The notes under the pieces are model-generated. The model was not told the origin of the DNA. It was given only the letters and a program-made list of their open reading frames with translations, and did no database searches. The translations under genes were made by a program, and so were the position numbers. Source: Anaerolineales bacterium (lineage in GTDB: Bacteria > Chloroflexota > Anaerolineae > Anaerolineales > UBA11579). Taken from it: a stretch of DNA of 39,259 bases. The stretch covers positions 1 through 39,259 of the forward strand of contig JAFGRA010000330.1 in the NCBI GenBank assembly GCA_016935415.1, in the 5' to 3' direction. Shown piece by piece: positions 1-39,259 of this stretch. Numbering within the stretch: the stretch's first letter is position 1; each line of letters starts with the position of its first letter.

Positions 1-1677
1 GAACGGCTCTACTCTGTTGCGGTCAGCTCAGTTGACCCTAACGCCACCCCAATCCAATTCCCCAGAATGACCGTACTCCCCGATGGAGAATTCAATTTTG
101 CCGACTTGCAAGAAGAAGCCAAGCACACCTCCCGCATGCGCGAACGCCGCGGTATCGCCGGCTATGTGATCGCTGAAGGAAAAACGATCACGGTCGATGA
201 TGTGGAAACAGATTCCAGATTTCTTGTGTCTAACACGACATCGGATATTCGTTCCATGGTCGTTGTACCGGTAACGAATGGCAAGAAAAGATTGGGCACG
301 ATCACCGCGGTAAGTACACTGCCAAATACATTCTCGAAGACAGACGAGCAACTGCTGGAAAAGCTGAGCGTTCAGGCGACAACGGCGATCGAAAATGCCC
401 GACTCTACGAGGCGGAGCGTGTCCAACGTGAACTGGCTGAAGCGCAGGCTGAATCTGCCGCCATTTTGAACAGAACGTTGGAATTGAACCAGGTGCTCGA
501 ACACATCCTGCAGCAAACCATGCGTGCTGTGCCTTGCAAGGCTGTAAACATCAAACTGTTAGGGGAAAGCAATCTGATCGAAACCCACTACCGGCGTTAC
601 GTGAACCCAGCAGATCAAGAACTCGATCAAGACTCGCCCGCGACACCTTTGTCTTCCGAAGCGCCTTTGATCCAGGCCATGCTCAAATCTCGCGAGCCGC
701 TGATCGTGGGGGATACTGAAAATGATCCACGCTGGATTGCTAACCCAAAATATGCTTGGATCCGCTCGTATGCGGGCATTCCGCTTACACTTGGGAACCA
801 AATCATCGGTTTCCTGAATGTTGATAGCGATAAACCCCATGCTTTCAGTCAGGAAACGGTCCATCGTTTGAAATCCTTTGCCGATAACGCCGCGATCGCC
901 ATTCAGAATGCGCGCCTATACAACATCCTGGAAGAAGCATTGAAGCAGGAAAAGTCAACTCGTGCGCAATTGCTGCAAGCCGATAAACTGACCGGGATGG
1001 GGCGCATGGTGGCATCGGTGGCCCATGAATTGAACAATCCGCTCCAAACGATCAAGAACTGCCTATTCCTCATCGATCAGAACTACGCCAATGAGTCCGA
1101 CGCAGAGTTGTTGAACATGGCACTCTCTGAAGTCGAGCGCTTATCCGACATTGTTGCCAGGCTGCGCGAAGTTTATCGCCCTCAACAACAAGACCTCATT
1201 CAGCCGATCAAATTAAAGCACCTGATGGCCGATGTGCAGATGTTGCTAGAAACCCACCTGCGGCGGTCGCGCGTCCGTCTCCGCCAGAATTTGCCAGAAG
1301 AAGATTTTGTGGTCATGGGGATCATTGACCAGCTCAAACAAGTTTTCCTCAACCTAAGCTTGAACGCCATCGAAGCAATGCAGCCAGACGGCGGGACCTT
1401 AAACATAGAATTCGTCTATGATGAAAGTAAACGTGAAATCGGCGTCGCTTTTCATGACACCGGCCCGGGCATCCCGGCAAATAACCTCCAGAAAGTTTTC
1501 GATCCATTCTTTACCACCAAGGAGACTGGCATGGGGCTGGGATTATCAATTTGTTACGACATCGCCCAGAACCATAATGGCAGGATCACGGTTGAAAGTG
1601 AGTCAGACGAAGGAGCAATTTTTACCGTGTGGCTGCCGCTGATTCCCGCTGAAAACCCTGTAAATCAAGCGATATAA
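1..1677 (+). CDS. GAF-GAF sensor histidine kinase, 5'-partial
   Basis: The frame is open from base 1 with no stop, so the N-terminus lies outside the window; 558 codons are visible. Numbering from the ATG at 67, a GAF domain ends near residue 118 (AIENARLYEAE), a second GAF spans about 135-288 (AIQNARLYN), and a HisKA region carries the phosphoacceptor in the VASVAHELNNP motif (His320). The ATPase domain has the N box (NLSLNAIEAM), G1 (DTGPGI), an F box (FDPFFTTK) and G2 (GMGLGLSICYDI). No membrane segment is visible, so this part is probably a cytosolic sensor binding a small ligand or redox signal. The response regulator gene follows 15 bases downstream and is the likely partner. The ligand is unknown. 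Confidence 0.95.
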   Translation, partial: ERLYSVAVSSVDPNATPIQFPRMTVLPDGEFNFADLQEEAKHTSRMRERRGIAGYVIAEGKTITVDDVETDSRFLVSNTTSDIRSMVVVPVTNGKKRLGTITAVSTLPNTFSKTDEQLLEKLSVQATTAIENARLYEAERVQRELAEAQAESAAILNRTLELNQVLEHILQQTMRAVPCKAVNIKLLGESNLIETHYRRYVNPADQELDQDSPATPLSSEAPLIQAMLKSREPLIVGDTENDPRWIANPKYAWIRSYAGIPLTLGNQIIGFLNVDSDKPHAFSQETVHRLKSFADNAAIAIQNARLYNILEEALKQEKSTRAQLLQADKLTGMGRMVASVAHELNNPLQTIKNCLFLIDQNYANESDAELLNMALSEVERLSDIVARLREVYRPQQQDLIQPIKLKHLMADVQMLLETHLRRSRVRLRQNLPEEDFVVMGIIDQLKQVFLNLSLNAIEAMQPDGGTLNIEFVYDESKREIGVAFHDTGPGIPANNLQKVFDPFFTTKETGMGLGLSICYDIAQNHNGRITVESESDEGAIFTVWLPLIPAENPVNQAI

Positions 1678-1692
1678 AGGATAGCGATATCG

Positions 1693-2487
1693 ATGAGCAC
1701 AATTCTGGTAATTGACGACGAACCGAACCTGCGCCATACGTTGTCAAAGATCCTGCAAAACGAAGGCTATGTGGTGACTCCGGCGGATGGCGCCAATCAG
1801 GCGCTGCAATACTTGCAGGCCGGGGCCTACGACCTGGCCTTCCTGGACCTGATGATGCCTGGAATGGATGGGATTACCCTGCTGGGCGAAATCCGCAAAT
1901 ATTACCCCGACATGCCAGTGCTGATTCTGACCGCCAATGCCACCCTGGAATCCGCCATGGAAGCCGTCCGCCAGGGCGCGCGCGATTACCTGATCAAACC
2001 GGTCGATCCACCGCGCATTATCGCCCGGGTCAAAGAAATCCTCACCGAGCAACAGCAGCCCAAACGTCAGCGCGAGATCATGGGACAAATCCAAAACTTG
2101 GTCTACGAACTGCAATCCTTGGACTGCGGTGAGAAAATTTCAACCGACATCCTGAATACACTGCCACCCACCGACCCCGCCCGGTTCTTACAGCGCGGCC
2201 CATTCACCCTGGACCTGCACGCCAGGCACGTTACTTTCAACGATAAATTTGTGCCGCTCTCACCATCGAACTTCGATTATCTGGTCACCCTGGTACGACA
2301 CAGCCCCCAGCCCGTTTCTTACGAGAACATGGTACGTGAGGCGCAAGGGTACGACCTGACCCGCATCGAAGCCCAGGAAATGGCGCGCTGGCGCATCCAT
2401 GAACTGCGTAAAGCGCTCGAACCCAACCCCAAACGCCCGCGTTATATCATTACCGTGCGCGGCCAAGGTTACCGGTTGGTGACTTGA
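1693..2487 (+). CDS. OmpR/PhoB-type response regulator
   Basis: This 264-residue protein has an N-terminal receiver domain with acidic pocket Asp8-Asp9, phosphoacceptor Asp52 (FLDLMMPGMDG), Thr80 and Lys102 (LIKP). A linker is followed by a C-terminal winged helix from about 170 to 264, ending with the typical hairpin (IITVRGQGYRLV). It should bind DNA as a phosphorylation-controlled transcription factor. An AAAGGA ribosome site overlaps the end of the kinase gene, and the 15-base gap supports one transcript and a cognate pair. The linker is somewhat long for the PhoB class. Targets are unknown. Confidence 0.95.
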   Translation: MSTILVIDDEPNLRHTLSKILQNEGYVVTPADGANQALQYLQAGAYDLAFLDLMMPGMDGITLLGEIRKYYPDMPVLILTANATLESAMEAVRQGARDYLIKPVDPPRIIARVKEILTEQQQPKRQREIMGQIQNLVYELQSLDCGEKISTDILNTLPPTDPARFLQRGPFTLDLHARHVTFNDKFVPLSPSNFDYLVTLVRHSPQPVSYENMVREAQGYDLTRIEAQEMARWRIHELRKALEPNPKRPRYIITVRGQGYRLVT

Positions 2488-2677
2488 TCCCATTGAAAAT
2501 TATCCATCCTCGGTAAGGTTCTAATAATTTCCAACGAAAGTCAAATTTTAAACCCACCAATTTCACATAAAATTTATGATGAGTGACCAGAAAAGTAAAA
2601 ATTTGATTCAAACTGTATTTGTGTTTATTGGCATAAGTATCAAAATTTCCGTAACTGATACGTAAGGATTTATTTAT

Positions 2678-3487
2678 ATGACAACAAAAAACCTACTCAT
2701 CGTTGAAGATGAACATAATCTCGCCAGAACGCTTGCCCAGGCACTGCGGTTAGGCTCTGAAGGCAAGTTCAAAGTCGACTTGTGCGAAAATGCCGAGGAA
2801 GCCTTCGAATTGGTCGAAACCAATGACTATGACCTGGTAATCAGCGACTTGCGCCTACCCGGTCAGAGTGGTCTGGATTTACTTTCCTTTATTAAACGCA
2901 AGCAGGGAGAGACGCGCACGATCCTAATGACGGGTTTTGGTTCCGATGAAGTCGAGAATCAAGCCACGCAAATCTCCGATGGTTATCTCACCAAGCCCTT
3001 CGACATGCTGGATTTGCTCGTCATGGTACAAAAGATCATCCAGCCCGCAGGAAGCCGGAAAGCCACTGTTGAGGAAGAAGCCAATGGCAGTGGCAACGCC
3101 AAAGCCCGCCGCATTCTGATCATGGAAGACGATGTCGGATTGCGCCGTATTTATCAAAAAGCATTGAAGAAAACCGAGTATGAATTGCACCTTGCCGGTA
3201 CCGTGCAGGAAGCCCGTGAGATGCTCAACGAAAATGAATACGAAATCTTCATCTGCGACATCCACATGGGACGCGAGCGCGGCACCGACCTGCTGACTGA
3301 GCAAAGCGACCGCCTGGCCAAGATCGGCACACAGGTCATCATGGTTTCAGCATATGGGCAGTATCGCACCCTGACCGAAGAAATGGGGGCGGATTTCTTT
3401 CTGGAAAAACCGATCTCATTGGGCACGTTGATCACCCTGATCAGCCGTTTGATGGAAAAGGGCGAAGACGAGATCATCGAATTCTAA
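2678..3487 (+). CDS. tandem double-receiver response regulator
   Basis: The protein has 269 residues and two receiver domains with no output domain. Receiver 1 (about 4-122) has Glu10-Asp11, Asp57 (VISDLRLPG), Thr85 and Lys106. Receiver 2 (about 144-262) has Glu150-Asp151-Asp152, Asp194 (FICDIHMG), a Ser in MVSAYG and a Lys in FLEKP. Both phosphorylation sites look intact. The linker (about 123-143) is polar. A clear AAGGA ribosome site lies ten bases before ATG. A 190-base AT-rich gap separates it from the upstream regulator, so it may have its own promoter. It is probably a phosphorelay intermediate or protein-interaction regulator serving the nearby kinases; that link is inference. Confidence 0.93.
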   Translation: MTTKNLLIVEDEHNLARTLAQALRLGSEGKFKVDLCENAEEAFELVETNDYDLVISDLRLPGQSGLDLLSFIKRKQGETRTILMTGFGSDEVENQATQISDGYLTKPFDMLDLLVMVQKIIQPAGSRKATVEEEANGSGNAKARRILIMEDDVGLRRIYQKALKKTEYELHLAGTVQEAREMLNENEYEIFICDIHMGRERGTDLLTEQSDRLAKIGTQVIMVSAYGQYRTLTEEMGADFFLEKPISLGTLITLISRLMEKGEDEIIEF

Positions 3488-3529
3488 GTTTACAGGTTTA
3501 TAAGCAATGAATTTAACATGATTGCCCTT

Positions 3530-3558
3530 TTGACCGCGTCAGGTTGTTTTCGTATAAT
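3530..3558 (+). promoter_or_regulatory. sigma70-type promoter for cysH
   Basis: TTGACC at 3530-3535 and TATAAT at 3553-3558 are separated by exactly 17 bases, an 11 of 12 match to consensus. The predicted start near 3565 leaves a leader of about 17 bases to the ATG at 3582. Confidence 0.75.
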
Positions 3559-3581
3559 GTGAACGGGATTACATCGCTGCA

Positions 3582-4334
3582 ATGATTAACGGTATCTGTA
3601 AAATCAACCTTGAAGAATACTACGAGAACTGGCGCGCAAAGAATCAAATGCTTGATCTCCAAAACTTGAATAAACAATTTGAAAATGCCGCGCCAGAAGA
3701 CCTGTTAACCTGGGCGTGGCAGACATTTAACGGTCAATTGGCGATCACTTCCTCGTTCCAAACCCAAAGTGTGCCTTTGCTACACATGATCGCCCGGCTG
3801 ATTCCAGAACTACCGATCCTGTTTATCGACACCGGTTTCCATTTCCCGGAAACGCTGGCTTTCCGGCACAGCCTGGCCGAAGAATACAGCCTAAATGTGA
3901 TCGATGTCAAGCCACAATGGACCCGAGAACAATTCGCAGCCGAATACGGCGAACTGTATAAAGTCGACCCTGACCTTTGCTGCCGCCTGAACAAAGTAGA
4001 ACCGTTAGAAACCGCGCTGGCGAATTACAAAGCCTGGCTGACCGGCATCCGCCGCGACCAAACCAAAACCCGCTCCCAATCCTGCATTGTAGCCTGGCTG
4101 CCACATCTGAACATCTATAAGATCAACCCGCTGGCGAACTGGACAGCGGCCGATGTCAATACGTACATTGAGAAACATGACCTGCCGGTGCACCCGCTCT
4201 GGGATCAAGGTTACCGCAGCATTGGCTGTGCGCCCTGCACTGCTCCAATCTCTGCTCAGCAGGATGAGCGCGCCGGACGTTGGCCGGGCATGGAAAAATC
4301 CGAGTGCGGGCTGCACATTCATCCGGTCGAATAA
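3582..4334 (+). CDS. cysH: phosphoadenylyl/adenylyl-sulfate reductase
   Basis: This PAPS/APS reductase family protein (250 residues) should reduce activated sulfate to sulfite with thioredoxin in cytosolic sulfate assimilation. Visible motifs are the nucleotide-binding SSFQTQSVPLLHM segment (57-69), the FIDTGFHFPET loop (81-91), Cys133-Cys134, Cys216-x-x-Cys219 and the C-terminal ECGLH with catalytic Cys242. The CC...CxxC pairs bind a 4Fe-4S cluster in the APS-reducing branch, so APS is the likelier substrate. The ATG at 3582 fits the promoter at 3530-3558, but the ATG at 3648 (MLDLQNLNK) is closer to the usual family start. No other sulfate-assimilation gene is adjacent. Confidence 0.93.
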   Translation: MINGICKINLEEYYENWRAKNQMLDLQNLNKQFENAAPEDLLTWAWQTFNGQLAITSSFQTQSVPLLHMIARLIPELPILFIDTGFHFPETLAFRHSLAEEYSLNVIDVKPQWTREQFAAEYGELYKVDPDLCCRLNKVEPLETALANYKAWLTGIRRDQTKTRSQSCIVAWLPHLNIYKINPLANWTAADVNTYIEKHDLPVHPLWDQGYRSIGCAPCTAPISAQQDERAGRWPGMEKSECGLHIHPVE

Positions 4335-4362
4335 CCCCCCAAAAACTGCGCTCCATTTTTAG

Positions 4363-4391
4363 TTGACAGTTCTATCGCTCTCCACTACACT
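4363..4391 (+). promoter_or_regulatory. sigma70-type promoter
   Basis: A perfect TTGACA (4363-4368) is followed after 17 bases by TACACT (4386-4391). The leader contains a small inverted repeat, CTGTGA (4404-4409) with TCACAG (4427-4432), just ahead of the ribosome site. It serves the recombinase-fold gene at 4451. Confidence 0.7.
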
Positions 4392-4450
4392 TAATTCAAC
4401 ACGCTGTGACTATGCGCAGTTTCGAATCACAGATAATTGGAGAGTGCTCT

Positions 4451-5359
4451 ATGTCTGCGGACGCATCAAAAGATACCGCCCATATTACTTCAGATACCCC
4501 GCTTGGCCCGGCGATCAACGCCTGGAAATACTACCTCAATGACCAGGGCAGTTCCCCCCATACAGTGAAAGCCTTCCTTGGGGACATGAACTTACTGGCT
4601 TCTTACCTGCCGCCCGATCGCACGATTGGTTCGATTGCCACTACCGACCTGAACAACTTCCTGGATTGGATGCAGAACGAACGCGGCGTGCCGTGCAGCC
4701 CTAAAACATTATCACGCCGCATTACTTCGATCAAAGCCTTTTTCCGCTGGCTGCAAGGCAATGGTGTCGTGCTGGTCGACCCGGCTGAAAAGGTCGTCCA
4801 GAAATCGGTCATCAGCCCGCTGCCCGAGGTGCTCACCCCGGACGAGAAACGCGCCGTGCTGGAAGCCGCCGACCGCCACCGCTATGGTGCCGAACCAGAT
4901 GCCCGCGAATACACCTTGCTGGCGCTGCTGCTGGAAACCGGCATCAAGAAAAGTGAGTGTCTGGCGCTCAGCCCCAATCACGTCGACCTGGAAGCACCGG
5001 AAGGCCCCTTGCTCTTCGTACGCTATGCCAACCAGAAATACCGCTACAAGGAACGCAAAATCCCCCTGTCCGACAGTTGGGTGACCGCCTATCAGGAATA
5101 TCAACAGCAATATGAAATCAGCGACCAGTTGTTCCCGTGGTCACCGCGCCGCCTGGAATACATCCTGGAGGACATTGGGGCCGAGGCTGGACTAGATAAA
5201 CACCTGTCCTTCCTGATGTGCCGCTGGACGTGCGCCCTGGACGATTACGTCGGCGGAAAGGACCACGACAAGATCAGACAGAAGTTGGGCATTTCCAAGA
5301 TCCAATGGCGCGAAGTGGGTATGAAGCTACGCAAGCTTTCGAAAACAGTCCCCAATTAA
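4451..5359 (+). CDS. tyrosine-recombinase-fold protein, catalytic residues lost
   Basis: The 302-residue protein has the two-part architecture of Xer/phage integrases: an N-terminal SAM-like core-binding domain (about 15-110, including SPHTVKAFLGDMN and RRITSIKAFFRWL) and a C-terminal domain (about 125-300). Against XerD, the first catalytic Arg is Lys in ETGIKKSEC. The HxLRH box has become LMCRW, keeping only the Arg. The LGH box is LGI, and no Tyr follows at the nucleophile position. The fold looks whole and there is no frameshift, so it may be a DNA-binding protein rather than a recombinase. The start is chosen for GGAGAG seven bases upstream of 4451; an in-frame ATG at 4406 lacks a ribosome site. 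Confidence 0.85.
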   Translation: MSADASKDTAHITSDTPLGPAINAWKYYLNDQGSSPHTVKAFLGDMNLLASYLPPDRTIGSIATTDLNNFLDWMQNERGVPCSPKTLSRRITSIKAFFRWLQGNGVVLVDPAEKVVQKSVISPLPEVLTPDEKRAVLEAADRHRYGAEPDAREYTLLALLLETGIKKSECLALSPNHVDLEAPEGPLLFVRYANQKYRYKERKIPLSDSWVTAYQEYQQQYEISDQLFPWSPRRLEYILEDIGAEAGLDKHLSFLMCRWTCALDDYVGGKDHDKIRQKLGISKIQWREVGMKLRKLSKTVPN

Positions 5360-5376
5360 TTTTTTCCCAACAACAA

Positions 5377-5410
5377 AAACTCCCCGGTAAATCAAGTCAC
5401 CGGGGAGTTT
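5377..5410. terminator. bidirectional intrinsic terminator
   Basis: A 12-bp perfect stem (5377-5388 with 5399-5410) has a 10-base loop. On the minus strand it is followed by TTTTTGTTGTT, a good U-tract for the DUF47 gene; on the plus strand the T run is weaker. It sits between convergent genes ending at 5359 and 5415. Confidence 0.85.
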
Positions 5411-5414
5411 CGAT

Positions 5415-6038
5415 TTACAGCCATTTGACGACAATGTCGCCAATTGCATTGGCGGCCTGGTCGCCGCGGTCGGCCGCGTTGGACAGATGCCGGTAAATCT
5501 CACGTAATTTCAGGATGTGGATCATCCCGGCAAGGTCGTCGGGTTCATCGAACAGGCTGCCCAGCGCTTCGCGGTAAACGTGCTCGACGCGGTTTTCCAG
5601 CGCCTTGGCGCGCACGGCATGGTCGTTCGCCACGTTGGGATGATCTTCCAGGCGCATCACGCCGCGGTGGATTTCGACCGCAGCATCTGCCAGCAAAGAC
5701 ACAATCCGCTGAATATATTTATTGGGCTTGACCTTGAAGATCACTAATTCGTCCACAGTAGTGTCGGCGTAATCGAGCATATCGTCGATGGTCAACGACA
5801 GCGCAAAAATATCTTCACGGTCAAAGGGGGTGACAAAGGTGCGGTTGAGTTCGTCGATCAGGATGCGGCGCACCTCATCAGCTTCTTTCTCTAGATTGGC
5901 AACCTGGGCTGCCAGCTTGGCATCCGGCTCGCGCACGTAGGCCCGCAAGGCTTCCATGCCATCCACAGTATATTCGGCCTGCCGGATCAATAGTTCCAAG
6001 AAACGATTGGTTTTCTTTTTACGGGAAAACAACCCCAT
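5415..6038 (-). CDS. DUF47 / PhoU-like protein
   Basis: This 207-residue, all-helical, highly charged protein matches the DUF47 (TIGR00153-type) family in start (MGLFSRKKK) and length. Members are PhoU-like cytosolic proteins thought to modulate Pit-type phosphate transporters. The ExxxxEAD/VRR region near 50-60 and the DxxDxLDYADTT segment (about 85-95) are the conserved acidic helix motifs that bind metal in PhoU relatives. A GGAGG ribosome site precedes ATG. The usual Pit permease partner is absent here; tilS lies upstream. Confidence 0.9.
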   Translation of the reverse strand: MGLFSRKKKTNRFLELLIRQAEYTVDGMEALRAYVREPDAKLAAQVANLEKEADEVRRILIDELNRTFVTPFDREDIFALSLTIDDMLDYADTTVDELVIFKVKPNKYIQRIVSLLADAAVEIHRGVMRLEDHPNVANDHAVRAKALENRVEHVYREALGSLFDEPDDLAGMIHILKLREIYRHLSNAADRGDQAANAIGDIVVKWL

Positions 6039-6096
6039 ATAAACCTCCGACTTTCAAGAGTGAATCCCTATTATATGCCAGAATCCTCACTCTGTC

Positions 6097-7533
6097 TTAG
6101 TGGGCTTCCGCCTTTATCAAACATAACCTCACAACCTCCTCTGTTCCTCCCTGGAGCCTAAAACAGTGTGACAAACGGAATCCCGGCACCCAAACGATTT
6201 CCGATCCCGAACAGACCAACGGCCAGCCTGCGCGCGCCCTTTGGGGCAGCTTTTCATTAATGAAGAAATCCGCCAGCTTGAGCGTGTGACCGTCCATGCC
6301 CAAGGGGGCGAAGCGGTCTCCTGCTACTCTGCCGCGCACAAGCAGTGGGGTTGCCAAATTCCCAGCATCCACCCAAACCTGATATGGGTCTTGATGGTCA
6401 GCTAAGGTATCAGCAGTCATCGGTGCCGTTTCCCAATCGGCCTGCAACATCCAACCATCGTCCAGTTCGATCTCTCCGGGAATCGGTAATTGATACGTTT
6501 GACCCGCCTCGACCTGCGGCCAACCAACCGTCGGCAGGTCAGCTTCCCAGGCAGCCAGCCACAGCATATCGTCTTCAATCAACAAACGCAGCCCGGCCAC
6601 CAGGTCGATCTGGTTGGTTTGCGAGGGGGACTGCCCGAATGCCACCGCCCGCCTAATGGCAGCGTAGTCGATGTCCCGGAGACCGGGGCGCAGTTGCGCA
6701 ATTGCCTTGCGCCACACCCGGCGCTGTAGGCCAACTTGCAGTCCCATCAATACTTTGCGGCGCAACACCACCCAACCGGCCCCCTGGTCGGCCAGGCATT
6801 CCGGCCAATGCGCCGCTACCACGGCATCTATAGCGGCCTCGTCCCCTGCCAGTGTATCCGCCATCTGCCAGAGCAGGCGTTTCACCTGAGGATTGTAGCC
6901 TTCCAGGTAAGGGATCAACTCCCGGCGCAGGCGGTTGCGGTAGAAAGTGGTATCCAGGTTGCTCTGGTCGAACAGCGGATCGAGTTGGTTCTCCTGACAG
7001 TAGGCTTCCACCTCGGCGCGCCAGATCGAAAGCAGCGGCCGGATCAGGGCAATCTCCCGGCTCCACCCCGCGTTGATGCTGCGCGGCTGCATCCCGGTTA
7101 GCCCGGCCAGGCCGCTGCCGCGCAGCAGGTGCATGAGCACAGTCTCGACCTGGTCATCGGCAGTGTGCCCAACAGCGACAGCATGAGCATTTTGCTCCCT
7201 GGCGATGCGGTATAGGAAGTCATAACGTTTTTCGCGGGCCGCCTCTTCGAGCGATTTTCCGTTTGCCTCAGCATAACCGCGCACATCGGTCTCTTCCAGC
7301 ACGAATTCCACAGCCAACTTCGCCGCCGTTTCCGCCACCTGGATGGCGTCGCGGCCTGCTTCCGGGCGCAATTGGTGGTTAAGATGGGCAGCGATCACCT
7401 GCACATCTAGCTGTTGCAGCAGGTGCAGCAGGCACAGGCTGTCCGGACCACCGGAGATTCCAACAATCAAGCGTGCCCCGGGTTCAATCTGGCAGGCATT
7501 TGTGAGCGTTTCACGTGCAATTTCCAACATCAT
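6097..7533 (-). CDS. tilS: tRNA(Ile)-lysidine synthase
   Basis: TilS ligates lysine to C34 of the CAU-anticodon tRNA-Ile with ATP, changing its reading from AUG to AUA; it is normally essential. The N-terminal PP-loop motif SGGPDSLCLLHLL is present, followed by AAHLNHQLRP, the GHTADDQVETVLMHLLRGSG block typical of the family, and a C-terminal TilS domain (about 380-475). Length (478 residues) is normal. I place the start at 7533 (MMLEIARE), because TATAAT lies six bases upstream of it; a longer reading from 7575 would run through that box. A leaderless message is likely. Confidence 0.95.
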   Translation of the reverse strand: MMLEIARETLTNACQIEPGARLIVGISGGPDSLCLLHLLQQLDVQVIAAHLNHQLRPEAGRDAIQVAETAAKLAVEFVLEETDVRGYAEANGKSLEEAAREKRYDFLYRIAREQNAHAVAVGHTADDQVETVLMHLLRGSGLAGLTGMQPRSINAGWSREIALIRPLLSIWRAEVEAYCQENQLDPLFDQSNLDTTFYRNRLRRELIPYLEGYNPQVKRLLWQMADTLAGDEAAIDAVVAAHWPECLADQGAGWVVLRRKVLMGLQVGLQRRVWRKAIAQLRPGLRDIDYAAIRRAVAFGQSPSQTNQIDLVAGLRLLIEDDMLWLAAWEADLPTVGWPQVEAGQTYQLPIPGEIELDDGWMLQADWETAPMTADTLADHQDPYQVWVDAGNLATPLLVRGRVAGDRFAPLGMDGHTLKLADFFINEKLPQRARAGWPLVCSGSEIVWVPGFRLSHCFRLQGGTEEVVRLCLIKAEAH

Positions 7534-7539
7534 GCTCCG

Positions 7540-7545
7540 ATTATA
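7540..7545 (-). promoter_or_regulatory. -10 box giving leaderless tilS start
   Basis: TATAAT on the minus strand is separated from the tilS ATG (7533) by exactly six bases, so the predicted first transcribed base is the A of ATG. There is no good -35 hexamer. CGGAG lies within the six-base gap, too close to act as a Shine-Dalgarno site. Confidence 0.5.
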
Positions 7546-7590
7546 GCGTATTGCGGTGCAAATTGCAGAGAGCAAGCGGCAAGATGCAAG

Positions 7591-7613
7591 GTGCAGGATG
7601 CAAATTACAAATT
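7591..7613 (+). repeat. dispersed repeat, copy 1
   Basis: This 23-base segment matches 25421-25443 at 20 of 23 positions (shared core GATTACAAATT / AATTACAAATT after GATGCA). It is built of ATGCA/TGCA units and lies in intergenic DNA both times, as expected of a low-copy interspersed repeat. Confidence 0.5.
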
Positions 7614-7871
7614 GCAGAATCGAATCTCGATTCGCGAAAACCGATTTTCAGCCCTCGGCTCGTGTACGCTCCCCTCGTTGGCTGGTTACCGATCACTGAT
7701 TACGTTTCACAATTCTCATCGGCCCAAAAATTGCATCTTTTCATAAAAATCGACACCTTTTACACGCTTCCTGATGTCCAAGCAGATTGCTTGAATCAAG
7801 GGCTTGCTCAACCGCCCGCTTTATGCTAGACTGATAATTGCAAAATGGGATGCATAGATTAAGGAGCACGC

Positions 7872-9050
7872 ATGGCCAACAAAATATTGATCGTAGATGA
7901 CGACATAGACACCCTCCAATTGGTCGGCACCATGCTTGAAAGACAGGGCTTTCAGATATTGGCGGCTAATAATGGTTTAAAAGCTATTGAACTCGCCCAA
8001 AAAGATAAACCCGACCTGATCCTGCTCGACGTGATGATGCCGGGTATGGATGGTTACGAGGTCACCCGCCGGCTCAGGACCATGGAAAACACAGCCTTCA
8101 TCCCGATCATTATGTTCACCGCCAAGGCTCAGGTAGATGATAAGGTCGAAGGCTTTGAAGCCGGGGCAGACGATTACCTGACCAAGCCCACTCATCCCGC
8201 TGAATTGATTGCGCGGGTCAAGAAAATCCTGACGCGTCCCAAAACCGGGGCATTAACGATTGAAGACACATCCCCCACCCTGGCAACCGGCCAACTGATC
8301 GGCGTGATGGCCTCGAAAGGCGGCCTGGGCGTTTCCACACTGGCGCTAAACCTGGGTGTGAGCATCCACCAGCAAACCGACCAGTACGTGACAGTCGCAG
8401 AACTGCGCCCCGGCCAGGGCGACATCGGCATTTACTTAGGCTATTCCCAGCCAGACGGGCTGAGCAACCTGCTCAAGAAACCGGCCGCTGAAATTCGCCT
8501 GGAAGATGTCGAATCCGAATTGATCACCCACGGCTCCGGCATCCAGCTTTTGCTTTCCTCCTCCCGGCCGACCGACATCGACCTGATGCAGGCCACCGAC
8601 CAACTCGAAGCGATCACCCGCCACCTGATCAACCTTTCCCCGTACACAATCATCGACATGGGCGTTGGGCTACCCACCGCAAACCAACGCATTGCCAAAT
8701 TATGCGACACGATCGTCGTGATCATCGAACCAAGTCGACACTCAATCACACAGACCAACCTGCTCCTGTCCTCTCTGGAAGATCTGGGCGTCTCGAAAGA
8801 TAAGGTCAAAGTCGTACTCATCAATCGCCAACGGCTGGAGATCACCATCCCCGCCAACCAACTGGCACAGCAAATCGGCATTCAATTGGCCGGAGTGCTC
8901 ACCCCCGCTCCCGAACTCTTCTACCAGGCTGCGACCCGCCACCAACCAGCTGTCAATCACCAGCCGAACAGCCTGGTTGTCAACCAGATCAACAAACTTG
9001 CCGACGGAATTGCGGCCCAGGATAAGGAACAGACAGCCCAGCGCACATAA
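7872..9050 (+). CDS. receiver domain fused to CpaE/TadZ/MinD-like ATPase
   Basis: The 392-residue protein starts with a complete receiver (Asp9-Asp11 pocket, phosphoacceptor Asp53 in LLDVMMPGMDG, Thr83, Lys105), then a ParA/MinD-superfamily domain from about 140 to 370. The deviant Walker A reads SKGGLGVST: signature Lys149 is present, but the P-loop lysine is Val154, as in CpaE/TadZ proteins where this loop is atypical. CpaE-like proteins act at the cytoplasmic membrane in pilus (Flp/Tad) or polarity localisation. No pilus genes are nearby. A strong AAGGAG site precedes ATG. The sirtuin gene follows after 12 bases, suggesting an operon. Confidence 0.9.
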   Translation: MANKILIVDDDIDTLQLVGTMLERQGFQILAANNGLKAIELAQKDKPDLILLDVMMPGMDGYEVTRRLRTMENTAFIPIIMFTAKAQVDDKVEGFEAGADDYLTKPTHPAELIARVKKILTRPKTGALTIEDTSPTLATGQLIGVMASKGGLGVSTLALNLGVSIHQQTDQYVTVAELRPGQGDIGIYLGYSQPDGLSNLLKKPAAEIRLEDVESELITHGSGIQLLLSSSRPTDIDLMQATDQLEAITRHLINLSPYTIIDMGVGLPTANQRIAKLCDTIVVIIEPSRHSITQTNLLLSSLEDLGVSKDKVKVVLINRQRLEITIPANQLAQQIGIQLAGVLTPAPELFYQAATRHQPAVNHQPNSLVVNQINKLADGIAAQDKEQTAQRT

Positions 9051-9062
9051 AGTCCACCCGCC

Positions 9063-9818
9063 ATGAAAGTCAAGCAAGCGGCTGACCTGATCAAACAATC
9101 ATCCAATACAATTGCGCTCACCGGTGCCGGCATTTCCACGCCATCGGGTATTCCGGATTTTCGCTCGGACGACAAGGGCTTATGGGCCAATGTCAATCCA
9201 ATGGATGTGGCCTCGCTGTCGGCTTTCAGGCAAAACCCGCAAAAATTCTTCGATTGGATCAGGCCGCTCTTATGCGGTATTTTTAACGCCAGTCCAAACC
9301 CAGCGCATTTTGCACTGGCAAAACTGGAAGCCGCGGGATACCTCTCCGGCATCATCACCCAAAATATCGATAACCTGCACCGGCGCGCAGGCTCAAAAAT
9401 AATTCACGAAGTACACGGCTCGATCAACACGCTTACTTGTGTAAGCTGCTACATCACTTACGACTCGCGCGATTTCTTCAAAGCCTGCTCCGAATTGGGT
9501 TTGGTGCCGTACTGTGAAAAATGCGGTCACATCCTGAAACCAGATGTGATCTTATATGAAGAGCAACTGCCGTATAAAATCTGGCAAGCTTCCGAAAAGG
9601 CCACCCAGGCCGCAGACTTGATGATCGTGATCGGTTCTTCGCTGGTGATCACGCCAACCGCCGCCCTTCCGGTTGCTGCTTTGAACAACGGCGCAAAATT
9701 GATCATGATCAACAATTCCCCGACATACATTGATGAACGCGCCGAAATCGTCATCAACGAAGATATCGGGCAAATTCTACCGCTGATTGCAAAGGAAATC
9801 CTCGGCGAAGATGGATAA
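9063..9818 (+). CDS. Sir2-family NAD-dependent protein deacylase
   Basis: Sirtuins remove acetyl or longer acyl groups from protein lysines while consuming NAD. All core motifs are present in this 251-residue protein: GAGIS (21-25), GIPDFRS (29-35), TQNID (99-103), catalytic His118 in VHGS, a zinc module with Cys126, Cys129, Cys151 and Cys154, and GSSLVITPTAALP for the ribose pocket. The position normally occupied by VxFGE reads VILYEE. There is no evident ribosome site, so translation may be coupled to the upstream gene. Its last eight bases overlap the histidine kinase gene, placing a deacylase inside a signalling operon. Confidence 0.95.
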   Translation: MKVKQAADLIKQSSNTIALTGAGISTPSGIPDFRSDDKGLWANVNPMDVASLSAFRQNPQKFFDWIRPLLCGIFNASPNPAHFALAKLEAAGYLSGIITQNIDNLHRRAGSKIIHEVHGSINTLTCVSCYITYDSRDFFKACSELGLVPYCEKCGHILKPDVILYEEQLPYKIWQASEKATQAADLMIVIGSSLVITPTAALPVAALNNGAKLIMINNSPTYIDERAEIVINEDIGQILPLIAKEILGEDG

Positions 9819-11007
9819 CCCCTTACTCGACCGTTACATCCGCATGGTGGAAGTCTCCCGCGACATTGCTTCCATCCTTGATCTCGACGTGCTGTTATTC
9901 CGCGTCGTGCAGGCCGCCGCAGACGTGACCGAAGCCACCGCGGCTTCGATCTTGCTATATGATGAAAGCAACAACCAGCTTTATTTCCAGGCTTCTACGA
10001 ACCTGGATTCGCATGTGATGCGCGGGCTGGTTGTCCCTGTAAAAGGCAGCCTGGCCGGAACGATTGTCACCTCGCGCGAGCCCCTGATCGTGCAGGATAC
10101 CGACACCGACCCCCGTCATTTCGAGGGCATAGGCCAGACCACCAACTTCGACACCAGCTCCCTGCTCGGGGTACCGCTCATCCACTACGGCAAGGTGATC
10201 GGCGTGCTGGAGGCTCTTAACAAACGGGACGGCACGTTCAACGCCGAAGACATCGAATTGTTATCCGGGCTGGGCGCGCAGGCTGCCATCGCCATCGAGA
10301 ATGCGCGTTTGTTCCAGCAAAGCGACTTGATCTCTGAAATGGTACACGAGCTGCGCACGCCGCTGGCCTCGATCAACACCGCCGCACACCTGCTGATGCG
10401 CCCGGAAATATCCGCCGACCAACGCTCCATGATGACGGAAACCATCCAGAAAGAAACCCAGCGCCTCTCGGAAATGGCAACCAGCTTCCTCGACTTGGCC
10501 CGCCTGGAATCCGGACGTTCGCAGTTCCAGGTGCATCCCTTCGAACTGCGCCCGATCCTGCTCGACTCGATCAACGTCATGCAGGGACGCATCACCCAGA
10601 AGGGGCTTAGCCTGGAACAATCCATCCCCGATGAACTACCCCTGCTGCACGGCGATGCCGACAAGATCAAACAGGTCGTGCTCAACCTGCTCAGCAATGC
10701 GATCAAATACAACCGCCCCGACGGGGTGATAACCCTGACCTGCCGCGTCGAAGACGAGCATGTACTCTGCGCGGTGGAAGATACCGGGCGCGGCATCTTG
10801 CCCGAACACATGCAAGGCCTCTTCCAGAAGTTCTACCGGGTACCGGGTTCGGAGCAGATCGCCGAAGGCACCGGCCTGGGGTTATCGATTTGCAAGAAGA
10901 TCATTGAAGCCCATGGGGGCGAGATCAAGGCAGACAGCGAACCGGGCGTGGGCACTACCTTTTCCTTCGTCTTACCTTACAGTTCCCCTGAAACACTCCC
11001 AGCCTGA
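9811..11007 (+). CDS. GAF-domain sensor histidine kinase
   Basis: The 398-residue kinase has one GAF domain (about 20-168), HisKA with phosphoacceptor His179 in SEMVHELRTPLAS, and a complete ATPase domain: NLLSNAIKYN, DTGRGI, FQKFYR and GTGLGLSICKKI. It has no membrane segments, so it is cytosolic. The ATG at 9811 overlaps the sirtuin stop by eight bases, and AAAGGA lies 14 bases upstream. An in-frame ATG at 9787 would extend the overlap and seems less likely. The receiver-CpaE protein two genes upstream is a natural phosphotransfer partner, which is inference from context. Confidence 0.95.
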   Translation: MDNPLLDRYIRMVEVSRDIASILDLDVLLFRVVQAAADVTEATAASILLYDESNNQLYFQASTNLDSHVMRGLVVPVKGSLAGTIVTSREPLIVQDTDTDPRHFEGIGQTTNFDTSSLLGVPLIHYGKVIGVLEALNKRDGTFNAEDIELLSGLGAQAAIAIENARLFQQSDLISEMVHELRTPLASINTAAHLLMRPEISADQRSMMTETIQKETQRLSEMATSFLDLARLESGRSQFQVHPFELRPILLDSINVMQGRITQKGLSLEQSIPDELPLLHGDADKIKQVVLNLLSNAIKYNRPDGVITLTCRVEDEHVLCAVEDTGRGILPEHMQGLFQKFYRVPGSEQIAEGTGLGLSICKKIIEAHGGEIKADSEPGVGTTFSFVLPYSSPETLPA

Positions 11008-11013
11008 AATAAT

Positions 11014-12759
11014 TTAGCGCGCACCCTTACGCCCAAACTGGCGTTCCAAGAGATCGATCGACAGGTGGATCATAGTCGGGCGGCCGTGTGGGCACGTGCG
11101 CGGTGCGTCGCAGGCTTCCAGGTCGGCCAGTAAGGCCTTTTGCTCCTCCATAGACAGTACCTGCCCGGCCTTTACGGCGGCGCGTTTACACACCCGGGCC
11201 ACGATCTTGGCTTCGATCTCATCCTGCAAGGGCGTTTCATCTTCCTCGAAATCCTCAATTACCACCCGCAAAGCCGCAGCCGGATCACTGGAGGCCAACA
11301 AGGCGGGCATGGCACGCACCACAAAAGTATTCGGCCCAAACGGTTCTACCTGAAATCCCAACTTACCCATCACCGGCAGTTGCTCTTCCAGCAAGCGGGC
11401 GCTCTCCGGGCTGAGCTGCAACGTCTCCGGGTTCAACAAAGCCTGGGAGGGAATCTGTGTATCGCGCTGCGCCATGAAACGCTCGAACAGCACGCGTTCG
11501 TGGGCGGCGTGCTGGTCGACCAGATACAACCCATCCGGTCCCTCGGCCACCAGGTAAGCGGTACCCACCTGCCCAATCAGGCGCAGTAGGGGTACGCCTG
11601 CTGTCGCCGCCATTTCGGGCTGTGCGGTGGGTGTCTCAACTGAAGTATCCGCCGGAAAACCGCGCTCGTCCCTGCGCTCCAGGTCCGGCGTTTGCCAGGC
11701 CGAATTTGTGGGCGGCGCGCTGCGCATGGTAGGCGGCATCCAGCGCATTTGGCCGGCCTGCTTAGGAACGGGCGTGTAGGCCAGCAGTGCGCGGCGCACA
11801 GAGCGCTGCACACCGCTGAAAGCGACATCCCGCTCATGGAAGCGCACTTCGGCCTTGGCCGGATGCACGTTCACGTCGACTTCTTCCGGGGGAATTTCGA
11901 GGAACAGCACAGACATGGGATAGCGGCCGACCATAATCATGGTGTGATAAGCTTGTGTCAATGCGGCCGTCAGGCTGCTGTCCTGCACCCAGCGCCCGTT
12001 GACGAAAAAGGTGATCTCGTTGCGGTTGCCGCGCGTCAGCCCCACCGGGCTGACAAAGCCGCGCACCGACAGGTTCTCATATACCGCGTTGACTTCCAAC
12101 ATCTGGCGGGCAATATCGGCCCCATACAAGGCTGCCAAAACCTCGCGGCGATCGCCGTTTCCGCTGGTCTGCACGCTCACCCGCTCGTTGTGCGAGAGGA
12201 AGAAACGCACTTCAGGATAAGCCACCGCGTAGCGCGTCACCAGGGCATCGATATGGCGGCGTTCGGTGGGGTCTGTCTTCAGGAATTTCAAACGGGCAGG
12301 CACGTTATAGAACAGGTTCTCCACCCGGATCACGGTGCCCACCGGGGTGCCAATCGGCTGCACTTGCCCGGCCTTACCACCTTCGACAACCAGGCGCGCT
12401 CCCGTTTCAGCCTCAGCAACGCGGGAAGTGATCGTCATGCGCGAAACCGAGCCAATCGAGGCCAACGCTTCTCCCCGGAAACCGAGTGTACTGACCCGGA
12501 AGAGGTCTTCGGCGCGGCTCAGTTTGCTGGTAGCGTGGCGGGCAACGGCCAGCACCAACTCTTCCGTGGGGATACCGGCACCATTATCGGAAGCCTCGAT
12601 CAGGCCCTTGCCGGCCTCTTCCACGATAATGGAGATTTCGGTCGCCCCGGCGTCCAGGGAATTTTCGACCAATTCCTTGACCACCGAAGCGGGGCGCTCG
12701 ACGACCTCACCGGCCGCGATCTGGGATGCAACTTCATCCGGGAGAATATGGATAGACAT
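11014..12759 (-). CDS. mutL: DNA mismatch repair protein MutL, endonuclease type
   Basis: MutL couples mismatch recognition by MutS to strand removal. The 581-residue protein has the GHKL ATPase motifs near the N-terminus (ELVENSLDAGA, DNGAGI, RHATSK, GFRGEAL) and a C-terminal dimerisation domain with the metal-binding endonuclease motif DQHAAHERVLFE, plus CKRAAVKAG and CPHGRP. These three C-terminal motifs mark the nicking MutL of organisms without MutH. A variable Pro-rich linker covers about 330-390. No mutS is in the window. The gene ends six bases from the convergent kinase gene. TATAAT lies six bases before ATG, suggesting a leaderless transcript. Confidence 0.97.
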   Translation of the reverse strand: MSIHILPDEVASQIAAGEVVERPASVVKELVENSLDAGATEISIIVEEAGKGLIEASDNGAGIPTEELVLAVARHATSKLSRAEDLFRVSTLGFRGEALASIGSVSRMTITSRVAEAETGARLVVEGGKAGQVQPIGTPVGTVIRVENLFYNVPARLKFLKTDPTERRHIDALVTRYAVAYPEVRFFLSHNERVSVQTSGNGDRREVLAALYGADIARQMLEVNAVYENLSVRGFVSPVGLTRGNRNEITFFVNGRWVQDSSLTAALTQAYHTMIMVGRYPMSVLFLEIPPEEVDVNVHPAKAEVRFHERDVAFSGVQRSVRRALLAYTPVPKQAGQMRWMPPTMRSAPPTNSAWQTPDLERRDERGFPADTSVETPTAQPEMAATAGVPLLRLIGQVGTAYLVAEGPDGLYLVDQHAAHERVLFERFMAQRDTQIPSQALLNPETLQLSPESARLLEEQLPVMGKLGFQVEPFGPNTFVVRAMPALLASSDPAAALRVVIEDFEEDETPLQDEIEAKIVARVCKRAAVKAGQVLSMEEQKALLADLEACDAPRTCPHGRPTMIHLSIDLLERQFGRKGAR

Positions 12760-12765
12760 GTGGCA

Positions 12766-12771
12766 ATTATA
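12766..12771 (-). promoter_or_regulatory. -10 box giving leaderless mutL start
   Basis: Minus-strand TATAAT ends six bases before the mutL ATG (12759) and no ribosome site exists between them. The geometry is identical to tilS and to the 29469 gene. Confidence 0.5.
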
Positions 12772-12872
12772 GTGGTTCTAGGCGCGCGGCGCAACACACA
12801 GCGTGGAGCAGTCAGCCCAAAGCCGTCAGCGGCCAGCTTTCAGCCGTTCAAACGAGTAGGGACAGACGTCCC

Positions 12873-12901
12873 TTGTCCGGCATATTCAAATCTGCGATAA
12901 T
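12873..12901 (+). promoter_or_regulatory. sigma70-type promoter for ferredoxin gene
   Basis: TTGTCC (12873-12878) and GATAAT (12896-12901) lie 17 bases apart. The expected start falls in the GGTAACTGACC element at 12905. This leaves a leader of roughly 100 bases before the ATG at 13007. Confidence 0.5.
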
Positions 12902-12904
12902 GCT

Positions 12905-12961
12905 GGTAACTGACCATTTGCTTCTTCGAATATTTCACCAAGGTGATGGACGCGGTCAGTT
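12905..12961 (+). repeat. GGTAACTGACC leader element, copy A
   Basis: GGTAACTGACCATTTGCTT begins here and AATATTTC follows at 12929. The arm AACTGACC (12908-12915) is repeated inverted as GGTCAGTT (12954-12961), so the early transcript could form a stem of 8 bp enclosing 38 bases. Related copies lie at 24443 and 29548. Confidence 0.5.
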
Positions 12962-13006
12962 CCTCGTATATCGTAGAGCTTATAAATTATTGAGGGTAGA
13001 TGCAAG

Positions 13007-13930
13007 ATGAAAAAATATCCGTTGATGAAACCGGGAACCCGGGCCTTTTTCCAGGAAGCCGACCAACTCCCCAATTACTCGCTTTTCGACCGCATCCACG
13101 GCTACGTTTATGGCCGCTGGACATACCACTACATCGGGATTGGTATCGGTGAACATTGGATCGCCAAACTTTTTCATAAAATCACCGCTTTCTTGCGCCC
13201 GGCCAAAACACAGCCAGCCGCATCCCAAACCAACGGCGGAGGCATGGCCAATACCTATCATGGCAAAGTCGTCCCGCTGGAAGCCGCCAAACAACTGGTC
13301 ACGGTGAATGAGGAAATTGCCATCCCTGACCTGGAACAAATCATCCCCTACCCACATGCCCGCTCATTGATCCTCAAGAACCCCGACCAGATCGCAGTGA
13401 TCGACTGCCCATGCCGCTCGGCGCGGGCCGAACCATGCCTGCCGCTGGACGTTTGCCTGATCGTGGGCGAACCCTTCGTCAGTTTCGTGCTCGAACAGCA
13501 CCCCCGGCGTTCCCGCCGCATCACCGGTGAAGAAGCGGTTGCCATCCTGGAAGCGGAAGATGAACGCGGCCACGTCCACCATGCATTCTTCAAAGATGCC
13601 ATGCTGGAACGTTTTTATGCCATCTGCAACTGCTGCGAGTGTTGCTGCGGCGCAATTCAGGCCCAGCGCTCGGGCACACCGATGCTGGCTTCTTCCGGGT
13701 ATATAGCCACCATCGATGATGAAATCTGCATCGGCTGCGAAACCTGCGCTTCCTACTGCCAGTTCGGTGCGCTGGGCCTGGCCGATTATGCCATGAGTGT
13801 TGACGTTGAGATGTGTATGGGCTGCGGGGTTTGCGTTCCCAAATGCGATCAGGACGCGATTGTGCTGGTGCGTGAACGGAGCAAAGGTGAGCCATTGGAG
13901 CTTTTCTCCTTGATTCACGGTGCATCGTAA
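13007..13930 (+). CDS. cysteine-rich 2[4Fe-4S] ferredoxin-like protein
   Basis: The 307-residue protein ends with two classical 4Fe-4S motifs: Cys241-x2-Cys244-x2-Cys247-x3-Cys251 and Cys270-x2-Cys273-x2-Cys276-x3-Cys280. Before them lie two more clusters of cysteines: CPCR...C...C (134, 136, 144, 150) and the dense CNCCECCC (207-214, six Cys). That makes 18 potential ligands, so one or two extra metal centres are plausible. Related unnamed ferredoxins with CPCR and CNCCxCCC occur in anaerobic bacteria. It is probably a cytosolic electron carrier or redox enzyme subunit, with partner unknown. No strong ribosome site precedes the chosen ATG. A perfect-palindrome terminator follows. Confidence 0.85.
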   Translation: MKKYPLMKPGTRAFFQEADQLPNYSLFDRIHGYVYGRWTYHYIGIGIGEHWIAKLFHKITAFLRPAKTQPAASQTNGGGMANTYHGKVVPLEAAKQLVTVNEEIAIPDLEQIIPYPHARSLILKNPDQIAVIDCPCRSARAEPCLPLDVCLIVGEPFVSFVLEQHPRRSRRITGEEAVAILEAEDERGHVHHAFFKDAMLERFYAICNCCECCCGAIQAQRSGTPMLASSGYIATIDDEICIGCETCASYCQFGALGLADYAMSVDVEMCMGCGVCVPKCDQDAIVLVRERSKGEPLELFSLIHGAS

Positions 13931-14061
13931 GGTGGGCGGCCACGGATCATCATTCTGATGATCACGTCGCCCGTGCATTTCAAAATAAAGGCGCTGCATC
14001 CATCAAAAACCATCAACTCAATAGAGTGCAAACAAAAAAATACAACTTTCCCTCGAATCAA

Positions 14062-14089
14062 AAACAGGCTGCCAATTGGCAGCCTGTTT
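14062..14089. terminator. palindromic bidirectional terminator
   Basis: A perfect 28-base palindrome (arms AAACAGGCTGCCAA and its complement) lies between convergent genes ending at 13930 and 14111. T-rich sequence flanks it on both strands. Confidence 0.8.
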
Positions 14090-14110
14090 GTTACTTTATT
14101 TCGCTTCAAC

Positions 14111-14731
14111 CTAAGAAATAGGCTGCTTCTCGATCATGATCACGCAATTCGGGTCACCCATAGCGACACACTCGGTCTCCTGAATGCGGTACTTGTGTCC
14201 GCCGGAGGCCCAATTCGAGGCGGCGTTCAACACACCAACTGCCAGGTGGCAGACCGGTTCTTCAGCCTTGCGCTCCCAACATACCGGGCAACGCTCGATG
14301 ATCCATTTCCAATGCGTATCATCCTCTTCGATGTGCACGACCTGGTCACTCACGGCGTTGAAGAATTTGCTAAAGAACACGATTCCAGCCTTCATGCGCC
14401 CTTCCATAGAACCAATCGCCATAGCCGCCTGAGCGGCTTTCTGCACCTTGTCGTACTTGCTCAAGCTGTGTTGGAAGGTTTGTTCGCCGCCGCGGGTGGC
14501 AAAAACGCGCGCGCCTTTGGAGCCATACATATCCCAGAGACCCTGCTGGATCTTGGCAACGTGGGAGAATGGGAATTCCTTCTTGATGTTATCTGCAGGG
14601 TAATTACCGATATACTGTGTTAACCCCACCAGATTCAAAAGCGCGTTCACGCCTTTATCCCCGAGGATTTCTTCGGCAGAGGTCAGAATGCTCCGCCCCC
14701 AGATATTAGGATAGAAAAATTCATCACTCAT
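14111..14731 (-). CDS. V4R-domain protein
   Basis: This 206-residue protein resembles the V4R (4-vinyl reductase) small-molecule-binding domain, seen from about 95 to 200. Cysteine motifs typical of the family are visible: CPVCWERK, PVCHLAVG, and ETECVAMGDPNC near the C-terminus. V4R domains occur in bacteriochlorophyll BchJ and in sensory or aromatic-degradation regulators, binding hydrocarbons or metals. There is no output domain and no pigment gene nearby, so a reductase role should not be assumed. The ribosome site is weak (GGGCGAC). It converges on the ferredoxin gene; a functional link is only positional. Confidence 0.8.
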   Translation of the reverse strand: MSDEFFYPNIWGRSILTSAEEILGDKGVNALLNLVGLTQYIGNYPADNIKKEFPFSHVAKIQQGLWDMYGSKGARVFATRGGEQTFQHSLSKYDKVQKAAQAAMAIGSMEGRMKAGIVFFSKFFNAVSDQVVHIEEDDTHWKWIIERCPVCWERKAEEPVCHLAVGVLNAASNWASGGHKYRIQETECVAMGDPNCVIMIEKQPIS

Positions 14732-14966
14732 GAGTCGTCGCCCAAAATACCCTTTCTATGCATGAGAATTTGTATGCTGCCCCTGACATACTAGCTTTTC
14801 CCAATTGCAGGGAATTACCCGACAATTCAAACAGAAAAAACTGGTAAATTCCGCACATACAGGTTCTCTTTGCTCAATGTCTCTTCGTTATTATACCAAC
14901 GTTCTGCGTTTGGGCTAGTAAAAGCGAACTATTATTTTTGTAATGTCGGGCGTCAGTTTTGGCACG

Positions 14967-16424
14967 TTATTTCACGATGCCACCCTCCGTGAGCTTACGC
15001 AAATCGCCCAAGGCCGCCTCGATTTCCTCAATAGTCACATTCCGGTCGGCGCGCACGTGCGGCAGCGCCCCGGCTTGGGCTTTTTCAACAGCAACCTCGC
15101 CCACAGTCAACTCCCGGCGCAGTGCCTCTTTCACCAGCGCGGCCCCGGCCTGATAACCGATCACAGGATTTAGAGCGGTGACGACGATGGCATTACGCGC
15201 CAGCCAGCCTTCGGCCTTCTTGGCATTGGCGGTCAGGCCAACCACGCATTTTTCGGTGAAAGCGCGCAGTGAGCCAATCGTGACTTGCATCATCTCAAAT
15301 AGATTATGGGCAATGATCGGCATCATCACGTTTAGTTCGAGCTGCCCGGCCTGCGCCGCCAACGAAACGGTGGTGTCGCAGCCGATCACGTGGAACATCG
15401 CCATATTGGTCATTTCGGCCAGCACCGGATTGACCTTCCCAGGCATGATGCTCGAACCGGGCTGAACGACAGGTAGGTTTATCTCGTCCAGGCCGGTGGA
15501 GGGACCTGAAGACAACAGGCGGAAATCATTGGCAATGCGCGTCATGGTAACGGCCAGCGTACGCAAAGCGGCCGAGAAGTCGATCATATCGGCCATCGAC
15601 TGCATCGACTCGAACAGGTTATCAGAGGATTGCAGTTCCAGGCCGGCAAAGCTGGAAAGTTCGGCCACCATGCGAGTGTGGTATTCCGGATGGGCATTCA
15701 GGCCGGTGCCGGTGGCCGTGCCGCCGATTCCCAGGCGGCGCAGTCCTTCCGCTGCCCGCCGGATACGTTCCCCATCACGTTCCACAGCACGCGCGTAGCC
15801 GCCAAACTCCTGTCCCAGGCGCACCGGGACGGCGTCCTGCAAATGCGTGCGCCCGGATTTGACAATGTGGTCGAATTCCACAGCCTTATCCTGCAAAGCA
15901 GCGGCTAATTCGTTGACCACATCAAGCAACTCTTCCAGCCGCCACAAACTGCCCAAGCGGATAGCCGTGGGGATGGTGTCGTTGGTGGACTGTGCCATGT
16001 TAACGTGGTCGTTGGGATGCACGCCGTACTCCCCCAACCCGCCGCCCAAAATTTGCGTGGCGCGGTTGGCGATCACTTCGTTGGTATTCATATTATGGCT
16101 GGTGCCCGCTCCGGCCTGGAAGGGATCGACCACAAATTCAGCATCCCACTTCCCTTCTACGACCTCCGTGGCCGCCTGGATAATGGCATCCGCTTTCTGT
16201 GGGTCGAGCAAGCCCAGGTCTTTGTTGACCTGTGCAGCCGAACGCTTGATTACCGCCATGCTCCAGACAAAAGCCCGCCAGGGTTTCAGGCCGGATACCG
16301 GAAAGTTCAAGACTGCCCGTTGGGTTTGTGCACCATATAAGGCCCCCGCCGGGATTTCGATTTCTCCGAGGGAGTCGCTTTCGATACGTGTTTCGCGTTG
16401 ATCGTTCACTTTTTTGCCTTTCAT
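14967..16424 (-). CDS. aspA: aspartate ammonia-lyase-like (aspartase/fumarase superfamily)
   Basis: The superfamily loop GSSIMPGKVNP (323-333) with its catalytic serine, and GRTHLQDAVP (191-200), are intact, so the lyase fold is active. The discriminating segments look like aspartase rather than class II fumarase: GAGTSHNMNTNEVIANRA (fumarases have GSGTQSNMN), HVNMAQSTND (fumarases have DVNRSQSSND) and SSGPSTGLDEINLP. Aspartase reversibly splits L-aspartate into fumarate and ammonia in the cytosol. Length is about 485 from ATG 16424. An internal GTG at 16409 has AAAGG in front and could be the true start. Automatic annotation as fumarate hydratase is likely and probably wrong. Confidence 0.8.
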   Translation of the reverse strand: MKGKKVNDQRETRIESDSLGEIEIPAGALYGAQTQRAVLNFPVSGLKPWRAFVWSMAVIKRSAAQVNKDLGLLDPQKADAIIQAATEVVEGKWDAEFVVDPFQAGAGTSHNMNTNEVIANRATQILGGGLGEYGVHPNDHVNMAQSTNDTIPTAIRLGSLWRLEELLDVVNELAAALQDKAVEFDHIVKSGRTHLQDAVPVRLGQEFGGYARAVERDGERIRRAAEGLRRLGIGGTATGTGLNAHPEYHTRMVAELSSFAGLELQSSDNLFESMQSMADMIDFSAALRTLAVTMTRIANDFRLLSSGPSTGLDEINLPVVQPGSSIMPGKVNPVLAEMTNMAMFHVIGCDTTVSLAAQAGQLELNVMMPIIAHNLFEMMQVTIGSLRAFTEKCVVGLTANAKKAEGWLARNAIVVTALNPVIGYQAGAALVKEALRRELTVGEVAVEKAQAGALPHVRADRNVTIEEIEAALGDLRKLTEGGIVK

Positions 16425-16805
16425 GGATCGAGATATTTAGGATTTATTGGATAAATATTATACTAAATATAACCAGAAATCTCCCCTCATTCCCCACCGC
16501 CTACAGTACATTTTTTGATCTAACCTGCCTTTTATCAACACTTGCGAACAAGAAGGCACTATAATAATAAATGTACATTACCACACTTCGCAGCCCGCCC
16601 AACCCAGAACCCACTGCATCATTCCCCATAGCCGCCAGATCATTGAGAAATGCACATCATTTGATCCAGCATTTTATCTTTCGCCGTTCACCACTTGATA
16701 TGTGCAATTCATTTACAAAACATTGACAATCGAAAGAAATTAGTCTATAATTAAAGAAATTAGGCACAAATTATGTACAGATTTTCTACCTAAGTGCAAA
16801 TCTCG
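16425..16805. other. AT-rich divergent intergenic region
   Basis: This 381-base gap separates the lyase (minus) from the 16806 gene (plus). Near the left end the minus strand has TATAAT (16462-16457) without a recognisable -35. The right side holds the perfect promoter and direct repeats described separately. The middle (16470-16700) shows no gene or RNA structure that I can recognise. Confidence 0.6.
16723..16763 (+). promoter_or_regulatory. perfect consensus sigma70 promoter with direct-repeat operator
   Basis: TTGACA (16723-16728), 17 bases, TATAAT (16746-16751) is a 12 of 12 match. The 11-base sequence AAAGAAATTAG occurs at 16733-16743 and again at 16753-16763, exactly 20 bases apart, flanking the -10 box. 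Two helical turns between copies suggests a repressor binding one face of the DNA. Confidence 0.85.
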
Positions 16806-17285
16806 ATGAAAACAATCGTATTTCCTAAAGTTTCTGGGAAAAACCTAAAGCGAGAAAAGCTGGTTTTTCCAAAAGACTTCCCGGCCAAATACAACCTCGT
16901 ATTGATGGCGTTTTACCGGCATCAACAACTGGACATTAACACCTGGCTGCCTTACGCCGAACAACTCGAAGACAAGTTCGTCGATGTGAAATACGTTGAG
17001 CTACCAGTCATTTACAAATTAGGACCGATCAGGCAATTTTTGCTGAATGAAGGCATGCGCGCCGGCATCCCCGATCAAAAAGCCCGGGAAAGAACGATCA
17101 CTCTGTATCTGGACAAAGCACTTTTTTTCAAAAAGCTGGAGATTACTTCCGAAGACGAAATTCAAATCATGCTGGTCACAGCCGAAGGGAAAGTTCTCTG
17201 GCGGGAAACAGGCATATTTTCGAAAGAGAAAGCATCTTCACTTACTGAATTATTGCAAAATGAAAAATTTTTATTAGCGACTTGA
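16806..17285 (+). CDS. thioredoxin-fold-like protein of unknown function
   Basis: The 159-residue protein has a beta-rich core with a segment (YNLVLMAFYRHQQLDINTWL) that resembles the first strand and helix of thioredoxin-like proteins, but there is no CxxC. The stretch RERTITLYLDKALFFKKLEI recalls bacterial relatives of the ATP10 assembly-factor family; this is a weak impression. There is no signal peptide. GTG at 16794 is an alternative start; neither start has a clear ribosome site. It is transcribed from the window's strongest promoter, with a leader of about 48 bases. TspO-like and DegV genes follow, probably in the same operon. Confidence 0.7.
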   Translation: MKTIVFPKVSGKNLKREKLVFPKDFPAKYNLVLMAFYRHQQLDINTWLPYAEQLEDKFVDVKYVELPVIYKLGPIRQFLLNEGMRAGIPDQKARERTITLYLDKALFFKKLEITSEDEIQIMLVTAEGKVLWRETGIFSKEKASSLTELLQNEKFLLAT

Positions 17286-17331
17286 TAACCAAACAATCTG
17301 AATATAAGCGCACAAAAAGAGGAGACATGCA

Positions 17332-18087
17332 ATGAAAAAGATCACAGGAAATCAAATCATCACAATCTTGGCAACTTTACTCACCGTTGTTGTTAATGTA
17401 TTAGCTAATGCCCTGCCTCTAAACGGCCAGGGCACGGGCGAAATCTCGGACCGCTTCGATATATACTTTGTCCCGGCGGGTTATGTATTCTCGATCTGGC
17501 TCCTGATCTACATCGCATTGGGTGCCTACACCATCTACCAGGCTTTACCCGCCCAACGAGATAGCACACTATTCAACAGAATTGCCCCGGCATATTGGGT
17601 CAGCAGCCTGGCCAATTCGATCTGGATCTTCCTATGGCATTACGAATTTTTCCCACTCACACTGGTTCTTATGCTCATCCTTCTGGCGAGCCTGCTTTAT
17701 ATTTACCAGCAATTCCGTACGAGCAGCCTCGACCAGCGCCAAAAGCTATTCGTCAAGCTGCCTTTCAGCATCTATCTGGGCTGGATCTCCGTCGCCACGG
17801 TCGCCAACGCTTCGCAGGTGCTCTTTTACCTGAATTGGGGCGGCTGGGGCATCTCGGCAGCAGTTTGGGCGGTGGTCATGCTGGCAGTTGCCACGGGGTT
17901 GGGACTGTTGATGTTGTGGCGGGAGAATGACATTGCCTACATCCTGGTGCTGGGCTGGGCCTTTGTAGGCATCGCCATCAGCCAGGCGGATACTGCCCTG
18001 GTCGTCAACACCGCCTGGGTCACTGCCGCCCTGCTGGTTTTGGCTGCGATCCTCATTCCCTTGCTACGACGCGGTACAAAAGCATGA
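17332..18087 (+). CDS. TspO/MBR-like tryptophan-rich sensory membrane protein
   Basis: The 251-residue hydrophobic protein has about seven or eight predicted membrane segments and is rich in Trp in its second half. PAGYVFSIWLLIYIALGAY (48-66) corresponds to the TspO signature (P-x-W/Y-x-F-x-x-x-W-x-x-L-Y). It is longer than the five-helix TspO, matching the longer tryptophan-rich sensory protein group. TspO proteins bind porphyrins and related ligands, but the ligand here is unknown. A strong GAGGAG ribosome site precedes ATG. Its TGA overlaps the next ATG (ATGA), so translation is coupled to the DegV gene. Confidence 0.85.
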   Translation: MKKITGNQIITILATLLTVVVNVLANALPLNGQGTGEISDRFDIYFVPAGYVFSIWLLIYIALGAYTIYQALPAQRDSTLFNRIAPAYWVSSLANSIWIFLWHYEFFPLTLVLMLILLASLLYIYQQFRTSSLDQRQKLFVKLPFSIYLGWISVATVANASQVLFYLNWGGWGISAAVWAVVMLAVATGLGLLMLWRENDIAYILVLGWAFVGIAISQADTALVVNTAWVTAALLVLAAILIPLLRRGTKA

Positions 18088-18932
18088 CCATTAAAATCAT
18101 TACCGACTCAACCTGCGACCTGCCTCAAAACGTTATCCAAAAACTGGGTATCATCGTCATTCCGCTCTATATCAACATTGGTGATAGCGGCTACCTGGAC
18201 GGCGTAGAGATCAGCCGCAAAGAATTCTATACAAACTTACCGACCTATCCCGTCCACCCCACTACCGGCACACCGGGCCGCGATGCTTTCCTCCAAGCCT
18301 ATGCCAAACTCACCGCTCAGGGAGCCACTCAAATCCTCTCCATCCACATCTCGGAAAGCTTGAGTGCCACTGTAACCGTGGCCCAAAGCGCAGCCCAGGA
18401 ATTCGACCAAATCCCCGTTCAGGTACGCGATTCCGGCCAGCTCAGTTTAGGCACCGGCTTCCAGGTGGAGTTGGCAGCTCAAATGGCTGCGGAAGGCAAA
18501 ACTATGCCGGAGATCCTGGCCGCGCTGGAAGACATCGCTGCCCGCACCTACGTGACTGCCGTGCTGGACACGCTCGATTACCTGCGCCGCAGCGGCCGCA
18601 TGAACGCCGTCGTGACCGGGATAGGCAGCTTACTGCAACTGAAGCCTATCCTGACCATGCAAAATGGGCAGCCGGGTTCCGAACGCGTGCGCACTGCTGC
18701 CCGAGCGCAAGCTCGCCTGGCCGAAATGCTGGCCGAGCGGCAGCCAATTGAACGCTTTGCGCTGCTGCATACCAACGCTGCCGCAGAAGCCGAGAGCTTT
18801 TATCGGCAAATTGCGGATCGCATCCCGGCTGGCGAAGTGTACTCGATGGACATAACTCCCACGATTGGGGCGCATATTGGACCGGGCGCAGTCGGTTTTG
18901 CCATCATTTCCCAGAAAACGGCTAGAAAGTAA
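18084..18932 (+). CDS. DegV family fatty-acid-binding protein
   Basis: The protein has 282 residues with the DegV start KIITDSTCDLP, the TTGTPGRDAF loop (60-69) and the typical LDTLDYLRRSGRMN segment (about 153-166) and LLQLKPIL. DegV (FakB-type) proteins hold a fatty acid in a deep cavity and, in Firmicutes, present it to the kinase FakA for phospholipid synthesis. No FakA homologue is in the window. It overlaps the TspO-like gene by four bases and precedes a DUF1295 enzyme, consistent with a membrane-lipid theme; that theme is inference. Confidence 0.93.
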   Translation: MTIKIITDSTCDLPQNVIQKLGIIVIPLYINIGDSGYLDGVEISRKEFYTNLPTYPVHPTTGTPGRDAFLQAYAKLTAQGATQILSIHISESLSATVTVAQSAAQEFDQIPVQVRDSGQLSLGTGFQVELAAQMAAEGKTMPEILAALEDIAARTYVTAVLDTLDYLRRSGRMNAVVTGIGSLLQLKPILTMQNGQPGSERVRTAARAQARLAEMLAERQPIERFALLHTNAAAEAESFYRQIADRIPAGEVYSMDITPTIGAHIGPGAVGFAIISQKTARK

Positions 18933-18945
18933 TAAGGAAAAGAAA

Positions 18946-19827
18946 ATGGAAAAGAATAATAATCGTTCGTTGCTTGCCATCCCCATCGTAATTCTGGTTG
19001 CCGCCGGGCTGGCCTTTGCGGGCAGTCAAATGGGTTACCAGGTGTTCGGCATACCTATTTTTGCGTTATCTGTCGCCCTGGCCTTCATCATCCAATGGAT
19101 TGCCTTCATCCCGGCCTTCAGCCTGCAAACCGAAAAGTTCTTCGACCTGACCGGCAGCCTGACCTACATCACCGTGGTCGTGGTGGCCGTGATTGCCACC
19201 CCGGTGGTCGACACACGCGCCCTCCTGCTGCTGGGCATGGTATCGATCTGGGCCATCCGGCTGGGCAGTTTCCTGTTCGCCCGTATCCACGCCGCCGGTG
19301 AAGACCGCCGCTTCCGGGAGATCAAACCCTCCTTTGCGCGCTTCCTGCTGACCTGGACCTTACAGGGTCTGTGGGTTTCATTCTCATTGGCCGCAGCCTT
19401 GGCGGCAATCACGACCACGACCCGGCAACCGTTGGGCTTTTTTGGTGGTTTTGGCTTACTGGTCTGGCTGTTCGGCTTTGGGATCGAGGTGATTGCCGAC
19501 CGCCAAAAAAGCGCCTTCAAGGCCATGCCAGAGAACAAGGACAAATTCATCCAAACCGGTTTGTGGGCCTGGTCGCGCCACCCGAACTACTTTGGTGAAA
19601 TCGTGCTGTGGATCGGCGTTGCCATCGTAACGTTGCCAGTTCTGCAGGGTTGGCAGTGGCTGACACTGATTTCCCCCATCTTCGTCACACTTCTGCTGAC
19701 CCGCATCAGCGGCGTTCCCATGCTGGAAGCGCGCGCCGATGAGAAATGGGGCGGACAACCGGATTATGAAGCATACAAGGCCAACACGCCAGTACTCATC
19801 CCCCGCCCACCGGCGAACAAATCATAA
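18946..19827 (+). CDS. DUF1295 / steroid 5-alpha-reductase-like membrane protein
   Basis: From the ATG at 18946 (AAGGAAAA ribosome site) this is 293 residues with about seven membrane segments. The C-terminal block LWAWSRHPNYFGEIVLWIG and the final EARADEKWGGQPDYEAYK are characteristic of DUF1295, a branch of the isoprenylcysteine methyltransferase / steroid 5-alpha-reductase superfamily. Such enzymes act on lipid-like substrates at the membrane using NADPH or SAM; the substrate is not predictable here. It follows degV by 13 bases, and the next gene starts 10 bases after its stop, so it lies in the middle of an operon. Confidence 0.9.
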   Translation: MEKNNNRSLLAIPIVILVAAGLAFAGSQMGYQVFGIPIFALSVALAFIIQWIAFIPAFSLQTEKFFDLTGSLTYITVVVVAVIATPVVDTRALLLLGMVSIWAIRLGSFLFARIHAAGEDRRFREIKPSFARFLLTWTLQGLWVSFSLAAALAAITTTTRQPLGFFGGFGLLVWLFGFGIEVIADRQKSAFKAMPENKDKFIQTGLWAWSRHPNYFGEIVLWIGVAIVTLPVLQGWQWLTLISPIFVTLLLTRISGVPMLEARADEKWGGQPDYEAYKANTPVLIPRPPANKS

Positions 19828-19837
19828 GGAAAAGCAC

Positions 19838-20182
19838 ATGCAGATGCAAGTTGCAAAAATCATCTCCGCCCTCGGGCTGCTGGCAATGACGGCCGGATTG
19901 ATCTACGGCTTCACTGCCGGAGATTTCGGAGCCGATGGGGCTGAATTGCTCAAGAACCCCTGGGGCATCGTTTCCATGGTCGATCTCTACACCGGCTTTA
20001 TCCTGTTCTCGGCCTGGATCGTATACCGCGAGCAATCGCTGGGGCGCGCCATCGTCTGGGTAGTTTTGATGATGGTGCTGGGCTTCTTCACGGCCAGCTT
20101 GTATACCCTGCTGGCCTTATTTGCCAGCAAAGGCGATTGGGGTACATTCTGGATGGGTGCACGCGCCAGTGAGCAAGATTAA
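19838..20182 (+). CDS. DUF1475-like small membrane protein
   Basis: The protein has 114 residues and three membrane helices (about 5-24, 46-64, 70-92). Its layout, with an ENPWGIVSLVD-type motif (here KNPWGIVSMVDLYTG) between helices 1 and 2, resembles DUF1475/DUF2834-type proteins of unknown function. AAGGA lies seven bases before ATG. The following gene begins with GTG at 20169 inside the last codons of this one, indicating coupling. Confidence 0.75.
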   Translation: MQMQVAKIISALGLLAMTAGLIYGFTAGDFGADGAELLKNPWGIVSMVDLYTGFILFSAWIVYREQSLGRAIVWVVLMMVLGFFTASLYTLLALFASKGDWGTFWMGARASEQD

Positions 20183-20846
20183 AGAACTGCAAGCCGAATT
20201 CCAGGCTGTTTTTGTCGGACGAGGCACGCAGTTGCTGGATTCGTTCCTGCCCTTGCTGATTTTCCTGGCCGCCAATCTGCTGTTTGGAACCAACGTCGCG
20301 CTGTGGGCTGCCTTGGGGGTAGCCACCCTGCTGGCCGCATACCGCATCTTCCAACGCCAGAACCTGGTCTATGCACTTGGCGGTCTGGGTGGGGTTGTGC
20401 TCGCAGCGGTCTTTGTAAAGCTCAACAACTCCGCCGCCGGTTTTTTCCTACCTGGGTTGATCTCCGGCGCGATCACGGTAATCTTGTGTGTGGTCAGCGT
20501 GGCGCTCAATCGGCCAGTAGTAGCCTGGAGCAGTTTCATCGCCCGGCGCTGGCCGCTGAAATGGTATTGGCATCCCAAGGTGCTCCCGGCCTATAATGAA
20601 GTTACCATTATGTGGGCAGTGGCTTTCGCGGCGCGTTTGGCGTTGGAATACTGGCTCTACCAACGCCAGGCAGTGGGCGCGTTGGGCGCTATCAAAATCT
20701 TTCTGGGATGGCCTTACACCATTCTCTTGCTGATCGTCAGCTACCTCTATGGCGTATGGCGTTTGGGCCAATTGCACGGGCCGAGCGTTGAAGAATTCAT
20801 AACCGATCAAGCACCGCCCTGGGAAGGGCAAAAGCGCGGCTTTTGA
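20169..20846 (+). CDS. DUF3159-like membrane protein
   Basis: The 225-residue protein has about six membrane segments. FFLPGLISGAI, NRPVVAW, the Trp in TIMWAVAFAARL and KIFLGWP fit the DUF3159 family, which is common in actinobacteria and Chloroflexota and has no assigned function. I choose GTG at 20169 (VSKIKELQAEF), overlapping the previous gene by 14 bases; an ATG at 20121 would force a 62-base overlap. It is the fifth gene of the 17332-20846 run, all membrane or lipid-associated. Confidence 0.8.
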   Translation: MSKIKELQAEFQAVFVGRGTQLLDSFLPLLIFLAANLLFGTNVALWAALGVATLLAAYRIFQRQNLVYALGGLGGVVLAAVFVKLNNSAAGFFLPGLISGAITVILCVVSVALNRPVVAWSSFIARRWPLKWYWHPKVLPAYNEVTIMWAVAFAARLALEYWLYQRQAVGALGAIKIFLGWPYTILLLIVSYLYGVWRLGQLHGPSVEEFITDQAPPWEGQKRGF

Positions 20847-20880
20847 TACCATCAACCAAATTCAAACAAAGGAGCGAACC

Positions 20881-21309
20881 ATGCGACTTTGGACATTACA
20901 CCCCCAATACTTGGATCGTCAGGGCCTGTTAGCGGTATGGCGTGAGGGATTACTGGCCCAGGCTGTGCTGCGCGGCCAGACCAAAGGCTATAAGAATCAT
21001 CCACAGCTCGACCGCTTCAAAGCCCACTCCGATCCCCAGCAAGCCATTGCCTACTTTCTAGCGGGCGTGCTTCAAGAAGCGCGGGCGCGCGGCTACAACT
21101 TCGACGCCTCCAAGATCAACCCGAACGGCACGGCGCCCCAAATCCAGACCGCGGCCGGGCAGTTGGATTACGAGTTCAGTCACCTGCTGGCTAAATTAGA
21201 AAAACGTAGCCCGGCCGACCACGAAAAGATTGCCAAATTGAAAGCGGTTACCCCTCACCCGCTATTCCAGATCGTACCCGGGGAAATCGAAGACTGGGAA
21301 AGAGTGTAG
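20881..21309 (+). CDS. pyrimidine-dimer DNA glycosylase family protein
   Basis: The 142-residue protein begins MRLWTLHPQYLDRQGL with WREGLLAQAVLRG, the pattern of bacterial members of the T4 endonuclease V (DenV) family, which cut the glycosyl bond at UV-induced cyclobutane dimers. The catalytic Glu probably corresponds to that in WREG. The N-terminal nucleophile of T4 enzyme is a Thr exposed after Met removal; here residue 2 is Arg, so activity is uncertain. YKNHPQLDRF is also conserved in the group. The ribosome site is AAAGGAG. It lies 34 bases after the DUF3159 gene and could be co-transcribed. Confidence 0.8.
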   Translation: MRLWTLHPQYLDRQGLLAVWREGLLAQAVLRGQTKGYKNHPQLDRFKAHSDPQQAIAYFLAGVLQEARARGYNFDASKINPNGTAPQIQTAAGQLDYEFSHLLAKLEKRSPADHEKIAKLKAVTPHPLFQIVPGEIEDWERV

Positions 21310-21338
21310 TCGGTCAACGAAGATACACACCGCGCGCG

Positions 21339-21367
21339 TTGTTACAATACGGGGAAATTGCTATAAT
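21339..21367 (+). promoter_or_regulatory. sigma70-type promoter
   Basis: TTGTTA (21339-21344), 17 bases, TATAAT (21362-21367), positioned about 30 bases upstream of the start at 21403. Confidence 0.6.
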
Positions 21368-21402
21368 AGATACAACTAACCAAATTTAGGATGAGAAATA
21401 CT

Positions 21403-21915
21403 ATGGGTCCTCCTGGACATCTCGCCATCGGATTTGCGATGAAACCTGCCGCACCCAAAGCACCGCTTTGGGTTTTGTTGATTGCCACAGAAGTGCTCGA
21501 TGTTTTATGTTTCGGTTTCGATGCGCTCGGAATCGAAGAATTCGGTATAAGTCAAACGGATATCCACCAGGGAGTCGTCATCCTGAGTCCAGCATCGATC
21601 CCCTGGTCGCACGGGCTTTTTATGAGCGCCGTCTGGTCTTTTATAGCGGCGGCAATTGCTTATCTTATATACAAAGATCGTCGGGCGAGCGCTATTATTG
21701 GATTAGCAATTTTCAGCCATTGGATCCTCGATTTCATCGTTCATCTCCCCGATTTGCCGCTCTTCTTTGCCTGCTCACCATTATTGGGACTTGGCCTGTG
21801 GGGTTCAGGTCCCGGGCTAATACTCTCCGGCATTTTAGAGTTCAGCCTGCTCGCCGGTGGAATCACAATCTATCTGATAAACAGAAAACGAACTTCCGAA
21901 GCGTTGCACCCATAG
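21403..21915 (+). CDS. membrane-bound metal-dependent-hydrolase-like protein
   Basis: From ATG 21403 the protein has 170 residues and about five membrane segments. Conserved-looking polar residues are placed at helix ends: GHLAIG near the N-terminus, IPWSHGLFMS in the middle, and FSHWILDFIVHLPDLP. This His/Asp pattern resembles the YdjM-type membrane-bound metal-dependent hydrolase family, whose activity is poorly defined. The chosen start has AGGATGAG seven bases upstream, whereas the ATG at 21391 would overlap that ribosome site. Its own promoter lies just upstream; the P-loop kinase gene follows four bases after the stop. Confidence 0.7.
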   Translation: MGPPGHLAIGFAMKPAAPKAPLWVLLIATEVLDVLCFGFDALGIEEFGISQTDIHQGVVILSPASIPWSHGLFMSAVWSFIAAAIAYLIYKDRRASAIIGLAIFSHWILDFIVHLPDLPLFFACSPLLGLGLWGSGPGLILSGILEFSLLAGGITIYLINRKRTSEALHP

Positions 21916-21919
21916 TGTA

Positions 21920-22549
21920 ATGGAAACAAATCTGCGCCATGCTCTGACTCACGTTCTATGGATCGGCGGGGCAACTGATTCGGGTAAAACCACGATCGCC
22001 AGGTGTCTCGGTGAGCAATATGGCTTGCAAGTTTATCATTACGACCAGCATGACCAGCCCCAAGTACAGCACCTGGCGCAGTCCAATCCAATCTATCAAG
22101 AATTCCTATCCGGTTCATTGGAAGAGAATTGGGTTAATCCCTCGCCGCAGGAGTTAGTTGAAAGGACGTTACATACTATCCAAGACCGCTTTCCCCTGGC
22201 GGTAGAGGATCTACTGGCGCTCCCCCAAGAACCGCACATCCTGGTAGAAGGCTTTGGCCTCACCCCAGAATTCGTTCACCCTTTGTTGACCAGCCAAAAT
22301 CAGGCTATCTGGCTGATCCCATCACCACGCTTCAAGTTGAATTCGATGTTGCAGCGGGATAAGCCTTCATTTAGAAAGCATGTCAGCGATCCCCAAAAAG
22401 CATATGGGAATTTATACAGGCGGGATATGCAACTGACTAAAATCATCAAGGGACAAGCACAGAAAAGAGGATTGCCCACGATAGAAGTCAATCCATCCAT
22501 ATCGCTAGAGCAAATGGTTACCTGGATAAGTCAGCACTTTGAACTATAA
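21920..22549 (+). CDS. P-loop kinase-like ATPase
   Basis: The 209-residue protein has a Walker A motif GGATDSGKTTIA (17-28) and a candidate Walker B-like segment (HILVEGFGLTP). Two Arg-rich stretches near the C-terminus (RDKPSFRKH, LYRRDMQL) could form a lid. This is the nucleotide-kinase branch of P-loop NTPases, perhaps phosphorylating a small molecule; several Chloroflexota proteins of this type are unnamed. It starts four bases after the preceding gene and has no ribosome site of its own, so translational coupling is likely. Confidence 0.75.
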   Translation: METNLRHALTHVLWIGGATDSGKTTIARCLGEQYGLQVYHYDQHDQPQVQHLAQSNPIYQEFLSGSLEENWVNPSPQELVERTLHTIQDRFPLAVEDLLALPQEPHILVEGFGLTPEFVHPLLTSQNQAIWLIPSPRFKLNSMLQRDKPSFRKHVSDPQKAYGNLYRRDMQLTKIIKGQAQKRGLPTIEVNPSISLEQMVTWISQHFEL

Positions 22550-22623
22550 TTCAAGCTGCAAAAATCTGAGAATGTACGCTCACATTTGGGGCAGAGGCGC
22601 ATTCCAAAAATAGCAGAGGAAAA

Positions 22624-23136
22624 GTGAGAGTTCGGAAAGCAACCATCATTGACAGCGCCGGGCTGGCAAAGGTACAAGTAGACAGCTACCGCATTGCCTA
22701 CGCCGGAATCCTGCCGCAAGATTACCTCGATCTATTCACCTACGCGGAACAAACCCAGGACTGGCGCGAGCTGCTCTCCAACCGGATGGATGACCTGCTG
22801 TATGTGGCCGAAACTGAAGCAGGTGAGATCACCGGATATGCACTGGGGCGGCCGGGCGTCAGTGACATTCCAACATATGATAGCGAATTGGTGGCGCTGC
22901 ATGTGCGGCTGCCCTGCCAGGGCAAGGGCATCGGCCGCCAGCTTTCGCAGACGATAGCAGCCCAACTCAAGGCAAGCGGCTGTACTTCGATGATGCTGTG
23001 GGTGTTGGCACAGAACCAGCGCGCCCGGCAGTTCTACGAAGAATTAGGCGGCGAGCTGCTCGACCAGACCAAGCAAAGCGGAGCTGGTGCCCTTGAGGTT
23101 GCCTACGGCTGGGACGAACTGAACAGCTTAACCTGA
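22624..23136 (+). CDS. GNAT family N-acetyltransferase
   Basis: The 170-residue protein begins at GTG 22624 with a GAGGA ribosome site. It matches GNAT acetyltransferases: the N-terminal VRKATIIDSAGLAKVQVDSYR strand-helix, the acetyl-CoA-binding loop RLPCQGKGIGRQL (about 94-106, R/QxxGxG/A) and WVLAQNQRARQFYEELGGE near the C-terminus. It should transfer acetyl from acetyl-CoA to an amine; the substrate is unknown. It stands between a kinase-like gene and a membrane protein in the same orientation. Confidence 0.93.
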   Translation: MRVRKATIIDSAGLAKVQVDSYRIAYAGILPQDYLDLFTYAEQTQDWRELLSNRMDDLLYVAETEAGEITGYALGRPGVSDIPTYDSELVALHVRLPCQGKGIGRQLSQTIAAQLKASGCTSMMLWVLAQNQRARQFYEELGGELLDQTKQSGAGALEVAYGWDELNSLT

Positions 23137-23185
23137 CTATCAAATTATCCTGGGATGGTTTTACCTGTATTCATGAGGAACAACG

Positions 23186-23806
23186 ATGCGCAAAGCAACT
23201 AAAAATGTAGCCATTGTATTTGGGATTGCTGCCGGAGCAGCAGGGATAGAACATGGCATCTTTGAAATTCTGCAGGGCAACACCCGCCCCGCCGGGCTGA
23301 TGATCGCCTCGATTGGGCTGCCCTGTGTGCCTGAAGAAATCTGGAACGCCTGCGAACCGGCCATGACCGTGCTGCCCAACTTCCTGATCACCGGTATTCT
23401 GGCGGTGATCTTTGGTTTGCTGATCCTGGTCTGGTCAATTGGTTTTATCCAACGCAAGCGCGGCGGGCTAATCATGATGTTACTTTCCATAGCTCTGCTG
23501 CTGTTCGGCGGTGGCCTCTTCCCACCCCTGATCGGCATCATTGGCGGAGCGGCCGGAACGCGCATCCATAAGCCGCTGCCGGATAAACAACCCGGCGGAA
23601 TTTTGCGCCTGGCAGCCAAGCTGTGGCCCTGGCCACTGGTGCTTTTCGCAATATGGGTGTTTGGGCAATTTCCGGTTGGTACCTTATTCAACGATTTCTT
23701 GCAATCGATCATGGGCTTTGGGGTGCTGCTGATTCTCTCCATGATGCCGCTTTCCGTTTATACCGCTTACGCCTACGATCGCCTTACAGCCACAAATTCA
23801 GATTGA
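23186..23806 (+). CDS. membrane protein of unknown function
   Basis: The 206-residue protein has about five or six membrane segments (roughly 10-28, 68-90, 98-120, 150-165, 175-195). The first external loop contains CVPEEIWNACEPAMT with two cysteines. It carries no motif I recognise. A GAGGAAC ribosome site precedes ATG. It is distinct from the adjacent GNAT and VOC proteins and might be an integral membrane regulator. Confidence 0.7.
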   Translation: MRKATKNVAIVFGIAAGAAGIEHGIFEILQGNTRPAGLMIASIGLPCVPEEIWNACEPAMTVLPNFLITGILAVIFGLLILVWSIGFIQRKRGGLIMMLLSIALLLFGGGLFPPLIGIIGGAAGTRIHKPLPDKQPGGILRLAAKLWPWPLVLFAIWVFGQFPVGTLFNDFLQSIMGFGVLLILSMMPLSVYTAYAYDRLTATNSD

Positions 23807-23856
23807 TAACCTCTTTACAAACAACAACCAGCACACCAAAATCTTGCTCGCTTCGA

Positions 23857-23862
23857 TATAAT
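23857..23862 (+). promoter_or_regulatory. -10 box upstream of VOC gene
   Basis: TATAAT lies 40 bases upstream of the ATG at 23903. I see no convincing -35 hexamer at the right distance. Confidence 0.35.
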
Positions 23863-23902
23863 CACATGCAAGTCAAACAGTGAAATACGCTTTGGAGGAA
23901 AT

Positions 23903-24358
23903 ATGTGGTTACGACAAACCCGCCTTTTGGTAAACAATTTCGATGCCTGTTTTCGGTTCTACCGGGACGTATTAGGATTCCTAGTGATATGGGGAGAAGC
24001 AGGCGGCGGATATGCTTCTTTCTCTAACCCAAACGACAATGCTCCTATCCTCGCCCTGTATAAACGCGATCTGATGGCCGAAGTCATTCACACGACAGAC
24101 TTACCGGCCGATGCCGTCTGCCAGGACCGGGTGCTGCTAGCGATTGAAGTTACCGATGTCGATCAGTTTGCGGCCACCCTGGTGGAACGCGGCATAGAAC
24201 TGATTACCGAACCCCACAACCAGCCAGACTGGGGCATCCGCTGCGCGTTCTTGCGCGACCCAGACGGCAACCTGATCGAGATCAACATGGGCCTGACCAG
24301 CGATGAGTGGTCTGACGAGTTGCGAGCGGAGAACGAAAAGTATGGGAGCGCGGTCTAA
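23903..24358 (+). CDS. VOC (glyoxalase/bleomycin-resistance fold) protein
   Basis: The 151-residue protein has the two beta-alpha-beta-beta-beta modules of the vicinal oxygen chelate fold: RLLVNNFDACFRFYRDVLGF in the first and VTDVDQFAATLVERGIEL plus FLRDPDGNLIEIN in the second. The final Glu of LIEIN is the usual metal ligand. Members include glyoxalases, dioxygenases and antibiotic-binding proteins; the substrate cannot be called. A TTTGGAGGAA ribosome site is present. Confidence 0.9.
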   Translation: MWLRQTRLLVNNFDACFRFYRDVLGFLVIWGEAGGGYASFSNPNDNAPILALYKRDLMAEVIHTTDLPADAVCQDRVLLAIEVTDVDQFAATLVERGIELITEPHNQPDWGIRCAFLRDPDGNLIEINMGLTSDEWSDELRAENEKYGSAV

Positions 24359-24442
24359 GCGGTTCATGTTACAATCTCGCCAGCAAGTAAATGCCCGAAG
24401 ATTTCGTCATATAAATCTGCTCACAAGGGCATTGACAAACGG

Positions 24443-24511
24443 AACTGACCGTTTATTGCCTTTGAATATTCTAGGGAAAAATCGTTATCAATTCGCCACA
24501 GACGGTCAGTT
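24443..24511 (+). repeat. AACTGACCGT inverted element, copy C
   Basis: AACTGACCGT (24443-24452) is repeated inverted as ACGGTCAGTT (24502-24511), 10 of 10, around 49 bases that include GAATATTC. It lies in the 181-base gap upstream of the 24540 lipoprotein gene and resembles copies at 12905 and 29548. Confidence 0.5.
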
Positions 24512-24539
24512 ACGCAAATCCTGAAAGCGAGAACCGGCC

Positions 24540-25358
24540 ATGCCAATTGGTATCCCAAACCTCCCCAAACTCAGCCTAATCTTAGTGTTGCTCACCGCGA
24601 TCACATTGGCATCTTGCAACCTCGGCACAACGCCGGAACCAACACCCCAGGTAGAAACGGTCGTGCATACCCTGGAAGTCACCCGCGAGGTCGAAGTTGA
24701 GGTTGAGGTCACCCGGGTAGTGGAAGTTCCGGTTACGGTAACACCTTCGCCCACGCCGGAGATCAGCCCGACAACGACGTTGACGCCCACGATCACGCTG
24801 ACGCCAACCATCACGCCCACTGCCGGGCCGCCGCGCGCCCGCGTGATGGAACAGACCAACTGCCGTTATGGGCCGGGAGCCGCTTACTTGTACAAGTACG
24901 GCCTGTACCCTGGCAACCGCATGGAGATCATCGGGCGCAATGAATTGGGCACCTGGGTATACCTGCAAGCCATCGGGGGCAATAATCCGTGCTGGGCCAA
25001 AGCCGACCTACTGGAAATCGATGGCGACCTTTTCAGCGTCGCCCCCTACTACAACCGCCTGCCCTATTCCGAACTCTACAAGCCGCCCACCGGGGTGAGC
25101 GCGGTGCGCGCTGGCGACCAGGTCACCGTTTCCTGGGTCGCGGTCTGGATGACGGAAGACGACTACCGCGGCTACCTGATCGAAGCCTGGGTCTGCAAAG
25201 AAGGGCAGATCGTTTTCACACCGGTGCACATTGACGGCACAGTTGTAGCGATCACGGACGAAGCTAGTTGCCAGCAGTCATCCAGTGGGCGCTTATACAC
25301 CGCCGAGAAACACGGCTACACCGGCTGGGTAGCAATCCCCTGGCCGGAGCATGAGTGA
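24540..25358 (+). CDS. SH3-like-domain lipoprotein
   Basis: The 272-residue protein has a signal peptide ending in a lipobox (TLASC, lipidated Cys about 26), then a Val/Glu-rich stretch, and a Pro/Thr linker (about 68-92). A bacterial SH3-like domain follows (NCRYGPGAAYLYKYGLYPG ... WVYL ... CWAKADLL, about 100-160). The C-terminal part (about 180-270) resembles a fibronectin-like beta domain (VSAVRAGDQVTVSW). It should be anchored on the outer face of the membrane. Pro/Thr-linker lipoproteins of this plan are common in Anaerolineae. Ligand unknown. Confidence 0.85.
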   Translation: MPIGIPNLPKLSLILVLLTAITLASCNLGTTPEPTPQVETVVHTLEVTREVEVEVEVTRVVEVPVTVTPSPTPEISPTTTLTPTITLTPTITPTAGPPRARVMEQTNCRYGPGAAYLYKYGLYPGNRMEIIGRNELGTWVYLQAIGGNNPCWAKADLLEIDGDLFSVAPYYNRLPYSELYKPPTGVSAVRAGDQVTVSWVAVWMTEDDYRGYLIEAWVCKEGQIVFTPVHIDGTVVAITDEASCQQSSSGRLYTAEKHGYTGWVAIPWPEHE

Positions 25359-25420
25359 AAGAGAGGCCGGATGCAGGAGAAGCCTGGGTGGCGGGCAGTG
25401 AGCGCCTCTACGAGCAGCGA

Positions 25421-25443
25421 ATGCAAGATGCAGATTACAAATT
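25421..25443 (+). repeat. dispersed repeat, copy 2
   Basis: Matches 7591-7613 at 20 of 23 positions. It lies in the 156-base gap between the lipoprotein gene and the 25515 gene. Confidence 0.5.
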
Positions 25444-25514
25444 AGCGCCGCCCATTAAAATCGCTGGAAATAGATGCTGGGGAGATCGCAGCGTTTAAGA
25501 TAATAAATTACGGC

Positions 25515-25931
25515 TCACGATTCCTGCTGTAACTGCTGGAGATATTCATTTACTAATCCCTGGTCCAGATTGAGCCATGTGCAGGCTGTATCGAAGTTGG
25601 CAAACACGATCACATTCATCCCCAACGGCTGCACATTTCTTTCATACATTTTAGCTTCCTTGAAAAAGGCTCCAGCCAGCATCGCAACACGCACGCCATT
25701 GACCTTATCCTGATAGGTTTCATAAAAATCGACGATCTCGTCTACATTCTCAGGGCCAATTTTGAACGCGCTGACTTTGCGAGCATCGATCAACATTTTA
25801 AAATTCCGCGGTAAATTGGGGGCTTCCATGACCTGGCGTTCAGCAATGAGCCAATCTTCCAAAGTGATTTCCCCTATCCAAAGCTTGATGACGCAGCGAT
25901 GATCATTGTCAATCAAATAATGGATCGGCAT
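25515..25931 (-). CDS. STAS/SpoIIAA-like protein
   Basis: The 138-residue protein has the alternating beta-alpha layout of the SpoIIAA/STAS-like group: an N-terminal beta hairpin (CVIKLWIGEITLEDWL), helix, FKMLIDARKVSAFKIGPENVDEIVDFYE, then VRVAMLAGAFFKEAKMYERNV. There is no enzyme motif. Such proteins often work as regulators or lipid-binding domains. The AGGAAAG ribosome site is good. It is at the edge of an AT-richer islet. Confidence 0.6.
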   Translation of the reverse strand: MPIHYLIDNDHRCVIKLWIGEITLEDWLIAERQVMEAPNLPRNFKMLIDARKVSAFKIGPENVDEIVDFYETYQDKVNGVRVAMLAGAFFKEAKMYERNVQPLGMNVIVFANFDTACTWLNLDQGLVNEYLQQLQQES

Positions 25932-25978
25932 TCGATCACTCTTTCCTGTGTAATTAACCTTACATCATTGAAAGCACC

Positions 25979-26007
25979 TTGAAAATCATCTGCAAATGTA
26001 TTATAAT
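25979..26007 (+). promoter_or_regulatory. sigma70-type promoter feeding a hairpin
   Basis: TTGAAA (25979-25984), 17 bases, TATAAT (26002-26007), 11 of 12. The expected start at about 26014 is the first base of the hairpin that follows. Confidence 0.6.
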
Positions 26008-26013
26008 CACATT

Positions 26014-26058
26014 GATGCACGTTGGGGTGCCCCCCTCACCTCAGCGTGTATCTTTTTT
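26014..26058 (+). ncRNA. candidate compact hairpin RNA with U-tract
   Basis: GATGCACGTTGGGGTG (26014-26029), a 7-base C-rich loop, and CACCTCAGCGTGTATC (26037-26052) form a 16-bp stem, followed directly by six T (26053-26058). Three pairs are G-U in the plus-strand RNA and would be mismatches in the minus-strand RNA, so plus is the functional direction. No plus-strand gene lies upstream for over 600 bases, and the promoter is immediately adjacent. It is either a 45-nt stand-alone RNA or a terminator shielding the minus-strand genes. Confidence 0.5.
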
Positions 26059-26063
26059 ATTTC

Positions 26064-26225
26064 TCAACTACCAATATACCCTTTCTTATCTTCAAAATGG
26101 TTCACTTGCTGGGCTAGTTCACTACATTCTTCAAGTATGCGTGTCATAATCTGGAATGGGTCATTGCCATCCCGAAAACACCGATTCAACCCATGTGCAA
26201 TTGACAATACTTGACCAAGATCCAT
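26064..26225 (-). pseudogene. truncated MazG-like nucleotide pyrophosphohydrolase remnant
   Basis: A 53-codon frame starts at ATG 26225 (AGGAT upstream) and ends with TGA. The sequence FQIMTRILEECSELAQQVNHFED is the first metal-binding helix (ExxE pattern) of MazG-like pyrophosphohydrolases of about 100 residues. The second half with the ExxxD helix is missing: after HFEDKKGYIGS the frame stops, and the following bases are the hairpin element. No remainder is visible in other frames. It follows the 26242 gene by 16 bases on the same strand. A short functional peptide is possible but unlikely. Confidence 0.65.
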
Positions 26226-26241
26226 GAACGTTTATCCTAAA

Positions 26242-27015
26242 CTACTTTGCCATATACAATATCGCGTCCACTAAATCTTTCGATACCTTGAAGGTATTCT
26301 CTCCTTCTTCTCTTTCTACGCTCACAATATAATGTTTATCTGTCTCATCAATGAGCAAGATCCACTCTGTGATTCCTGGCTTTATCATCGAGATTCCTAA
26401 TTCGGTCAGTATAGCCATTTTGTCCTTATCCCCTGCCAATCGCACTGGAATTAAGACACCAACGCCAATCGGATCTAGCGCGGTTGCGGCCGAATGCCTG
26501 CCATAGTAATAACAAGAGTAATGATATATCTGAGCAATGAAGGCTAATGTCCCTGCAAATACCGCCTGGGCTGTCAACAGCAGCGAGTAAGCATCCAAAG
26601 CCAGACTCATCAGTTGGCGGATCAATACCATTTGTGGAAAGATCATGGTGACAGTACCAGCTGCCACCCAAAACCACCAACGCACTAAAAATGAATCCGA
26701 ATTTTTTGGTGGCTTCGACCAAAGGTATAACAGAAAAACTGAAGCCCCGATTGAGAGGATATTCAGAACCTGCGGAAACATGCGGTGATTAATGTACTGC
26801 ACCAGAAAAAAAGCCGGAACCATTGCAAGCACGATAATACCGGCTGCATAGAGCAAATAGATGATCCCGACAACCAGATATTTCACCTTGAGGATCTGAT
26901 ATTCTGTAATTCCCCGGCGCGCAAGATTCAGATTGACGACCAGACCTCCTATGATATACGTAATTCCCAAGATAACCGCACTTGCAGAAGCAACTGCCTG
27001 GATCACCTGAATCAT
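26242..27015 (-). CDS. multi-pass membrane protein with soluble tail
   Basis: The 257-residue protein has about five membrane segments between 5 and 165, then a C-terminal soluble domain of about 80 residues (GVLIPVRLAGDKDKMAILTELGISM ... WILLIDETDKHYIVSVERE). No family is recognised. Base composition is clearly AT-richer than neighbours, suggesting a different origin for the 25.9-27.1 kb islet. A GAGGTGG ribosome site precedes ATG. The MazG-like remnant lies directly downstream. Confidence 0.75.
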   Translation of the reverse strand: MIQVIQAVASASAVILGITYIIGGLVVNLNLARRGITEYQILKVKYLVVGIIYLLYAAGIIVLAMVPAFFLVQYINHRMFPQVLNILSIGASVFLLYLWSKPPKNSDSFLVRWWFWVAAGTVTMIFPQMVLIRQLMSLALDAYSLLLTAQAVFAGTLAFIAQIYHYSCYYYGRHSAATALDPIGVGVLIPVRLAGDKDKMAILTELGISMIKPGITEWILLIDETDKHYIVSVEREEGENTFKVSKDLVDAILYMAK

Positions 27016-27143
27016 TCAACCACCTCATTCCTCTATCCAAAAAACAACAATTTACAGTCTCATTATAGCAATTCCACACCCTCAACACAATCAATTTGGA
27101 TAAAAAGAGACGACGCCGTAAGCGCCGTTCTTTCGTTAAACAA

Positions 27144-28976
27144 TCAATCTTCAAACTCCGGTTCTGGGGTGCCTTCTTCCAGTTCTTCGGGCGGCACACC
27201 CACATCCAGTTCGATGTTCTCATCGGGCACGAAACTGAACGGCGGCATACCCCGCAGGCACTCGGCGCGTGGTTCGGTGCGCGGCAGGTCAATGAATTCA
27301 CCCATGATCTCAAAAGCGCAGCCATCTTCATTGGTAAGAGCATGACCGTAACCGGGGAATTGGAAGAAGAAATGCTGCTGGAAATTGGGCAGCGCAGCCT
27401 GCGCCCAGGCTGGCGGCGTGAGCGGGTCATATTTGCCGGAGAGCACCAACACCGGGATGCTGGTCTGCACAGGGTTGTTCTCGTGCACCACCGCCGCACC
27501 CGCGCCCCAATCCACACAGATCGCCAGGGTCAAGCTGACTTCGTCCAAAAGCGGGCGAACCACATCACGGGGATAATCTTCGGTCAAAGCCTCAGCTGTT
27601 TCTAGGGCATTGAAGAAAGCCTCTTCCTTACAGATCGCCGAATAATAAGCGCCTTCGCTGAAGGGCTGCGCTTCGGCAAGCGCCGCAGGTTGCGCCTGAA
27701 CGTCTCCCACTTCCGCGGTGGCGGGGACTTCTTCTGTCGCCCCGACTTCTTCCGTAGCTGTCACAGTTTCGGTTACAGAGAACATATCGGTCGCTTCCGG
27801 CTCGGGAAATTCTTCTTCATCATCAAAATCCGGCAGTGGAGCGGCAGCAGCAGAATCGGCGGGCAGGGCTTTCCCAATCGTTGCCAGGGCGGCATTATAG
27901 TCTTCCGCGGCCAGTAAAGTCCAGAATCTAGGCACCAGCGGGAGCAGATCTTTATCACTCAGCGCCTCATTGGTCAGGTCCAGGATATCAAGTCCACTCA
28001 ATTCTGAACGCACGACCAATCCAGTTGCAGGCTGGACCATATCAAACACGACTGCGCCATCCCCCAGGCGCGAAACGGCTTCATAGAAGTCTGTCTGAAG
28101 CTCGGGATAAGACTGCGAGCAGGCCCGGTCGTTGGCGCAATCAGAAAATACGCGTTCGGCAACAAGCATCACATTCATCGCATATTCATCCAGGGCATTT
28201 ACTTCAATGGGGAAAAGCGAATCGAACATCGCCGAACGCACGATGTCGGCATGGTCGCGCATCACGGTCAATGCCAGGCGCGAGCCGTAGCCCACAGCCA
28301 CCAGGTTGAACTGCTCGTACCCCAAGACCTGACGCAGATCGGCAATATCGGCTGCGCTGTTGCCGCTGTCATACAAACCCAGGCCCAGGCCCTCGGCCTG
28401 CAAGCGTTGACTGCACAGCAAAGCCGCACCGTCTCGGTCTTCACCCACCACGCCTTCTAGTTCGGGGCAGTCCAGGCTGGGGCTGGAAAAACCCACCCCG
28501 CGCGGATCGAACAGCACAACGTCCCGCTTGGAAAGGAAAGCGGTTTGCAGCCAGCGTTGCTCGACATCCACAATACCGCCATACCCCGGCCCATCGGGTA
28601 AATACAGCACCGCGTCGGGGGCAACCACGTTGGAACGCCCGTGGATGATGACCACGGCCAGCGACAGCAGCATGTCCTGGGTACCGCGGTTTTGCCACAC
28701 GATCAGGTTGCCGCACTCGATCTGGGGTGTACTGGTCGGAAAGAAACATTCGGCCGGCTCGAAGCGCGGCACGGTGGTAGAGGCTTCGGTGGTTGCGGGA
28801 GCGCTGGTTTCGGTCGCTCCGGCGGCGCTTTCCCCTTCGCCTTCAGCCGCCGCAGGCGCGCTATCCTGTTCCGGCGGGCTGAGGTTTACCTCGAAGGGCA
28901 GGTCGCAGGCTGCAGAAACCAACACGATCACCATAAAAAACAGCAGCAATTTGTAAGGATGGAAACGTTTTGCCAT
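27144..28976 (-). CDS. TAP-like alpha/beta hydrolase lipoprotein lacking nucleophile Ser
   Basis: The 610-residue protein has a signal peptide with lipobox (SAAC, Cys24) and an acidic/Thr linker (about 35-75). An alpha/beta-hydrolase fold of the prolyl aminopeptidase/tripeptidyl (TAP-like) group follows: VVIIHGRSN, VVLFDPRGVGFSSPSLDCPE (oxyanion and cap), and a TAP-like C-terminus with VLVLSGKYDPLTPP (Asp517) and GYGHAL (His545). The nucleophile elbow, normally GxSYGTRLA, reads AVGYGSRLALTV, so Ser is Gly229. An Ala/Glu/Thr-rich insertion spans about 400-440. It is probably extracellular. Either it is inactive and binding-only or Ser232 was recruited. Confidence 0.88.
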   Translation of the reverse strand: MAKRFHPYKLLLFFMVIVLVSAACDLPFEVNLSPPEQDSAPAAAEGEGESAAGATETSAPATTEASTTVPRFEPAECFFPTSTPQIECGNLIVWQNRGTQDMLLSLAVVIIHGRSNVVAPDAVLYLPDGPGYGGIVDVEQRWLQTAFLSKRDVVLFDPRGVGFSSPSLDCPELEGVVGEDRDGAALLCSQRLQAEGLGLGLYDSGNSAADIADLRQVLGYEQFNLVAVGYGSRLALTVMRDHADIVRSAMFDSLFPIEVNALDEYAMNVMLVAERVFSDCANDRACSQSYPELQTDFYEAVSRLGDGAVVFDMVQPATGLVVRSELSGLDILDLTNEALSDKDLLPLVPRFWTLLAAEDYNAALATIGKALPADSAAAAPLPDFDDEEEFPEPEATDMFSVTETVTATEEVGATEEVPATAEVGDVQAQPAALAEAQPFSEGAYYSAICKEEAFFNALETAEALTEDYPRDVVRPLLDEVSLTLAICVDWGAGAAVVHENNPVQTSIPVLVLSGKYDPLTPPAWAQAALPNFQQHFFFQFPGYGHALTNEDGCAFEIMGEFIDLPRTEPRAECLRGMPPFSFVPDENIELDVGVPPEELEEGTPEPEFED

Positions 28977-29004
28977 ATATTTTTCTCCAGAAAACCAATT
29001 AGCT

Positions 29005-29469
29005 TTAGCTTTGTTGTCCCCTGCGCCCGATCAGGCGGTTCAGGTCGCGCAGGAAGGGGTTTACCGCTTCCGGGGTGAGCACTTGCAGCGAAGCATCCTC
29101 ACGCACCAGCAGCAAGCTGATGTTCAGGTCGAGGAATATGATCGAGTTGGAATATTTCTTCAGGGCACGGCGATAGGATAGGTCCAGCCCGTTTTCGGTG
29201 GAACTGAACGGCAGCGCCACCGCCATAAAGACATCCTGTTCCAATTGTGTGTTGGTGCCAATCAAACGGTCGATCGCGCCGTCGAAATCGTAGAGATATT
29301 GCCATTCGTCCAGGTTGTCACCAATTGCCGTGACCAGCCAGCGTGCTTCCCCCCGGATGGCGCTGATATCCACCCGCCAGCCAACGCTGACTTCCACCTC
29401 TTCATCAAGGTCATAATCCTGATCGTTGAACCATTGTTTACAGCTCGCCAATACCTGTAATTTATCCAT
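29005..29469 (-). CDS. small protein of unknown function
   Basis: From ATG 29469 this is 154 residues (MDKLQVLASCKQWFND). It is an alpha/beta protein with charged helices and a strand-rich middle (WLVTAIGDNLDEWQYLYDFD, VFMAVALPFSS), ending RDLNRLIGRRGQQS. No signal or motif is recognised. The longer reading from 29484 runs through the -10 box, so I reject it. It ends 28 bases from the start of the downstream hydrolase gene, which has its own ribosome site; a shared transcript is possible. Confidence 0.7.
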   Translation of the reverse strand: MDKLQVLASCKQWFNDQDYDLDEEVEVSVGWRVDISAIRGEARWLVTAIGDNLDEWQYLYDFDGAIDRLIGTNTQLEQDVFMAVALPFSSTENGLDLSYRRALKKYSNSIIFLDLNISLLLVREDASLQVLTPEAVNPFLRDLNRLIGRRGQQS

Positions 29470-29475
29470 GCCCAT

Positions 29476-29481
29476 ATTGTA
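29476..29481 (-). promoter_or_regulatory. -10 box giving leaderless start
   Basis: Minus-strand TACAAT is six bases from ATG 29469 with no ribosome site between. The same spacing is found at tilS and mutL. Confidence 0.45.
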
Positions 29482-29540
29482 CACGTTTCAAGGCCAGAAA
29501 ACCTGAGAAATCCAACGTAAATTCCTGGCAAAAGTACCGC

Positions 29541-29546
29541 TATAAT
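29541..29546 (+). promoter_or_regulatory. -10 box of nucleotidyltransferase gene
   Basis: TATAAT ends one base before the GGTAACTGACC element. The -35 position has no clear hexamer, so an activator may be needed. Confidence 0.4.
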
Positions 29547-29547
29547 T

Positions 29548-29579
29548 GGTAACTGACCGTTTGCTTTTATAATATTTCC
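29548..29579 (+). repeat. GGTAACTGACC leader element, copy B
   Basis: GGTAACTGACCGTTTGCTT followed by AATATTTC matches the copy at 12905 in order and spacing. No inverted partner arm is found downstream here. It begins two bases after the -10 box. Confidence 0.45.
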
Positions 29580-29596
29580 GAAGTCAAAGGAAAACT

Positions 29597-30391
29597 ATGC
29601 CGCTCGCTCACGCCATCCTCAAACACGAGACCGCAGACCTCAACGAGATCGTGGAACGCTATATTGCCGAGATTCACGCTACGCTCCAGGATAACCTCTT
29701 AGGCATCTACCTGCGCGGCTCGCTGGCAAGCGGTGATTTCATCCCCGCCTCCAGCGACATCGACCTGCTGGCGGCAACGGTCAAACGGGTAGGTCCGGTA
29801 GAATTCACCGATCTTTTGGAGATGCACGCCCGCATCGCCGCCCTGCCCAACGCCTACGCCAACCGGGTGGAGATCGCTTACATCGAGCGTGAGGCGCTCA
29901 AGCAGTACAAACCGGGCCAGACCTTCCCCACCCTGGGGCAAGGCGAAGAACTCACCTGGAGCGAACACCCTGCCAACTGGCTGTTGGAACGCTGGATGGT
30001 GCGCGAGCAGGGTATCCCCCTGTACGGCCCCGACCCGCGAACGCTGATCGACCCAATTTCGACCGCCGAGATCAGGCAGGCGATCCGCAGTTTACTGGGG
30101 TACTGGGAGACATGGGCACAGGAACCAGACGACCCTGATTGGCTGTTGGTAAAGGGGCATCAGGCTTACGTGATCGAAACCATGTGCCGGGCGCTCTACG
30201 CCCTGGAAAACGGGGAATTGGCCGGGAAAGCCCAGGCCGCGGCCTGGGCCAGCGCTGCGCTCCCGGAGCCGTGGCGTACACTGGTGGCCGCATCACAAAC
30301 CTGGCGTACGAGCAAGCAGATCGATGAGGACAATGCCAAGGTGATGCTGGCCTTCGTGCATTGGACGGCGGAGCAGACTATCGCAGGCTAG
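29597..30391 (+). CDS. AadA-like nucleotidyltransferase with DUF4111 tail
   Basis: The 264-residue protein has the nucleotidyltransferase motif YLRGSLASGDFIPASSDIDL (G-S...D-x-D, about 38-57), placing two Asp to hold metal and nucleotide. Its C-terminal helical domain (about 150-260) resembles DUF4111 of ANT(3'')/ANT(9) aminoglycoside adenylyltransferases, with KGHQAYVIETMCRALYALENGE. Modification of aminoglycosides is possible, but distant chromosomal members often have other roles. An AAAGGAAAA ribosome site is present. It converges with the 30398 gene, six bases between the stops. Confidence 0.85.
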   Translation: MPLAHAILKHETADLNEIVERYIAEIHATLQDNLLGIYLRGSLASGDFIPASSDIDLLAATVKRVGPVEFTDLLEMHARIAALPNAYANRVEIAYIEREALKQYKPGQTFPTLGQGEELTWSEHPANWLLERWMVREQGIPLYGPDPRTLIDPISTAEIRQAIRSLLGYWETWAQEPDDPDWLLVKGHQAYVIETMCRALYALENGELAGKAQAAAWASAALPEPWRTLVAASQTWRTSKQIDEDNAKVMLAFVHWTAEQTIAG

Positions 30392-30397
30392 TGATGC

Positions 30398-31078
30398 TCA
30401 CTTACAAAGCAATTCAATATCGAATTCGTTCTCTACGCCGGATAGGATTTCAAAATCGGGCAGCACAACGTAATATCCAATCGCCTTGAAATTTTCCTCG
30501 CCTAAACTTTCAACCAGCAAAATGGCATTGGTCAAGGAAACATTTTCGATGGTCATGCCCTTACCACCCTCAAACTCAACCCCCAAACGCCAGGCAGCAT
30601 CCTGCAGCGTAATATCGTCACACCCCGGGATCATCGCAGTCTGCTTTGTAATCAGCACCCAGAGCTCGTAAAAACCCGGGTCCATATTTACAATCTTGTA
30701 GCTGCCATCCGCGGCCGTTTTTCCACTATAAAAGGTTGCCATCGTTTCCGCTGCGCGCAAATAAAGCGTGGCCGGGAAAGGTGCATCCGTATCGGAAGAC
30801 AGGGTTACAAACCCGGCAAGCGAGGCTGGTTGAGGGATTTCGGTCTCGGTCGGGGTCGGCGTGATCGTTGGCGTAGATGTGATGGTCGGTTCAGGTGTTG
30901 GGGTTTCCGTCGGCGTGGATGTTGGCGGGCGCGTTTCCGTCGGTGTGCGCGTGGGTAATGGCGTTACCGTGTGCGTTGCCGTGGGCGTCGGGGTAGGTTC
31001 GAGAAACGGCATCTCACAGCCCGCGGTCAGGCCCAAAATCAAGATAGCCATCAAGATCAAATGGATGCGTTTGTTCAT
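30398..31078 (-). CDS. Pro/Thr-linker lipoprotein with carboxypeptidase-regulatory-like domain
   Basis: The 226-residue protein has a lipobox (LTAGC, Cys about 21) and a Pro/Thr linker of about 60 residues. A beta-sandwich domain starts near SLAGFVTLSS and includes KTAADGSYKIVNMDPGFYEL, the typical layout of a carboxypeptidase-regulatory/SdrD-like domain. A C-terminal part contains one cysteine pair (GCDDIT and ELLCK) that could form a disulfide. It should be surface-anchored, role unknown. The ribosome site is AGGGAG. Upstream (122 bases) is the aldo/keto reductase gene on the same strand. Confidence 0.8.
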   Translation of the reverse strand: MNKRIHLILMAILILGLTAGCEMPFLEPTPTPTATHTVTPLPTRTPTETRPPTSTPTETPTPEPTITSTPTITPTPTETEIPQPASLAGFVTLSSDTDAPFPATLYLRAAETMATFYSGKTAADGSYKIVNMDPGFYELWVLITKQTAMIPGCDDITLQDAAWRLGVEFEGGKGMTIENVSLTNAILLVESLGEENFKAIGYYVVLPDFEILSGVENEFDIELLCK

Positions 31079-31200
31079 GATATGCTCCCTTCCTATTCAA
31101 CAAACAAAACCTAATAAACCAAAGCGCTGCCTGGGCAGTTACCTCTGCTCGACGACAAGAACAAAGATGACATTTTTAAAGGAGGGTACACTTTTGAACG

Positions 31201-32115
31201 TTACATGCTTCCCGGTTCGGCGTGCACGTCGAGTTCATCCGACCAGCGGTACTGTAAAGCCACGATCTCGCTGACGATGTCCTCCGGCAGCGGCTCAATA
31301 GCGGCTTTGGCAGCCAGGAATTCGTTCAGGTTATCTATTTTGCTGGTTGCGCCCACCGTAGCCACCACCTGCGGGAGGCTGTGCGCAAAACGTACACAGA
31401 ACTCCGTCCAACTCTCCACGCCGGAACGCTCGAAGATCGGGACAACTTCAACGGCGCGCTGCTGCAAATACGGTTTCCAGGCAAAGCCGGGCACGTCGCG
31501 CAGGCTGTGCACCGGACCACCGGCGACGGTGCGCATGGCGATCACGGTCTGGTCCCGGGCGACGATCTCGTCCCACAACGCATTGGCGGCAAAACGCTGC
31601 AAGGGGTTGAGGTAGAAGATGAAACCCTCGACAATATCATCAAGGTATCCGGCGCGCAAGGCTTTGAGCGGCGCTTCCGAAGTCCAGGGGAAGACCTCGA
31701 CCACGTAACCCTGCACCAGACCCTCGTCCTTGATCTCCTGGAAGACGCGGTAGCAATCGCCGCCATTGGCGAAGTCTTCGGCTAACTGCCCGCCCAGGCA
31801 AAGCTGCCCAAGCTGCATACCGTCCAGGCCGAGTGGTTCAAGGTTCTCGGCGATCACGTCGCGCAGTTGGTCGGCGCTCTGCCAACCAATCTTGACGATC
31901 AGTTTGGGGATCTTGTTCGGTTCGGCGCTGAAGGCTTCATGCAGCACTTCGAGCGCGTCGCCATAGCCCCGCGAGGTGTGGAACCACACCCCGGCGCCCA
32001 TCGCCGCCCGGGCAACGGCAAGCCGCCGTTCATGTGGGATGCTTTCATCACCAAGCCGGGTGGTGCCGTAGATATAGGGTGTAATACCATTCAATGCTAA
32101 TGTGTTGTTTGTCAA
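31201..32115 (-). CDS. aldo/keto reductase family protein
   Basis: The protein is 304 residues with TTG as start codon (AAAGGA eight bases upstream). The AKR TIM-barrel layout is visible: GTTRLGDESIPHERRLAVARAAMGAGVWFHTSRGYGDALEVL with the Asp/Tyr region, LIVKIGW for the Lys strand, and a C-terminal AATVGATSKIDNLNEF that binds NADP(H). The catalytic set is not standard: the usual DTAxxYG is HTSRGYGD, so Asp50 is His/Thr here. It may be an altered reductase or a member of a non-enzymatic subgroup. It begins 22 bases after the beta-propeller lipoprotein gene, suggesting an operon. Confidence 0.8.
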   Translation of the reverse strand: MTNNTLALNGITPYIYGTTRLGDESIPHERRLAVARAAMGAGVWFHTSRGYGDALEVLHEAFSAEPNKIPKLIVKIGWQSADQLRDVIAENLEPLGLDGMQLGQLCLGGQLAEDFANGGDCYRVFQEIKDEGLVQGYVVEVFPWTSEAPLKALRAGYLDDIVEGFIFYLNPLQRFAANALWDEIVARDQTVIAMRTVAGGPVHSLRDVPGFAWKPYLQQRAVEVVPIFERSGVESWTEFCVRFAHSLPQVVATVGATSKIDNLNEFLAAKAAIEPLPEDIVSEIVALQYRWSDELDVHAEPGSM

Positions 32116-32137
32116 AGCAGAGTCCTTTCAGATCGAT

Positions 32138-33658
32138 TTATGGCATCGGCCGCCAAATGCCCGCCGTGCCGCCTAAATACTGTCCCAATATTTCATGTTC
32201 ATTTGTTGTCAAATCGAGCACTGCCAACCGCGGTGTACTTCCATCGTCGCCACCAAAGCCGCGCGGTTCAAGATGCATGGCAACATACCTGCCATCCGGG
32301 GACCATGCATAATTATGTGCGAGATCACCCGAAGAATAATAATAATCAAAGGGATCAATCGGGCATTCAATTTCGCGGGTTGCGATCGCGATCAGGCAAA
32401 AACCTCCTTCGTGATGGCCGCTAATATCTACGACAGTTGAGTACGCATAGCTGATCTGCTGCATATCGGGAGACCAGGCATAATTCAACGTTGAGGCTCC
32501 AGAAGGATGATGGACATGCACTTCATTGAAACAGGTCGTTTCTCCAGTGAGCAGATCGAAAATACAAGGGACATTGGGCTGGTCGAAGCGGAATGGCTTT
32601 TGCGTGTGCAATAGTTTCGCCCCATCCCGGGACCAGACAACGTAAGACATATCTTCATATGCCCCCACCAAAACCCCTGTGCCGGCATCGTATATTTGTA
32701 ACGTGTAATGGGCATAGTGATCGACAAAATTCGTTTCAATTAAACCGTCGCCTTCGGCAAAAGCGAGGTACGGCATAACCGGCGACCAGATGTGATACGC
32801 ATCGTACTTATCATCATCAAATTCCGTTAGCTGGAATTCCTCCCCCGTCTTCACGTTAATAATTGTTGTCGTATCATCCAGTGAATATTTACCTTCTGCG
32901 ACAAGATAAATATATTGCCCATCGAAGGACACTCTTCCGGGGTCTGCCAGCACGAAATCGGATGGGTTCGAAGGATCGCCAAAGGCTACCATTCTTTTCG
33001 GGCCATAATAACTTCGATCCCTAACCTCGTAATAGAATATTTTTTCAGGGGCCGGATAATGATATACTGCGCCAGTCCCCAGGTCTACGATTGCCATTGC
33101 CCTTCCATCTTGAGACAAAAGCCCAAAACCGGTGCCATCCTCCAGCCAGAAATACGCGCCTATATCTTGAACGTTCAATTCGTATCGTTCCCCACTGACG
33201 GGATCGATCAACGCTAGATGTTTAAAACCATCATCATAGTTTCCAATGGGAACAAATAAAATATTTGTCTTCGCATCCGCCATCCAATCCGGGAGATCAA
33301 GTTTATCAAGCGATACGAAATCCGGGATCATGGGCGTTGGCGTGAGGGCTAATATATCGAGCCAGGCCTGTTCAGTGGCGAGTTCTTCGGACCGGGCAGT
33401 CGCAGCCTGTGCAGATATCACCCGGGCGGTTGCCTGGTTGTTGGCGAATTCTGTGCGCCTGGCAAAAGTAGTTACCTGGGCAATTTCTGCCGGTGGATAG
33501 GTTGACGATGGCGTCGGCGTACCCGGCACCGGCGTTGGCGTTTCGACCGCTGGCTGTGGTGTATCTGTGACCAAAACGCCTTCAGCTCGATCTCCAACCG
33601 CACAACTTTGGAGACCAATAAACGTGAGCAATAATAAAATCCAAATGGGTCTGTTCAT
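32138..33658 (-). CDS. beta-propeller lipoprotein (TolB/WD40-like)
   Basis: The 506-residue protein has a lipobox (IGLQSC, Cys about 19), a Thr/Pro linker (about 30-55), then repeated propeller blades. Repeating signatures are YAWSPDMQQISYAYS, YNYAWSPDGRYVAMHLE, HIWSPVMPYLAFAEG, VVWSRDGAKLLHT and YFWLEDGTGFGLLS, spaced at about 45-65 residues. It should sit on the outer membrane face, binding ligands or proteins. The ATG has only a weak ribosome site (TTGGGTG). It is the first gene of a minus-strand run ending with the 30398 lipoprotein. Confidence 0.85.
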   Translation of the reverse strand: MNRPIWILLLLTFIGLQSCAVGDRAEGVLVTDTPQPAVETPTPVPGTPTPSSTYPPAEIAQVTTFARRTEFANNQATARVISAQAATARSEELATEQAWLDILALTPTPMIPDFVSLDKLDLPDWMADAKTNILFVPIGNYDDGFKHLALIDPVSGERYELNVQDIGAYFWLEDGTGFGLLSQDGRAMAIVDLGTGAVYHYPAPEKIFYYEVRDRSYYGPKRMVAFGDPSNPSDFVLADPGRVSFDGQYIYLVAEGKYSLDDTTTIINVKTGEEFQLTEFDDDKYDAYHIWSPVMPYLAFAEGDGLIETNFVDHYAHYTLQIYDAGTGVLVGAYEDMSYVVWSRDGAKLLHTQKPFRFDQPNVPCIFDLLTGETTCFNEVHVHHPSGASTLNYAWSPDMQQISYAYSTVVDISGHHEGGFCLIAIATREIECPIDPFDYYYSSGDLAHNYAWSPDGRYVAMHLEPRGFGGDDGSTPRLAVLDLTTNEHEILGQYLGGTAGIWRPMP

Positions 33659-33962
33659 AATTTAATTACACCCAACAGAAAATAGAGTACAAAACCTACT
33701 TGAAAAATTATACACGGAAAACGAGGGAAAACTTTGTAGGGGCGACCGGCCGATCATGCCCTCACCCCACATCCTTGACAAATCGCAAAGCGATTTGCAT
33801 AAGAAAAATCAAAGATTTTTCTCCGAAACTACGTTTCTACGGATGTTTCCCCTCTCCCAGTGGGAGAGGGGCTCGGCGCAGCCGGGGGTGAGGGGAAAAT
33901 CTGCTAATACAAAACGGACAGGCAACGACCACCTGTCCGCATCACTCTTTATTATTTGGGGA
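33659..33962. other. intergenic region filled by a palindromic repeat
   Basis: This 304-base gap contains the 33759-33894 repeat described separately, flanked by short unique sequence. No gene is seen. Confidence 0.7.
33759..33894. repeat. composite palindromic intergenic repeat
   Basis: Outer arms CCCTCACCCC (33759-33768) and GGGGTGAGGG (33885-33894) enclose a row of perfect hairpins with 3-base loops: CAAATCGC-aaa-GCGATTTG (33779-33797), AGAAAAATC-aaa-GATTTTTCT (33802-33822), GAAAC-tac-GTTTC (33825-33837) and CCCCTCTCCC-agt-GGGAGAGGGG (33849-33871). Such REP-like elements are common in bacterial genomes. Confidence 0.8.
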
Positions 33963-34751
33963 TTATGCTTCAAGCAACCCATATCCACTCTCAACCAACT
34001 CGCGGAATTGGTTGACGAAGCGCACCATCGGAGCGCCGTCGACGATGTCGTGGTCGATGCTAATGGTCAGGTCGAGGTATTCGCGGATTTCGATGCGCTC
34101 TTCGACCACACCCGGTTTGCGGGCAATGCCGCCCACGGTCACGGTCAGGGTGAAGTTGGGTACGGTAATGCCCCAACCGCCGCCTTTGCCGAACATGCCA
34201 ATCGCAGTCACGATCACCGAACTGGAATATTGGCGGAAGAACTGCGGGACGCGCATCACCAGCCAATAGAACGCCCGGCGGATGAAAGCAGGCAGCACCA
34301 GGAACCACTGCATGAAGTTGACTTCGTCGGTCTCGCTGGGTTTGTTCTTGGCATTGCGGATTTCGTTATGGATATCCAGGTAAGTCTTGCGGTTGACGGC
34401 CTTGAAAATGTAGGGCACGGGAATGCGTCTGCCGTCGCGCTCGATCTCGACCATCGAATTGATATTGATGTCTTCGAAGATCACCAACTGGTTGCGCCAG
34501 TTGCGATAGGCATGCATGTGCGGGTTGCTTTCAATGGCCTTGCCCAAACAATAGATGATATACCCCGTAAAGGATAAGCTTTCCCCGGTGTCCGCCTTGT
34601 ACTGGCGCATGTGCTCGCGCACCTCGGTCACATCGACCTCGATCAAGCCGTGCACCATGTGCCTGCGCCGCCCAAGATACCCCGCGTCCAACGAAAAGCG
34701 GCGCATCTTGGGAATTGATTCTAGTTTATATGCTTCCTGATGGTCAGCCAT
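33963..34751 (-). CDS. free-standing 2-oxoacid dehydrogenase-type acyltransferase domain
   Basis: The 262-residue protein corresponds to the catalytic E2 (chloramphenicol-acetyltransferase-like) domain without lipoyl or E3-binding domains. The active-site motif SIDHDIVDGAPMVRF (HxxxDG, about 234-248) is complete, and SLSFTGYIIYCLGKAI and MVEIERDGRRIPVPYIF are family segments. A hydrophobic-aromatic insertion (MQWFLVLPAFIRRAFYWLVM, about 147-166) may attach it to a membrane or partner. Without a lipoyl arm it probably acts on CoA or carrier thioesters. A GAGGAGGAA ribosome site precedes ATG. The operon context is unclear. Confidence 0.85.
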   Translation of the reverse strand: MADHQEAYKLESIPKMRRFSLDAGYLGRRRHMVHGLIEVDVTEVREHMRQYKADTGESLSFTGYIIYCLGKAIESNPHMHAYRNWRNQLVIFEDININSMVEIERDGRRIPVPYIFKAVNRKTYLDIHNEIRNAKNKPSETDEVNFMQWFLVLPAFIRRAFYWLVMRVPQFFRQYSSSVIVTAIGMFGKGGGWGITVPNFTLTVTVGGIARKPGVVEERIEIREYLDLTISIDHDIVDGAPMVRFVNQFRELVESGYGLLEA

Positions 34752-34858
34752 CGTTCCTCCTCATTTTTAGGGCGAATGCCCTCTCCAGACCGGATGGCGC
34801 CGAAACTTGCGGTCATTATAACCAGATTTCCATTATAAAAGTTGCTTTAATCACGGAC

Positions 34859-34909
34859 TTGTAGGGACGCACTGCGTGCGTCCAGGGCGTATGCAATACG
34901 CCCCTACAA
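34859..34909. repeat. GTAGGG-type palindromic repeat
   Basis: Outer arms TTGTAGGG/CCCTACAA enclose two perfect hairpins: GGACGCAC-tgc-GTGCGTCC (34865-34883) and GGGCGTAT-gca-ATACGCCC (34885-34903). This family is widespread between genes in many bacterial phyla. Confidence 0.8.
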
Positions 34910-34927
34910 AACCCATACCCGACAAAA

Positions 34928-34955
34928 AAACAGACGGGCTTGCGCCCGTCTGTTT
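34928..34955 (-). terminator. strong intrinsic terminator of the YeeE/cytochrome operon
   Basis: A 12-bp stem (34928-34939 with 34944-34955, arms AAACAGACGGGC) with TTGC loop; in minus orientation it ends in seven T. It lies about 120 bases beyond the rhodanese-fusion stop. Confidence 0.9.
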
Positions 34956-35053
34956 CAATTCTTACCAAGCGTGGAGGACGCTTTCAGCGTTCACCTAAAA
35001 GTAAGTCAACCGAAGATCATAAGCGTGGAGAAAATCGTAGGTTTTCTCCTAAA

Positions 35054-35080
35054 GGTTAGGAAACCAGAGGTTTCCTAACC
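35054..35080 (-). other. stem-loop spanning a stop codon
   Basis: GGTTAGGAAACC-(3)-GGTTTCCTAACC, 12 perfect pairs. The TAG stop of the rhodanese fusion (35077-35075) lies inside one arm. It might stabilise the 3' end of the message or affect release. Confidence 0.75.
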
Positions 35081-36307
35081 GCATCCACCACCCGCCGGAC
35101 CACGCTTCAACTCCAATTTGATCTTGGGCGTGAATTCCAATTCGAAGTGCTCGGCATTGGGATAAGCGGCCTCATGGCGGGAACCCACCGCGGAGTCGAA
35201 GACATACGCCAGTTGGTCGTCGCCTGTGGCGGCTGTTGTTGCCATCCCTTCACCATCATGGTCGAAGGTCGCCAACCAGTTGTTGATGCCGCCTTCCAGG
35301 ATGTATACATTGGGTACTGCCTCAGCCACCAAGAGCTTCCAGGCTTCCGTAGCAGCAGCCTCATCGTTGCTCATCACCACGAAAACGGTATTGGCCGGTT
35401 CCAACAACATGTCGGGGACACGGTCGAGCACCTGGTCCAGCGGGACATGTTCGGCGTCCAGCAGGTGGAAGACGTTGTAATCCGCCTCGGAGCGCACGTC
35501 CAGCATCACCAGCTTGAGTTTGGAGTCCTCGCGGGTTGCCAGCAATTCGCCAGGATGAATTTGTACTTCGCGCGCATCCAGTTGAAACTGCCTTTCAGCG
35601 GAAATGGACTGCCACTTCTCGGCGTTGGTCGGTTGGCCGATACCCAGCGTGACCAGGGCAAGCACGATCAGGGCCGCAGCCCCGGCGTAGCGCACCTTGG
35701 GTGCTTTAGCGGGGTCTTTGCCGCCGAAGATTTTCTCCAACTGCTCGCCGCCCCAGAACATGAACAGCGCCATCAGGATCACCAGTAGTACCACCCAGCC
35801 GGTAGGCAAACCCAGCCACTGCGGCAGGGTGAAGCGCCCCATGTAGGAGGAGTAGAAGAAATCATTGAAGCTGCCGACGGTTTCGCCGAAGACAAAAATG
35901 CCGAAGAACACACCCAGGACGAAGAGCACGGCGTCGATTTTGCCGGTGGCCGCGCCAACCAGCGAGGTGCCGGGGCAGAAACCGCCAACGATAAAGCCCA
36001 CACCCATCACCAGGCCGCCGACGATACCCGGCCACAGATAGGTCGGGTTGACGTAGACCAGGTTGTAGTCCAGCAGGCCAACCGCAGCAGACAGGAAGAC
36101 GCCCGTCATAGCAACGATGATGGCCATGAACATGACCTTGAGCACGGTCAGGTCTTTGAAATAGAACTGAGCCGCCAACAATTTCGAATTACCGAACCCG
36201 GCGATCTCCAGCACGTAACCGAAAGCAAAACCGATCACGCCAAAGATGATGTAGGCCAATACCGGGCCAAGATTTTGAACGAGGTTAACGGGAAAAGGAG
36301 CCATCAT
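35075..36307 (-). CDS. YeeE/YedE transporter fused to rhodanese domain
   Basis: The 410-residue protein has an N-terminal YeeE/YedE (sulfur-transport family) membrane domain with about six helices (15-225). It contains the conserved GGFCPGTSLVGAATGKIDA (Cys111), which is a thiosulfate-relay cysteine in characterised YeeE/TsuA. A soluble rhodanese-like domain follows (about 248-350): MLDVRSEADYNVFHLLDAEHVPL and YILEGGINNWLATF are typical. The active-site loop reads VMSNDEAA with no cysteine, so classical sulfurtransfer is not possible there. The protein ends RGPAGGGCG, offering one C-terminal Cys409. A GGAGG ribosome site precedes the ATG pair. It starts nine bases after the upstream YeeE gene. 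Confidence 0.93.
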   Translation of the reverse strand: MMAPFPVNLVQNLGPVLAYIIFGVIGFAFGYVLEIAGFGNSKLLAAQFYFKDLTVLKVMFMAIIVAMTGVFLSAAVGLLDYNLVYVNPTYLWPGIVGGLVMGVGFIVGGFCPGTSLVGAATGKIDAVLFVLGVFFGIFVFGETVGSFNDFFYSSYMGRFTLPQWLGLPTGWVVLLVILMALFMFWGGEQLEKIFGGKDPAKAPKVRYAGAAALIVLALVTLGIGQPTNAEKWQSISAERQFQLDAREVQIHPGELLATREDSKLKLVMLDVRSEADYNVFHLLDAEHVPLDQVLDRVPDMLLEPANTVFVVMSNDEAAATEAWKLLVAEAVPNVYILEGGINNWLATFDHDGEGMATTAATGDDQLAYVFDSAVGSRHEAAYPNAEHFELEFTPKIKLELKRGPAGGGCG

Positions 36308-36316
36308 AAACCTCCA

Positions 36317-36901
36317 CTAATTCCAGAACTTGCGCAGGAAATACGCCAAGGCGTACGCCCCGCCAAAAACAGCGAACATGAACGCCCAGCTGCCGACCGA
36401 AAGCACCGCCCCACCGGACAGCGCCTGCCCGGAAGTGCAGCCGCGCGCCAGGCGGGCACCAAAGCCCATGAACGAGCCACCCAGAAAGGCCATGAACAAG
36501 CGCGTACGTCTGGTAATGTTGGGGCCTTTGTTGGTTTCGATCTTAACACGCCCGTTCAGCCAGCCGGAGGTGAAGCCGCCCAGCACGACGCCGATGGTCA
36601 CGAAGACGATCCAGCTATCGAGCGGGTTACGCTCTCCACCGGCCATCTCCAGCAGATAAGGCGTGCGGTCGACGTGTTCAGGGACGACCAGGTCTTCAAC
36701 GAAGACCAACATGCGGTTCAGGCCACCCGAAGCACCCAGCCCGCTGCCGGTGATGAAGAAGGATGCGAACAGTACCAGGCCGAGCAATGCCCCGGCAAGG
36801 TACGGGTTAACGTAGGCTTTCTCTTCGCGCTTGAAAATACTGGTCTTGGATTTACTCTTCGAAGCAACAGGCTTGACAGTTTGCGTAGAAGTAGTCATCA
36901 T
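36317..36901 (-). CDS. small YeeE/YedE family membrane protein
   Basis: The 194-residue protein has a basic N-terminus (about 1-30), then four membrane helices and the family motif ARGCTSGQALSGGAVLSVGSW with Cys155. It is half the size of single-chain YeeE, as in two-subunit sulfur transporters (PmpA/PmpB-like) where each half carries a cysteine. It probably pairs with the adjacent YeeE-rhodanese protein to conduct a reduced sulfur species across the membrane. Its ATG overlaps the cytochrome stop by four bases, so expression is coupled. Confidence 0.9.
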   Translation of the reverse strand: MMTTSTQTVKPVASKSKSKTSIFKREEKAYVNPYLAGALLGLVLFASFFITGSGLGASGGLNRMLVFVEDLVVPEHVDRTPYLLEMAGGERNPLDSWIVFVTIGVVLGGFTSGWLNGRVKIETNKGPNITRRTRLFMAFLGGSFMGFGARLARGCTSGQALSGGAVLSVGSWAFMFAVFGGAYALAYFLRKFWN

Positions 36902-39259
36902 TCACTTGCCTCCTGGGTTAGGTCTCCGGCGTCAGGGTCGAGTTCCGAAGGAACTCGTTCTTGAGATTGCGCCGGAGGCGCAATCTCAACCTCGTCCCAA
37001 CCATCAATCATCGCTTTCATACTGGTAAGTGGCTTATGGCCGGTGGTGGTCAGGTACACGTGGGCAACGATAAAGGCGGCAAACAGCCAGGCCACCAGGC
37101 TGTGGAACGGCCCCAAGAAGGGCAGCCCACCCAATGCAGCAGAGATGTCCGGCCAACGCTGCGCGCCCCACATCAAGATCCCCGTAAGCACCTGCAAGGG
37201 CAGCAGTACGTTGAGGATACCAAAATAAGTGATCCTTTGCAGCGGGTTGAGCTTGCGTTCACGCGTCTTCTCAAAGGGATGTTCTTCCTTGCGGAAGATG
37301 CCACCGACGTAGAACTTGGCTTGCGTAATGGCCTGATCGAAGAAGCCGCGCGGCTGCGGGATATACTGGCGAATTTCACCGCTGGCGAGGTGGTAGAACA
37401 GCGAGAGGAAAGCGTTCGCCACCAGGATGAAACCGAGGATGTTATGCAACAGCACCACATAACGGAAACTGAACATGCCGAACATATCCGGTTTGTGGAT
37501 AATCAGACCAGTAAAGATCAGCAGCAGGATAACGGTGGTTTGCAGCCAGTGCCACAGGCGTTCGTACACGCCATACATGTAGACCTTCTCCAGTTCGGGT
37601 TCGACGGCGTGCTGCTGGCGTTTGGCGAAATAGTAACGCAGGCCACCGTGGACGGATACGCCGCCGAGTACACCCAGGAAGAACAGGATACCCAGCCAGT
37701 CGACCCAGGTCACGTTGTTATGCCCGATAACGTACAGGCCATCGGCCGCGGGATCGGGCTGGTAATACAGCATACCATTCTCATCCTGAACAACATCGCC
37801 ACCAATATTGGTATTTACGTTTGAAACGAATTCGGGCAGCACACCACCGGGCGTGTAGGCAGACAACGCAATTGGCTGTGTGAGCCGGGAGTTCTCGCTG
37901 TGGCAGGCCTGGCAGTCGCGCGTCGCCCACTCGGCGGTGGTAACGTTGTGGTTGATGCTGTAAGGCTGCACCTCACCAACAATGCGTGGGTCTTCCAGAC
38001 CAAGGGCTTGCAGTTGCTCCTGGATCAAAACTACGTGATCGCGGATTTCCAGAATGAACAATTCATCTTCGGTGAGGATACCATCGCGGTTGGCATCAAG
38101 CGCTTCAACGATCTCCGGCTTATATGTATCGCCATCCAGCCAGGCAGCCTGCAAATCGACCTGGCTGACCGGGCGGGCCGGGTCACCGTAGACCCAGTAC
38201 CAGGCGGTGATCAAGTTGTACGGGGCCAGCGATTTATTGCCATCCACATCGGTGCGCTGCAAGACAACCGGCTGGTAACCCGTCACCAGCACATTGACCG
38301 AACTCGGGTTATCGCCTTCGATACCGCGATAACTGATGCGCGGTTCGCCGTCAGCATAGGCAACCGTCCAGTCGACTTCCTGGTAAGCGGGGGCGTACAT
38401 CTGCGGGATATGGCAGGATTCGCAGCTTACCGCGTCCACGTGGCGGTCTTTATAAGGCAGCCAATCGTGGGTATTCTCGATCGAGTGGCAGGACTCGCAA
38501 CGCCGCATCGTGCCGCGCAGTTCGGGGGCCACATTGTCCTGGGCGCTTTCACCACGTGCAAACTGGTGCAGCGGCTGGTAAAGGTAATCGCCAAAGCCCA
38601 GGCGGCGCGGGTCGAAGATCAGGTGCTCGGGTTGGTCTCCCCGATCCACCGCCAGCACGGGATTATTAAGGGAGAAGTGGCAGTCCACACATGCCACCAC
38701 ACGTTCGCTGTGTACGTCCCAGGAACGGGTCAGAACGTCTTTATCGGCCAGGTTCATGCCGGAATTGGCAATGCGCTGCGGAGAAACGATCTGTCCGGTG
38801 GTCAGCGTTTCCCAATTCTCAGCGGTGTATTCCGGCGCAGTAAGCACTTTGTTGGGGTCATTATGAGTCATGCCGTGGCACAGGCCGCAGTTGTCATTGC
38901 TGGGGTCCTGCACAGTCACAAACTCACCAGCCAGTTCGCCATTCTCCTGGAAAGCGGCGGCGTTCCAGGTCCATTCGTCACCATCCCGGGTGACGATACC
39001 ACTGCTCACCAGCGTGGCCGTATTGGCCCAACCGAAATCGCCAGCTTGCAAGGTCTCTATGCGAGCAGCATTGTCGGGGGTTTCGAGGTGGCACAGAAAG
39101 CAGTTCATCTCCACTGTGCCGGATTCAGACCAATCCCAGGCCACCAGTTCGCCGGTTTCCGGGTCATGTATGGCGGTCTCGACATTATCGGCGTCGGGGG
39201 TCAACTGCGCCAGGGCGCGGCCATCGCGGTCATATTCGGCCGGGCCGCCGCCGACGTGC
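36898..39259 (-). CDS. multiheme cytochrome c / cytochrome b fusion, 5'-partial
   Basis: The frame is open through the right window edge, so the N-terminus is missing; numbering here starts at TTG 39204. Six CxxCH heme sites are visible (Cys35, 106, 172, 236, 261, 431). The spacing and extra His recall tetrathionate-reductase-family octaheme cytochromes, but more hemes may lie upstream. A canonical EF-hand loop (DANRDGILTEDE, 370-381) lies in between. A membrane part follows from about 500: one anchor plus a four-helix cytochrome b561/PhsC-like domain with His552, His587, His605, His701 and His715. I infer electron flow from quinol to the external hemes. Two hairpins lie in the 3' coding end. 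Confidence 0.92.
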   Translation of the reverse strand, partial: HVGGGPAEYDRDGRALAQLTPDADNVETAIHDPETGELVAWDWSESGTVEMNCFLCHLETPDNAARIETLQAGDFGWANTATLVSSGIVTRDGDEWTWNAAAFQENGELAGEFVTVQDPSNDNCGLCHGMTHNDPNKVLTAPEYTAENWETLTTGQIVSPQRIANSGMNLADKDVLTRSWDVHSERVVACVDCHFSLNNPVLAVDRGDQPEHLIFDPRRLGFGDYLYQPLHQFARGESAQDNVAPELRGTMRRCESCHSIENTHDWLPYKDRHVDAVSCESCHIPQMYAPAYQEVDWTVAYADGEPRISYRGIEGDNPSSVNVLVTGYQPVVLQRTDVDGNKSLAPYNLITAWYWVYGDPARPVSQVDLQAAWLDGDTYKPEIVEALDANRDGILTEDELFILEIRDHVVLIQEQLQALGLEDPRIVGEVQPYSINHNVTTAEWATRDCQACHSENSRLTQPIALSAYTPGGVLPEFVSNVNTNIGGDVVQDENGMLYYQPDPAADGLYVIGHNNVTWVDWLGILFFLGVLGGVSVHGGLRYYFAKRQQHAVEPELEKVYMYGVYERLWHWLQTTVILLLIFTGLIIHKPDMFGMFSFRYVVLLHNILGFILVANAFLSLFYHLASGEIRQYIPQPRGFFDQAITQAKFYVGGIFRKEEHPFEKTRERKLNPLQRITYFGILNVLLPLQVLTGILMWGAQRWPDISAALGGLPFLGPFHSLVAWLFAAFIVAHVYLTTTGHKPLTSMKAMIDGWDEVEIAPPAQSQERVPSELDPDAGDLTQEASE
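36939..36989 (-). repeat. two perfect triloop inverted repeats inside coding sequence
   Basis: CGAGTTCC-gaa-GGAACTCG (36939-36957) and, three bases later, TTGAGATTGCGCC-gga-GGCGCAATCTCAA (36961-36989, 13 perfect pairs). They encode part of the hydrophilic tail of the cytochrome b domain, some 40 bases from the overlapping start of the next gene. Confidence 0.85.

Follow-up and report, generated by a model that had tools for sequence, protein, structure and literature searches.

Which function would bring genes for a multiheme respiratory cytochrome and for sulfur transport together on one strand of an Anaerolineales contig? The window (the whole stretch of 39,259 nucleotides that was analyzed) is an entire contig, C30, and the three linked genes that a sequence-only reading had described in it were all found, tightly clustered on the minus strand at 35075-39258. 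The cytochrome gene and the short YeeE gene overlap by 4 bases, 9 bases lie between the short YeeE gene and the YeeE-rhodanese gene, and a hairpin follows the operon:

36898..39258, minus strand: fusion of a multiheme cytochrome c with cytochrome b561 (786 aa, six CxxCH motifs, 5' end absent)
36317..36901, minus strand: PmpA-like C-terminal YeeE half (194 aa, PF04143 positions 158-309 only)
35075..36307, minus strand: PmpB-like N-terminal YeeE half with an extra transmembrane helix, a rhodanese and a GGGCG arm
34928..34951, minus strand: intrinsic-terminator-like hairpin 3' of the operon, at the lower boundary of the region in the earlier reading

The contig stops within the cytochrome-cytochrome b gene, which thus lacks its 5' end. 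The surroundings of this gene were examined in relatives. A total of 80 loci was collected, 14 of them cut by contig ends, and in all of the 66 loci long enough for four genes the order is octaheme cytochrome, cytochrome-cytochrome b, YeeE and YeeE-rhodanese on one strand. The arrangement is thus not a chance one, and the co-occurrence search that had been proposed shows the genes adjacent at every locus able to show adjacency. By sequence comparison this four-gene cassette is conserved in Chloroflexota, Gammaproteobacteria, KSB1, Planctomycetales and Gemmatimonadota, with unrelated flanking genes in gammaproteobacteria and KSB1. It is also found in cultured strains, e.g. Vibrio hangzhouensis and the environmental strain Alteromonadaceae Bs31, and the YeeE-rhodanese gene is present in 70 of the 396 sampled genomes of the class Anaerolineae.

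The additional gene, which lies upstream of the cytochrome-cytochrome b gene in relatives, encodes a cytochrome of the octaheme tetrathionate reductase (OTR) family. The relatives score 560-586 bits against TIGR04315 (cut-off 375) and match the Shewanella oneidensis OTR structure 1SP3 with an E value of 2e-147, a clear family match. Eight CxxCH motifs are present in 85 of 86 OTR relatives, while the equivalents of 1SP3 Cys64 and Lys153 are kept in 86/86 each, the former being the only conserved OTR cysteine outside the CxxCH motifs. We take Cys64 and Lys153 to be active-site residues of OTR, with Lys153 at the position of the active heme. The cassette OTR itself is absent from the window and from its genome assembly, and it would have been lost in an assembly gap, the three genes of the window being the distal part of the cassette. 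The only full OTR-family gene in this assembly, on contig C87, is a different paralog with an extra C-terminal cytochrome region, followed by a gene for an Fe-S subunit. Joining it to the window was rejected on these grounds and because both Cys64 and Lys153 are missing there. The catalytic subunit of the cassette is more likely the upstream OTR-family gene, beyond the contig end in our window. Unlike S. oneidensis OTR, which was described as a stand-alone enzyme, the cassette OTR always comes together with a putative conduit containing cytochrome b and with the two halves of a sulfur channel.

Upstream genes could have placed this locus in a known nitrite or hydroxylamine pathway, as the earlier reading itself had pointed out. 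The finding of an OTR there weakens this alternative only in part, since the S. oneidensis enzyme also reduces nitrite and hydroxylamine, according to the title of Atkinson 2007, a reference in PMC11237559. A nitrite/hydroxylamine reductase next to sulfur genes serving some other purpose, e.g. thiol maintenance, is nevertheless most unlikely in our opinion, given that the halves of a sulfur channel, their relay cysteines conserved, accompany OTR without exception, and given the different gene context of the same-genome OTR paralog that lacks Cys64 and Lys153.

The second gene of the cassette was correctly described as a multiheme cytochrome fused to cytochrome b, with six CxxCH motifs seen in the window copy (seven in full-length relatives) and the following membrane domain:

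36988..37596, minus strand: cytochrome b561/PhsC-like membrane domain (PF01292, residues 562-753, E 6e-25)

The best NCBIfam match, PRK15006 (PhsC thiosulfate reductase cytochrome b), reaches 152.5 bits, under its cut-off of 204, which indicates relation only. The predicted fold is nearest to 1SP3 and to the cytochrome b of hydrogenase and formate dehydrogenase. Although the cytochrome b fold is shared with the PhsC-type and b561 quinone subunits, here it is joined to a putatively extracytoplasmic heptaheme domain of OTR-like fold. This protein is probably a quinone-linked electron conduit and not the catalytic subunit, i.e. it would pass electrons from the quinone pool to OTR or in the opposite direction.

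What had been called a half-size YeeE does contain half of a domain, but it is one of two complementary halves of a single YeeE. The third gene covers PF04143 positions 158-309 and the fourth, which encodes 410 aa, positions 7-161 plus the rhodanese domain; because these ranges are complementary, the two proteins can be regarded as halves of one channel. They score 87.8 and 62.3 bits against PF04143 (YeeE/YedE), exceeding the Pfam gathering score of 27, while against the NCBIfam TsuA/YeeE thiosulfate transporter, with its cut-off of 400, the chains reach only 36.6 and 22.8 bits. Each half carries one conserved channel cysteine:

36437..36439, minus strand: Cys155 codon (ARGCTSG) of the C-terminal half, equivalent of StYeeE Cys293, Cys in 78/78 relatives
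35975..35977, minus strand: Cys111 codon (GGFCPGTS) of the N-terminal half, equivalent of StYeeE Cys91, UGA (Sec) in three relatives

The alignment of the C-terminal half covers StYeeE 237-327, and the register of the N-terminal half was taken from the profile search; Foldseek with the YeeE-rhodanese model gave rhodanese-type matches, with no YeeE among those listed. StYeeE (6LEO/8K1R), where Cys91 and Cys293 relay thiosulfate (PMC11073785), belongs to the same fold family. Of its three relay cysteines only these two have equivalents in the cassette, that of Cys22 being absent, and the cassette channel differs further in consisting of two separate chains, in having no TusA-like YeeD, and in an added helix, rhodanese and Cys tail predicted outside. 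PmpA and PmpB are likewise two complementary halves with one conserved channel cysteine each (PMC11582611), but they are about 130 aa long in comparison with 194 and 410 aa here, where rhodanese and arm are fused and where the halves always accompany OTR and cytochrome b. The two halves would form one channel with a two-cysteine relay.

The remainder of the fourth gene contains two features:

35258..35626, minus strand: rhodanese-like domain with Ser313 in place of the catalytic Cys, extracytoplasmic by prediction
35078..35089, minus strand: C-terminal GGCG tail, Cys409 codon at 35081-35083, UGA (Sec) in five relatives

The rhodanese indeed lacks its active-site cysteine, as had been noticed, in all 53 aligned proteins (Ser in 44, Gly in seven and Asp in two), and a catalytic role for it was rejected on these grounds. 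The invariant GG-Cys-G tail, on the other hand, had been missed. It is disordered in the structure model, and its Cys409 is, together with the channel Cys111, the only conserved cysteine of the whole protein. On the basis of the positive-inside pattern and the StYeeE register, we infer that the extra membrane helix should put rhodanese and tail outside the membrane, where the rhodanese, its own catalysis lost, could act as a mount for a flexible arm. Both the Gly-rich motif with a near-terminal Cys and the predicted side of the membrane agree with SoxY, whose GGCGG tail Cys is a carrier of sulfur substrates (PMC6067878), and SoxYZ, like the cassette, has a c-type cytochrome enzyme adjoining. 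The resemblance is one of motif and not of homology, with no PF13501 match of the YeeE-rhodanese protein at E up to 1, and unlike that of SoxYZ the tail forms part of a membrane channel protein and exists in Sec variants.

These variants concern both conserved cysteines. The tail cysteine is UGA in five species of one clade, three of which have UGA at the channel cysteine as well, and across about 100 loci in-frame UGA at a distance from the ends of the four genes was confined to the Cys111 and Cys409 codons; none was found at OTR Cys64 or the ARGCTSG cysteine. A SECIS-like 7-bp hairpin lies 15-16 nt 3' of the tail UGA in 5/5 Sec loci. The search for Sec machinery took in the four Sec genomes other than G684 and detected SelB, whole or as a fragment, in all four and tRNA-Sec in three, the exception being G124 (87% complete), with a SelB fragment only. 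UGA at a Cys codon, hairpin and Sec machinery thus occur together in relatives and not in the window, and in these relatives the Sec codons are established at the level of sequence. Sequencing errors or pseudogenes are an unlikely explanation, because the UGAs strike the sole two conserved cysteines, in five species, with a common hairpin. Several independent origins of the tail Sec were rejected, since the single clade (support 0.99) points to one event for the tail. A GenBank-annotated Sec OTR and a YeeE with GUxSG are listed in PMC13188914, however. Replacement by Sec marks both channel and tail cysteines as working thiols, ahead of experiment.

This bears on the rival reading of plain tetrathionate respiration, in which OTR turns tetrathionate into thiosulfate, YeeE imports the latter and the rhodanese-tail is a docking or regulatory domain only. 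OTR family membership and the import of thiosulfate by YeeE/TsuA (PMC11073785) are in accordance with it, but we consider it unlikely, because it leaves unexplained the invariant terminal GGC as well as its Sec replacement, which one would expect of a thiol that takes part in chemistry and of no other.

We favor, with a probability of roughly 55%, a single membrane complex of the four gene products that performs quinone-linked extracytoplasmic sulfur redox chemistry with direct hand-over to the channel. OTR would be the catalytic subunit, and the GG-Cys-G arm (GG-Sec-G in one clade) would shuttle between the active site of OTR and the mouth of the channel, bearing sulfane sulfur or thiosulfate as an adduct. 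The earlier suggestion that a multiheme respiratory enzyme works together with a sulfur channel is supported in part, by synteny, the OTR partner and the conserved sulfur-handling cysteines, with the correction that the likely enzyme is OTR. The reductive direction is slightly favored: quinol would supply the electrons to reduce tetrathionate or some other compound with an S-S bond, and the sulfur product would be taken up.

The same machine may run oxidatively, with sulfide, persulfide or thiosulfate conjugated to the arm Cys and electrons passing via the hemes and cytochrome b to quinone. SoxAX oxidatively conjugates substrate to SoxY. This direction is a tentative possibility that we rank clearly below our favored reading: it is suggested by the SoxY-like tail, by other OTR genes that adjoin soxYZ in lucinid symbionts (PMC11237559) and by a SQR/FCSD-like flavoprotein gene after the cassette in a Thiobacillus MAG. 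However, the characterized OTR is described as a reductase, and SoxY is missing from 14 of 15 cassette genomes. The potential of thiosulfate oxidation is too high for menaquinone, and the oxidative substrate would therefore have to be sulfide or persulfide.

No paper linking an octaheme cytochrome and YeeE as here was found among the open-access papers searched. It is conceivable, at somewhat less than even odds, that the cassette represents a kind of respiratory machine not described before, with one covalent SoxY-like Cys/Sec arm shared by a multiheme oxidoreductase and a sulfur channel so that quinone-linked chemistry outside the cell and sulfur import are channeled as one process. Such a machine would include a new selenoprotein family, with Sec in the channel lining as well as at the penultimate tail position. 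For OTR, an enzyme of solved structure, the cassette offers a definite function in sulfur metabolism that can be put to the test, and it suggests direct channeling between sulfur-compound respiration and sulfur uptake in widespread uncultured Anaerolineae as well as in the cultured carriers.

An ArsR gene is present at 42 of the 80 loci, almost always directly in front of the cassette, and its single Cys is invariant (57/57). The YeeE could on this account be mainly a sensor, signaling extracytoplasmic sulfur to the ArsR-type repressor in the manner of SoxT1B and SoxR (PMC11582611). SoxT1A and SoxT1B also stand beside an ArsR-type regulator in sulfur import or signaling, but they are full-length YeeE proteins without multiheme partner or arm. 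In the non-Chloroflexota loci examined no ArsR was detected ahead of the cassette and the four-gene core is unchanged, which makes a mainly sensory role quite unlikely. The plasmid collection gave one partial match, in an unannotated record.

The three linked genes that the sequence-only reading had described are present, and their domain content matches the family searches:

35075-36307, minus strand: YeeE-rhodanese gene (first half of PF04143 plus rhodanese, by family search)
36317-36901, minus strand: small YeeE gene (second half of PF04143, by family search)
36898-39258, minus strand: multiheme cytochrome-cytochrome b gene (cytochrome b561 domain and CxxCH motifs), open at the contig end
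34951-34928: terminator-like hairpin at the operon end

Both YeeE genes of that reading stand, but not as a half-size and a whole protein: since one carries the second half of PF04143 and the other the first, they are complementary halves of one YeeE. At 33963-34751, adjoining the operon, lies a stand-alone 2-oxoacid dehydrogenase acyltransferase-like domain, which is unmatched among the surveyed cassette neighbors and therefore probably unrelated to the operon.

The window is the entire contig C30 of a parent genome of 4.9 Mb in 425 contigs. The cytochrome gene was found in 32 of 199 genomes of the class, mostly at 50-60% identity, and the gene order in relatives is constant: an ArsR-type regulator of about 110 aa usually comes first, followed by an octaheme cytochrome (eight CxxCH motifs), the heptaheme-cytochrome b, the small YeeE and the YeeE-rhodanese. 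The octaheme gene is a clear member of the octaheme tetrathionate reductase (OTR) family (562-580 bits, cut-off 375) and matches the S. oneidensis structure 1SP3 with E 2e-147. A YeeE-rhodanese profile scan of 85,000 species genomes gave at least 555 relatives, of which the best 80 were taken for locus study. OTR, cytochrome, YeeE and YeeE-rhodanese are adjacent, in the same order and on the same strand, at all 66 of these 80 loci with room for four genes, the remaining 14 being cut by contig ends. Among the carriers are members of Anaerolineae, Lysobacterales and other Gammaproteobacteria, KSB1, Planctomycetales and Gemmatimonadota, with one Actinomycetota MAG, MAG labels being liable to err; two carriers, Vibrio hangzhouensis CGMCC 1.7062 and Alteromonadaceae Bs31, are not MAGs. 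Because mostly unrelated genes surround the four at the inspected loci outside Chloroflexota, the four genes are the minimal unit. Its patchy distribution (YeeE-rhodanese in 70/396 genomes of the class; 2/150 carriers in a Vibrionaceae sample, one being the query genome) suggests that the cassette was moved by transfer. In a Thiobacillus MAG an SQR/FCSD-like flavoprotein gene follows the cassette (L133, 9431-10732), hinting at sulfide oxidation there.

The cassette OTR was not found in the assembly of the window genome. Its single full OTR-family gene, on contig C87, was ruled out as the partner: this paralogue is another one and has no equivalents of Cys64 and Lys153 (1SP3 numbering). Judging from synteny, the cassette partner was therefore most likely lost to the assembly gap that follows 39259. 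Both residues are invariant across 86 cassette OTRs, where the Cys64 equivalent is the sole conserved Cys outside heme motifs. In 1SP3 the two residues line the active heme. The title of Mowat 2004, a reference in PMC11237559, speaks of 'novel heme ligation'. The C87 paralogue (L052, 1201-3597) has extra C-terminal CxxCH motifs and a C-terminal membrane helix, is followed by an Fe-S subunit gene, and is a divergent OTR of another respiratory complex. In its membrane part the modeled heptaheme-cytochrome b resembles the cytochrome b of hydrogenase and formate dehydrogenase, and in its soluble part, weakly, 1SP3; this predicted fold suits a protein that conducts electrons to quinone.

Only two cysteines, Cys111 and Cys409, are conserved in 53 aligned YeeE-rhodanese proteins, in all of which the rhodanese catalytic Cys is replaced. 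In alignments with StYeeE, a thiosulfate channel, Cys111 falls on Cys91 and the Cys of the small YeeE motif ARGCTSG (78/78) on Cys293. In the thiosulfate relay of StYeeE these two come second and first, respectively (PMC11073785); the third relay cysteine, Cys22, has no counterpart in the cassette halves. Cys409 stands within an invariant GGC at the extreme C-terminus (GGCG in 51/53), behind a poorly conserved linker (mean top-residue frequency 0.50 in the 53 proteins), and the last ten residues of the model have a low confidence of 54, as for a tail that would behave as a flexible arm. The motif is like that of SoxY, in which sulfur is bound by the Cys of a GGCGG at the C-terminus (PMC6067878), though without homology. 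SoxY was not found in 14 of 15 cassette genomes tested, so the arm is not serving the Sox system there.

In the YeeE-rhodanese model (mean pLDDT 84, pTM 0.80) six long membrane helices are predicted to precede the rhodanese. Mean Lys+Arg values alternate (N-terminus 0.02; loop 39-53, 2.4; loop 76-90, 0.11; Cys111 loop, 1.0; loop 142-168, 1.1 and net acidic; loop 196-207, 3.8), a sequence pattern as expected for an outside N-terminus. An inward-facing Cys111 loop would fit StYeeE, whose cytoplasmic surface includes Arg98, a short way past Cys91 (PMC11073785). With the N-terminus outside and an extra sixth helix, the rhodanese and tail are predicted to lie outside, on the same side as the hemes.

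When UGA was read as selenocysteine (Sec) in about 100 loci, across the four cassette genes, in-frame UGAs well inside genes fell on Cys409 and Cys111 of YeeE-rhodanese only, others being at or beyond gene ends. The tail reads GGG-UGA-GG-stop in five species (loci L076, L105, L135 (= L050, genome G124), L145 (G167) and L173 (G684)), and L135, L145 and L173 have UGA at Cys111 too. In 5/5 a hairpin (7-bp stem, 3-nt loop) begins 15-16 nt past the tail UGA, while for Cys tails any stem of at least 6 bp occurs in that area in 8/75, most of other geometry. Four Sec genomes were tested: SelB is full-length in G167 and the L076 genome and fragmentary, at or near contig ends, in G124 and the L105 genome. 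Three of the four (G167 and the genomes of L076 and L105) have a strong tRNA-Sec; in G124 (87% complete) none was clearly found, the best match there being barely at the cut-off and resembling another long-arm tRNA. The five species form one clade (support 0.99): the tail Sec has a single origin and was maintained across substantial divergence. Sec forms of an OTR and of a YeeE with a different motif, GUxSG, are listed in PMC13188914, in whose table positions Cys409 and Cys111 were not found. Another likely selenoprotein YeeE lies in L076 (about 13.6-17 kb), where a distinct YeeE-like protein has an in-frame UGA at its channel Cys (GMAGAGFUPGTCAAG). Stand-alone PmpB-like proteins of about 190 aa occur in the same order (G427:C33:13582-14139, G089:C59:45396-45986, G473:C16, G493:C66 and others); several of these matches run across TGA codons and could be Sec forms or gene ends.

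According to the best-supported proposal, drawn from sequence and prediction, OTR, acting outside the membrane, would carry out the redox conversion of an S-S or thiol compound, electrons would pass between the heptaheme-cytochrome b and the quinone pool, and the Cys/Sec arm, loaded with a sulfur adduct, would shuttle between OTR and the YeeE channel. Judged by redox potentials, menaquinol can power the reduction of tetrathionate, and electrons from the oxidation of sulfide or persulfide could enter menaquinone, so we lean only slightly towards the reductive direction. The ArsR-type regulator that precedes the cassette (L048, 3147-3470, for example) has a single invariant Cys (ICQALGDPKR, 57/57), and its best match among sulfur- and selenium-related models is TsoR, under the cut-off of that model. 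By analogy it may sense imported sulfur, for which SoxR-SoxT1B is a precedent among ArsR-type proteins (PMC11582611).
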